A DNA stretch of 43,495 bases from Methylophilaceae bacterium. Its GTDB lineage: Bacteria > Pseudomonadota > Gammaproteobacteria > Burkholderiales > Methylophilaceae. The position numbers were made by a program, and so were the translations under genes. Of the stretch, positions 1 through 43,495 are shown piece after piece (positions within the stretch are counted from its first letter, which is position 1; each line of letters opens with the position of its first letter). The stretch spans positions 1-43,495 of the forward strand of contig RFPI01000005.1 in assembly GCA_009926205.1 (NCBI GenBank). Direction: 5' to 3'. The notes beneath the pieces were generated by a model, which was given only the letters and a program-made list of their open reading frames with translations, was not told where the DNA came from and did not search any database.

Positions 1-413
1 GTGACGATGGCCGGCATCAGCAGCATGGTCACGGTCCACATGCCTAGCATCGCTTGAAATACCACCCATAACATCAGAAAGCTGGGCAACCATGGTGATA
101 CATGAATGTACTGACGCAAACGCCAACTTTTTACAAATATCAGCAAAATAAGTAGGCCCAATACCCCTGCCACATAACGATGCGCCATCTCTTTCCAAGC
201 CTTGCCATGCTCTACCGGTCTGTCTGGATAAGCTTGATTCGCATCAGCGATTGCATGTTCAGATTGTGGGACTGTTAATGTGCCATAACAACCCGGCCAG
301 TCTGGACAACCTAAGCCAGCATCAGAAAGACGTACATAGGCACCCAGCCCAACCAATAGAATGGCTAATAAACTCGCCCACAAAATAAGTTTTTGGTAAA
401 AAGAAATTTGCAT
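1..413 (-). CDS. ctaA: Heme A synthase CtaA/COX15, C-terminally cut by the window edge
   Basis: Converts heme O to heme A for aa3-type oxidase in the inner membrane. Only the N-terminal 137 residues are visible; the rest lies beyond position 1. The reverse translation from the ATG at 413 begins MQISFYQKLILWASLLA, a first membrane segment, followed by the family hallmark GAYVRLSDAGLGCPDWPGC with its cysteine pair in the first periplasmic loop, then a second and third hydrophobic segment. It starts 2 nt after the stop of the upstream SCO-like gene, so SURF1, SCO-like and ctaA form one unit. Identity is firm from the loop motif; length cannot be judged. Confidence 0.93.
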   Translation of the reverse strand, partial: MQISFYQKLILWASLLAILLVGLGAYVRLSDAGLGCPDWPGCYGTLTVPQSEHAIADANQAYPDRPVEHGKAWKEMAHRYVAGVLGLLILLIFVKSWRLRQYIHVSPWLPSFLMLWVVFQAMLGMWTVTMLLMPAIV

Positions 414-415
414 CA

Positions 416-979
416 CTACCCTGCCCATGAATATTTCAATAAACGGACTAAATCTTTACGTATATCTTTGGCAGGCAAACTAGGCGGGAAACGCATCGCC
501 AAGTTACCAAATGGATCAACCAAATAAATACTAGCCTCTTGTGACTGAGTTAATGCGGTCACCTGTTGCCAAACCTCAGTATTAGTCGTGGCATCACTAA
601 TAATGACCAAGTCTGGAAACTGTTGCTTAATGCTTGCATCGGTTGGCTGCGCCGTAATCAGCACGCGTTGTACTCGCGGAATATCTTTCTCTAAAGAGGC
701 ATGAATTTGTCGCATCTCTGCAATGCTTTGTTGACACACAGCCTCACAACGCTCGGCAACATACAATAAATTCCATTTATCCTGCCATAGCTTGCTTTGA
801 TCAACTCCTGCGCTAGTGGGTAATTTTAATGGTTTTGCCTCTGCCACCAAAACACCATGGCTGGCCCCAGTAGGATGCACATTAAAAAAATGCATAGTCA
901 AAACGATGACGAGTGGGGCAGCAAAAAATAACACCATGCCTAATAGAACCCACCGTCCTCTTTGTTGTGATGCAGTCAT
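416..979 (-). CDS. SCO-like membrane-anchored thioredoxin-fold oxidase assembly protein
   Basis: Probable cytochrome oxidase assembly factor of 187 residues, anchored by one N-terminal membrane helix (about residues 11-32) with a periplasmic domain. C78 and C82 form a C-x3-C pair (CEAVC) at the place of the SCO1/SenC copper motif, and YLVDPFGNLAMRF matches the strand that follows the SCO distal histidine. That histidine is not evident here (the stretch before YLVDP reads TQSQEAS), so copper binding in the usual three-ligand manner is doubtful. The ATG at 979 shares one base with the TAA stop of SURF1 (TAATG), which favours this start over an upstream Cys-rich extension and suggests translational coupling. 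Confidence 0.75.
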   Translation of the reverse strand: MTASQQRGRWVLLGMVLFFAAPLVIVLTMHFFNVHPTGASHGVLVAEAKPLKLPTSAGVDQSKLWQDKWNLLYVAERCEAVCQQSIAEMRQIHASLEKDIPRVQRVLITAQPTDASIKQQFPDLVIISDATTNTEVWQQVTALTQSQEASIYLVDPFGNLAMRFPPSLPAKDIRKDLVRLLKYSWAG

Positions 980-1704
980 TATTTCCAACTCCTTCGCCAA
1001 GCAACAACTAAAAATATCAATATGGCAGCAACAGCAAAGCCATACCACTGATAGGCATAGCCTAAATGCGTTACGATTCTATCGTCTGGCCGAGGCCAAT
1101 CAACAATCAAATGACTACCAGCCTGTGCTTCGATTAAACGAATAACAACAGGTGCTAAGGGGATAGATAATTGCTGAGAAAGCTGCGCTATATCTAATAA
1201 TTCGCGAACGGTTGCGCCGGCCTCTTGCGTCAACTGTGCTTGATTGTTTAAACGATAGGTTTTACTGGGTGGCACCCATAGATAGCCCTCTATTGTTTGC
1301 GGACCCTGTGGCACTGGAACGGGACTCACATTCGCAGCACTAAAGTCTTTTACAGTCCAACCCCGATTGACCAAAATGACTTGCTCTGAGCCCGCAACAC
1401 GCAGTGGGGTATAAACATGATACCCAGCCCTGTCTTGATAAACTTGGTTATCCAACAGAAACTGCGCGGGCGCCAAGTATTCACCTTGAACTTTGACTCG
1501 CAGGTAGCGTAATGATTCAGCTTGATCTAATGCTTTTGGCAAAGGCACTGGCGATGCACTTAATCGTTGATCCAACTGTGCCTGATATTGCTGTTTAATT
1601 TGCGCTTTTACATATTGCCAATTCCCCAAGCGCACACAAGTAACCACGCATAAGGTCGTAATCAATAAACCAATGACAATAAAGCTAATATTTCTTCTAT
1701 TCAA
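979..1704 (-). CDS. SURF1 family cytochrome oxidase biogenesis protein
   Basis: SURF1/Shy1 family protein of 241 residues, involved in heme a insertion or delivery to oxidase subunit I. It has the family layout: an N-terminal membrane helix (about 8-26), a periplasmic domain with GNWQYVKAQIKQQYQ and VILVNRGWT, and a C-terminal helix (about 218-236) preceded by HLGYAYQWYGFA. The only plausible start is TTG at 1704 with a GGA-type ribosome binding site about 10 nt upstream; no internal Met is suitable. It leads the SURF1, SCO-like, ctaA unit, away from the main cox operon. Confidence 0.9.
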   Translation of the reverse strand: MNRRNISFIVIGLLITTLCVVTCVRLGNWQYVKAQIKQQYQAQLDQRLSASPVPLPKALDQAESLRYLRVKVQGEYLAPAQFLLDNQVYQDRAGYHVYTPLRVAGSEQVILVNRGWTVKDFSAANVSPVPVPQGPQTIEGYLWVPPSKTYRLNNQAQLTQEAGATVRELLDIAQLSQQLSIPLAPVVIRLIEAQAGSHLIVDWPRPDDRIVTHLGYAYQWYGFAVAAILIFLVVAWRRSWK

Positions 1705-1747
1705 ACGACTATTCCATCCTGACTATTTTGCAAAATTTTAAGCAATA

Positions 1748-1776
1748 TTGACTGCTCGCTATGCTAGACTCATTAT
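1748..1776 (+). promoter_or_regulatory. Candidate sigma70 promoter for the DUF2909 gene
   Basis: TTGACT at 1748-1753 and CATTAT at 1771-1776 are spaced by 17 bp, pointing to the plus-strand gene starting at 1819. It lies in the short divergent region shared with SURF1. Pattern match by eye only. Confidence 0.4.
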
Positions 1777-1818
1777 TGCAATTTATTTAACTATTACAAC
1801 CCTAAAGGGGCTTACACC

Positions 1819-2016
1819 ATGTGGATTAAAGCCATTATCGTCATCGCTTTGTTGATGATTATTACCAGCCTATTCTCTGCGCTATTCTTTCTTAACAAAG
1901 ATAAAGGCACTGGAAGTAACAGAACCGCCAAAGCATTGACCGTGCGTATCTGTCTTTCGTTTCTCTTATTTATATTTCTTTTGATCGGTTACTCGGCAGG
2001 ACTGATTGGTCGCTAA
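1819..2016 (+). CDS. DUF2909 twin-transmembrane small protein
   Basis: Small inner-membrane protein of 65 residues with two hydrophobic helices (about 4-25 and 44-63) joined by a charged loop (NKDKGTGSNRTAK). It fits the DUF2909 twin-transmembrane family that commonly sits beside oxidase assembly genes in betaproteobacteria; its role is unknown. An AGGGG ribosome binding site precedes the ATG. It lies between the SURF1 unit (divergent) and ctaE (convergent), the two halves of the oxidase block, so an association with oxidase assembly is an inference from position. Confidence 0.8.
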   Translation: MWIKAIIVIALLMIITSLFSALFFLNKDKGTGSNRTAKALTVRICLSFLLFIFLLIGYSAGLIGR

Positions 2017-2074
2017 AGATTGCAAGGCCCAAGCAGAAGCTGATTGAAACACTTACTTGGTAAACAACGGGCAT

Positions 2075-2104
2075 AAAAAAGGCGATACGAATATCGCCTT
2101 TTTT
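2075..2104. terminator. Bidirectional intrinsic terminator
   Basis: GGCGATA (2081-2087), CGAA loop, TATCGCC (2092-2098), flanked by six A on the left and six T on the right. It serves both the DUF2909 gene and the convergent cox operon ending at 2120. Confidence 0.9.
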
Positions 2105-2119
2105 GTTGCATGTTAGTTT

Positions 2120-3004
2120 CTACAGCCAATAAACAAACACAAATAGACCTAACCAAACCACGTCAACAAAGTGCCAGTACCAAGCCACACCCTCAAAACC
2201 AAAGTGACGCTGAGCGGTAAAATGGCCCTTCATACTACGCAATAAAATCACGATTAACATGATGGTTCCTAGTAATACATGGAAACCATGGAAACCAGTT
2301 AACATAAAGAAGCTAGCACCATAAGCACCTGCACCAAGGGTCAAACCCATTTCAGTGTAAGCGTGATGATATTCAACTGCTTGACAGGCCAAGAAGGCAA
2401 TACCCAAAGCCACTGTCATGAACAAACCTAACACCAACTGACGGCGATTGTTTTTCAAAATACCCCAATGTGCCCAGGTTACGGTTGCACCAGAAGTTAA
2501 CAGTAACAAGGTATTGATTGCTGGCAAGCCCCATGCACCCATAGGTTCAAATTTAGCTGGCACGTATTCTTTACCCAACACCACACCACCAGGACCAGCA
2601 GAAGGCCAGTTAGCAACAAAATCTTTGTACATGGTGAAGTTAGGATCGAATGACGCTAACTCTGGAATAGAGATAACGCGCATAAAGAACAAGGCCCCAA
2701 AGAATGCGGCAAAGAATGCCACTTCCGAGCAGATAAATACGATCATACCGACACGGAAAGATTTATCTTCCCATTTTTTGTATAAGCCGCCTTCACTCTC
2801 AGCAATAATGCTACCCATCCATTTGAATACCATGCTGAGAATTAGAATCGTGCCCACGAGCATCATCCATCCACCCGCAGCATAATTGTTCACATTAAAA
2901 ATAAAACCAGACGCCAGTGATAACAAACCAAGTGAAACAATCACTGGATAAATCACGGGATTTGGAACGAAATAGTGTTCTGCTTGTTGTGATTTTGATG
3001 CCAT
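2120..3004 (-). CDS. ctaE: Cytochrome c oxidase subunit III
   Basis: Core subunit III of the aa3/caa3-type heme-copper oxidase, an inner-membrane protein of 294 residues with seven predicted helices. Typical motifs include HYFVPNPVIYPVIVSLGLLS near the N terminus, FICSEVAFFAAFFGALFF and GFHGFHVLLGTIML, ending WHFVDVVWLGLFVFVYW. An AAGGGA site lies 5 nt before the ATG at 3004. It is the last gene of the operon that starts with the DUF2244 gene and is followed by the bidirectional terminator at 2075-2104. Confidence 0.97.
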   Translation of the reverse strand: MASKSQQAEHYFVPNPVIYPVIVSLGLLSLASGFIFNVNNYAAGGWMMLVGTILILSMVFKWMGSIIAESEGGLYKKWEDKSFRVGMIVFICSEVAFFAAFFGALFFMRVISIPELASFDPNFTMYKDFVANWPSAGPGGVVLGKEYVPAKFEPMGAWGLPAINTLLLLTSGATVTWAHWGILKNNRRQLVLGLFMTVALGIAFLACQAVEYHHAYTEMGLTLGAGAYGASFFMLTGFHGFHVLLGTIMLIVILLRSMKGHFTAQRHFGFEGVAWYWHFVDVVWLGLFVFVYWL

Positions 3005-3049
3005 TTTTTCCCTTTACTCCTACGTTATAGGTATTTATTCCGATATCAG

Positions 3050-3598
3050 CTATTTGTTTACGCTATAGAAAGCATATGACAAAGTGACCGTACCGATATT
3101 CTGAGGCAATGATGGACTGACATAAAAACGCAGTGGCATTACCTTAGACTCCCCGGGCTTTAGCTCCTGATGTTGGAAGCAAAAGCACTCTATCTTTTTA
3201 AAGTAGAGAGAGGCTTGTCCAGGACTTACGCTTGGTACAGCCTGCCCCACTACTGGTTGATTGGTCACATTCTTGGCAAGAAAGTTGACCGTCTCGACCT
3301 GACCCGGATGGACAGTGATGCGATTTTGCTGAGGATAAAAATCCCAACCTAAACCTGGCATCACCGTACTAGTAAATTCAACCGTCACAAGTCGGTTTTT
3401 GTCCACCACGGTTTTACTTAAATCTGCTGTGTTGTTTGTTTTACCGTTTAAACCAGTAACACTACACAACACATTGTAGAGCGGCACCAATGCGAAACCA
3501 AACACTGCTGCCGCTACTACGAGCCACAATAAACGTATGACTAATTTTTTATTACTTTTAGGCTGACTGTTTTTTTCTCTTTGATTTACTGATGCCAT
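3050..3598 (-). CDS. ctaG: Cytochrome c oxidase assembly protein CtaG/Cox11
   Basis: Copper chaperone that delivers CuB to oxidase subunit I. The 182-residue protein has one N-terminal membrane helix (about residues 22-43), the conserved PLYNVLCSVTGLNGKT stretch just outside the membrane, and the copper-binding C-x-C in KIECFCFQHQEL. The chosen ATG at 3598 (MASVNQRE) lies inside the 3' end of the 38-residue gene upstream, overlapping it by 13 nt; an earlier in-frame start would run deeper into that gene. Its place between ctaD and ctaE is the standard order. Confidence 0.94.
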   Translation of the reverse strand: MASVNQREKNSQPKSNKKLVIRLLWLVVAAAVFGFALVPLYNVLCSVTGLNGKTNNTADLSKTVVDKNRLVTVEFTSTVMPGLGWDFYPQQNRITVHPGQVETVNFLAKNVTNQPVVGQAVPSVSPGQASLYFKKIECFCFQHQELKPGESKVMPLRFYVSPSLPQNIGTVTLSYAFYSVNK

Positions 3599-3702
3599 AT
3601 AAACCACATCGATATCAAATACCAAGCTAAAACAGCTAAACCTAAAATTAATCCAATACGTTTACTGCGACTTTTTCTTTGCTCAGCCAATACCAGCTCC
3701 AT
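3586..3702 (-). CDS. Small (38-residue) cytochrome oxidase assembly protein between ctaD and ctaG
   Basis: A short gene of 38 residues: a charged N terminus (MELVLAEQRKSRSKR), then one hydrophobic helix (about residues 16-31) and a Trp-rich end (SMWFIWHQ). The ATG at 3702 shares a base with the ctaD stop (TAATG) and its stop lies 13 nt inside ctaG, so it is held between them by overlaps on both sides. Small single-helix proteins are annotated as 'cytochrome oxidase small assembly protein' at this position in other betaproteobacteria; assignment here rests on position, size and topology, not on a search. Confidence 0.75.
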   Translation of the reverse strand: MELVLAEQRKSRSKRIGLILGLAVLAWYLISMWFIWHQ

Positions 3703-5297
3703 TACTTAACAACTGGTTGTTCAGTGAAGCTGTGGTATGGAGGTGGAGAAGACAATGTCCATTCCAAACCTTCAGCACCTTCCCAAACTTTGTTGGTCGC
3801 TTTTTTACCACCACGTACACAGCTGATGATGTTGTAAACAAATATCAACTGAGACAAGCCTAGAACAAATGCTGCACAGCTAGAGATCATATTGAACTCA
3901 GCAAACTGCAAAGCATAGTCAGGAATACGTCTTGGCATACCAGCGAGACCCAAGAAGAATTGTGGGATGAATGTTAAGTTGAAAGAAATAGCAGTCAACC
4001 AGAAGTGTAACTTGCCTAATCTTTCACTAAACATATGACCAGTCATCTTAGGTAACCAGTAATACACACCAGCCATGATACCCATGATGCCACCAGCAAA
4101 CAGTGTGTAGTGGAAATGGGCAACCACGAAATAGGTATGGTGATATTGCGCATCCGCAGCAACGTCAGCCAATACCAAACCTGTCAAGCCGCCAATACCG
4201 AATAACACGATCCAGCCAATAGCGAACAACATAGGTGTTTCAAAGGTTAGAGAACCTTTCCAAATTGTGGCAATCCAGCAGAAGAACAACACCGCCAATG
4301 GCAGGGAAATTGACATGGTACTGTACATAAAGTACAGCAAGGCTGGAACAGGCATACCCACAGTGAAGAAGTGGTGAGCCCAAACAACCAAGGCCAAGAT
4401 ACCAATTGCCCACAATGAGTAAACTTGTGCTTTGTAACCGTACATAGGTTTACGTGAGAATGTTTGCAAGATTTGTGGCATGAAACCCCAAACTGGCAAC
4501 AACACGATATAAACCTCTGGGTGACCAAAGAACCAGAACAAGTGTTGGAATAAGATTGGATCACCACCACCAGCAGCATCAAAGAAATGAGTGCCGAAGT
4601 GACGGTCTGTCAGCAACATGGTGACTGCACCGGCCAAAACTGGAATCGTTGCAATTAACAAGAAAGCTGTCACTAACCATGACCATGCAAACATAGGCAT
4701 TTTCATCAGGGTCATACCAGGAGCGCGCATATTCAAAATAGTCACGATCACGTTAATAGAACCCAATACTGAAGACACACCTAATAAGTGCACAGCAAAA
4801 ATGGCAAAGTCAACGCCGATGCCACCTTGTACAGACAACGGAGCATAGAATGTCCAACCAGTCGCAATCGCACCATCACCGATACCAAATAAAGCTAAGG
4901 TAAATGGCAGGGTTAAAAGAATTGCTGCTGGAGGCAATAACCAAAAGCCCCAGTTATTCAAACGTGGCAAGGCCATATCTGGCGCACCGATTTGCAGAGG
5001 TAGCATCCAGTTGGCAAAGCCTGTAGCTGCTGGCATTAACGCTGCAAAAATCATGATAAGCGCATGAACGCCAATCAATTGGTTAAAGAACTCTGGCTTC
5101 ACTAATTGCAAACCAGGTTGGAATAGTTCTGCGCGTACACCCAAAATCATAATCCCACCAAGTAGGAACATAATTAGGGAAAACACCAGATACATCGTTC
5201 CGATATCTTTGTGATTCGTGGTGGTTAGCCACCGCATGATACCGGTTGGATGGTGGTCATCATGATGATCATGATGGACAGTTGCTTGGGAACTCAT
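3702..5297 (-). CDS. ctaD: Cytochrome c oxidase subunit I
   Basis: Catalytic subunit of the heme a/heme a3-CuB oxidase, 531 residues with about twelve helices. Visible ligands: H78 (heme a), H259 and Y263 in GHPEVY (CuB and the cross-linked tyrosine), H308-H309 (CuB), H394 (heme a3) and H396 (heme a) in AHFHYTLF. D107 with N114 and N115 in PDMALPRLNN match the D-channel entrance, and E261 the gating glutamate, as in A1-type oxidases. The N terminus is His-rich (HHDHHDDHH). A perfect AGGAGG at 5303-5308 sits 5 nt before ATG 5297; the GTG just upstream is too close to it. Confidence 0.98.
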   Translation of the reverse strand: MSSQATVHHDHHDDHHPTGIMRWLTTTNHKDIGTMYLVFSLIMFLLGGIMILGVRAELFQPGLQLVKPEFFNQLIGVHALIMIFAALMPAATGFANWMLPLQIGAPDMALPRLNNWGFWLLPPAAILLTLPFTLALFGIGDGAIATGWTFYAPLSVQGGIGVDFAIFAVHLLGVSSVLGSINVIVTILNMRAPGMTLMKMPMFAWSWLVTAFLLIATIPVLAGAVTMLLTDRHFGTHFFDAAGGGDPILFQHLFWFFGHPEVYIVLLPVWGFMPQILQTFSRKPMYGYKAQVYSLWAIGILALVVWAHHFFTVGMPVPALLYFMYSTMSISLPLAVLFFCWIATIWKGSLTFETPMLFAIGWIVLFGIGGLTGLVLADVAADAQYHHTYFVVAHFHYTLFAGGIMGIMAGVYYWLPKMTGHMFSERLGKLHFWLTAISFNLTFIPQFFLGLAGMPRRIPDYALQFAEFNMISSCAAFVLGLSQLIFVYNIISCVRGGKKATNKVWEGAEGLEWTLSSPPPYHSFTEQPVVK

Positions 5298-5345
5298 CAC
5301 TACCTCCTATTAAATACCAACATCTAAATTAACAAATAAAACGAA

Positions 5346-6512
5346 TTATCTTAAAGCTTTAACTTGGGCAGGCTGAAGCGTATCGCTCATACCACCAAAA
5401 TCTACACGCTCATAGGTCACAACAGCAGCAATCTCAACGTCATTCAAAACGCTCTTCCATGCTGGCATTACACCCTTACCATTCAATACTCTGTCTAAAT
5501 GGCTATCTTTCAACAGCTTGCCTTGTTCATCAAAAATCTTACCCTTCACGATAGCACTATCAACCAGTGAGGGGAATGCAGGTGGCAAACCTTTACCATT
5601 CGCTTGGTGACAGACTTGGCAGTTTTTGGCATAGACTTCTTTACCTTTAGCCACCAACTCGTCCTTGCTCCATTCTTTATTAGCACCTTCGGCCGCTGCT
5701 GCCAGTTTTACTTTCTGTGCTTCAACCCAGACTTTGTAGTCTGCTTCTGGAACAGCTTCAACGACGACAGGCATAAAACCATGACCTTTACCGCACAATT
5801 CTTTACATTGCCCACGGTAAACACCTGGCTTGTCGATTTTCACCCATGTTTCACGCAAGAAACCAGGGATAGCATCGCGGGCCGCACCAAAGGCAGGCAC
5901 CCACCAGTTATGAATCACGTCAGTAGAAGTCAACAAAACACGAACTTTTTTGTCGACTGGGAGAACTAGATGATTATCTACGTCCAACAGATATTGAGGG
6001 TTCTTATCTGTTTTGTTGTAAATTTCATCTTCAGATGTTTTTAGATTGGAAACGAATTTGAGGCCTTGGGCATCACCGTCCATATACTCATATTGCCAAC
6101 GCCACTGAGAACCAGTGACCTTGATTACCATATCAGCATTGGTTTTGGTGTCTTCCATCGCAACCACACTGTGATAAGCAGGAATACCCATCAAGATAAA
6201 GTCGATGTAAAGCAAAATCGCAAATGGAACTAAGGTCCAAATCAATTGAGATTTATTGCTTGGGCCATCAAATTTAGCAGCTTTAAAACCCTTGCTCTTT
6301 CTATGGTTATAAATGGAATAAATCATAATTCCTAATACAACCAAGAAGATAACCATCACAATCAACATAAATTTATTATGTACATGCAATGTATCCTCAG
6401 CCATCGGTGTAGCAGGCGTTGGGAAATTCCATGTAATTTCAGCGTGTGCGTGCAAAGACAAGAGCACACTGATTAACAACATCCATCGATTTTTAAACCA
6501 CTGCGTAAACAT
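5346..6512 (-). CDS. ctaC: Cytochrome c oxidase subunit II with fused C-terminal cytochrome c domain
   Basis: Subunit II of 388 residues: signal peptide (1-24, ending AHA), two membrane helices (about 47-68 and 91-111), a cupredoxin domain with the CuA site H201, C236, C240, H244 and M247 (GQCKELCGKGHGFM), and an added class I cytochrome c domain with C298-x2-C301-H302 and probable axial M349 in GVMPAW. The fused heme domain makes this a caa3-like layout that can take electrons through its own heme c. ATG 6512 is chosen because GGGAG lies 7 nt upstream. It sits 48 nt ahead of ctaD. Confidence 0.97.
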   Translation of the reverse strand: MFTQWFKNRWMLLISVLLSLHAHAEITWNFPTPATPMAEDTLHVHNKFMLIVMVIFLVVLGIMIYSIYNHRKSKGFKAAKFDGPSNKSQLIWTLVPFAILLYIDFILMGIPAYHSVVAMEDTKTNADMVIKVTGSQWRWQYEYMDGDAQGLKFVSNLKTSEDEIYNKTDKNPQYLLDVDNHLVLPVDKKVRVLLTSTDVIHNWWVPAFGAARDAIPGFLRETWVKIDKPGVYRGQCKELCGKGHGFMPVVVEAVPEADYKVWVEAQKVKLAAAAEGANKEWSKDELVAKGKEVYAKNCQVCHQANGKGLPPAFPSLVDSAIVKGKIFDEQGKLLKDSHLDRVLNGKGVMPAWKSVLNDVEIAAVVTYERVDFGGMSDTLQPAQVKALR

Positions 6513-6538
6513 TACCACTCCCTCTGTTACCAATCAGG

Positions 6539-6997
6539 TTAAAAGGCTAAGCCAACATATTGATTCAACTCTTTAGCAAGTTGAATACGCTGCTCATCAT
6601 CCATATAACGACTGCCAAAACTAATTTCCTTGCCATGCGAACAAACTCTCAAATCATGGTTACCGTTAGGCAAATCATGTAAATAAACCTTGGCCCAATA
6701 ACGATTAAAACTCTGTTGGGTGACTGTTTTGTAGCTGCGTTTTTGTATGGTCAGCTCACTATCTTGAATAGTGATGCTCTCGTAGTCTTTGGAATGACAT
6801 TGCATGTAATAAAACGCTGCTGCCACTGCCAAACACTCAAGGCCTGTAAAAGGCAATACCATCCATGCACCGAAGAAACAGAAAAAAATGGAAATCATCA
6901 ATGAAAAAACGCTGACCGCAAGCACGGCATAAAGCCTACCTTGTTTGCTCAATGAGCAATTAGGCTTGGCAACTACTTCATACTTGCCTTCATTCAT
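6539..6997 (-). CDS. DUF2244 integral membrane protein
   Basis: Membrane protein of 152 residues with two closely spaced helices (about 22-44 and 48-66) around the family hallmark GAWMVLPFTGLE, followed by a soluble domain of beta character. Function unknown. DUF2244 genes often precede ctaC, and here the gap to ctaC is 26 nt, so it is probably the first gene of the oxidase operon. The start at ATG 6997 follows a GGGGTT site; the longer reading frame upstream lacks a good site and adds a non-conserved stretch. Confidence 0.82.
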   Translation of the reverse strand: MNEGKYEVVAKPNCSLSKQGRLYAVLAVSVFSLMISIFFCFFGAWMVLPFTGLECLAVAAAFYYMQCHSKDYESITIQDSELTIQKRSYKTVTQQSFNRYWAKVYLHDLPNGNHDLRVCSHGKEISFGSRYMDDEQRIQLAKELNQYVGLAF

Positions 6998-7061
6998 GAT
7001 GCAACCCCGTTTCAAAGGAACCGCAAAACTTAACAAGGAGCTAAAAGCCCCACCCAAAATC

Positions 7062-7067
7062 ATTATA
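7062..7067 (-). promoter_or_regulatory. Candidate -10 element for the DUF2244-cox operon
   Basis: On the minus strand this hexamer reads TATAAT, 64 nt upstream of the DUF2244 start. No good -35 hexamer is seen at 16-18 bp, which would fit a promoter needing an activator. The palindrome at 7097-7114 lies about 50 bp upstream of the inferred start point. Confidence 0.4.
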
Positions 7068-7096
7068 GTTATTGTTGAAGATGTTATTTAACAATT

Positions 7097-7114
7097 TGTA
7101 ACTGATTTGTTACA
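7097..7114. promoter_or_regulatory. Perfect palindrome TGTAAC-N6-GTTACA, candidate operator
   Basis: TGTAAC (7097-7102), six-base spacer, GTTACA (7109-7114). The half-site spacing resembles CRP/FNR-superfamily boxes (5-6 bp arms, about 6 bp apart), but the arm sequence is neither the CRP nor the FNR consensus. It sits in the divergent region between the oxidase operon and the cobalamin adenosyltransferase gene. Confidence 0.45.
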
Positions 7115-7211
7115 GAGCGTGACGATACCATATAAAAAAACGAGGTTCAAGCTTCAAAACTCGCGACTTCAACATTTGCATAAATATAGTTGTTTCGCCT
7201 GGGCATATTGC

Positions 7212-7241
7212 GTGACAGTCAATTTAGAAAACTGTCATAAT
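7212..7241 (+). promoter_or_regulatory. Promoter-like element overlapping a perfect 7-bp inverted repeat
   Basis: TGACAGT (7213-7219) and ACTGTCA (7231-7237) form a perfect inverted repeat with an 11-bp spacer. The same bases give a -35-like GTGACA (7212-7217) and a -10-like CATAAT (7236-7241) 18 bp apart. Transcription would start almost at the ATG at 7248, so the mRNA could be leaderless or nearly so. A repressor bound here would cover both promoter elements. Confidence 0.4.
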
Positions 7242-7247
7242 GTGAGG

Positions 7248-7802
7248 ATGAGTAAACGCTTAAGTAAAATCTACACCCGCACGGGTGACACCGGCACCAC
7301 CGGCCTCGGGGACGGATCAAGAGTTGATAAAGACAGCCTGCGCGTCATCGCAATGGGGGATGTTGACGAGCTCAACGCCTGTATCGGCATACTCTGCACC
7401 GAACAAATTTCAGACTATTTGCAACAATCATTGCATAGCATTCAACATGATTTGTTTGATTTAGGCGCAGAAATTTGTATTCCGGGACATGCTGTTATCG
7501 ATAGCGCCCGAATCGATTATTTAGAGAACTTTCTTGACCAATTAAATGAACAACTCAAACCATTAGATGAGTTCATTTTGCCTGGCGGCTCCCGCGCTGC
7601 AGCCCATTGTCATTTAGCACGAACGGTTTGTCGACGTGCTGAACGCTCCTTGGTAAAACTGAGCCATGAGGGCGGCGTCACTGAAAACGCATTGCGATAT
7701 CTGAATAGATTATCCGATTTACTTTTCGTGATGTGCAGAACGATCAATCGTGAAGCCAATGTCGCCGATGTTCTCTGGCACAACAAACAACAGCGCAAGT
7801 AA
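7248..7802 (+). CDS. Cob(I)alamin adenosyltransferase, PduO type
   Basis: ATP:corrinoid adenosyltransferase of 184 residues, making adenosylcobalamin in the cytoplasm. It has the PduO/MMAB hallmarks: the N-terminal ATP-binding TRTGDTGTTGLGDGSR, DELNA, LPGGSRAAAHCHLARTVCRRAER and YLNRLSDLLF, and ends close to the last motif. The start is placed at ATG 7248 because MSKRLSKIYTRTGDTG matches the family N terminus; GTGAGG abuts this ATG, and an in-frame GTG at 7242 is an alternative. The gene stands alone before pcnB and is preceded by two palindromes. Confidence 0.92.
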   Translation: MSKRLSKIYTRTGDTGTTGLGDGSRVDKDSLRVIAMGDVDELNACIGILCTEQISDYLQQSLHSIQHDLFDLGAEICIPGHAVIDSARIDYLENFLDQLNEQLKPLDEFILPGGSRAAAHCHLARTVCRRAERSLVKLSHEGGVTENALRYLNRLSDLLFVMCRTINREANVADVLWHNKQQRK

Positions 7803-7834
7803 ACCCTGGAAGTATTGAGTCCCAACATTTCAAC

Positions 7835-9256
7835 ATGATCAAAAAAATCATTCAGTCTTGGCTTGGAAACAAAAAAAAGTTATCGGACAAGCCATCATTG
7901 CAAGCGGGCCATGAAAATAGCCAAAACCATGGGTTGGACAAGGCCAAGATACACCACAAAAAAACCCATAGGATTGATAAAGGCCTGATTAGCGATGCCG
8001 CACTCAAGACTATTCAGGGTCTGCAAAAGTCAGGTCACAAAGCTTATATTGTGGGCGGCGCAGTCAGAGACTTGCTACTCAATCAACACCCCAAAGATTT
8101 TGATGTTGCAACGGATGCCACCCCTGAACAAGTAAGAAATATTTTTCGACGCTCGCGCATTATTGGTCGTCGCTTTCGCCTAGTCCATGTAATGTTTGGC
8201 TCAGAAATTATTGAGGTATCAACTTTCCGGGGGCATGCGCAAGACGAGCAGGATGACAGCAAAATCAACGAATCAGGTCGGATTATCCGAGATAATGTTT
8301 TTGGCAATATTGAACAAGATGCCACGCGCCGTGACTTTACCGCCAATGCCTTATATTACGATCCTCAGCAAGAGCACTTGATTGATTTCCACGACGGCCT
8401 TAAAGACATACAACAGGGGATTCTGCGCATCATCGGCGAACCTAAACAGCGTTATCGTGAAGACCCTGTGCGTATGCTAAGAGCGGTCAGACTCTCAGCT
8501 AAACTTGGACTGGATTTAGACAAAAAAACAGCTGCGCCCATCAGCGAGATGGCAGACGCATTATCTGAAGTCCCCCCTTCTCGATTATTTGATGAAATGC
8601 TTAAACTGTTTCTTTCTGGTCACGCGATGGAGAGCGCCAAAGCCTTGCGCAAATTTGGCCTCCATCATGGCTTACTTCCTCTGCTTGATGTCGTTCTTGA
8701 ACAACCATTAGGCGAGCGCTTTGTAAACCTCGCATTGGCCAATACTGACCAACGTGTCCTAAGTGGGAAAACAGTATCCCCTGCTTTTCTATTTGCTACG
8801 CTTTTGTGGCATGAGGTATTGGCCTCATGGCAGAAACATCAACAGCATCTGCCGCTAATGCCGGCCATCTTTGCGGCGATGGATGATGTGATCCGCATAC
8901 AAACAGATAAGCTGGCCATCCATAAACGGTTTACTGCTGGGATGCGAGAAATTTGGGCTATGCAAGCTCGCTTTGAATATCGTCAGGGGCGGCGTCCTTA
9001 TACATTATTAGAGCATCCAAGATTCCGTGCGGCTTACGACTTTTTTCTATTGCGCTGTGAGTCGGGGGAAATTGATGTAAGTATTGCGCAATGGTGGCAG
9101 CAGTTTGTCGAAGCGGACGCAAATTCTCGCGCTGCGATGGTATTGCCAGAAACAACAAAAAGTAAAAGTAAACGCAGACGCAGACGTAAAAGAAATGGTG
9201 GCCAAGCGGCTGACAACTCTGCGACAGGCGGGACAGATCAGCATGACGCCCATTGA
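7835..9256 (+). CDS. pcnB: Poly(A) polymerase I
   Basis: Adds 3' poly(A) tails to RNA, promoting its decay. The 473-residue protein has an N-terminal basic segment, then the class II nucleotidyltransferase head YIVGGAVRDLLL and KDFDVATDATP with the catalytic DxD, then VEVSTFRG-like ISTFRG and RRDFTANALYYD, and EDPVRMLRAVRLSAKLG, which separates PcnB from CCA-adding enzymes along with the long C-terminal domain. The tail is Arg/Lys-rich (SKSKRRRRRKR), usual for RNA-binding PcnB ends. Its last 14 nt overlap folK, the common pcnB-folK pair. Confidence 0.95.
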   Translation: MIKKIIQSWLGNKKKLSDKPSLQAGHENSQNHGLDKAKIHHKKTHRIDKGLISDAALKTIQGLQKSGHKAYIVGGAVRDLLLNQHPKDFDVATDATPEQVRNIFRRSRIIGRRFRLVHVMFGSEIIEVSTFRGHAQDEQDDSKINESGRIIRDNVFGNIEQDATRRDFTANALYYDPQQEHLIDFHDGLKDIQQGILRIIGEPKQRYREDPVRMLRAVRLSAKLGLDLDKKTAAPISEMADALSEVPPSRLFDEMLKLFLSGHAMESAKALRKFGLHHGLLPLLDVVLEQPLGERFVNLALANTDQRVLSGKTVSPAFLFATLLWHEVLASWQKHQQHLPLMPAIFAAMDDVIRIQTDKLAIHKRFTAGMREIWAMQARFEYRQGRRPYTLLEHPRFRAAYDFFLLRCESGEIDVSIAQWWQQFVEADANSRAAMVLPETTKSKSKRRRRRKRNGGQAADNSATGGTDQHDAH

Positions 9257-9749
9257 CCAGCAAGAAAAAATATCTGAACAGGCCTATATTGGCTTGGGAA
9301 GCAATCTAGAACAGCCGCAGCGCAATATACTTCAAGCTATCCAACTCATCTCAGAACACCCCCAAATTGAGCTAATTGCGACATCATCGCTTTATCAGAC
9401 GACTCCAGTAGGTTATCTAAATCAAGCTGACTTCATCAATGCGGTCATCAAAGTGAACACATGCTTAGATGCCATGAGCCTTTTACAAACTTTATTAGAC
9501 ATTGAGCAGCGGTTTGGTCGGCAGCGCCCCTTTAAGGATGCGCCACGTACATTAGATTTGGATTTGTTATTGTATGGCCAACTTGAGGTTGCGACCGAGC
9601 AACTCACACTGCCCCATCCGCGTATGCATCAGCGTGCTTTTGTGATGGTGCCCCTAAAAGAGATTGCGCCTGAGTTAATGCTCCCCAAAATAGGCAATGT
9701 TCAACAGATCGCCGAATCACTGGAAATTGATGGCATACATAAAATTTGA
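9243..9749 (+). CDS. folK: 2-amino-4-hydroxy-6-hydroxymethyldihydropteridine pyrophosphokinase
   Basis: HPPK of folate synthesis, 168 residues, transferring pyrophosphate from ATP to 6-hydroxymethyl-dihydropterin. Hallmarks are YIGLGSNLEQPQRN, SSLYQTTPVGYLNQADFINAV, LLDIEQRFGRQRPFKDAPRTLDLDLLLYG (split here by description only) and LPHPRMHQRAFVMVPL. ATG 9243 gives the normal family length; earlier in-frame starts lie within pcnB's Arg-rich tail. It overlaps the pcnB stop by 14 nt, so translation is likely coupled. Confidence 0.95.
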   Translation: MTPIDQQEKISEQAYIGLGSNLEQPQRNILQAIQLISEHPQIELIATSSLYQTTPVGYLNQADFINAVIKVNTCLDAMSLLQTLLDIEQRFGRQRPFKDAPRTLDLDLLLYGQLEVATEQLTLPHPRMHQRAFVMVPLKEIAPELMLPKIGNVQQIAESLEIDGIHKI

Positions 9750-9784
9750 ACCGTTTTCATCAAAATTCTTAGATAATATTACCC

Positions 9785-10441
9785 ATGAGTGCTAAGCAAA
9801 TTTTTCAAAAATATCCATATATAGTGGTTGAAGGCCCTATCGGCAGTGGTAAAACCACTTTGGCTAAAAAGCTGGCAGAGCGATTCCAAGTCAACCTGCT
9901 GCTAGAGAAGGCCGAAGAGAACCCTTTTCTTGAGCGCTTTTATCGTGACATGCCACGCTATGCACTGCCTGCGCAACTGCACTTTCTGTTTCAACGTGCG
10001 CAGCAATTACAAGATTTAACACAACAAGACATTTTTGGTGACGCTTTTGTCGCTGATTTTTTTATTGAAAAAGATCCTTTATTTGCCCGCATTAATCTTG
10101 CAGATGACGAATTTGATTTATACCAAACCATTTATCAAAAAATGCGCTTGCAAGCCTCTCAACCAAGTTTAGTCATCTATTTGCAAACACCCGTAGAAGA
10201 GTTACTGACCCGAGTGGAAGAGCGCAATATTCAGTATGAGCAGTCCATCTCCAGGGATTATCTGGCCAAGTTAGCTCAAGCTTATAGCGAGTTTTTTCAT
10301 AACTACGCATCTTCTCCTTTATTGATCGTCAACAACGAAAAATTAAATATCCTGACCAGCGAGGAGGCGATGGAATTGCTGATTGATCGAATTATGCAAA
10401 TGCAAAGCCAGCGCGAATTCTTCAACCCCAATCTCGATTGA
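9785..10441 (+). CDS. Deoxynucleoside (deoxyguanosine/deoxyadenosine type) kinase
   Basis: Deoxynucleoside kinase family protein of 218 residues that salvages deoxynucleosides. It shows the P-loop VVEGPIGSGKTTLAKKLAE (residues about 14-32), LLLEKAEENPFLERFY, the substrate-site LHFLFQRAQQL, DFFIEKDPLFA and the lid VEERNIQYEQSISRDYL. Betaproteobacteria commonly carry such a gene between folK and panB, as here. The exact nucleoside preference cannot be read from sequence. Its stop touches the panB region directly. Confidence 0.9.
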   Translation: MSAKQIFQKYPYIVVEGPIGSGKTTLAKKLAERFQVNLLLEKAEENPFLERFYRDMPRYALPAQLHFLFQRAQQLQDLTQQDIFGDAFVADFFIEKDPLFARINLADDEFDLYQTIYQKMRLQASQPSLVIYLQTPVEELLTRVEERNIQYEQSISRDYLAKLAQAYSEFFHNYASSPLLIVNNEKLNILTSEEAMELLIDRIMQMQSQREFFNPNLD

Positions 10442-10455
10442 GCCTTGGTACAGCA

Positions 10456-11262
10456 ATGATAGCTAGCAAGCTGATGCAGTTTAAACAGAGCGGTGAAAAG
10501 CTCGCCATGCTGACATGTTACGACGCCACTTTCGCCAAGCTGATGGTGGAACAAGGGGTCGACATCCTGCTCGTGGGAGACTCTTTAGGCATGGTATTAC
10601 AAGGTCAAGCGGATACCCTGAAGGTCAGCATCCAAGAGATGGCCTATCACACCAGCATGGTGAGAGCCGGAGCTCCGCATGCAATGATAGTGACGGATAT
10701 GCCCGCTAACAGTTATGAACATCAATCTGCGGACGCTCTTCGCAATGCTCAAGCACTCCTAGCTGCCGGTGCAGATATGGTCAAAATTGAAGGCGGCGGC
10801 AATACCATAGCCTGCACAAAATATCTAGTTGATCACGGGATTCCTGTTTGTGGTCATTTGGGGTTTACTCCCCAGTCTGTCCATCAATTGGGTGGCTATA
10901 AAATTCAAGGCAAAACGGACATGCAAGCACACCAAATTTTGCATGATGCGCTCGCCTTACAAGAGGCTGGCGCTAGCCTATTAGTGCTGGAAATGATTCC
11001 AGCAGCATTGGCTAGCCAAATCACCGCCGCCCTCTCCATTGCGACGATAGGCATAGGGGCTGGCGTAAATTGCGATGGTCAAGTATTGGTATTACATGAT
11101 TTGTTAGGCATATATACTGGCCCGGCTTCTGGAAAGACTTTCAAGTCGCCACGTTTTGTCAAAAACTTTTTATCAGCGCATGGCAGCATACAAAGTGCAA
11201 TCAGCCACTATGTGCAGGCTGTGAAAACAGCTGAATTTCCAGGCAAAGAACATAGTTACTAA
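10456..11262 (+). CDS. panB: 3-methyl-2-oxobutanoate hydroxymethyltransferase
   Basis: Ketopantoate hydroxymethyltransferase, first committed step of pantothenate synthesis, using 5,10-methylene-THF. 268 residues from ATG 10456. Motifs: LAMLTCYDATFAKL, DILLVGDSLGMVLQG (Mg/substrate), VKIEGGG, GIPVCGHLGFTPQSVH and TIGIGAGVNCDGQVLV. An in-frame TTG at 10438 would overlap the kinase stop by 4 nt (TTGA) and add six residues; neither start has a clear ribosome binding site, so translation may be coupled to the kinase gene. Followed by panC after 25 nt. Confidence 0.95.
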   Translation: MIASKLMQFKQSGEKLAMLTCYDATFAKLMVEQGVDILLVGDSLGMVLQGQADTLKVSIQEMAYHTSMVRAGAPHAMIVTDMPANSYEHQSADALRNAQALLAAGADMVKIEGGGNTIACTKYLVDHGIPVCGHLGFTPQSVHQLGGYKIQGKTDMQAHQILHDALALQEAGASLLVLEMIPAALASQITAALSIATIGIGAGVNCDGQVLVLHDLLGIYTGPASGKTFKSPRFVKNFLSAHGSIQSAISHYVQAVKTAEFPGKEHSY

Positions 11263-11287
11263 GTTTGATTGATAAAGGCGAGTTCAG

Positions 11288-12154
11288 ATGCAAGTCATCA
11301 CCGACGAAAAAACACTCAGACAAACGCTGAAAGGTGCTGAGAAAATTGCCTTGGTCCCTACCATGGGTAATCTACACCAAGGACATATCAGCTTGGTCAA
11401 ACAAGCCCTTGCTACAGGCGCCAAGGTTGTGGTCAGTATTTATGTTAACCCCTTGCAATTTGGCCCCAAAGAAGACTTCAGCCGCTACCCTAGGACTTTG
11501 CAACAAGATTTATCACTATTGCAAAACGAAGGGGTCGACATTGTTTTTGCTCCTGACCATCTTACGATGTACCCAAACTTTGACAGTACCCAGCAAAGCA
11601 CTGGACAGCAAGTGATGATCGCTTTGCCAGAAGTTGCCAACCATCTGTGTGGCGCCCACAGACCTGGTCATTTCAATGGGGTAGCCACTGTCGTCTTGAA
11701 GTTATTTAACTTGGTTTTTAGCAATGGCTGTTTAGAGCCCATCGCAGTCTTTGGCAAAAAAGACTATCAACAGCTTTGGTTGATAAAAATGATGGTGCAA
11801 CAGCTCAATTTACCTATCACTATTTTGTCTGGCGAAACGATGCGCAACCCTAGCGGCTTGGCAATGAGCTCACGCAATGGCTACTTGACCGCAGAACAAC
11901 AACAGCAAGCCAGTTCAATGTATCAAGTGTTACAACAAGTAGCACAGGGCCTGCAGCAAAAGCCAGATTTTGCTTATTGGCAGCAATGGGCCAAACAATC
12001 ATTGGTTGAACAGGGCTGGCAGCTAGACTATATTGAGATATGCCAGCAACACAGCCTGCAAGCTGCGCAAAAAGAGGATAAGGATATTGTGATTTTGGCT
12101 GCTGGCTACATCGCCAATACTAGACTGATAGATAATTTGGAATGTAATCTGTAA
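11288..12154 (+). CDS. panC: Pantothenate synthetase (pantoate-beta-alanine ligase)
   Basis: Joins pantoate and beta-alanine with ATP. 288 residues with the nucleotidyl-transferase signatures LVPTMGNLHQGHISLV (HIGH-like), SIYVNPLQFGPKEDFSRYPR, GHFNGVATVVLKLF, AVFGKKDYQQLWLIKMMV and MSSRNGYLT (KMSKS-like). The C-terminal domain ends about where the family ends. In operon with panB; it supplies the substrate path that meets PanD's beta-alanine. Confidence 0.96.
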   Translation: MQVITDEKTLRQTLKGAEKIALVPTMGNLHQGHISLVKQALATGAKVVVSIYVNPLQFGPKEDFSRYPRTLQQDLSLLQNEGVDIVFAPDHLTMYPNFDSTQQSTGQQVMIALPEVANHLCGAHRPGHFNGVATVVLKLFNLVFSNGCLEPIAVFGKKDYQQLWLIKMMVQQLNLPITILSGETMRNPSGLAMSSRNGYLTAEQQQQASSMYQVLQQVAQGLQQKPDFAYWQQWAKQSLVEQGWQLDYIEICQQHSLQAAQKEDKDIVILAAGYIANTRLIDNLECNL

Positions 12155-12182
12155 TTACAGGCGCACCATTCTGATAAAAATT

Positions 12183-12210
12183 TTGCGCAGCAACAACTTA
12201 GCCATATAAT
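12183..12210 (+). promoter_or_regulatory. Candidate promoter for panD
   Basis: A perfect TATAAT at 12205-12210 with a weak -35-like TTGCGC at 12183-12188 (16 bp spacing), 56 nt before the panD ATG. It lies in the longest gap of the pan cluster and suggests that panD also has its own promoter. Confidence 0.4.
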
Positions 12211-12265
12211 ATGCGTCCTTTTTTAATGCGCACTAAGCGTGCACACTCTGGGAATAAGGGGAAAT

Positions 12266-12646
12266 ATGCAAAGAACCATGCTCAAATCCAAGTTGCATCG
12301 GGTGCGTTGTACACATTCCGAATTGGACTATGAAGGTTCCTGTGCGATTGATGAGTTGTTGTTAGAAGCAGCAGACATCAAAGAGTATCAGCAAATCGAC
12401 ATCTACAACATCAATAATGGCGAACGTTTCACTACCTATGCAATTCGTGCACAGCGTGGATCCGGTATTATTTCTGTGAACGGTGCTGCAGCGCGCAAGG
12501 CAAATCCAGGGCACCTGTTAATTATTGCTAGCTATGCGGTTTATAACGAGGTTGAGCTCAGTACTTTCAAGCCACAACTAGTTTATGTAGATAGCAATAA
12601 CCGTATCGTTGACCAACGTCACGACATACCTGTCCAAGCTGCTTAA
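12266..12646 (+). CDS. panD: Aspartate 1-decarboxylase
   Basis: Makes beta-alanine from aspartate. 126 residues, exactly the usual length. The pyruvoyl precursor cleavage site Gly24-Ser25 is present in YEGSCAID, with K9, and the active-site stretch [11 protein letters not shown] and [18 protein letters not shown] ends about 6 nt before ATG 12266, which fixes the start. With panB and panC it completes pantothenate synthesis in one cluster apart from ketopantoate reductase (PanE), which is not in this window. Confidence 0.97.
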
Positions 12647-12677
12647 GCTTGGTCATCGCTGAAAGTACCGCTATTTA

Positions 12678-13037
12678 ATGGAATTAGAAAAAATCAAGCA
12701 AGCTGTGGTTGACGCCATAGAAGACATCAAAGGCTTTGATATCAATGTCATGGATGTGAGAAAACTCACCTCTATGGCGAGTTACATGATTATCGCCAGC
12801 GCCAGCTCATCACGCCAATCTAAAGCACTTGCTCATAACGTGAGCGAAAAACTTAAAGCACTGGGTGTTGCCACCCAAGGCATAGAAGGTGAGCGTGAGG
12901 GGGAGTGGGTACTATTGGATTTGGGCGAGGTCATCGTGCACATTATGTTGCCTACAGCACGCGCTTACTACAATCTTGAGCAATTGTGGGGCGCTACACA
13001 AGATTCTAGACAAAGCGCGGCACGCGCCACTCCGTAG
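12678..13037 (+). CDS. rsfS: Ribosomal silencing factor RsfS
   Basis: Binds ribosomal protein L14 and blocks subunit joining in starvation. 119 residues; motifs DINVMDVRKLTSMASYMIIA, SSRQSKALAHNV, EGEREGEWVLLDLGEVIVHIM and RAYYNLEQLW are those of the family (Iojap/YbeB). It is followed by rlmH after 11 nt, the standard rsfS-rlmH pair; nadD, often upstream, is absent here and panD occupies that place. Confidence 0.96.
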   Translation: MELEKIKQAVVDAIEDIKGFDINVMDVRKLTSMASYMIIASASSSRQSKALAHNVSEKLKALGVATQGIEGEREGEWVLLDLGEVIVHIMLPTARAYYNLEQLWGATQDSRQSAARATP

Positions 13038-13048
13038 AAGATTCAACC

Positions 13049-13516
13049 TTGAAGCTGCGCATTATTAGCGTAGGTCACAAAATGCCTGACTGGGTGAATC
13101 AAGCCTGTCAGGACTATCTCAAACGTATGCCCAGAGAAATGCAGCTTGATATTGTCGAAATCAAGCCGGACAAACGCGCTGCAGGAAAAAATTCCCATAC
13201 TGTCCAGCAAGCAGAGGCCAAGCGGATTTTGGAAGCCTGCGGTCAAGACTATCGCGTTGTACTCGATGAACATGGTCAGCAAATCAGTACTCAGCAACTG
13301 GCTACACAAATGCAAGACTGGCAACAGTTGGGCAAAAATGTCAGTCTTATCATCGGAGGTGCCGATGGTTTGGATGCATCCATTATTGCCTCTGCGAATT
13401 TTGTTTGGGGGCTTTCCAAACTTACCCTGCCGCATGCCATGGTGCGTGTGTTAGTCAGCGAGCAGATTTATCGGGCTTGGAGCATCATTCAGCAACATCC
13501 TTATCATCGAGAATAG
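13049..13516 (+). CDS. rlmH: 23S rRNA (pseudouridine1915-N3)-methyltransferase
   Basis: SPOUT methyltransferase that modifies pseudouridine 1915 in helix 69 of 23S rRNA. 155 residues, as in the family. Motifs: KLRIISVGHKMPDWVNQAC, YRVVLDEHGQ, SLIIGGADGLD (SAM knot) and YRAWSIIQQHPYHRE at the C terminus. The start is TTG at 13049: the family N terminus begins exactly here and there is no ATG nearby. Confidence 0.96.
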   Translation: MKLRIISVGHKMPDWVNQACQDYLKRMPREMQLDIVEIKPDKRAAGKNSHTVQQAEAKRILEACGQDYRVVLDEHGQQISTQQLATQMQDWQQLGKNVSLIIGGADGLDASIIASANFVWGLSKLTLPHAMVRVLVSEQIYRAWSIIQQHPYHRE

Positions 13517-13604
13517 TGTGTGACCCTTGCAAGACAAATCTGATTGAGCTTTGCAACTTATGGATTTTTAATGGGTCTGCTGATGAATATTAAAAGGACT
13601 ATGC

Positions 13605-15038
13605 ATGAGCCAATTCACTCGTTCTCTGGTCTGGTTTAGACGCGACTTACGCGACTATGACCACGCCGCCCTGTATCAAGCCCTAAGCCAATCTGAGCAA
13701 GTATATTGCGTGTTTGTTTTCGATCGCGCCATCTTGGACCAACTTAAGCAGCGTGCTGATAGGCGGGTGGAATTTATTTGGCATGCGGTCCAAGAATTAA
13801 AACAGGCGCTTCAGCAACATGGCGGCGATTTGATAGTGCGTTATGGCGACGCTAAAGAAGAAATCGTCAATCTAGCAAAACAACTGCAAGTCCAAGCCAT
13901 ATTGAGCAATCGTGACTACGAGCCCACAGCTATCTCTCGCGACCAATGGGTGGCGGATGCATTGGGATCACTAGGAATTGCTTTTGAGCAATTCAAAGAT
14001 CAAGTGATGTTTGAACAGGATGAGATATTAAGTCTTCAGGGCAAACCATACTCAGTATTTACCCCATACAAAAATGCCGTTTTAAAACAACTCAGTGATC
14101 AACAATTACTGCCCTACCCTGTCGATGATCACTGGCACAAACTAGCCAAAATAACAGAGCCCGAGATTCCATCTCTAGAGAGCATGGGCTTCACGCAAAG
14201 CAATCTAAGCGAATTAAAGATGCCTCTCGGAATGTCAGGCGCACAAACATTGTGGCAAGACTTTCAACATCGTATGGGTTTATATGCCGAACAGCGCAAC
14301 TTTCCTGCAGTCAAAGGCCCTTCGTATCTCTCCGTTCATTTGCGTTTTGGCACAATTTCTGTGCGACAGTTGGCGCGCTTTGCGCTGCAGCAACATAACC
14401 AAGGAGCGCAAACTTGGCTAAACGAACTGATATGGCGCGATTTCTATTTTCAAATACTCTACCATCGGCCTGACTTAGGCTCGGGCAAATCCTTTAAAGC
14501 AGAATTTGACCGTTTACCCTTTCCTAATCGAGAAGATTGGTTCCAAGCTTGGTGTCAGGGGAATACAGGCTTTCCAATCATCGATGCTGCCATGCGTCAA
14601 TTGAATCAAACTGGTTATATGCACAACCGTTTGCGTATGGTGGTCGCGAGCTTTTTGGTCAAAGATTTGCTTATTGATTGGCGTTGGGGTGAGCGTTATT
14701 TTGCAGAAAATCTGATTGATTTTGATTTAAGTGCAAATAATGGTGGCTGGCAATGGGCGGCTTCAACCGGATGCGATGCACAACCTTGGTTTAGGATATT
14801 CAACCCCATCAGTCAATCGGAAAAGTTTGATGCTGACGGTAAGTTCATTCGCAAATATGTCCCGGAGCTTGCCAACTGTAACCATAAAGAGATTCATGCG
14901 CCTTGGCTGATTCCCCCTCTAAGACGCCAAGAGATTAACTTAGTCATCGGGAAAAATTACCCTGCACCCGTCGTCGAACACAGCGAGCAGAGAGCTTTGG
15001 CACTCGCTTTATACAAAAATGCGACAAGTGTTGCTTAA
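13605..15038 (+). CDS. phrB: Deoxyribodipyrimidine photo-lyase
   Basis: Light-driven repair of cyclobutane pyrimidine dimers, class I CPD photolyase, 477 residues. N-terminal antenna domain begins LVWFRRDLRDYDHAAL; the FAD domain contains LIWRDFYFQILYHRPDLG, GNTGFPIIDAAMRQLNQTGYMHNRLRMVVASFL and WQWAASTGCDAQPWFRIFNP, the photolyase hallmark with conserved Trp residues. AAAGGA lies 7 nt before the ATG. It looks like a single-gene unit between rlmH and mlaA. Confidence 0.95.
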   Translation: MSQFTRSLVWFRRDLRDYDHAALYQALSQSEQVYCVFVFDRAILDQLKQRADRRVEFIWHAVQELKQALQQHGGDLIVRYGDAKEEIVNLAKQLQVQAILSNRDYEPTAISRDQWVADALGSLGIAFEQFKDQVMFEQDEILSLQGKPYSVFTPYKNAVLKQLSDQQLLPYPVDDHWHKLAKITEPEIPSLESMGFTQSNLSELKMPLGMSGAQTLWQDFQHRMGLYAEQRNFPAVKGPSYLSVHLRFGTISVRQLARFALQQHNQGAQTWLNELIWRDFYFQILYHRPDLGSGKSFKAEFDRLPFPNREDWFQAWCQGNTGFPIIDAAMRQLNQTGYMHNRLRMVVASFLVKDLLIDWRWGERYFAENLIDFDLSANNGGWQWAASTGCDAQPWFRIFNPISQSEKFDADGKFIRKYVPELANCNHKEIHAPWLIPPLRRQEINLVIGKNYPAPVVEHSEQRALALALYKNATSVA

Positions 15039-15135
15039 GACCAACAAATGGCTAGACTTTTGTGAGGCAATCAGATAAAGTTCGCTATAGTTTTGACTAG
15101 TGTTTAAATCAAACAAACCCTATAGAAAGTTTGGA

Positions 15136-15873
15136 ATGTCTAAAAAGTTTTTAAGCTTTATTACCGCACTGTTGCTCGCCATGACCTTAGCCGGCTGTTC
15201 CTCGACCTCGGACAAAGACCCGCTAGAGCCGATGAACCGTGGAATCTACAAATTCAATGATGTCGCTGACAAGGCAGTATTCAAACCGGTGGCTAGTGGA
15301 TACAAAGCGATTGCCCCAACACCCGTCAGAGCTGGTATCAACAACTTCTTCAACAACTTAAGCAACGTGGTCACAATTGTGAATCAATTGCTTCAGTTCA
15401 AATTTAGCAAAGCGGCTGAAACGACTGGACGTTTTGTGGTGAATACCACGGTAGGTATTCTCGGTTTTATTGATGTTGCCTCCAGAACAGGAATTAGCAA
15501 CTATCGCGAAGACTTTGGCCAAACCCTGGGTTATTGGGGTGTAGGAACGGGCCCATACTTAGTACTCCCTTTCTTAGGCCCAAGCAATTTACGTGATACA
15601 TTCGGTTTGGTGACAGACTGGTTCTACTTCGATCCATTGGGATATATCGAAGAGCCAAGAACTAGAAACGTCTTATTGGTTACTAAATTTATTGATAAAC
15701 GTGCGGACTTGCTTCCTGGTTCTGACTTGCTTGATGAAGCTGCATTAGATCCATACGCCTTTATGCGTGACGCTTACTCTCAACGTCGTATCAACCTGAT
15801 TTCTGATGGCGCAGTCACAGAACAGATTGAAGATAGTGCAGAAGATTTAGATACTGCAACCGAATCCAAGTAA
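15136..15873 (+). CDS. mlaA: MlaA (VacJ) outer-membrane phospholipid-transport lipoprotein
   Basis: Outer-membrane component of the Mla retrograde phospholipid transport system, 245 residues. It has a lipoprotein signal with lipobox LAGC (cysteine at about residue 21), DPLEPMNRGIYKFND at the mature N terminus, FFNNLSNVVTIVNQLLQ, EDFGQTLGYWGVGTGPYLVLP and the acidic tail. The ATG at 15136 yields a proper signal peptide; a GTG at 15100 would put twelve residues ahead of it. The other mla genes are not in the window. A terminator follows directly. Confidence 0.94.
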   Translation: MSKKFLSFITALLLAMTLAGCSSTSDKDPLEPMNRGIYKFNDVADKAVFKPVASGYKAIAPTPVRAGINNFFNNLSNVVTIVNQLLQFKFSKAAETTGRFVVNTTVGILGFIDVASRTGISNYREDFGQTLGYWGVGTGPYLVLPFLGPSNLRDTFGLVTDWFYFDPLGYIEEPRTRNVLLVTKFIDKRADLLPGSDLLDEAALDPYAFMRDAYSQRRINLISDGAVTEQIEDSAEDLDTATESK

Positions 15874-15884
15874 CCTGTAAAAAT

Positions 15885-15912
15885 AAAAAAGGGGCATTCA
15901 GCCCCTTTTTTA
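15885..15912 (+). terminator. Intrinsic terminator after mlaA
   Basis: GGGGC (15891-15895), loop ATTCA, GCCCC (15901-15905), with six A before and seven T after; it can also act for the convergent pmbA gene ending at 15945. Confidence 0.85.
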
Positions 15913-15944
15913 TTGCCTATAGCGCTTAAAATCGTTGAATCTAT

Positions 15945-17285
15945 TTATTTTCCTGCCACCGTCATTTGCTCGATCAACACAGATCCTATCTGCTTTGAAC
16001 CAGAAATGAGTGTGTCATTGGCAATCGCAACGATTTGTTTAAACATGGTAGATAGGTTACCAGCGATGGTAATTTCCTCCACTGGATATGCAATCTTTCC
16101 GTTCTCCACCCAAAATCCTGCCGCGCCTCTGGAATAATCTCCCGTCACCATATTGACGCCCTGACCCAATAACTCTGTGACCAATAAACCGGTTCCCATT
16201 AATTGCAGCAGACCTTCAAAATCATAGTCTTGTGACTGCACAATCAGATTGTGATTACCGCCGGCATTGCCCGTCGTCTGCATGCCCAGCTTACGGGCTG
16301 AGTAACTCGACAACATATACCCTTGCAATACACCTTGGTCTATCAAAGTGCGAGGCTGCGTCTCCACCCCCTCATAGTCAAAAGGGCTACTTGCTAGACC
16401 TCCAGGAATGTGGGGATCCTCAAGTATGGTGACACAGGGAGACATCACGGACTGATGTAGAGTGTCTTTTAAAAACGAGCTGTCACGATATAAATTCCCA
16501 CCAGAGATGGCTGACACCAAATGCGATATTAGACTTGCAGCGATAGGTGCCTCGAATATGACAGGCACTTGCTTGGTCTTGATGCTACGACCATTTAGTC
16601 TTCTCACTGTTCGCTCACCTGCTATTTGTCCAACCTGTGCCGGACTTAGCAAAGCGTTAGCATCGCGTGCTGTGGTGTACCAATAGTCGCGTTGCATCTG
16701 CTTACGATACTCGGCTATGACAGAACATGAAATGCCATGTCGAGAGCTAGCGTAGCCATCGTTAAAGCCCAGACTATTCGCGTAGGCGAATAAACTTTGA
16801 TGGGTAGAGACAGCGGCGCCCTCGGAATTGCTGATGCGTTTATCCACTTGCAGCGCAGCTGCCTCACATTCTCGAGCAAGGGCAATCGCCTGCTCTACGC
16901 TCAAATGCCATGGATGATGCAAGGCTAAATCAAGGGGTTGTTTGGCCAAACGCTCTGCTTGCGCGAGACCACAGAACTCATCGCTGGCCGTATAGCGTGC
17001 GATATTACAAGCAGCCTCAACGGTATCTTGCAAAGCCTGAGGACTCAAATCTGAAGAACTGGCAGTGCCCTTTTGTTGCCCAAAATAGACGGTTACATTC
17101 ACACCTTTATCTTGGGTATATTCTATGGTCTCGACCTCATCCAACCTTACTGAGATATCTTGACCAAAACCGACACTCACTTCGGACTCTACCGCGCTAG
17201 CACCCTGAAGGCTGGCCATACGAATGACCGTTTCATTCATTTGTTTCAATTCTTCTAGTGAGAAATTAAATCCCGCGACGCTCAT
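15945..17285 (-). CDS. pmbA: Metalloprotease PmbA/TldE
   Basis: Subunit of the TldD/TldE protease, 446 residues, cytoplasmic. TldE is the non-catalytic partner and here lacks the HExxxH motif of TldD. Visible family stretches: VRLDEVETIEYTQDKGVNVTVYFG, SNSEGAAVSTHQSLFAYANSLGF, GGLASSPFDYEGVETQPR, GNAGGNHNLIV and GQGVNMVTGDYSRGAAGFWVENG near the end, with a long conserved C terminus. Divergent from darP, the common arrangement in proteobacteria. tldD is not in the window. Confidence 0.95.
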   Translation of the reverse strand: MSVAGFNFSLEELKQMNETVIRMASLQGASAVESEVSVGFGQDISVRLDEVETIEYTQDKGVNVTVYFGQQKGTASSSDLSPQALQDTVEAACNIARYTASDEFCGLAQAERLAKQPLDLALHHPWHLSVEQAIALARECEAAALQVDKRISNSEGAAVSTHQSLFAYANSLGFNDGYASSRHGISCSVIAEYRKQMQRDYWYTTARDANALLSPAQVGQIAGERTVRRLNGRSIKTKQVPVIFEAPIAASLISHLVSAISGGNLYRDSSFLKDTLHQSVMSPCVTILEDPHIPGGLASSPFDYEGVETQPRTLIDQGVLQGYMLSSYSARKLGMQTTGNAGGNHNLIVQSQDYDFEGLLQLMGTGLLVTELLGQGVNMVTGDYSRGAAGFWVENGKIAYPVEEITIAGNLSTMFKQIVAIANDTLISGSKQIGSVLIEQMTVAGK

Positions 17286-17406
17286 AAAATCCTATAGTAA
17301 AAAAAGTCATGCCACACCGACAACGCAGGCGATTAGCAAAAGCTGATATGATACCGCACTATAATGGCTTTCATGAGCCACGCTTGGATAAGATAATCGC
17401 TTTAGT

Positions 17407-17934
17407 ATGACGATAGCACGCAAAATGACTGATTCAGAAAACGAACTACAACCCATTAGTAAAACCAAACTCAAAGCTTCAGCAGATGCCCTGCAAGATT
17501 TGGGAGTTAAATTACTTGATTTGCCAGACAGCAAACTGGCAGTTCTCGATTTGCCAGAAACATTGCTGCTAGCTATACAAGAGGGCAGGAAAATTCGTGC
17601 TAATGGCGCACTTCGTCGTCATCGTCAATATATTGGTACTTTGATGCGAGAAATCGACGCGCAGCCCATTATTGAACAATTCGAAAAATGGGATGGCAAA
17701 AACCAAGCGGAAAACGCATTTTTTCATGGGCTAGAAAAGCGTCGCGAACAACTAATCGCCGACGACCAAGCCCTAGCAAGCTTTATTCAGCAATTCCCAA
17801 ATGTTGATATCCAGCAAGTCCGCACACTGATACGCAACGCGCGCAAGGAGGCCGAACAAAACAAACCTCCTAAAAGCAGCCGCCTCTTATTCAAACTGCT
17901 ACGCGACGTGTGCGGCGAGGCAAATCCAAATTAA
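17407..17934 (+). CDS. darP: Ribosome biogenesis factor DarP (YjgA, DUF615)
   Basis: 50S subunit late-assembly factor of 175 residues, alpha-helical. The family pattern is plain: KTKLKASADALQDLGVKLLDLP, IRANGALRRHRQYIGTLMREID and LRDVCGEAN at the C terminus. A second possible start is ATG 17425. Its stop overlaps that of the convergent PDZ gene in a shared TTAA (17931-17934), with no terminator between them. Confidence 0.93.
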   Translation: MTIARKMTDSENELQPISKTKLKASADALQDLGVKLLDLPDSKLAVLDLPETLLLAIQEGRKIRANGALRRHRQYIGTLMREIDAQPIIEQFEKWDGKNQAENAFFHGLEKRREQLIADDQALASFIQQFPNVDIQQVRTLIRNARKEAEQNKPPKSSRLLFKLLRDVCGEANPN

Positions 17935-18647
17935 TTGAGATTCGCCGTTGTACTCATAAACTGTCTTTCGCGCTTGTATTCAATGGTCACTGCTTGACCG
18001 CTGAATTTCGTCATCGCCTGATTCAATTGCTCTATGGTATTCACTTCTACATCACCAATTTTGCTCAAGATGTCATCTTTTTTGATACCGGCTTTCTGTG
18101 CAGGCGATCCGTCCATCACCACCAATACAATCAAACCATCAGGCTTTTCTGTTTCCTTAGGCACCAACACGTGAACCCCCAATACTGGCGGCATAATTTT
18201 GGCCCAATAAGTAGCAAAGTAGCTGTAGCCCATCGGTCTGTCTTTGATATCCTCTGAGCGAATTTTTTCACCCCTAGCCTTGGCATCCTTCAACTCTTGC
18301 ACGCTACCTTGGCGATTGCCAGTTTTTTCGGAATACAGTAGCACCATCTCAGCACCTACTTTCCTGGCCTGAGGCAGCGCAAGCTCAGGGGCAATATCGC
18401 CTGCTGTAAAGTTGGAATAACCTACCAACTCATAGCCCTTTTCATGCATACGTTGATAGTCTTCTTTTTTGTCGACGCCCGAGAATAATTGAGGCTCGGC
18501 AGCGGCCTTGATGCGTCTTGCATTGGTCGGCTTGCTCTCGATATAGGTAGTGGCGAAATAATTTTCACCGGCGGGTTTATTTTCTGCCTGAGCCATCATT
18601 GGGACTAGGTAGATAAAAATACTGAACAACATTGCAATATAATGCAT
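17931..18647 (-). CDS. Secreted PDZ-domain protein of unknown function
   Basis: A 238-residue exported protein: signal peptide (about 1-20, ending MMAQA), a central domain with YSNFTAGDIAPELALPQARKVGAEMVLLYS resembling a repeated stress or surface-associated fold I cannot name, and a C-terminal PDZ domain (about 150-230) with GSPAQKAGIKKDDILSKIGDVEV. There is no protease domain and no trypsin triad, so it is not a DegP-type enzyme. ATG 18647 is preceded by AGAGAG; an upstream in-frame ATG at 18680 would spoil the signal peptide. Faces darP tail to tail. Confidence 0.8.
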   Translation of the reverse strand: MHYIAMLFSIFIYLVPMMAQAENKPAGENYFATTYIESKPTNARRIKAAAEPQLFSGVDKKEDYQRMHEKGYELVGYSNFTAGDIAPELALPQARKVGAEMVLLYSEKTGNRQGSVQELKDAKARGEKIRSEDIKDRPMGYSYFATYWAKIMPPVLGVHVLVPKETEKPDGLIVLVVMDGSPAQKAGIKKDDILSKIGDVEVNTIEQLNQAMTKFSGQAVTIEYKRERQFMSTTANLN

Positions 18648-18718
18648 AAGATTCTCTCTAATATAATTTGCGATACTCAACTCTGACTCATACTCAGTGG
18701 AAATAATTCACCCAAATC

Positions 18719-19300
18719 ATGAATGAACTACATAAAAAACTTCGCATTGGCCTAGTTTCCATTAGTGACCGTGCTTCACAAGGTGTCTATCAAGACCAAG
18801 GCATCCCACATTTACAACAATGGCTAGAGCGGGCGATAAAAACGCCTTGGGAGTCGGAAACGCGTCTGATCGCCGATGAACAAAGTCTGATAGAAAAAAC
18901 ATTGATTGAATTAGCCGATGAGCAAGGGTGTCACCTGATTTTAACCACGGGAGGAACTGGGCCTGCCATACGCGATGTCACCCCAGAAGCAACCCTGGCG
19001 GTTGGCGACAAAGAAATGCCAGGGTTTGGCGAACAAATGCGGCAAATCAGTCTGCACTTTGTCCCCACCGCGATTTTGTCACGCCAAGTTGCAGTGATTC
19101 GTAAAAATTCATTAATTGTGAATTTGCCGGGGCAACCTAAGGCCATTGGGCAAACCTTAGAGGGCGTCCGCGATGAACAGGGTCAAATGATGGTGCATGG
19201 CATTTTTGCTGCCATCCCCTATTGTCTCGATTTAATTGGAGCTCCCTCTCTAGAAACCCACCCAGAAGTGGTACAAGCCTTTAGACCGGTGAAAAAATAA
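18719..19300 (+). CDS. mogA: Molybdopterin adenylyltransferase MogA
   Basis: Adenylylates molybdopterin in molybdenum cofactor synthesis, cytoplasmic. 193 residues with RIGLVSISDRASQGVYQDQG at the N terminus, LTTGGTGPAIRDVTPEAT (the MoaB/MogA signature) and IVNLPGQPKAI. Length fits MogA rather than the MoeA C-terminal domain. It precedes thiL by 13 nt. The orphan modA at 37333 is the other molybdenum-related gene in the window. Confidence 0.93.
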   Translation: MNELHKKLRIGLVSISDRASQGVYQDQGIPHLQQWLERAIKTPWESETRLIADEQSLIEKTLIELADEQGCHLILTTGGTGPAIRDVTPEATLAVGDKEMPGFGEQMRQISLHFVPTAILSRQVAVIRKNSLIVNLPGQPKAIGQTLEGVRDEQGQMMVHGIFAAIPYCLDLIGAPSLETHPEVVQAFRPVKK

Positions 19301-19313
19301 GCCCATCAACGCC

Positions 19314-20246
19314 ATGTCGGAATTTTCCATCATCCAGCAATACTTCAATCGCCCATGTCAGGAGACCGATTTAGGCATAGGCGACGATGCTGCATTAATC
19401 AGTGTGCCGCAAGGTTATCAATTGGCAATTTCTACGGACATGCTGGTGAGTGGCACACATTTTTTTCCTGACACTGCAGCCAATCACATCGGTTGGAAAG
19501 CGATGGCTGTCAATATTTCTGATATGGCTGCCATGGGCGCAGAAGCTAAGTGGGCGACGTTGTCGATTGCCTTGCCAGAGGCTAATCCCGCATGGCTAAA
19601 TCAATTCAGCGCTGGGCTGTTTGAATGTGCTGAACAGTTTGGAGTGAGTGTAATAGGCGGTGATACCACCCGCGGACCACTGAATATCAGCCTCCAGATC
19701 ATGGGGGTTATTCCTCGCGACCAAGCGCTCACCCGTCATGGCGCCCAACTTGGCGATGAAATATGGCACTCTGGCTACTTAGGTCACGCAGCCCAAGCAC
19801 TGAAATACTTACAATCGAATCAATCATGTCCCGCTAACTTGTTAAGCGCTTTGCACCGTCCGCAACCCCGTATTCAACTGGGGATAGCATTGCGAACAAT
19901 TGCACATAGTGCGATTGATATTTCTGATGGCTTGTTGGCGGACTTAGGCCATATCTTAGAAGCCTCAGCACTCGGGGCTGAGATTGCTTGGCCGAATATC
20001 GCCCATCAGCTGAAGGCACCGACCGAAGATAACTATGCAATGGTGTTGAGTGGCGGCGATGACTACGAATTATGTTTTACTGCGCCCCCATCAGCGCATG
20101 AGCAAATTGTTGCCATCGGGCAAACACTGGGCTTGCCATTAAGTTGCATAGGCCACACTTGTCAACCGTCTGGCATCAGGGTTTTGGACGCACAACAGCA
20201 AGCTATTACATTACAAGGCAAGGGCTATGACCACTTCAAAAACTAG
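19314..20246 (+). CDS. thiL: Thiamine-monophosphate kinase
   Basis: Phosphorylates thiamine monophosphate to thiamine diphosphate. 310 residues, AIR-synthase/PurM superfamily: GIGDDAALI, STDMLVSGTHF, GWKAMAVNISDMAAMGA, SVIGGDTTRGPLNISL and DISDGLLADLGHILEASALGAEI. Its 3' end overlaps pgpA by 20 nt; thiL-pgpA-pncC is a widespread order, here with mogA in front. Confidence 0.95.
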   Translation: MSEFSIIQQYFNRPCQETDLGIGDDAALISVPQGYQLAISTDMLVSGTHFFPDTAANHIGWKAMAVNISDMAAMGAEAKWATLSIALPEANPAWLNQFSAGLFECAEQFGVSVIGGDTTRGPLNISLQIMGVIPRDQALTRHGAQLGDEIWHSGYLGHAAQALKYLQSNQSCPANLLSALHRPQPRIQLGIALRTIAHSAIDISDGLLADLGHILEASALGAEIAWPNIAHQLKAPTEDNYAMVLSGGDDYELCFTAPPSAHEQIVAIGQTLGLPLSCIGHTCQPSGIRVLDAQQQAITLQGKGYDHFKN

Positions 20247-20748
20247 CAAACATAATGCATTGCCCAATTTTTCCATGATGTGGCAACACCCCGCCCATTT
20301 GTTCGCGCTGGGATTTGGCAGTGGATTAATCCAATGGGCCCCAGGAACATTCGGCAGTTTGATGGGCATACTCATTTATTGGCCGCTCAGCAATCTTGCC
20401 ATCCATCTAAAATGTCTCATCATACTCACGCTTTTTTTAATAGGCATTTCTATCTGTGGCAAAACTGGCAAAGCGATTGGAGTCGAAGACCACTCCAGCA
20501 TTGTATGGGACGAAATTGTGGCCATAATGTTAGTACTGACTTTCACGCCTAACTCATTATTTTGGTGGGCGATCGCTTTTATTCTGTTTAGAATTTTCGA
20601 CATTTTCAAACCCTTTCCTATACGCCAAATCGAACAGCGGGTCGGCGGCGGATTGGGAGTGATGTTGGACGATCTATTGGCTGCTATTTACAGCCTATTG
20701 GTATTATCCTTAATCCAACATTCCAGCTTGATTCACTCAATGGCTTAG
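20227..20748 (+). CDS. pgpA: Phosphatidylglycerophosphatase A
   Basis: Dephosphorylates phosphatidylglycerol phosphate in the inner membrane, 173 residues. Hallmarks: GFGSGLIQWAPGTFGSLMGI, EDHSSIVWDEIVAIML and FRIFDIFKPFPIRQIEQRV with VMLDDLLAAIYS (conserved acidic active site). Four hydrophobic segments. Translation is probably coupled to thiL through the 20-nt overlap; pncC follows after 5 nt. Confidence 0.95.
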   Translation: MTTSKTSKHNALPNFSMMWQHPAHLFALGFGSGLIQWAPGTFGSLMGILIYWPLSNLAIHLKCLIILTLFLIGISICGKTGKAIGVEDHSSIVWDEIVAIMLVLTFTPNSLFWWAIAFILFRIFDIFKPFPIRQIEQRVGGGLGVMLDDLLAAIYSLLVLSLIQHSSLIHSMA

Positions 20749-20753
20749 GGCTT

Positions 20754-21242
20754 ATGAGACCACTACAAGAACTCGCCACACAAATCGGTGAAACGCTTCT
20801 AGCGCAAGGACACCTGTTGGCGTTAGCAGAGTCCTGTACTGGCGGACTTGCTGCAGCTAGCATTACAGATTTGGCCGGTAGTTCCGCATGGTTTGATAGC
20901 AGTGTTGTGGTCTACAGCAATCAAGCCAAACAGGATTTACTCAAGGTCCCCGTCGAGACACTGGCCCAATATGGCGCGGTGAGCGAACCGGTCGCCATCG
21001 CCATGGCAAAAGGATTACTCACGCAGGGGCGTTGTCAGATTTCTGCCAGCGTTACCGGCATTGCAGGTCCAAGCGGAGGCAGCGCCGAAAAACCTGTGGG
21101 CACGGTTTGTTTTGCATGGGCCCATCAAGATGGCAGAGTAGTGAGCACGACGCAGCACTTTTCCGGCAATCGACAACAAGTGCGCGAGCAGTCAGTGCGC
21201 GCACTTTTTGAGGGAATTCTGCAACTGCTGGCTACCTATTAA
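20754..21242 (+). CDS. pncC: Nicotinamide-nucleotide amidohydrolase PncC (CinA C-terminal type)
   Basis: Deamidates NMN to NaMN for pyridine nucleotide recycling. 162 residues comprising only the CinA C-terminal domain: LALAESCTGGLAAASITDLAGSSAWF, GAVSEPVAIAMAKG, SVTGIAGPSGGSAEKPVGTVCFAW and a C-terminal helix. The N-terminal MoCF domain of full-length CinA is absent, as is normal for proteobacterial PncC. It is the last gene before the recA control region. Confidence 0.95.
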   Translation: MRPLQELATQIGETLLAQGHLLALAESCTGGLAAASITDLAGSSAWFDSSVVVYSNQAKQDLLKVPVETLAQYGAVSEPVAIAMAKGLLTQGRCQISASVTGIAGPSGGSAEKPVGTVCFAWAHQDGRVVSTTQHFSGNRQQVREQSVRALFEGILQLLATY

Positions 21243-21258
21243 ATAGCTTTTATGGGAT

Positions 21259-21304
21259 AATCAAAAGCTTGATTGTATGCGCCCTGCAGGCAAAAAAACC
21301 TGCA
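21259..21304. promoter_or_regulatory. Two inverted repeats upstream of recA
   Basis: AATCAA (21259-21264) and TTGATT (21269-21274) form one inverted repeat with a 4-bp spacer; TGCAGG (21285-21290) and TGCAGG's complement CCTGCA (21299-21304) form a second with an 8-bp A-rich spacer. No canonical LexA box (CTGT-N8-ACAG) was seen between pncC and recA. Confidence 0.35.
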
Positions 21305-21404
21305 AAAAATCTAAGCAATTTAACAAAACTGAGACATATAAATTCCTAATGCGAGATTGGCATAGGATTTGAGCAATATTAAAAATTTTATTGAGGAATT
21401 CTCC

Positions 21405-22442
21405 ATGGATGAGAACAAAAGCAAAGCTCTAGCAGCCGCCCTATCGCAAATTGAAAAACAATTTGGCAAGGGCTCCATTATGCGTTTGGGAGACAATGAG
21501 GTAGCCGAGGATATTCAAGCCGTCTCCACAGGCTCTTTGGGCTTGGATTTAGCTTTAGGAATAGGTGGTTTGCCTCGTGGTCGTATTATCGAAATCTACG
21601 GCCCTGAGTCTTCTGGTAAAACCACGCTCACCTTGTCCGTGATTGCACAAATGCAAAAAGCGGGTGGTACCGCTGCATTTATTGATGCAGAACATGCTTT
21701 GGATCCTCAATACGCACAAAAGCTGGGCGTAAATATTGCCGATTTGTTGATTTCTCAGCCTGACACCGGCGAGCAAGCGCTTGAAATCGCCGATATGCTG
21801 GTTCGCTCTGGCTCCGTAGATATCGTGGTCATCGACTCCGTTGCTGCTTTGGTGCCTAAAGCAGAAATCGAAGGGGAAATGGGTGACTCGCATATGGGTC
21901 TGCAAGCGCGTCTAATGAGCCAAGCCTTGCGTAAATTAACGGGCAATATCAAACGTACCAACACCATGGTGATTTTTATTAACCAAATCCGCATGAAGAT
22001 AGGCGTGATGTTTGGTAACCCTGAAACCACAACTGGCGGTAACGCACTCAAGTTCTACTCTTCTGTGCGCTTAGACATTCGCCGCACTGGTTCGATTAAA
22101 AAGGGTGACGAAGTGATTGGCTCCGAGACCCGCGTCAAAATTGTCAAAAACAAAGTGGCGCCGCCGTTTAAGCAAGCCGAGTTTGATATTCTTTATGGCG
22201 AAGGTATTTCGCGCGAAGGTGAAATCCTTGAATTGGGGGCCAACCTCAAGATTGTTGAAAAGTCTGGCGCATGGTACAGCTACAACGGCGAGAAGATAGG
22301 TCAAGGTAAAGATAATGCTCGTGAGTACTTGCGCGAAAATCCAGCCATTGCTGATGAGATTGACGCCAAGATACGCGATAGCGCTAAGGGCAATGCGGAT
22401 GTAGTGATCGCAAGCACCGGTGCAGACGATATTGACGACTGA
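21405..22442 (+). CDS. recA: Recombinase RecA
   Basis: DNA strand-exchange and SOS coprotease, 345 residues. Walker A GPESSGKT is at residues 66-73, as in E. coli; [45 protein letters not shown] (Walker B), loop L2 [28 protein letters not shown] and an acidic C-terminal tail ending DDIDD. GAGG lies 8 nt before ATG 21405; an in-frame TTG upstream at 21369 would add 12 residues that are not family-like. recX overlaps the end. Confidence 0.98.
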
Positions 22443-22986
22443 AGATAAAGCAGCCAAGCCAAATCTGCGCCAAAAAGCGCTAGAGTATTTGGCCAAGAGA
22501 GAATACAGCGCGCAAGAGTTACAAAAAAAACTGTTGCAGCTGGCCCAGCGTCATCAGCATAAATCCAGACTGCAGCAGCGTGAAGATGAGTTTGCTGGTG
22601 ACGAAAGTGCGGTTGATATTGATGAAACCTTGAGCGCAGAAACGCATGCGGAAATCGCGCAAATTATTGCCGATTTTCAGCAAAAAAATTGGCTGTCTGA
22701 CCAGCGTTTTACGGAACAGATCGTACATGCGCGACAAAGTAAGTTTGGCACGATGAAAATCGCGCAAGAGCTGAAACAAAAAGGTGTCAGCGATACATTG
22801 ATTAGTGATGCGGTTCAAACACTAAAGCAATCGGAATTAGAAAATGCGCGTGCAGTATGGCGCAAAAAATTTAAGCATGCCCCCAGTGACCGCAATGAAT
22901 GGGCCAAGCAAGCAAGATTTTTACAAAGTCGAGGCTACTCTTTTGAAATTATCAAAAAAGTGATCTCGGATAGTAACGAGGAATGA
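22420..22986 (+). CDS. recX: RecA regulator RecX
   Basis: Modulates RecA filaments. 188 residues; three-helix RecX repeats are visible in [24 protein letters not shown], then a spacer of about 30 acidic and polar residues ([19 protein letters not shown]), then [38 protein letters not shown] (described in parts) and the final helices. The start is uncertain: GTG 22420 (23-nt overlap with recA) or TTG 22432 (11-nt overlap); neither has a clear ribosome site, so coupling to recA is likely. Confidence 0.9.
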
Positions 22987-22993
22987 ATAGCTA

Positions 22994-23019
22994 GCGAGTC
23001 TTTAGGCTCGCGTTTTTAT
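22994..23019 (+). terminator. Intrinsic terminator after recX
   Basis: GCGAGTC (22994-23000), TTTA loop, GGCTCGC (23005-23011) with one T-G wobble, then G and TTTTTATT. Confidence 0.8.
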
Positions 23020-23103
23020 TAACCTATAAGAGTATTTAAATTTATTTGAACTTAGCGTTTGTCATATCCAGGCATTAGCCATCAAGCAGCGCTAAAACCA
23101 GAA

Positions 23104-25749
23104 ATGCAATCTATGCAAAACAAACCTACCATTTCCGTAAAACAAATACGTCAGCAGTTTTTGGACTTTTTTAAAAACAAAGGCCATCAAGTGGTGGCGT
23201 CAAGTTCACTAGTTCCCCATGGCGACCCTACCCTGCTATTTACTAATGCAGGCATGAACCAATTTAAAGATGTGTTCTTGGGCTTTGATAAGCGCGCCTA
23301 CACTCGTGCTACGACCAGCCAAAAATGCGTGCGCGCAGGGGGCAAGCATAACGATTTAGAAAATGTAGGTTACACCGCGCGTCACCACACTTTCTTCGAA
23401 ATGCTGGGCAACTTTAGTTTTGGCGATTACTTCAAGCGTGACGCGATACAGTTCGCTTGGGAATTGCTTACTCAAGTTTACGGTCTTCCCAAAGAACGCT
23501 TAATGGTCACTGTGTATGCTGAGGATGACGAGGCCTATGATATCTGGACCAAAGAAATCGGCATCCCACATGACAAAATTGTACGCATAGGCGATAACAA
23601 AGGGGCTCGTTATGCCTCTGACAACTTCTGGATGATGGGCGACACAGGCCCTTGTGGTCCTTGTACTGAAATCTTCTTCGATCATGGTGCACATATCCCT
23701 GGCGGACCTCCAGGCTCCGCGGATGAAGATGGTGACCGTTTTATTGAAATTTGGAACAATGTGTTTATGCAATATAACCGCGATGAAGCGGGCGTGATGC
23801 ATCCACTGCCCAAACCCTCTGTCGATACAGGTATGGGCTTGGAGCGGATTGCCGCAGTATTGCAAGGCGTACATTCCAACTATGAAATTGATTTATTCCA
23901 AACACTGATTGCCGCCGCCGCTAGAGAAACCCACACACAAGAACTCAGCAGCCCATCCTTGCGCGTGTTGGCTGATCATATTCGCGCTTGTAGCTTCTTG
24001 ATAGCTGACGGCGTGATTCCCGGCAACGAGGGCCGTGGTTATGTACTACGTCGCATTATTCGCCGCGCCATACGCCATGGATATAAATTGGGTGCACGTG
24101 CAGCCTTCTTCCATCGTATCGTGCCGGATTTAGTGGCAGAAATGGGTGAGGCTTATCCAGAGTTAACTGACGCACAAGATCGCGTGATGTCTATATTGAA
24201 ACAAGAAGAAGAACGCTTCTTTGAAACCATAGAAAATGGCATGCAAATATTAGAGGCCGAACTAGCCAATATTCAAGGCAAAAACGTGGCGTTTAATGGT
24301 GAGACCGCTTTCAAATTGCATGATACCTATGGCTTTCCACTTGATTTAACCCAAGACATTTGCCGTGAGCGCTCCGTGAAAGTCGATAGCGATGCTTTCG
24401 ATGCCGCGATGGCCCAGCAAAAGCAACAAGCCCGTGCTGCCGGCAAATTTAAAATGGCGATGAACTTGGAATACCAAGGGCAGGCAACCGATTTCCAAGG
24501 CTACGAAACCCTCTCCACCCAATCCAAAGTGATTGCACTGTATCGTGATGGCAGCGCAGTTAAACAGCTCAACGAGGGCGAGTTAGGTGTGGTGGTATTA
24601 GATACCACCCCTTTCTACGCCGAATCAGGCGGCCAAATTGGTGACAGTGGTGAATTAAAAGGCACGCAAGGTATATTTGCGGTAGAGGATACACAAAAAA
24701 TTCAAGCGGATGTGTTTGGACATCATGGCGTCATGCAGACGGGCAGTCTGCAATTGGGCGACGAGATTCAAGCGCGTGTGAACACAGCGACACGCGCTGA
24801 TACCATGCGTAATCACTCTGCTACGCACTTGATGCACAAAGCCTTACGCGAGGTATTGGGTGATCATGTACAACAAAAAGGCTCTTTGGTTGATAATGAA
24901 AAGACGCGTTTTGACTTCGTACACAATGCACCCGTCAGCGAGCAAGAAATTGCCCGTATTGAACAAATCGTCAACGCCGAAATCCTCAATAATCAGCCCA
25001 CACAGGCACGAGTGATGGCGATAGATGATGCACAAAAAACCGGTGCCATGATGCTGTTCGGTGAAAAGTATGGCGATACCGTGCGTGTGTTGGATATAGG
25101 ATCTTCACGCGAATTATGTGGCGGCACCCACGTCAAGGCGACTGGCGATATTGGTCTATTTAAGATCACCTCTGAAAGTGGTGTTGCTGCGGGGGTGAGA
25201 CGTATTGAGGCGGTGACAGGCAATCCTGCGCTGCGACTGATACAACAACAGCAACAACTATTACAGCAACTCAGTGATACGGTCAAAGCACCGCAGCACG
25301 AGTTAAGTGCCAAAATTAATGGCATCGTAGAACAACAAAAATCGTTAGAAAAAGAATTAGCCAAATTGAAATCCAAATTGGCTAGCTCGCAAGGCGATGA
25401 GTTGACCTCACATGCGGTGAGCGTTGGTAATGTGCAGGTATTGGCGACATTGCTAGAAGGTGCTGACGCGAATACTTTACGTGAAACGATGGACAAACTA
25501 AAAGACAAACTGAAATCTGCGGCTATCGTACTAGCGAGCGTCAGTGACGGCAAAATCACCCTTGTCGCAGGGGTCACACAAAACCTGGTACAGCAATTAC
25601 GTGCAGGCGACCTGGTCAACCATGTCGCTACACAAGTTGGAGGCAAAGGCGGTGGCAAGCCAGATCTTGCCATGGCGGGCGGAACTGATATTAGCAAACT
25701 AGATTCAGCGTTGCAGAGTGTGCAACAATGGGTCAAAGATCAACTTTAA
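23104..25749 (+). CDS. alaS: Alanine-tRNA ligase
   Basis: Class II aminoacyl-tRNA synthetase of 881 residues. Catalytic core begins [22 protein letters not shown], with [30 protein letters not shown]-like [17 protein letters not shown] and [13 protein letters not shown]. The editing domain has [12 protein letters not shown] (zinc histidines) and [15 protein letters not shown] (zinc cysteine and histidine), and the C-terminal C-Ala domain ends in [17 protein letters not shown]. The start is uncertain: ATG 23104 is used; ATG 23113 and TTG 23059 are alternatives. No ribosome site stands out. lysC follows after 18 nt. Confidence 0.96.
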
Positions 25750-25767
25750 TTTTCGAATCGTAAATAT

Positions 25768-27006
25768 ATGGCTCTAATCGTACAAAAATATGGTGGAACC
25801 TCTGTAGGTAGCCCAGAACGTATTAAAAATCTGGCACGCAGAGTCGCGCGTTACAAAGCTCTAGGACATCAAATCGTGGTCGTAGTATCCGCGATGTCAG
25901 GTGAGACCAATCGCCTGATTAATTTAGCCAAAGAAATTATGCCGGACCCCGATCCGCGTGAATTAGACGTGATGGTATCGACGGGTGAACAAGTCACCAT
26001 AGGCTTAACTTCTATGGCACTGATGGAGCTAGGCATCAAAGCCAAAAGCTATACTGGCGCACAGGTGCGTATCGTGACTGACAGCGCTTTTACCAAGGCG
26101 CGTATTTTAAGCATTGATGAACAAAACATTCGTCGTGATTTAGAGGCGGGCAATGTGGTCGTGGTCGCTGGTTTCCAAGGTGTGGATGAGCACGGCAATA
26201 TTACGACGCTGGGGCGTGGTGGTTCTGATACGACTGGGGTTGCATTAGCGGCCGCTCTAAAAGCAGATGAATGCCAAATTTATACGGATGTGGACGGTGT
26301 TTATACCACTGATCCACGTGTTGTGCCGGAAGCGCGTCGCCTTAAATCGATTACCTTTGAAGAGATGCTAGAACTTGCCAGTCAAGGCTCCAAGGTATTG
26401 CAGATTCGCTCCGTCGAGTTTGCTGGCAAATACAAAGTAAAACTACGTGTGCTCTCCAGTTTTGAAGAGGATGGCGAAGGAACGCTGATTACATTTGAAG
26501 AAGATTCAGACAAGGACAGTCAAGATATGGAACAACCCATTATTTCCGGTATCGCGTTTAATCGCGATGAAGCAAAAATTGCCGTGTTAGGGGTGCCTGA
26601 CAAACCAGGTATCGCTTATCAGATTCTTGGACCGATTGCCGACGCGAATATCGATGTGGACATGATTATCCAAAATATGGGCGCGGATGGCACTACCGAC
26701 TTCACTTTTACGGTTCATAAAAACGAGATGAACAAAGCTTTAGGCATCTTAAAGAGTGTACAAGCTCACATTGGTGCACGTGAGATTGTCGGCGATGACA
26801 AGATTGCTAAAGTTTCTGTAGTCGGTGTAGGCATGCGTTCTCATGTGGGTATCGCTAGCCAAATGTTCCGCACCTTGGCCGAAGAAGGTATTAATTTGCA
26901 GATGATTTCTACTAGCGAAATCAAAATCGCAGTGGTGATAGACGAGAAGTACATGGAACTCGCGGTGCGTGTATTACATAAGGCCTTCGATTTAGATCAA
27001 GCGTAG
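25768..27006 (+). CDS. lysC: Aspartate kinase
   Basis: Phosphorylates aspartate, first step to lysine, threonine, methionine and diaminopimelate. 412 residues: kinase domain with IVQKYGGTSVGSPERIKN, SAMSGETNRLI, STGEQVTIGL and TLGRGGSDTTGVALAAAL, then two C-terminal ACT domains (from about residue 265) including KPGIAYQILGPIADANIDVDMIIQN and VGMRSHVGIASQMFRTLAEEGINLQMISTSEIK (in parts), the inhibitor site. In relatives with this layout an in-frame internal start gives a separate beta subunit; ATG 26527 is a candidate here. Usual neighbour of alaS in betaproteobacteria. Confidence 0.96.
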   Translation: MALIVQKYGGTSVGSPERIKNLARRVARYKALGHQIVVVVSAMSGETNRLINLAKEIMPDPDPRELDVMVSTGEQVTIGLTSMALMELGIKAKSYTGAQVRIVTDSAFTKARILSIDEQNIRRDLEAGNVVVVAGFQGVDEHGNITTLGRGGSDTTGVALAAALKADECQIYTDVDGVYTTDPRVVPEARRLKSITFEEMLELASQGSKVLQIRSVEFAGKYKVKLRVLSSFEEDGEGTLITFEEDSDKDSQDMEQPIISGIAFNRDEAKIAVLGVPDKPGIAYQILGPIADANIDVDMIIQNMGADGTTDFTFTVHKNEMNKALGILKSVQAHIGAREIVGDDKIAKVSVVGVGMRSHVGIASQMFRTLAEEGINLQMISTSEIKIAVVIDEKYMELAVRVLHKAFDLDQA

Positions 27007-27045
27007 TATTGTCTGCATTTGTAGGTATTCTTTCATTGATTTTTG

Positions 27046-27071
27046 GGGCGTATTCGAGTATCGTTACGCCC
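27046..27071. promoter_or_regulatory. Inverted repeat between lysC and tRNA-Ser
   Basis: GGGCGTA (27046-27052) and TACGCCC (27065-27071) are perfect complements around a 12-nt spacer, 16 bp before the mature tRNA-Ser. No T-run follows, so a terminator is unlikely; it lies where the tRNA promoter should be. Confidence 0.35.
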
Positions 27072-27086
27072 TCGCAACATGGCGTA

Positions 27087-27180
27087 GGAGAGCTGGCCGA
27101 GTGGTCGAAGGCACTTCCCTGCTAAGGAAGCATACGGGCTTAAACCTGTATCGAGGGTTCGAATCCCTCGCTCTCCGCCA
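27087..27180 (+). tRNA. tRNA-Ser (anticodon GCU)
   Basis: 94 nt with encoded CCA. Acceptor arms GGAGAGC and GCTCTCC pair over 7 bp; the anticodon stem-loop is CTTCC-CTGCTAA-GGAAG with GCT, decoding AGC/AGU; a long variable arm (around ATACGGGCTTAAACCTGTAT) and a T arm GAGGGTTCGAATCCCTC are present, all as expected for a class II tRNA. Its last 19 nt recur at 27342-27360. Confidence 0.97.
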
Positions 27181-27223
27181 AAAAGAGACAAGGCAAGGCC
27201 GCAGGATGTTTGGCGGATGGGAT
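27162..27223 (+). repeat. tRNA-Ser tail repeat, copy 1
   Basis: 62-bp exact direct repeat, first copy. It comprises the last 19 nt of tRNA-Ser (27162-27180) and 43 nt of the downstream flank, beginning AAAAAGAGACAAGGCAAGGC after the CCA. Confidence 0.97.
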
Positions 27224-27360
27224 GAGAACCCTCGAAGATATAAAAGTGGGTTCGACCAGCAAGCAAAGCTTGCGCAGGACGTCGAAGACGGTCTTGAGCG
27301 GTAGCGAAAGATGAGATTTGCGAATGATGCGCAAATCGAACAATCCCTCGCTCTCCGCCA
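27181..27360 (+). ncRNA. 180-nt tRNA-tail unit, candidate structured RNA
   Basis: The stretch from just after the tRNA-Ser CCA to the second CCA. It has no credible gene. It is rich in potential structure: GATTTGCG (27315-27322) and CGCAAATC (27330-27337) form a perfect 8-bp hairpin with a 7-nt loop, and GCAAGC-AAA-GCTTGC near 27262 forms a 6-bp hairpin. It would be released if the tRNA-Ser transcript is processed at both CCA ends. From general knowledge, the E. coli tyrT locus carries repeats of about 178 bp, each with 19 bp of the tRNA-Tyr 3' end, giving rtT RNA; this is the same layout on another tRNA. No sequence kinship is claimed. Confidence 0.4.
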
Positions 27361-27403
27361 AAAAGAGACAAGGCAAGGCCGCAGGATGTTTGGCGGATGG
27401 GAT
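27342..27403 (+). repeat. tRNA-Ser tail repeat, copy 2
   Basis: 62-bp exact repeat of 27162-27223 at an offset of exactly 180 bp, again containing the 19-nt tRNA 3' end with CCA, but without the rest of a tRNA. Confidence 0.97.
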
Positions 27404-27440
27404 TTGCAAGATGCCTAAGCAATAATGTTGTATGTTCGTG

Positions 27441-27446
27441 TATAAT
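27441..27446 (+). promoter_or_regulatory. -10 element for tRNA-Arg
   Basis: Perfect TATAAT followed by the GC-rich CACGCC discriminator typical of stable-RNA promoters, 44 nt before the mature tRNA-Arg. No good -35 hexamer was found. Confidence 0.5.
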
Positions 27447-27489
27447 TCACGCCGATTTAGTTCAGTAGGTTAATAACATGCTGAAATTT

Positions 27490-27566
27490 GCGCCCGTAGC
27501 TCAGCTGGATAGAGTACTTGGCTACGAACCAAGGGGTCAGGAGTTCGAATCTCTTCGGGCGCGCCA
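27490..27566 (+). tRNA. tRNA-Arg (anticodon ACG)
   Basis: 77 nt with encoded CCA. Acceptor arms GCGCCCG and CGGGCGC pair fully; the anticodon arm CTTGG-CTACGAA-CCAAG carries ACG (inosine expected at the wobble base), decoding CGN codons; T loop TTCGAAT is present. Followed by a strong terminator. Confidence 0.97.
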
Positions 27567-27571
27567 CTTTC

Positions 27572-27599
27572 AAAAGGCTCACTTAGGTGAGCCTTTTTT
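27572..27599 (+). terminator. Intrinsic terminator after tRNA-Arg
   Basis: AAAAGGCTCAC (27572-27582), TTAG loop, GTGAGCCTTTT (27587-27597), extended by more T. Confidence 0.92.
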
Positions 27600-27629
27600 A
27601 TTGTCTTATTCTTAATTCAATGTGAATTT

Positions 27630-27845
27630 ATGCTAATTGTTCTTTTTTTAATTATTCTCGCATTGCTACCCTTAGCATTATCCCAAGCATTTCCTCACTT
27701 GTTAATCATTAGCATTTATGCAGGAATTTTTCCATGGTTGGCACTTGCATGGGCAGCTTTTTGGATTACAATAGTATTGCGTCGTTGTCGTATTCAAGAA
27801 TGGCGCAAAAATAGAAAAATAAAAAAAACTGCTAGAAACAAATAG
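27630..27845 (+). CDS. Small membrane protein of unknown function
   Basis: A 71-residue open frame: two hydrophobic helices (about 1-20 and 25-50) and a very basic C-terminal tail (RRCRIQEWRKNRKIKKTARNK). I do not recognise it. It begins 31 nt after the tRNA-Arg terminator and has no strong ribosome binding site. The hydrophobic and basic pattern and AT-rich codon use resemble the genes that follow, which supports a real gene, but translation is unproven. Confidence 0.5.
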   Translation: MLIVLFLIILALLPLALSQAFPHLLIISIYAGIFPWLALAWAAFWITIVLRRCRIQEWRKNRKIKKTARNK

Positions 27846-27899
27846 AAAGTTTTTGCGTTCTAACAGTTATTTACTAACTCTTTGAATGGATTATCTACT

Positions 27900-28259
27900 A
27901 TGAAAATAACTTCTAAACATTCAAAAACGTATTTACGTTTTCTAAGTCTTGCCAGTGCAATCCATGATATGCCTGGAATTCCTCATCTCGATAGCACTGA
28001 AGAAAAATTGCTTAATCTGATTGCCGTTAGCCTCTTCCAGGGTAACAAAATTAATGTGCTAGAAGCGATGAGTCTGGTTCCAGATGCCTCACCTGCGACT
28101 GTCCACAGAAGATTAAAAACCTTGCGTAAAAAAAATCTGATCAGGCTCGATGTCGACAGTGATGATAATCGTGTTAAATATGTAGAAATGACAGACTTAG
28201 CTCTCGAGTATTTTGGCAAAATGGGTCATTGTCTTACAGCGGCGCAAAAAAGCACTTAA
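27900..28259 (+). CDS. Small winged-helix (MarR-like) regulator, paralogue A
   Basis: Probable DNA-binding protein of 119 residues. A winged-helix core lies at about 38-110: DSTEEKLLNLIAVSLFQGN, then recognition-helix region DASPATVHRRLKTLRKKNLI, then wing DDNRVKYVEMTDLALEYF. The same pattern recurs in the frameshifted gene at 29719-30068 and in the gene at 33299. ATG 27900 is chosen because MKITSKHSKTYL is a natural N terminus; a TTG lies upstream at 27882. A membrane protein gene follows after 16 nt, so the two probably form an operon. Confidence 0.7.
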   Translation: MKITSKHSKTYLRFLSLASAIHDMPGIPHLDSTEEKLLNLIAVSLFQGNKINVLEAMSLVPDASPATVHRRLKTLRKKNLIRLDVDSDDNRVKYVEMTDLALEYFGKMGHCLTAAQKST

Positions 28260-28275
28260 ACGCCTTTAATCGCCT

Positions 28276-28875
28276 ATGAATGATGAATATCTAGGGCCAT
28301 ACAATTATAAATTTGCTCACGCTGTTAGCATCTTTGTTATGCAAGCATTGTTGGTATCTCTTGCTTGGGCCCTTTTATTCCAACTAAACGAATATATATT
28401 TTCCGATATAACCGTCAGCAAATTGGTATGCTGGGTTTTTCTACCAGCTTTCATCCGCATGTTAGCGGTAATGATTTTTGATTGGGCAGGCGTATTTGGT
28501 TTAGTGCTCGGCGCTTATATTACCCGAGATCTTACTGTAGCAAATGGGCTGACTCCTTTAATGCTGGCATTAATTTCTGGAATTGGTCCTTACCTATCCA
28601 TGAAGTTCTGTCAAAAGTCTTTTCATTTGCCAGAATCATTTGATGGACTGCGGCCTCAGCAATTATTTATTTTTGCTTTGGCAGGTAGTGTGATGAATAC
28701 AGGCCTGAATCACTTTTACTATCAAATTTCAGGGCTAGAATACTCTTTGTACAACACTTTTATACCCATGATGGTGGGCGATTTTTTTGGTACTTTATTG
28801 ATGCTCTATTTGGCAGCATTGATCATCAGAACATTACGCTACTATTTTCAAACAAAGAGCGATTTGAATGAATGA
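28276..28875 (+). CDS. Standalone MASE1-like integral membrane protein
   Basis: Multi-helix membrane protein of 199 residues with about six hydrophobic segments and a short cytosolic tail. LPAFIRMLAVMIFDWAGVFGLVLGA and MMVGDFFGTLLMLYLAALII resemble two conserved parts of MASE1 sensory domains, but there is no GGDEF, kinase or other output domain. It follows the winged-helix gene by 16 nt, so a membrane-sensor/regulator pair is an attractive inference; a family search could well change the name. No ribosome binding site is evident, which fits coupling to the gene before it. Confidence 0.55.
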   Translation: MNDEYLGPYNYKFAHAVSIFVMQALLVSLAWALLFQLNEYIFSDITVSKLVCWVFLPAFIRMLAVMIFDWAGVFGLVLGAYITRDLTVANGLTPLMLALISGIGPYLSMKFCQKSFHLPESFDGLRPQQLFIFALAGSVMNTGLNHFYYQISGLEYSLYNTFIPMMVGDFFGTLLMLYLAALIIRTLRYYFQTKSDLNE

Positions 28876-28956
28876 AAAAGTCATCTTTCGGTTCTCAATT
28901 TGAGTCTTTGGGATGATATTAGTCAGTATTAACTTTTGCAGAAAGTGAGATTTAAA

Positions 28957-29211
28957 ATGGCCGAAGCTAAACCTAAGACCGCTACAAGCAAAAAGACAAC
29001 CGCAAGTAAAAAAAGCCCCTCAAAAACGACTACTCCTCGTAAACCGACAAGCAAGACTGTTTCTCATACAGATATGCAAGAGATGATTGCGACCAATGCT
29101 TATTATCGTGCTGAGAGAAGAGGCTTCGCAGCGGGCGATCACATGCAAGACTGGCTGGATGCAGAGGCCGAAATCGCGCAAAAATTCAAGGTCAAAAAGA
29201 CCAAAGCTTAG
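28957..29211 (+). CDS. DUF2934 protein with Lys/Thr-rich N terminus
   Basis: 84-residue protein. The first 40 residues are Lys-, Thr- and Ser-rich (KPKTATSKKTTASKKSPSK), like a histone-tail segment that may bind nucleic acid; the rest, IATNAYYRAERRGFAAGDHMQDWLDAEAEI, is the DUF2934 pattern. Function unknown. GTGAG precedes ATG 28957 by 8 nt. Its stop lies 1 nt from that of the convergent channel gene. Confidence 0.75.
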   Translation: MAEAKPKTATSKKTTASKKSPSKTTTPRKPTSKTVSHTDMQEMIATNAYYRAERRGFAAGDHMQDWLDAEAEIAQKFKVKKTKA

Positions 29212-29212
29212 T

Positions 29213-29662
29213 TTAGTCTTTGGCTCGCGTTGTCCAATTTTTCTGCATTTCAATGTAGAGGAACGATGCTGACCAAGTAATCAGAATCAGCCCCAATAAG
29301 GCTTCAACGCCAGTCATATAGCGCACTAGTCCGTGGATAAAAATATCTCCATAGCCCACGGTAGTGTATGTGACAAAAGAAAAATAGATACAGTCCAGCA
29401 AGGTAGCATCACCCGAGGCAGTGCCTGACATTACTCCCATACCCGACAACGCCAACACCTGATAGTAGCCTAAGCCAAAAATAATAATTTCTATGGTATG
29501 CGTGAGGAATATGACTAACACACCATATAACACGCGATAGCGATGGGTGATCTGCAAGGCGTTCAGCTTTTTTGCCAGCAAATAAAGTGTCTCGTAATGA
29601 ATAATGATATTGACCAATACCAATAGCAAATTAACGCCAGCCAAAATCAAATACTCAAACAT
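29213..29662 (-). CDS. Two-transmembrane potassium channel (Ion_trans_2)
   Basis: 149-residue membrane protein with a pore loop TYTTVGYGDIF, the potassium selectivity filter (TVGYGD), at about residues 98-108. Hydrophobic helices precede (about 4-24, 43-75, 86-97) and follow it (112-135). There is no cytosolic RCK/NAD-binding domain, so it is a short channel of unknown gating. It faces the DUF2934 gene and lies near a CDF-like transporter and two regulators, suggesting an ion or envelope homeostasis neighbourhood. Confidence 0.85.
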   Translation of the reverse strand: MFEYLILAGVNLLLVLVNIIIHYETLYLLAKKLNALQITHRYRVLYGVLVIFLTHTIEIIIFGLGYYQVLALSGMGVMSGTASGDATLLDCIYFSFVTYTTVGYGDIFIHGLVRYMTGVEALLGLILITWSASFLYIEMQKNWTTRAKD

Positions 29663-29718
29663 AATTACTTTCTAGTGTGCAAATGATGTTTGAGATTACC
29701 ACGAAAATCAGAGATAGA

Positions 29719-30068
29719 TTACAACTTATGCCCAAGTTTAAATTCGATCAAATTGGAAATCATATTGATGTTTTCAATGGCCGTACTTGACAGGGTAAGC
29801 TTTAATTTTCTGTGATGGTCCAAGGATTGCTCACTAGATATCCAGCCCTTATTTTTGAGAAAATGGATACGCTTAAATAGGGTAACGGGAGATGCATACT
29901 CTTGTTATTGATAATGTCTGTGGCACAGACTTCCTCATTATTCAGTTGTCGATTGGCGATAAAGAGGATGATAGCTTTGCTCTCTAAATCAAGTTCTCCA
30001 AAAACAGAGGCATCAACAGCCCAATCAATGATATCGTTTAAGCGTAGGAAAGTTGTATTGAGAAACAT
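29719..30068 (-). pseudogene. Frameshifted winged-helix regulator, paralogue B
   Basis: The reading frame from ATG 30068 begins MFLNTTFLRLNDIIDWAVD and continues to DIINNK, then runs out of frame to a stop at 29802. Another frame takes up at about 29903-29899 with EYASPVTLFKRIHFLKNKG, continues WISSEQSLDHHRKLKLTLSS and ends GHKL at the stop at 29719. The joined product aligns with the regulators at 27900 and 33299 (recognition helix and wing). A single missing base near AACAAGAG would explain it. Either a true decayed gene or a sequencing error. Confidence 0.8.
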
Positions 30069-30203
30069 GGAAACACCTTTATTATTTAAGTTAGTTAATA
30101 TGGTTATTTTTGTGCACTTAAGTCTACATTATTTCCGTATTATCTCAAAATTTAATTACATATTATTGATGCCATTTATCGTCCTAAACGTACATTGGAT
30201 AAC

Positions 30204-30824
30204 ATGAAACAACTAACGCCTCACAACCAATCATTGTTTCAACTGAAATATGCTGTGATATTTGTAGCATTGGCTAATCTTTTATATTTTTTTGTGGAAT
30301 TTCATATTGCTAGAAGAATTGAGTCTGTCTCTTTGTACGCAGATAGCATCGATTTTCTTGAAGATGCAGCCGTCAATAGTATCGTTTTGTTCAGTTTATA
30401 TTTGAGTGCTCGCAGCAAACACTGTGTCAGTATATTGTTGGCTATGCTGCTGCTAATTCCTATCTCGGCTGCCTTTTTTACAGCATGGGAAAAATTTTCA
30501 CACCCTCTCATGCCAGCTTATACCTCGCTTTCATATACAGCATTGGGTGCGCTTGCCGTCAATTTTACTTGTGCTTTTTTACTGGCTAAATTTCAAAATG
30601 ATGGTGGCAGTTTGAGTAAAGCAGCTTTTCTATCCTCCAGAAATGATGCGATTGCAAACTTGGCCATTCTCTTTGCTGCATTGGTATCAGCCATTTGGCC
30701 CTCTTTTTGGCCGGATCTATTGGTAGGGTTAGGAATAGCGCTGATTAATTTGGATTCGGCCAAAGAAATCTTGGAATCGGTCAGAGATGAGAAAAATGGT
30801 CGGAACAATCCTGACTTGAAGTAA
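30204..30824 (+). CDS. CDF-like cation transporter lacking the cytosolic domain
   Basis: A 206-residue membrane protein like the transmembrane half of cation diffusion facilitators: helix 2 has LYADSIDFLEDAAVNS (metal-site acidic pattern), a later helix has LSSRNDAIANLAILFAAL in place of the usual HxxxD site, and it ends after PDLLVGLGIALINLDSAKEI. The C-terminal cytosolic dimer domain of most CDFs is missing, so it may move or sense metal in a different way. ATG 30204 is used; TTG 30195 is an alternative. Divergent from the frameshifted regulator at 30068. Confidence 0.7.
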   Translation: MKQLTPHNQSLFQLKYAVIFVALANLLYFFVEFHIARRIESVSLYADSIDFLEDAAVNSIVLFSLYLSARSKHCVSILLAMLLLIPISAAFFTAWEKFSHPLMPAYTSLSYTALGALAVNFTCAFLLAKFQNDGGSLSKAAFLSSRNDAIANLAILFAALVSAIWPSFWPDLLVGLGIALINLDSAKEILESVRDEKNGRNNPDLK

Positions 30825-30943
30825 ACATTTATCACCGATGATTTTTTGTCTTAAAATTTTGTATTCCATCCATCATCATATGCTTTTATTATTTGGTTTT
30901 AAAAATCCTCTCATGACAAAATCTAATCCTTTAGGAGAACACC

Positions 30944-31483
30944 ATGAAATTTAAATCAGTATTGGCTATTTGTTTACTCATGCTTGCTTTCACAAGCGTG
31001 TCTTTTGCTGCCTCAAAAGAAGAAATAGATGCAAAAGTGCATGAAGCACTGGATAACTTTTATAAAACCTCTGCTGCAGGTAAACAACTGTCTGAGAAAG
31101 CGCATGCCATTCTTGTTTTCCCCAGCATTGTAAAAGCTGGATTCATAGTCGGCGGTGAATATGGAGAAGGCGCATTGTTAACTAACGGAAATACAGAAGC
31201 CTACTACAATATTATTTCCGCATCCTTCGGCTATCAATTAGGCGCGCAGATGCACTCACAAGTGGTTTTATTTATGACTCAAGAGGCCTTGGAGCGATTC
31301 CGCTATAGCAATGGCTGGGACGCCGGCTTTGGCGGAAGCATCGCGGTCGTTACAGCGGGAGCATCGAAAGAATTTACGATTGATAATGTGCAAGAGCCTG
31401 TGATTGCATTTATATTTTCCGAAAAAGGTCTGATGGGCAATTTATCCCTAGAAGGCTCTAAAGTAAGCAAAATTAACAAGTAA
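30944..31483 (+). CDS. SYLF (Ysc84-like) lipid-binding periplasmic protein
   Basis: Secreted protein of 179 residues: signal peptide (1-22, ending SFA), then a SYLF domain with SEKAHAILVFPSIVKAGFIVGGEYGEGAL, SFGYQLGAQMHSQVVLFMT and a glycine-rich GWDAGFGGSIAVV stretch. SYLF proteins bind phosphoinositides in eukaryotes; the bacterial role is poorly defined, probably envelope-related. TTAGGAGAACACC before the ATG is a strong ribosome site. The cupin gene follows after 22 nt and may be cotranscribed. Confidence 0.9.
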   Translation: MKFKSVLAICLLMLAFTSVSFAASKEEIDAKVHEALDNFYKTSAAGKQLSEKAHAILVFPSIVKAGFIVGGEYGEGALLTNGNTEAYYNIISASFGYQLGAQMHSQVVLFMTQEALERFRYSNGWDAGFGGSIAVVTAGASKEFTIDNVQEPVIAFIFSEKGLMGNLSLEGSKVSKINK

Positions 31484-31505
31484 TCAGCGTTAAAAAGGAG
31501 GCGAT

Positions 31506-31781
31506 ATGTCAAAGATTATTGTGGAGCATCAGCCCTCTGAGGAAAGATTGAATGCCATCGGTATTCGATCATGTCCAACATGGAGCAAAGAACCCTCGAC
31601 ATTTCCTTGGACTTATAGTGATAGAGAGATTGCCTATATATTAGAAGGCGAAGTGACAGTCACCCCTGATGGAGGAGAGCCAGTCAATTTTGCTGCTGGG
31701 GATTTGGTGACTTTCGAACCCGGATTGAAATGCACTTGGACGGTCAAAAAACATTTACGCAAACATTATCTATTTGAGTAA
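31506..31781 (+). CDS. Cupin-fold protein (Cupin_3/DUF861 type)
   Basis: 91-residue single-domain cupin: PWTYSDREIAYILEGEVTVTPDGGEP and FAAGDLVTFEPGLKCTWTVKKHLRKHY match the Cupin_3 pattern (metal-binding region partly divergent). Members include EutQ-like and small ureidoglycolate-type proteins, but substrate cannot be assigned. AAGGAGG precedes the ATG. It ends just before a bidirectional terminator. Confidence 0.85.
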   Translation: MSKIIVEHQPSEERLNAIGIRSCPTWSKEPSTFPWTYSDREIAYILEGEVTVTPDGGEPVNFAAGDLVTFEPGLKCTWTVKKHLRKHYLFE

Positions 31782-31795
31782 ATCATGCGATACAA

Positions 31796-31821
31796 AAAAG
31801 GGGAGCGTTAGCTCCCCTTTT
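31796..31821. terminator. Bidirectional intrinsic terminator
   Basis: AAAAGGGGAGC (31796-31806), GTTA loop, GCTCCCCTTTT (31811-31821); separates the cupin gene and the convergent PepSY-like gene. Confidence 0.9.
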
Positions 31822-31849
31822 GTTATTTCACACTGCGCAAGCAGAAAAC

Positions 31850-32158
31850 TTAGTGCTCTTGCTTATCTTCGATAATCTTAGCAGTGGCTAGTACGCACTC
31901 CACTTCCCAGTTTTTACCATCAGAGCCTTGGATATCTACATCAGTAATTAACTGACCATCTTCGGTTTCAACTTCTGTCTCTAATATCGCACCAGGATGT
32001 CTCTCTAGCGCTAATTTAATACACTCATTCATTTGATTGTTGTGATTTTGGACGTCGCTAATATTGGGTCTATTACCGTAATCGCTATCCTCGTGATACA
32101 CCACATAACCTAAACCTACAACCACTAATACTAATACTGCTAAAGCAATTTTATTCAT
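31850..32158 (-). CDS. Membrane-anchored PepSY-like small protein
   Basis: 102-residue protein: N-terminal helix (about 3-20) followed by a short periplasmic domain with ALERHPGAILETEVETEDGQ and ITDVDIQGSDGKNWEVECVLATAKI, the PepSY-type pattern of a helix and a strand pair. AAGGAG lies 6 nt before ATG 32158 and directly touches ATG 32164, so the inner Met is the likely start. It seems to be part of a minus-strand group with the glycine-zipper and holin-like genes (gaps of 25 and 36 nt). Confidence 0.75.
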   Translation of the reverse strand: MNKIALAVLVLVVVGLGYVVYHEDSDYGNRPNISDVQNHNNQMNECIKLALERHPGAILETEVETEDGQLITDVDIQGSDGKNWEVECVLATAKIIEDKQEH

Positions 32159-32182
32159 TTCCATCTCCTTATTAAAACTCGC

Positions 32183-32653
32183 TTACTGAATCTTTCTGTA
32201 AATATATTTACCGCTTACTATGACCTCATCTCCGACATTAAATTCAGGTTCTTTTTCATACTCAAATGTTTTCGTTTTTCCATCTGGCATGCGCACTTCC
32301 ACTTCCCAAACAGTTTTTTTCTTTAAATACTTTTCGCCATAGTGTCCTGCGACACCTCCCGCTACTGCACCCAAAACAGTCCCCAGCGTTTTGTTCTTTT
32401 TGCCGGTGACTTTATTTCCAACTACCCCACCTGTCACTGCACCAATCGCGGCACCAACGCCAGAGGCGTCATCAATTTCTTTTTTATTGACATTGACCAC
32501 GATGGCGGAATCAGCCGCAAGGTCGCTTGCAGGTGATGTTTGACAAATTTCTGGCACATAACCCCCTCCGACTGTCGCAGACGTAGGACAATCATAAGCA
32601 TAGGCCGTCGCTGACATACTCAAGCTCAATAACACTGGAATTAACTTTTTCAT
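32183..32653 (-). CDS. Glycine-zipper 2TM envelope protein
   Basis: 156-residue exported protein: signal peptide (1-19, ending AYA), Cys residues in the mature N terminus, then a glycine-zipper pair (about 62-101) in GVGAAIGAVTGGVVGNKVTG and GTVLGAVAGGVAGHYGEKYL, and a C-terminal beta domain (VWEVEVRMPDGKTKTFEYE). The layout resembles the 17-kDa surface antigen/SlyB-like family, implied in outer-membrane integrity. ATG 32653 with AAAGGGA upstream is chosen; an earlier ATG at 32671 disrupts the signal sequence. Confidence 0.8.
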   Translation of the reverse strand: MKKLIPVLLSLSMSATAYAYDCPTSATVGGGYVPEICQTSPASDLAADSAIVVNVNKKEIDDASGVGAAIGAVTGGVVGNKVTGKKNKTLGTVLGAVAGGVAGHYGEKYLKKKTVWEVEVRMPDGKTKTFEYEKEPEFNVGDEVIVSGKYIYRKIQ

Positions 32654-32688
32654 CTTAAGTCCCTTTCTCATTCCATAGCGCTAGGCGC

Positions 32689-33069
32689 TTAAATCCAAGG
32701 TCCCTGATTGATTTTGCTGATTCGCACATCACCCACTATCGCAGCATTAATAATCAAAGTCACAATACTGATAAATAGACTTGCTAATACAGCCGTCCAA
32801 AACCCATTCAGGACAAAACCCTGCACAAGCGAGGACACCAGCATCAAAACCAAACCATTGATCACCAACAAAAACAAGCCAAATGAAAATACCGTCAAAG
32901 GCAAGGTAAAAATCACCAAGATAGGCTTGATCACTGTATTGGCTAAACCCAAGACCAATGCTGACACCACCAGTGCCGCAAAGCTATCAAAGCGTATACC
33001 ACTAAACAGGTAAGTACTCGCCCACAAAGCAATCACGGTAGCAATCCATTGAGACAGAAATAACAACAT
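32689..33069 (-). CDS. Phage-holin-4-2-like membrane protein (DUF360 family)
   Basis: 126-residue protein with four hydrophobic helices: IATVIALWASTYLFSGIRFDSFAALVVSALVLGLANTVIKPILVI is the family hallmark (in parts: ALVLGLANTVIKPIL), then LFLLVINGLVLMLVSSLV and a final helix. Despite the name, these chromosomal genes are widespread housekeeping membrane proteins and no lysis genes are nearby. TAGGA lies 6 nt before ATG 33069, chosen over ATG 33075. Confidence 0.85.
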   Translation of the reverse strand: MLLFLSQWIATVIALWASTYLFSGIRFDSFAALVVSALVLGLANTVIKPILVIFTLPLTVFSFGLFLLVINGLVLMLVSSLVQGFVLNGFWTAVLASLFISIVTLIINAAIVGDVRISKINQGPWI

Positions 33070-33222
33070 AAACATTCCTACAAAGCACACATAATTTAGT
33101 CTAGCGCTTAATCACTGCGATTTCTATACAAAAATCGTATAGATTTGATTTATCCCAAAAAACTTTCAATTTTTTTCGACGAAATTACCCGCTTCATTTT
33201 TGACTATATGCCTAATATATAT

Positions 33223-33234
33223 GTTTTTAAAAAC
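33223..33234. promoter_or_regulatory. 12-bp palindrome GTTTTTAAAAAC
   Basis: Perfect palindrome 10 bp upstream of the -35 element of the 33299 gene. Could be an operator, but AT-rich palindromes also arise by chance. Confidence 0.3.
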
Positions 33235-33243
33235 AGTATGTAT

Positions 33244-33272
33244 TTGTCAAAAAGATAAATATAATCTATAAT
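33244..33272 (+). promoter_or_regulatory. Strong sigma70 promoter for the winged-helix gene at 33299
   Basis: TTGTCA at 33244-33249 and a perfect TATAAT at 33267-33272, exactly 17 bp apart. Best promoter match in the window. Inferred start near 33279, giving a 20-nt leader. Confidence 0.75.
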
Positions 33273-33298
33273 AATCCCATAAATAACAAGGGATTATC

Positions 33299-33697
33299 AT
33301 GACAGAACCGTTGCGGTACCTGTGTAAATCGTTTTTCTCCCAGCTCAATATTTACAACATTAATTACCTAGATCGATTTTTGAACGAATCCATCAATAAA
33401 CTGCCCATCAAGCATTCGATGGTAGCTTATATTGTGCTGATCAAATGCCTAAAGTATCACCTCAATCAAGAGCAACTGAATCTTAAAACGCTGTATTTGG
33501 AAATGTCATGCTCAGAAATTGCCACCCGCGAACAATTACTCAAACTACACCGAGACGGTTGGCTGTTGATAGAAACCTGCGCAGATGATAAACGAGTAAA
33601 GTATATCAAGCCCACTGCAAAGCTAATCGAAAACAGCAATCAAATAATACGTAATAGCTCTCCTCTAAATTTTGCCAAGCCATTCAACTTTTCCTAG
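33299..33697 (+). CDS. Small winged-helix regulator, paralogue C
   Basis: 132-residue protein with a winged-helix core: MVAYIVLIKCLKYHLNQEQ, then recognition-region SEIATREQLLKLHRDGWLL, then wing ADDKRVKYIKPTAKLIENSNQI. It matches the gene at 27900 in the wing (DDNRVKYV) and the frameshifted gene at 29719-30068 in the helix following it (AIENINMI). AGGG precedes the ATG by 8 nt. It has its own strong promoter (33244-33272). It probably binds DNA; target unknown. Confidence 0.65.
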   Translation: MTEPLRYLCKSFFSQLNIYNINYLDRFLNESINKLPIKHSMVAYIVLIKCLKYHLNQEQLNLKTLYLEMSCSEIATREQLLKLHRDGWLLIETCADDKRVKYIKPTAKLIENSNQIIRNSSPLNFAKPFNFS

Positions 33698-33794
33698 AAA
33701 TAACTCATTACAAAGGTGACATACATTTGTAATAGTTAGCCTGTATATTCCACTTCCTAGCCAAAAGCTAGATTATCAATAAAGGAAAAAATGT

Positions 33795-33968
33795 ATGACT
33801 CACTCCGTCAAAAACGTAGCAATCAATACTGATAGCAATGTACAAAATTGGATGCGCAAACTGACCCAACAACCATTGGTTTCTGAAGAGGAACTGATTG
33901 CCATCCGTCTAGAATATCTGGATGTCACCCCTGAGGATTGGAAAGTACACTTAGAGCAATCTAACTAG
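33795..33968 (+). CDS. 57-residue small protein of unknown function
   Basis: A short gene with a clear AAGGA site 8 nt before ATG 33795. It reads MTHSVKNVAINTDSNVQNWM then RKLTQQPLVSEEELIAIRLE and ends YLDVTPEDWKVHLEQSN. It is hydrophilic, helix-rich and acidic at the end, with no signal peptide or Cys. I do not recognise it. It may be a regulator partner or a toxin-antitoxin-like component, but nothing visible supports a specific role. It lies 97 nt after the paralogue C regulator. Confidence 0.6.
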   Translation: MTHSVKNVAINTDSNVQNWMRKLTQQPLVSEEELIAIRLEYLDVTPEDWKVHLEQSN

Positions 33969-33981
33969 TGACTGATTCAAT

Positions 33982-34009
33982 ATCATGGCTGCCCTCAAAC
34001 AGCCATGAT
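33982..34009. terminator. Perfect 10-bp hairpin after the 57-residue gene
   Basis: ATCATGGCTG (33982-33991), CCCTCAAA loop, CAGCCATGAT (34000-34009). It lacks a T-run, so if it is a terminator it is atypical; it could instead stabilise the transcript or be an operator for the gene at 34174. Confidence 0.45.
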
Positions 34010-34173
34010 GATATTCGCGGTTCCGCAATAGTCTCCTACATCAAGCTTGCCCAGCAGGATTGCGCAAAGGCATCATCAATTAAGTGAAATATGCGCAAGG
34101 TTTGTGACATAATTTTCATACACGCCCTATGGCGAAATATGAACTGTTGAATTCTTATGCACAAGGAAACCAA

Positions 34174-34608
34174 ATGAAGCTTTTTTATTACTCATGGATG
34201 ACTGTTCTGCTGACCAGCCTAATCAACAACGTGCAAGCCCAAGACAGCTTTAACGGACAAGACTTCTCTGGCGTATATACCTGCACCGGTGAAGATAGCC
34301 ATGAAGGGCAATATAAAGGCAGTGTCAGCATGAAGTTATTGCCTCAACATAGTACGGGTGAATATGCTGCTTATACATTCGAATTATCCGTGCCAGGTTA
34401 TGGCAAATATCCAGGCCACGCTGCTGGCTACAAAAATAATTTGGCAATCTATTTTGCGCATACGCAACACAGCAAAAATCAAGACTTTGGAACTGGCATT
34501 GCCACCTTTACACAAAACCCTAAAGGCAAATGGAGTTTCCATAAATACTATTACGAGCCTATGTTTAAAGGCGGCAATCATGGCTTTGAAACCTGCACAC
34601 AAAACTAG
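34174..34608 (+). CDS. Secreted protein of unknown function
   Basis: 144-residue exported protein: signal peptide (1-22, ending VQA), then a mature domain with DFSGVYTCTGEDSHEGQYKGSV, likely beta-rich, with two Cys (in YTCTGED and FETCTQN at the C terminus) that may form a disulphide, and a Tyr/Gly-rich tail. I do not recognise the family; the SGVYTCTG...G pattern resembles small periplasmic proteins of the beta-barrel lipocalin-like type. AAGGAAA lies 5 nt before ATG 34174; a longer frame starts at 34129. Confidence 0.65.
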   Translation: MKLFYYSWMTVLLTSLINNVQAQDSFNGQDFSGVYTCTGEDSHEGQYKGSVSMKLLPQHSTGEYAAYTFELSVPGYGKYPGHAAGYKNNLAIYFAHTQHSKNQDFGTGIATFTQNPKGKWSFHKYYYEPMFKGGNHGFETCTQN

Positions 34609-34628
34609 AATCAGCGCTTAGCACCATC

Positions 34629-35276
34629 ATGCAACAAGTGTTGGTATATGCGGATTCATTGTCTTGGGGGATCATCCCCATGACCCGTCGCCGCTTTGAG
34701 TTTCATCAACGTTGGCCAGGGATTTTAGAGATTGAATTAAATAAATCCTCAGGTCCGGTACGCGTGATTGAAGACTGCCTAAATGGTCGACGTACCATCT
34801 ACGAAGACCCTATTCGACCAGGGCGCAACGGCTTGATAGGCTTGCAACAGAGAATAGAGGTCAACTCGCCATTGGCGCTTGTCATCTTGATGTTGGGCAC
34901 CAATGACTTTCAAAAAAACCATGCCCATAGCGCTGCAGATGCGCAGCATGGCATGCGTCAATTGATACAAGCCATCCGAACCACAGTGTTAGAGCCAGGC
35001 ATAAGTATGCCCAAAATTTTGGTGGTGGCGCCACCGCCTATCCTTAAGCCACAAGGGGATATTGCAGAGAAATTTGTCGGGGCAGAGCAAAAATGCATAG
35101 GGCTAGCAAAAGCCTATCAGGACTTATGCCAAGCGTTGGACTGTGAATTTTTTGATGCAGCCACGGTGACCACCTCTAGCAAAGTCGACGGCGTACATTT
35201 CGACCAAGATCAGCATCTCGCATTCGGATTAGCCCTCAGTCCTATTGTGGCTAAGTTGCTCAAGTCGATGGTCTGA
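34629..35276 (+). CDS. SGNH/GDSL-type esterase or lipase-like hydrolase
   Basis: 215-residue hydrolase of the SGNH fold: block I VLVYADSLSWG with catalytic Ser10, block III LGTNDFQ (oxyanion Asn), block V DGVHFDQDQH with the Asp-x-x-His dyad. No signal peptide, so probably cytosolic. The SWG after the Ser is a mark of the arylesterase/acetyl-esterase-type branch (TesA, acyloxyacyl or 7-aminocephalosporanic-type deacetylases), so substrate is unknown. Confidence 0.85.
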   Translation: MQQVLVYADSLSWGIIPMTRRRFEFHQRWPGILEIELNKSSGPVRVIEDCLNGRRTIYEDPIRPGRNGLIGLQQRIEVNSPLALVILMLGTNDFQKNHAHSAADAQHGMRQLIQAIRTTVLEPGISMPKILVVAPPPILKPQGDIAEKFVGAEQKCIGLAKAYQDLCQALDCEFFDAATVTTSSKVDGVHFDQDQHLAFGLALSPIVAKLLKSMV

Positions 35277-35359
35277 GATATCAGCTGATGATTGCGCTGA
35301 GTGCTGGATAGCGTAACGGTTTTTTTAGATAATAGTCCAAGCTTACTCAAGGAAATTTC

Positions 35360-35791
35360 ATGATAGATAGTCCCAACGATATTCGCGATGTCACGTTTGC
35401 AATTCGCGATGCAGTCGCCCCCGTATTTCTACTCACCGGGATAGGTTCTTTATTGTCAGTCTTGGTCAATCGCTTAGGTCGCGCCATAGACCGCGCGCGT
35501 GGACTGAATGGCCTAAATGATCAACAACTCGCACCATTTTTGGATGAGTTGGACATCATCGTCCGGCGCATCGCTTGGATGCGTTGGGCAGTCGGCTTAT
35601 TTATCTTTGCCGGCTTTTGCGTGTCGCTGTCGATTGCTACAGTGTTTGTGGGTGTCGAATTAAAAATCAACTTACCGCATTTCGTTTTGCTGACTTTTAT
35701 CACGTCTATGGTGGCATTAAACGCTGGGTTGCTGTGTTTTCTGAGAGAGATTATTTTGGCCACCAAAGAGGCCGTGACGCGTCACCGATAA
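35360..35791 (+). CDS. DUF2721 membrane protein
   Basis: 143-residue inner-membrane protein with three hydrophobic segments and the family N-terminal stretch AVAPVFLLTGIGSLLSVLVNRLGRAIDRAR. Function unknown. AAGGAAA lies 6 nt before the ATG. It seems a single gene, ending just before a convergent VOC gene with no clear terminator between them. Confidence 0.85.
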   Translation: MIDSPNDIRDVTFAIRDAVAPVFLLTGIGSLLSVLVNRLGRAIDRARGLNGLNDQQLAPFLDELDIIVRRIAWMRWAVGLFIFAGFCVSLSIATVFVGVELKINLPHFVLLTFITSMVALNAGLLCFLREIILATKEAVTRHR

Positions 35792-35814
35792 AGCGTTATA
35801 GAGACACTAGAATA

Positions 35815-36198
35815 TTATTGATGGGCAAAATTTAATTCCACGCGATTGCCTGCGGGATCCTGCAATACAATTTGATATTGATGCGTTTGTGGCACAACAG
35901 CCGTTTGAAACGACAAGCCTAATTGTTGCAGTTTTTGCTCATAGGCCGATCGATCACGGCAGACAAAAGCAAAATGGTCGATGGTAGTCTTTACATGGAC
36001 TAAGCGTTGTTCTTCTGGGGATGCTTCAATCAAATGAATCAAATCATGCTGGCCTTGATAGAGCCAATAGCCAAAACGTGCAAACGGCGGACGCGGTCCG
36101 AGGGTCAGGCCAACCACTTCGGTATAAAACTGCAACATTTGATCGAGCAAGCTTCGCTCTGCACGCAAATTCACATGCCCAAAACCTAAAACGCCCAT
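35815..36198 (-). CDS. VOC (glyoxalase/bleomycin-resistance) fold protein
   Basis: 127-residue single VOC protein: GFGHVNLRAER near the N terminus (first ligand His), FYTEVVGLTLGPRPPF, VKTTIDHFAFVC (His) and VLQDPAGNRVELNFAHQ at the end (ligand Glu). Likely a metal-dependent lyase, dioxygenase or binding protein; substrate cannot be deduced. ATG 36198 is preferred because GGGAG lies 4 nt upstream; ATG 36240 is an alternative. Opposite the MDR gene at 36315, with a 116-bp shared region. Confidence 0.75.
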   Translation of the reverse strand: MGVLGFGHVNLRAERSLLDQMLQFYTEVVGLTLGPRPPFARFGYWLYQGQHDLIHLIEASPEEQRLVHVKTTIDHFAFVCRDRSAYEQKLQQLGLSFQTAVVPQTHQYQIVLQDPAGNRVELNFAHQ

Positions 36199-36314
36199 GA
36201 CGACTCCCATCACATCCAGACAAAAAAACAAGTTGGTCATTAATCACCAGAATTAGATTATCATGAATTTTTATTCGCTTCTTGATTCCTATCCTAAGAA
36301 AGGTTGTCACTGAT

Positions 36315-37325
36315 ATGTCAGACAGAGCCATTATTCTGCAAAGCGGCGGCGGCTATGACAAAGTCACCCTAGGCAAACGTCCCGCAGCTGCCCCCAAAGC
36401 AAATGAAATCAGCGTAAGGCTACATGCAAACTCGCTCAACTATCATGATTTTGCCGTCGTCAGTGGCATGTGGGGACCAGCAGAACCACGCATCCCGATG
36501 GCAGATGGCGCAGGGGTAGTCATTGCAGTGGGTGACGCAGTGACCGAGTTTAAAGTGGGGGATCATGTGGTCAGCACTTTCTTTCCGACATGGTTGGACG
36601 GCGAACCGAATGTAGAAGGCTTTGCCACCGTACCGGGTGACGGAGTCGACGGCTACGCGCGTGAGACAGTCACCGCTTCGGTGAATCATTTCACCCTTGC
36701 CCCACAACATTGGAGTCATGTTGAGTCCGCCACCTTAACCACCGCAGCGCTCACTGCTTGGCGTGCCTTGATGTCAGACGACCAGCTCAAGCCAGGTGAT
36801 AGCGTGCTTGTGCAGGGCACCGGGGGCGTATCTATATTCGCACTGCAATTTGCCAAAATGGTTGGGGCGACTGTCATTGCCACCTCCTCCAGCGAAGAAA
36901 AACTAGCCAAGCTCAAACAACTGGGCGCCGATCATCTGATCAACTATCGCACCACGCAGAATTGGGGTGAGCTAGCCCGTGAAATCACGCACGGAAAAGG
37001 CGTTGATCATGTCGTTGAAGTGGGCGGTCCCGCCACATTAGAACAATCCATGGCTGCCGCAAGAGTGGGCGGACATATTTCTTTGATTGGAATATTGACT
37101 GGATTGGGAGGTGAATTATCCATCGTCACCGCCCTGATTAAGCAGTTACGTTTGCAAGGACTCATCGTTGGAAACCGTACCCAACAACAAGCGATGATTA
37201 GAGCTATCGATGCGGCTGGAATGAAACCAGTGGTCGACAAAGTATTCCCTTTAGAAAATATCGTGGATGCATTCCGTTACCAAGAGAGCAACCAGCACTT
37301 TGGCAAAATTTGCCTGCAAATGTAA
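36315..37325 (+). CDS. Zinc-free MDR alcohol dehydrogenase/quinone-reductase-like enzyme
   Basis: 336-residue NAD(P)H-dependent medium-chain reductase: catalytic domain with SLNYHDFAVVSGMWG and IPMADGAGVVIAVGDAV, then a Rossmann fold with SVLVQGTGGVSIFALQFAKMVGA and TSSSEEKLAKLKQLGADHLINY. The zinc-binding Cys and the structural-zinc lobe of classical alcohol dehydrogenases are missing, pointing to a QOR-type (quinone or enone) reductase. ATG 36315 is used with AAAGG upstream. Close to modA, which follows 7 nt after its stop. Confidence 0.85.
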   Translation: MSDRAIILQSGGGYDKVTLGKRPAAAPKANEISVRLHANSLNYHDFAVVSGMWGPAEPRIPMADGAGVVIAVGDAVTEFKVGDHVVSTFFPTWLDGEPNVEGFATVPGDGVDGYARETVTASVNHFTLAPQHWSHVESATLTTAALTAWRALMSDDQLKPGDSVLVQGTGGVSIFALQFAKMVGATVIATSSSEEKLAKLKQLGADHLINYRTTQNWGELAREITHGKGVDHVVEVGGPATLEQSMAAARVGGHISLIGILTGLGGELSIVTALIKQLRLQGLIVGNRTQQQAMIRAIDAAGMKPVVDKVFPLENIVDAFRYQESNQHFGKICLQM

Positions 37326-37332
37326 TTCAGGC

Positions 37333-38088
37333 ATGATGTCGATGACCGCTTTATTTAGATTCATAGTCTGTTTAATCGCACTGCAATCTTGCCAGCTTAT
37401 GGCGCAAGATAGGCTGCTTGTTTTCGCTGCGGCCAGCTTGAGTAATGCCTTGATAGAAATCAACCAGCAATTTGAACAGAACACTGGCATACAGATTCGT
37501 CAGTCTTTTGCCGCCTCCTCCACGCTCGCCAAGCAAATCGAAAATGGCGCACCAGCCGATATTTTTATTTCTGCAGATACGCTGTGGATGGATTACTTGG
37601 CCAATCAATTTCCCATCATACAAAGCAGCAATCGGCCCATACTGAGTAATTCACTGGTGCTGATTGCCCCCAAAGGTCAAGCGTTTGCTGTGCAACTGAA
37701 TGCGCAATATAAATTGCCAGAACAGTATTCAGGTAAGCTATGTACGGGTGAAACAGAGTCCGTCCCTGTTGGCATCTATGCCAAGCAAGCACTCACCTAT
37801 TTGCATTGGTGGGATGGCTTAAAAGGACGCATAGTAGGCGCACAAGATGTGCGTGGTGCGCTAAATTTTGTTGAGCGTGGTGAATGCATAGGTATCGTGT
37901 ATCTAACAGATGCCATGCAAAGCAACAAGGTGCAAATATTGGCCACCTTTCCTGCACAAAGTCATAGTGCAATTGTTTACCCAGCTGCCGCTGTCAGTGC
38001 ACAGAAAAACGGCCAACGCTATTTGCAATTTCTCAACACAGAAACAGCGAAACAGATTTTCCAAAAATACGGATTTACTCTAAAGTGA
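37333..38088 (+). CDS. modA: Molybdate-binding protein ModA, without ModB and ModC in view
   Basis: Periplasmic molybdate (tungstate) receptor of 251 residues: signal peptide (about 1-24, ending LMAQ), mature start RLLVFAAASLSNALIEINQQFE, and the oxyanion-binding SFAASSTLAKQIENGAPADIFISAD, with DVRGALNFVERGECIGIVYLTDA further on. Family assignment is firm. The permease and ATPase genes normally downstream are absent here; a GNAT gene follows. ATG 37333 is used; ATG 37336 and 37342 are close alternatives. It may work with genes elsewhere. Confidence 0.9.
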   Translation: MMSMTALFRFIVCLIALQSCQLMAQDRLLVFAAASLSNALIEINQQFEQNTGIQIRQSFAASSTLAKQIENGAPADIFISADTLWMDYLANQFPIIQSSNRPILSNSLVLIAPKGQAFAVQLNAQYKLPEQYSGKLCTGETESVPVGIYAKQALTYLHWWDGLKGRIVGAQDVRGALNFVERGECIGIVYLTDAMQSNKVQILATFPAQSHSAIVYPAAAVSAQKNGQRYLQFLNTETAKQIFQKYGFTLK

Positions 38089-38154
38089 GCAATCTTTTAC
38101 TCAACAGCCCACGCACGTCCAAAGCAGAAACAATAACAAATTAAAGGAAAAATA

Positions 38155-39045
38155 ATGAGCGCCTTCCATATCCGCACCGCCCAAGCCCATGACATGGACT
38201 ACATCATTGGACTGTTAGCTGAAGCTGGCTGGAATCCGGGCTTGCATGATGCGCAATGTTTCTTTGCTAGTGACCCACAAGGATTTTTAATCGCCCATCT
38301 AGGCGAGCAAGCCATAGGTTGCGTATCTGCAGTGCGATATCCTGATGTAAGCGCAACTGATTTCGGTTTTATCGGTTGTTATATTATGCAGCCCCCTTGG
38401 CGCGGCCAAATTTATGGTGCTTGGCTAGGGATGCATGCCATGAAATTACTGCACGATTGCAATATCGGGATTGATGGCGTGGTCGAACAGCAGACCCACT
38501 ATGCGCACTTTGGCTTTAGTATGGCGCACCGCAACTTGCGTTATATGGGCGACTGCAGCACATGGCCGACAGACCAAAGCGGACTCGATATCGTCAATGC
38601 ACGCACACTGCCATTGGCACAATTAGTCGCCTTTGATAGCCAGTACTTCCCTGCCCCACGCCCCGCTTTTTTACAGGCATGGCTAAGCCCAGACACTCAT
38701 CACAGCTTAGCGCTCATGCAAGATGGTCAAATCATCGCCTATGGCACCGCCCGAGCTTGTATACGCGGATACAAAATCGGCCCCTTGTTCGCGCAAGACA
38801 GCAACAGTGCCCGCGCTATATTGTTACAACTGGCCGCTTGGATACGCCAACAAACGCAGACTAGTTCTGCGCCAGGGGCCAGCGAGGTGATGTTGGATAT
38901 CAGTGAGGAAAATGCGCAAGCGTTGGCATTGGTTCAGCGATTAGATATGCAGTTTGTGTTTGAGACTGCGCGCATGTATAGCCAAGCCAGACCAGCACTA
39001 AACTGGCAACACATCTACGGTATTAGCAGTTTTGAATTAGGTTAG
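38155..39045 (+). CDS. Two-domain GNAT N-acetyltransferase
   Basis: 296-residue protein with an N-terminal GNAT domain (residues about 5-125; LIAHLGEQAIGCVSAVRY and MQPPWRGQIYGAWLGMHAMK, the CoA-binding RGQ/A loop) and a C-terminal Acetyltransf_18-like half (about 145-296, with DQSGLDIVNARTLPLAQLVAFD and SAYGTARACIRGYKIGPLFA-type stretches). Substrate is unknown. It follows modA and meets the ACR3 gene tail to tail, with overlapping stops in TTAG (39042-39045). Confidence 0.85.
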   Translation: MSAFHIRTAQAHDMDYIIGLLAEAGWNPGLHDAQCFFASDPQGFLIAHLGEQAIGCVSAVRYPDVSATDFGFIGCYIMQPPWRGQIYGAWLGMHAMKLLHDCNIGIDGVVEQQTHYAHFGFSMAHRNLRYMGDCSTWPTDQSGLDIVNARTLPLAQLVAFDSQYFPAPRPAFLQAWLSPDTHHSLALMQDGQIIAYGTARACIRGYKIGPLFAQDSNSARAILLQLAAWIRQQTQTSSAPGASEVMLDISEENAQALALVQRLDMQFVFETARMYSQARPALNWQHIYGISSFELG

Positions 39046-40067
39046 CGCAAGCCCGCTTGATACCAAGCCCGACTCGCATTCACCGCTTTCACTACCAGCA
39101 ACATCAATGGCACTTCCACCAGCACGCCCACCACCGTGGCTAAAGCAGCCCCAGATTGCAAACCGAATAAACTAATCGCAGTCGCAACGGCTAATTCAAA
39201 AAAATTGCTTGCTCCAATCAAGGCGGACGGGCAAGCAATCGCATGCGGCTCGCCCACGGCTCGATTTAAGCCATAGGCCAATGAGGCATTGATGATGACT
39301 TGCAAAGTGATCGGTATCGCCAATAACAAAATCACCAAAGGTTGTTGCAAGATTTTTTCGCCCTGAAAAGCAAATAATAAAATCAGCGTCAGCAGTAATG
39401 CCGCCATAGAAAAGCGCGATAACACCTGCAGCCAGTTTTGCCAGCTTGATGCTGCTTGACGCAACAATGCAGCGCGTAACAACTGCGCAATCACCACAGG
39501 AATCACGATATACATCAGCACAGAGGTCAGCAAAGTTTCTAGCGGTACGGTGATGGCAGACATGCCAAGTAACAAACCAACGATAGGGGCAAAAGCAAAC
39601 AGCATGACCACATCATTGAGCGCCACTTGGGTCAGAGTAAACAAAGCATCGCCCTGACTTAAGCGACTCCAGACAAATACCATCGCAGTACACGGCGCCG
39701 CTGCCAATAAAATCAGCCCTGCCACATAGCTATCCAACTGCTCTGTGGGTAAGTAGTCTGCTAATACACCACGGATAAAAAACCAAGCCAACAAGGCCAT
39801 AGAGCAAGGCTTGATTACCCAATTCACCAGCAAGGTAACTGCCAAACCACGCCAATGTTGGCGGACTTGATGCAGACTAGAAAAATCGACTTTCATTAAC
39901 ATGGGGATAATCATCACCCAAATCAGCAGCGCCACTGGCATATTGACCTGGGCGTATTGCATCTGCGCCAAGTCTGCAAACACTTGTGGGAATAATTGGC
40001 CGAATAAAACGCCTAGGGCGATACACAACAACACCCATACACTCAAAAACCGTTCAAAAATATTCAT
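39042..40067 (-). CDS. ACR3-family arsenite efflux permease
   Basis: Exports arsenite across the inner membrane. 341 residues with about ten helices. FERFLSVWVLLCIALGVLFG at the N terminus, the catalytic cysteine in AAPCTAMVFVWSRLSQGD and ASNFFELAVATAISLFG late in the protein match ACR3 rather than ArsB. The ATG overlaps the arsC stop by 4 nt (ATGA). It faces the GNAT gene. Confidence 0.93.
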   Translation of the reverse strand: MNIFERFLSVWVLLCIALGVLFGQLFPQVFADLAQMQYAQVNMPVALLIWVMIIPMLMKVDFSSLHQVRQHWRGLAVTLLVNWVIKPCSMALLAWFFIRGVLADYLPTEQLDSYVAGLILLAAAPCTAMVFVWSRLSQGDALFTLTQVALNDVVMLFAFAPIVGLLLGMSAITVPLETLLTSVLMYIVIPVVIAQLLRAALLRQAASSWQNWLQVLSRFSMAALLLTLILLFAFQGEKILQQPLVILLLAIPITLQVIINASLAYGLNRAVGEPHAIACPSALIGASNFFELAVATAISLFGLQSGAALATVVGVLVEVPLMLLVVKAVNASRAWYQAGLR

Positions 40068-40549
40068 ACTGTTTGTTGTCCTATTTGTTGCAAGGCTTGT
40101 TTCAATTCTGCACTGCTCATACGCTCGAGTGGCAAAGCCAATAGCGCAGTAACACGCTGACGGATTTGCGCAAAAATATCGGCAAATGCCGCCGCCTGCC
40201 CCTCACCTTGCACCGCTGCTGGATCACTAAAGCCCCAATGTCCTTGCACCGGCACACCGGGCCAAATTGGACAGACTTCATTGGCAGCGTTATCACACAC
40301 TGTAATCACCATATCCATGACGGGCGCATCCGGCTGGGCAAATACATGCCAACTTTTGCTGGACAAGGATTGCGTGTCATAAGCGATACTGTGTAGTTGT
40401 TGAATTGCCATAGGGTGTACTTTTCCCGCAGGATGACTCCCCGCGCTATAGGCCACCACACGTCCTTGTCCAAGATGATTCAATAGCCCTTCAGCCATCA
40501 CGCTACGTGCAGAATTACCGGTACATAAAATCAAAATATTGAGTGACAT
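40064..40549 (-). CDS. arsC: Arsenate reductase ArsC, thioredoxin-linked low-molecular-weight phosphatase type
   Basis: Reduces arsenate to arsenite for the adjacent ACR3 pump. 161 residues. C9-T-G-N-S-A-R15 is the C-x5-R phosphatase loop, and VITVCDNAANEVCPIWPG carries the two further cysteines of the thioredoxin-coupled mechanism. A GGAT site is 6 nt before ATG 40549. arsC and ACR3 overlap by 4 nt. No arsR gene and no matching ArsR gene lies beside it in this window, so regulation of the pair is not visible. Confidence 0.92.
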   Translation of the reverse strand: MSLNILILCTGNSARSVMAEGLLNHLGQGRVVAYSAGSHPAGKVHPMAIQQLHSIAYDTQSLSSKSWHVFAQPDAPVMDMVITVCDNAANEVCPIWPGVPVQGHWGFSDPAAVQGEGQAAAFADIFAQIRQRVTALLALPLERMSSAELKQALQQIGQQTV

Positions 40550-40579
40550 CTCTGTATCCAAAACGATCAATAACTGTTC

Positions 40580-41656
40580 TTAGTCTATGGTCATACTTTC
40601 GCCATGACGCAATACGCGAAAACTTTGCAGGGCTATCCCCTGTTGTTGCAAAGCCTGTTGCAGCCTTTTGGGCGGTTCATCCATCGGCTCATCGGTCAAA
40701 GCAAAGGTCCCCCAATGAATCGCCAAGGCTTGTTTCGCATGCAAGTCCTGCATCACTTGAACGGCCTCATCAGGATCTATATGCGCACGCTGCATAAACC
40801 ATCGTGGTGCATATCCGCCGATGGCAATCGCGGCTAAATCCACATCCCCGATATTGGCGTGAATATCGCGAATATCTGCCGAATAGCCCAAATCGCCGGA
40901 AAACCAAAAGTTAAAGTGTGGGCTCAATACGGCCCAACTGCCCCATAGCGTTTCATAGCGATCGAATAAACCGCGTGCGCTCCAATGCTGAACTGGCAGA
41001 AAGCGTATCTTGTGCATAGCCTGCTGACCTTGCACTTCCACCTCTTGCCACCATTGCAATCCCTTTACATTGGCATGGGCGCCATTTAAAACTGTATTTG
41101 TGACATTTTGATGAAACCATTGCTCGACACCTGCCGGAACCAGAAAAATGGGCGGCTGAGGACGCTGCATCAGTTTTTGTACGGTAGCTAAATCCAAATG
41201 GTCATAGTGATTATGTGAAATCAACACATAATCGATACGCGGCAAATCTTCCCACGCCAGTCCAGGAGCTTGATGACGTTTAGGGCCCGCAAAACCGACC
41301 GGTGAAGCGCGCTCACTCCAATGCGGATCGGTCAGAATATTCAACCCATCGATTTGATATAGCACCGTGGCATGCCCTATCCACGTTGCGCGAGGCGAGG
41401 CTTTAGCATCATGAATCAGCGCCAAGTTGGGGCTGACCCCCACGATAGGTTGGGACGGAGTGCGCGTATCGGGAGAGGTCCAGCGTTGCCACTGCCATTT
41501 AAAAAAACTAGCGCCATTAGCAGAATCAATATAACGATTGTGATATCGACCGTCCGCTGCTTTGCCTTGGCTATTGTCAGCCCAGCCAGTATGCAGCATG
41601 AATATGGCGCCCAATAGCGCCAACAAAGATAAAGCAAGAAGGGATTTTTTATGCAT
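40580..41656 (-). CDS. MBL-fold metallo-hydrolase (NAPE-PLD/UlaG-like)
   Basis: 358-residue hydrolase with an N-terminal hydrophobic leader (about 5-25). SHNHYDHLD is the HxHxDH zinc motif; TWIGHATVLYQIDGLNILTDPHW, WFSGDLGYSADIRDI and LAIHWGTFALTDEPMDEP are typical of the L-ascorbate-lactonase-like/NAPE-PLD branch. The leader suggests membrane anchoring or export. Substrate unknown. It is close upstream of arsC in the same direction but may have its own promoter. Confidence 0.85.
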   Translation of the reverse strand: MHKKSLLALSLLALLGAIFMLHTGWADNSQGKAADGRYHNRYIDSANGASFFKWQWQRWTSPDTRTPSQPIVGVSPNLALIHDAKASPRATWIGHATVLYQIDGLNILTDPHWSERASPVGFAGPKRHQAPGLAWEDLPRIDYVLISHNHYDHLDLATVQKLMQRPQPPIFLVPAGVEQWFHQNVTNTVLNGAHANVKGLQWWQEVEVQGQQAMHKIRFLPVQHWSARGLFDRYETLWGSWAVLSPHFNFWFSGDLGYSADIRDIHANIGDVDLAAIAIGGYAPRWFMQRAHIDPDEAVQVMQDLHAKQALAIHWGTFALTDEPMDEPPKRLQQALQQQGIALQSFRVLRHGESMTID

Positions 41657-41670
41657 GGGCTAACAACCGT

Positions 41671-42648
41671 TTATACAGTGGATTTGTGCAAGGCCTTGCT
41701 GATTCGATCGCGCACCGCCATCCACTCGGGCGTGTCCGGTGGCATCTCAATCAAGATTTGCTGATAGCCGCCTTGGTCCAATAAACGCAACACAGCATAG
41801 AGCATTTGCGCATAGCGTTTCGCATCCAGTGGCATGCGATATTCAGTGACAGAAGCCGCCTGATCTTTTGAGATTTGCGCCGCACGCAACATCAAAATCG
41901 AGCCCTGCGCTAAGGAGCGATAGTCAGCCTCTGGCTGGAATAACTGCAAACGGGTATGCGGTTGATAATGATTTAACAAATTGCCAGATACCTGCGTTTT
42001 GCCATCGTGCTGGGTCAGAATGTCGCAGCCCAACACCGCTTCGAGTTCTGGCAGGCTATAGCCACCTGGACGCATCAGCACCGGCTGACTGCCGGTCATA
42101 TCCAAGATGGTCGATTCCAAGCCTACCTGACATTCACCACCATCGACGACGGCAGCAATCTTGCCTTGCAGATCCTGCATCACATGCGCTGCCGAGGTCG
42201 GGCTCACCGCACCAAACATATTGGCAGAAGGCGCCACAATCGGATGTCCCAAACGGCGAATAATGGCGCGTGTGGTTTCGTGGCTAGGAATACGCACACA
42301 GACCTTATCCGAACCGCCAGTCACCGCATCTGTGACCAAGTCACTGCGCCATAACAAAACAGAAAGAGGCCCCGGCCAACAAGCTTGTGCCAATTTCTCT
42401 ACCAGCGGGGGAATCGCTTTCACCCAAGGGCGCATCGCCTCAAGATCAGCAAAATGCATGATTAAAGGATGACCGCTGGGGCGTTGTTTGACCTGATAGA
42501 TTTTATTCACCGCTTCCAGCTGCGCAGCATCCGCAGCCAAGCCGTATACCGTCTCGGTAGGTAAAGCCACCACCACACCTTGCGCCAACAAGTCAGCGGC
42601 GAGAGATACGCATTGCGGGTCAGTAGAGAGAATTAACTGAGTGTTCAT
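41671..42648 (-). CDS. L-threonylcarbamoyladenylate synthase, Sua5 type
   Basis: Makes threonylcarbamoyl-AMP for the t6A modification of tRNA. 325 residues: TsaC/YrdC domain (1-200) with VVALPTETVYGLAADA, KQRPSGHPLIMHF, CVRIPSHETTRAIIRRLGHPIVAPSANMFG (in parts) and DGGECQVGLESTILD, then a C-terminal Sua5 domain (about 225-325) with HYQPHTRLQLFQPEADY, present in Sua5 but not TsaC. ATG 42648 gives the normal N terminus. A terminator on the minus strand lies upstream of its start and ends the preceding SPOR unit. Confidence 0.93.
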   Translation of the reverse strand: MNTQLILSTDPQCVSLAADLLAQGVVVALPTETVYGLAADAAQLEAVNKIYQVKQRPSGHPLIMHFADLEAMRPWVKAIPPLVEKLAQACWPGPLSVLLWRSDLVTDAVTGGSDKVCVRIPSHETTRAIIRRLGHPIVAPSANMFGAVSPTSAAHVMQDLQGKIAAVVDGGECQVGLESTILDMTGSQPVLMRPGGYSLPELEAVLGCDILTQHDGKTQVSGNLLNHYQPHTRLQLFQPEADYRSLAQGSILMLRAAQISKDQAASVTEYRMPLDAKRYAQMLYAVLRLLDQGGYQQILIEMPPDTPEWMAVRDRISKALHKSTV

Positions 42649-42684
42649 GGGCGCATATGATACCGCTGAATAGACCATTCAGCC

Positions 42685-42709
42685 CAAAAAAAAGCGCCCG
42701 AAGGCGCCA
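42685..42709 (-). terminator. Intrinsic terminator after the SPOR gene
   Basis: On the minus strand: GGCGCC, TTCG loop, GGCGCT, then T8. The UUCG tetraloop and T-run make it a strong terminator for the SPOR gene, just before the Sua5 gene start. Confidence 0.88.
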
Positions 42710-42716
42710 AATGTAT

Positions 42717-43244
42717 TTAGCTTTTTTTCGCCACAATCATGTATTCAATTCCATGTTTCTCGAGACGGGTTTTCAAATCAGCCAACTCCAGCTCATCCCG
42801 CACTCGTGCCAATCGGACGATAAACCAACGGCCAGACTTATCCGCCAGAAAAACAGATTGTACTTGCGGATTAAAGCCTTTCAGCTTAATCACAGTCACC
42901 AAGTTATCAGCAGCATTACTGTCCTGAAACGCACCCAGCTGAATAAAAATGTCATCCACCTTGGGTTGCGCTTCGAGAAAGTTGCCCACCGCAATTTCAT
43001 CTTTGGCGAGAATGTCATAGAAAGTAAAGCGACTTTGCGCAGGACGATGCGCACGGATAAAAGCCTGCGGCTTAATCATCGCCAAACTAGATTTCGCTTC
43101 TTGACGGAAAGAATCTTTAAGGAAATATAAACCGGCCAGAACAGCAATCGCAATCAGCAAGAGAAAGCCAAAAAAGCGTTTAAAACCAGAACCTGTTTGA
43201 TTACGACGCGAAGATTTGTAATGTAGATGTTTATAGTCTTGCAT
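42717..43244 (-). CDS. SPOR-domain inner-membrane protein (FtsN-like)
   Basis: 175-residue protein: basic cytosolic start, one membrane helix (about 23-42) and a C-terminal SPOR domain (about 95-175) with FIQLGAFQDSNAADNLVTVIKLKGF and WFIVRLARVRDELELADLKTRLEKHGIEYMIV. SPOR domains bind peptidoglycan lacking stem peptides at septa, so a cell-division or envelope role is likely. In betaproteobacteria such a gene often follows argS; argS is presumably nearby but is not in the window. Confidence 0.88.
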   Translation of the reverse strand: MQDYKHLHYKSSRRNQTGSGFKRFFGFLLLIAIAVLAGLYFLKDSFRQEAKSSLAMIKPQAFIRAHRPAQSRFTFYDILAKDEIAVGNFLEAQPKVDDIFIQLGAFQDSNAADNLVTVIKLKGFNPQVQSVFLADKSGRWFIVRLARVRDELELADLKTRLEKHGIEYMIVAKKS

Positions 43245-43470
43245 GAAGAATCTCTAAATAAAAAGCCGTCAAAGAATATAAAAAGAGAAGAATAAATGAC
43301 ACGACATCATAATCAAAATTGGAAATTGATAGTCAGATATTTTTCTAGGCTCATCGCATGAGCTACTCGCTCAATAATAATGAATAAAACAAGCAGGAGG
43401 TGAACTGAGTTAATTTTTTGTACCAGGTATTGAGAGAGGATAGACTCATCAATTGGTAAGGAGATTAGAG

Positions 43471-43495
43471 ATGTCAAACTCAGGTAAGCGCTATA
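43471..43495 (+). CDS. Start of a further gene, cut by the window edge
   Basis: AAGGAG ends 7 nt before ATG 43471, and the frame stays open to the end (MSNSGKRY). Too short to identify. The preceding 226 nt (43245-43470) hold no other gene that I can support. Confidence 0.5.

Follow-up and report, generated by a model that had tools for sequence, protein, structure and literature searches.

The structured repeat behind the tRNA-Ser(GCU) gene of a Methylophilaceae bacterium is, as judged from its sequence, a member of the family of tRNA-linked repeats (TLRs) and rtT known from Escherichia coli. We found it in a 43,495-nt stretch of contig RFPI01000005.1, here called the window. It is a divergent and new member, ordinary on its own. 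What is of interest concerns the whole family: the arms of a unit match its host tRNA, and GGA loops hardly occur in the window's order but are common beyond it.

The window unit and its E. coli relatives

Positions 27162-27223 and 27342-27403 are identical over 62 nt, with a start-to-start distance of 180 nt. The repeat consists of the final 19 nt of tRNA-Ser(GCU) (27162-27180, CCA included) and 43 nt of flank, exactly as the first-pass annotation had described it. Sixty-two exact nucleotides rule out an origin by chance. The informative part of the repeat is the structured core between both tail copies (27218-27347). All features lie on the plus strand. The host gene (27087-27180, with the original tail at 27162-27180) was identified by ARAGORN and Rfam tRNA and is followed by a spacer from the CCA to the left arm (27181-27210), in which no intrinsic terminator was found. 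The left arm (27211-27223) resembles the reverse complement of the tRNA tail (TGGCGGA..GGGAT), and its GGGAT (27219-27223) pairs with ATCCC (27343-27347) to form P0, a pairing drawn from single folds. Then come hairpins P1 (27226-27253, GAACCC at 27226-27231 and GGGTTC at 27248-27253), P2 (27259-27273, loop AAA), P3 (27280-27290, loop GAA), P4 (27292-27311), and P5 (27315-27337, loop AATGATG). In the tail copy (27342-27360) all 19 nt are identical to the tRNA-Ser 3' end, and the second copy of the 43-nt flank (27361-27403), which ends in GGGAT, is probably the start of a further, lost unit. The next gene is tRNA-Arg(ACG) (27490-27566), followed by a terminator-like hairpin (27572-27597). A coding reading was rejected: the 129-amino-acid open reading frame on the minus strand (27033-27422) had no Pfam match at 1e-4.

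The gene order at the locus is alaS-like (PF01411), lysC-like (PF00696 and ACT domains), tRNA-Ser, unit, and tRNA-Arg. A DNA search of the whole genome, a 1.5-Mb draft in 104 contigs that is 96% complete, found the repeat here only, apart from a 21-nt match to its tail portion at a different tRNA-Ser gene. Two other members of the bacterial family with the same tRNA-Ser/tRNA-Arg pair (loci L009 and L010) carry no unit between both genes. In G024, a further member of this bacterial family, a second copy of the tRNA-Ser tail lies some 18 kb away from the gene (L011/L012, G024:C5) and is not preceded by a tRNA, as expected of an integrated island. For the counts below, we take the window's class to be Gammaproteobacteria and its order Burkholderiales, following GTDB; NCBI places the relative Pseudomethylobacillus (Methylophilaceae) in the Betaproteobacteria, Nitrosomonadales.

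The relationship to E. coli was established with two covariance models, R1, which was built from 15 units, the window unit included and none from E. coli, and R2, which was built from 97 units, one of them from E. coli. Each model had one match in the window's draft genome, at 27218-27347, beginning 37 nt behind the CCA of tRNA-Ser on the same strand; the scores of 102.4 bits (R1) and 78.4 bits (R2) are those of a unit used in building both models. The core is shared with E. coli members, since R1 found all four tyrTV units of K-12 (E values of 1.5e-4, 0.0079, 0.0081, and 0.029 in 293 kb). On seven E. coli stretches, R2 matched tyrTV, proK (9.7e-12 in K-12), rrnB (2.5e-6), and argVYZQ (8.3e-5, with the best match overlapping the end of argV), and it had no match at an E value of 1 at argX-proM, glnX, or proL. 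The Rfam model RtT (RF00391) gave the window unit 16.7 bits (E value of 2.2, over 27290-27360), short of its 45-bit cutoff, and reached that cutoff in other bacteria for units that follow tRNA-Gln and tRNA-Glu (L063, L097, L044, L088, L080, and L071). Because R1 finds tyrTV and RF00391 passes on units of other bacteria, one family is a better reading than convergence. The likeness to rtT that had been proposed from the window alone thus holds and is more than analogy, and the suggestion of convergent evolution that came with it is disfavored.

The unit resembles the E. coli TLRs, including rtT/RttR at tyrTV (RF00391), in its position behind a tRNA, its 18- to 19-nt tail copy, its period near 180 nt, its order of motifs and hairpins, and its R1 and R2 matches. 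The E. coli period, which the first-pass annotation had given as about 178 bp, is indeed 178 nt between tail copies at tyrV of MG1655. The window unit differs in its host, tRNA-Ser(GCU) in a Methylophilaceae draft, in its longer P1 loop and P5, and in lying far below the RF00391 cutoff. For E. coli, 22 TLRs at ten loci have been described, each with 18 to 19 bp of the 3' end of the upstream tRNA or rRNA (PMC8144298). We found the tyrTV unit in 4,687 of 5,426 E. coli genomes, at 1 to 14 places each, and the annotated RtT copies at tyrTV number one to five among the strains listed. In E. coli uk_P46212 (NZ_CP013658.1, L251), a cluster of genes for F390 synthetase-related, PAP2, sterol desaturase, and fatty acid desaturase proteins adjoins tRNA-Tyr where K-12 has the rtT array. 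RrA, RrB, and RrF, the TLRs behind 5S rRNA, belong to the same family by R2 (rrnB, 2.5e-6) and carry a copy of the upstream RNA's tail; as described in PMC8144298, they lie between two terminators and their GGA loops bind CsrA, whereas the window unit has no preceding terminator, no GGA loop, and no csrA in its genome. Arrc20 and Arrc21 of Actinobacillus pleuropneumoniae are likewise RtT-family RNAs beside tRNA genes and were detected on northern blots, but, compared by description, they lie upstream of Asn- and Lys-tRNA genes (PMC4986893). BIME/REP elements share the short GC-rich hairpins, and rtT similarity has been noted for some BIME-linked attenuators (PMC2965389), but the units studied here lie behind tRNA/tmRNA genes with host-matched arms, and we set them apart on these features.

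Fold, host tRNAs, and distribution of the units

The usual unit consists of a tRNA with CCA, a spacer that often holds an intrinsic terminator, the left arm, P1 (GATGAGAACC / GGTTCGAC), P2 to P5, and AATCC with the remaining tRNA tail. The left arm usually resembles the reverse complement of the tRNA acceptor strand and T-arm, P0 is the pairing of this arm with the tail copy, and the tail copy may be viewed as a T-arm whose loop is interrupted by the core. In the window, positions 27181-27360 fold at -65.4 kcal/mol, compared with -49.3 ± 4.05 for 200 dinucleotide-preserving shuffles (z score of -3.98), in agreement with the strong hairpins noted in the first-pass annotation. Compensatory changes, which it had also brought up, were seen across the family alignment: 36 of 39 pairs had changes on both sides, 89.9% of cells pair (97 units, 95 distinct), and the covariation score of the same 97 units was 0.388, against 0.115 ± 0.005 when shuffled and at most 0.074 in slid versions, figures that lean towards the drawn structure because the 39 pairs were drawn by hand from single folds and the alignment (A3) was fitted to them. 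RNAalifold on the first 15 units alone (A1) predicted only P1, P3, and P4. Free variation of relatives in length and sequence with no conserved structure, which the annotation had named as evidence against its reading, was not what the check revealed. Loops were counted with a simple perfect-stem finder, here and for GGA. Many are C(GNA)G triloops, with GNA in 110 of 197 triloops of A3; in P2 and P5 of the window's order, GNA triloops are rare (3 of 21). GNA triloops are very stable in single-stranded DNA.

The family extends far past its E. coli examples. When 61 genomes were searched at the DNA level, the core turned up after tRNA-Ser(CGA) in G060 and after tmRNA in G024; a further search contributed two more tmRNA cases (G050 and G013) and one at tRNA-Ala (G059). 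A pattern scan of a genome contig collection gave 18 loci, 14 of which carried a unit by eye and 4 of which looked like chance; ARAGORN identified an upstream tRNA or tmRNA for 12 of the 14, and the other 2 had only a tRNA/tmRNA end at the contig edge. In the model scans, at most 9 to 20 first-look candidates were scored per genome, out of numbers that ran into the thousands, and some matches were false, so the genome counts are estimates and absences are weak: 41 of 369 genomes of the window's class with R1 at 1e-3 and, with R2 at 1e-4, 137 of the same 369, 31 of 200 genomes of the window's order, and 58 of 299 genomes drawn from the phylum (37 belong to two families outside the class, the others to the class itself). 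False positives recognized by eye were seven identical places in G196 in the R1 scan, which had neither tRNA nor tail, and tRNA genes matched as units (L170, L152, L159, and one L130 match). The hosts found were Ser, Gln, Arg, Glu, Pro, His, Tyr, Ala, and Gly tRNAs and tmRNA. Neither the window unit nor an E. coli unit matched a phage at an E value of 0.01, and two viral pattern matches (L038 and L039) had no tail copy by eye. The plasmid search with the window unit returned two matches of 27 nt in Streptomyces, which we took as chance; that with the E. coli unit returned 25 records, each typed as non-mobilizable and several of chromosome size.

The tails of the units mostly corresponded to their own hosts. 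In a first set of 111 units (115 matches, less three L067 rows that duplicate L102 and the incomplete L049:1-87), 94 had an upstream tRNA or tmRNA on the same strand; 63 of these shared 18 to 19 of 19 tail letters with it and 72 shared at least 15, a level that tails of other amino acids reached in 1.7% of comparisons. A later set of 96 units (97 matches, less L135, which repeats L122) behaved similarly, with an upstream tRNA or tmRNA in 75, 18 to 19 shared letters in 39, at least 15 in 47, and 0.35% for other amino acids. This set includes six re-fetched training units (four L120 rows, L174, and L175); by hand count, 69 of the 90 others had an upstream tRNA or tmRNA, with 34 sharing 18 to 19 letters and 41 at least 15. 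The left arms paired with their own tails at a mean of 9.07 of 13 positions, compared with 7.93 ± 0.15 for permuted tails, and none of 2,000 permutations was as good. Some pairs of units from different families had cores 84 to 91% identical behind different tRNAs; in the clearest pair, with the hosts Gln(CUG) (G371) and Glu(UUC) (G290), both left arms are complementary to the tails of their own units. For different tRNAs, median core identity was 0.61 between families, 0.70 within a family, and 0.68 within a genome, and for the same tRNA within a family it was 0.76, in a comparison that holds two genomes under two labels with identical cores (L023/L174 and L036/L175). Since the within-genome value does not exceed that within families, recent spread inside genomes is not supported. 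Our search of the open-access literature found no report of such arm matching.

The presence of a unit also varies at a fixed place. Among 19 tRNA-Gln(CUG) loci of one genus outside the class, 11 had a unit match at an E value of 0.05 and 7 had none, with L230 left unclassed since it ends 117 nt behind the tRNA; remnants were visible by eye in L223 and L248. Behind the same tRNA in L234, where sister species carry the unit, lies a reading frame that by eye resembles a phage-type integrase. Degenerate second units follow one good unit in L032 (4747-4864) and L037 (4142-4290), suggesting decay inside arrays. In the unit-bearing loci of genus g437 that we inspected, the tail copy comprised only about 10 to 15 nt and had no CCA; thus, the tRNA-like 3' end is not always kept.

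GGA loops, csrA, and the transcribed strand

GGA was the commonest loop triplet in the unit set. Counting one unit per genome and tRNA (118 units), we found GGA in 83 of 238 loops of at least 4 nt, compared with 39.6 ± 5.0 expected, and TCC in 8. By hairpin, GGA occurred in 43 of 109 cases for P2, 40 of 114 for P5, and 12 of 160 for P3/P4; 35 units had it in both P2 and P5, and 60 of the 118 had no GGA loop. GGA in a hairpin loop is the motif recognized by CsrA (PMC8144298). Of the 369 genomes drawn from the class, 312 had a csrA gene (PF02599), as did 2 of the 200 drawn from the order. GGA loops in P2 or P5 were seen in 34 of 55 csrA-positive genomes and in 1 of 23 csrA-negative genomes of the window's order, a tally that assumes the same genomes in the csrA draws and the unit draws and leaves eleven labels unclassed. 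Likewise, 107 of 150 loops of at least 4 nt contained GGA outside the window's order (shuffle, 35.0), a group that also holds some unclassed labels, Betaproteobacteria among them, compared with 1 of 33 inside it (shuffle, 3.0). The GGA counts and the csrA tally hold the same two doubly labeled genomes as above. A simple link between csrA and GGA is nevertheless disfavored, because 7 of 8 csrA-negative genomes outside the order, partly incomplete drafts, have GGA loops and because the window's order is one clade. The CsrA score below 0.01 given in PMC8144298 for 19 E. coli TLRs in tRNA operons also counts against it.

None of the hairpin loops of the window unit listed above contains GGA, and its 96% complete draft gave no PF02599 match. 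Thus, this unit should not be a CsrA decoy at home. In L054 (G356:C44) and L043 (G179:C8), csrA lies about 165 nt before tRNA-Ser(GCU) and a unit directly behind the tRNA; in the window, no csrA was found within the stretch of alaS, lysC, tRNA-Ser, and unit or elsewhere in the draft. No report of family-wide GGA loops was found in the open-access literature.

First units began a median of 48 nt behind the CCA, and 75 of 119 lay behind an intrinsic terminator, compared with 108 of 2,380 shuffled spacers; the window's unit is among those that have none. RrA, RrB, and RrF are reported to be transcribed by read-through of the first of their two terminators, giving RNAs of about 173 and 115 nt, to be processed, and to bind Hfq and CsrA; RNase E cleavage at the tail copy was proposed for the E. 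coli relatives, and an early claim that a tyrT unit acts in starvation is described as withdrawn (PMC8144298). RtT members were also seen on northern blots of A. pleuropneumoniae (PMC4986893). By analogy with its E. coli relatives, the window unit may be expressed by read-through as well. In P2 to P5, GU pairs outnumbered AC mismatches (65 versus 34; P = 0.0024), which, together with the bias of GGA over TCC, favors the tRNA strand as RNA. However, GU made up 1.9% of paired cells, unlike typical RNA and compared with 6.4% in tRNA stems, where the comparison is confined to the GU fraction since ARAGORN brackets hold standard pairs only. The rarity of GU leaves room for a role at the DNA level.

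Competing explanations and meaning for the family

The explanation that we consider best, and on which our confidence is evenly balanced, is that the window unit is a TLR/rtT member with tRNA-matched ends that is read and folded as RNA and cut at the tail copy. RNA polymerase would run from tRNA-Ser through the unit, whose RNA would fold into P1 to P5 closed by P0, in which the left arm pairs with the tail copy. Because the tail copy is a tRNA 3' end, the enzymes that trim tRNAs could cut it, and the product would be a short RNA of roughly 120 to 180 nt in amounts that track tRNA transcription. In lineages with CsrA, the GGA displayed by many cores in the loops of P2 and P5 could serve as a decoy by capturing a CsrA dimer. 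We guess that a core might gain the arms of a new tRNA by copying at the conserved T-arm letters GGTTCGA / AATCC. Units that are absent or decayed in close relatives, and the short tail copies of g437, count against this RNA explanation. Also unfavorable to it are the low RF00391 score, the terminators before 75 of 119 first units, the rarity of GU, the 60 of 118 units that have no GGA loop, the GGA loops of csrA-negative genomes outside the order, and the low CsrA scores of the E. coli TLRs in tRNA operons.

A mobile or self-copying DNA element with no RNA role, in which a hairpin core inserts behind tRNAs, copies its ends from the target, and later decays, is a serious possibility that we rate clearly lower. 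It would account for the sporadic presence (137 of 369 and 31 of 200 genomes), for presence and absence at one tRNA-Gln locus within a genus, for cores 84 to 91% identical behind different tRNAs in different families, for the few GU pairs and the many GNA triloops (110 of 197), and for the terminator before most first units. Such an element does not lead one to expect the strong strand bias of GGA versus TCC in loops or the excess of GU over AC, and family RNAs have been detected in E. coli and A. pleuropneumoniae (PMC8144298, PMC4986893); moreover, cores at different tRNAs of the same genome (0.68) were no more alike than cores of the same family (0.70), and there was no phage match. We think it improbable that the units are scars or decoys of integrative elements, with the tail copy a remnant attachment site or a protection of the tRNA: although 18- to 19-nt tail copies look like attachment sites, and the integrase-type protein of L234 and the island-like cluster after tRNA-Tyr in uk_P46212 would suit such an origin, scars would not be expected to have a covarying core that keeps nearly the same size at about ten kinds of tRNA, and the left arm also follows the tRNA. 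Still less credible, and in our judgment very improbable, is the view that a tRNA end was duplicated in tandem independently and only looks like E. coli rtT. The 62-nt exact repeat is itself a duplication and the RF00391 score is low (16.7 bits, E value of 2.2), but the covariance models connect the window unit with the E. coli units, and the same motifs occur in the same order.

A broader possibility, which we put forward tentatively, is that TLR/rtT units form a large proteobacterial family of CsrA-binding RNAs, a moving core whose arms are rewritten for each tRNA and which would serve as a decoy tied to tRNA transcription, and that the window's order kept the scaffold and lost GGA. Under this CsrA-decoy reading, the window would hold a stripped form at alaS-lysC-tRNA-Ser, and in at least two relatives that possess csrA, this gene immediately precedes the same tRNA. 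The open-access literature that we searched contained no report of such a unit in the window's lineage. TLRs had no known function before the work on three of them, according to PMC8144298. The wider set provides two handles, the strand-biased GGA loops in two hairpins and the similar cores with host-following arms, and these make two old questions testable: what TLRs are for and how they get their tails.
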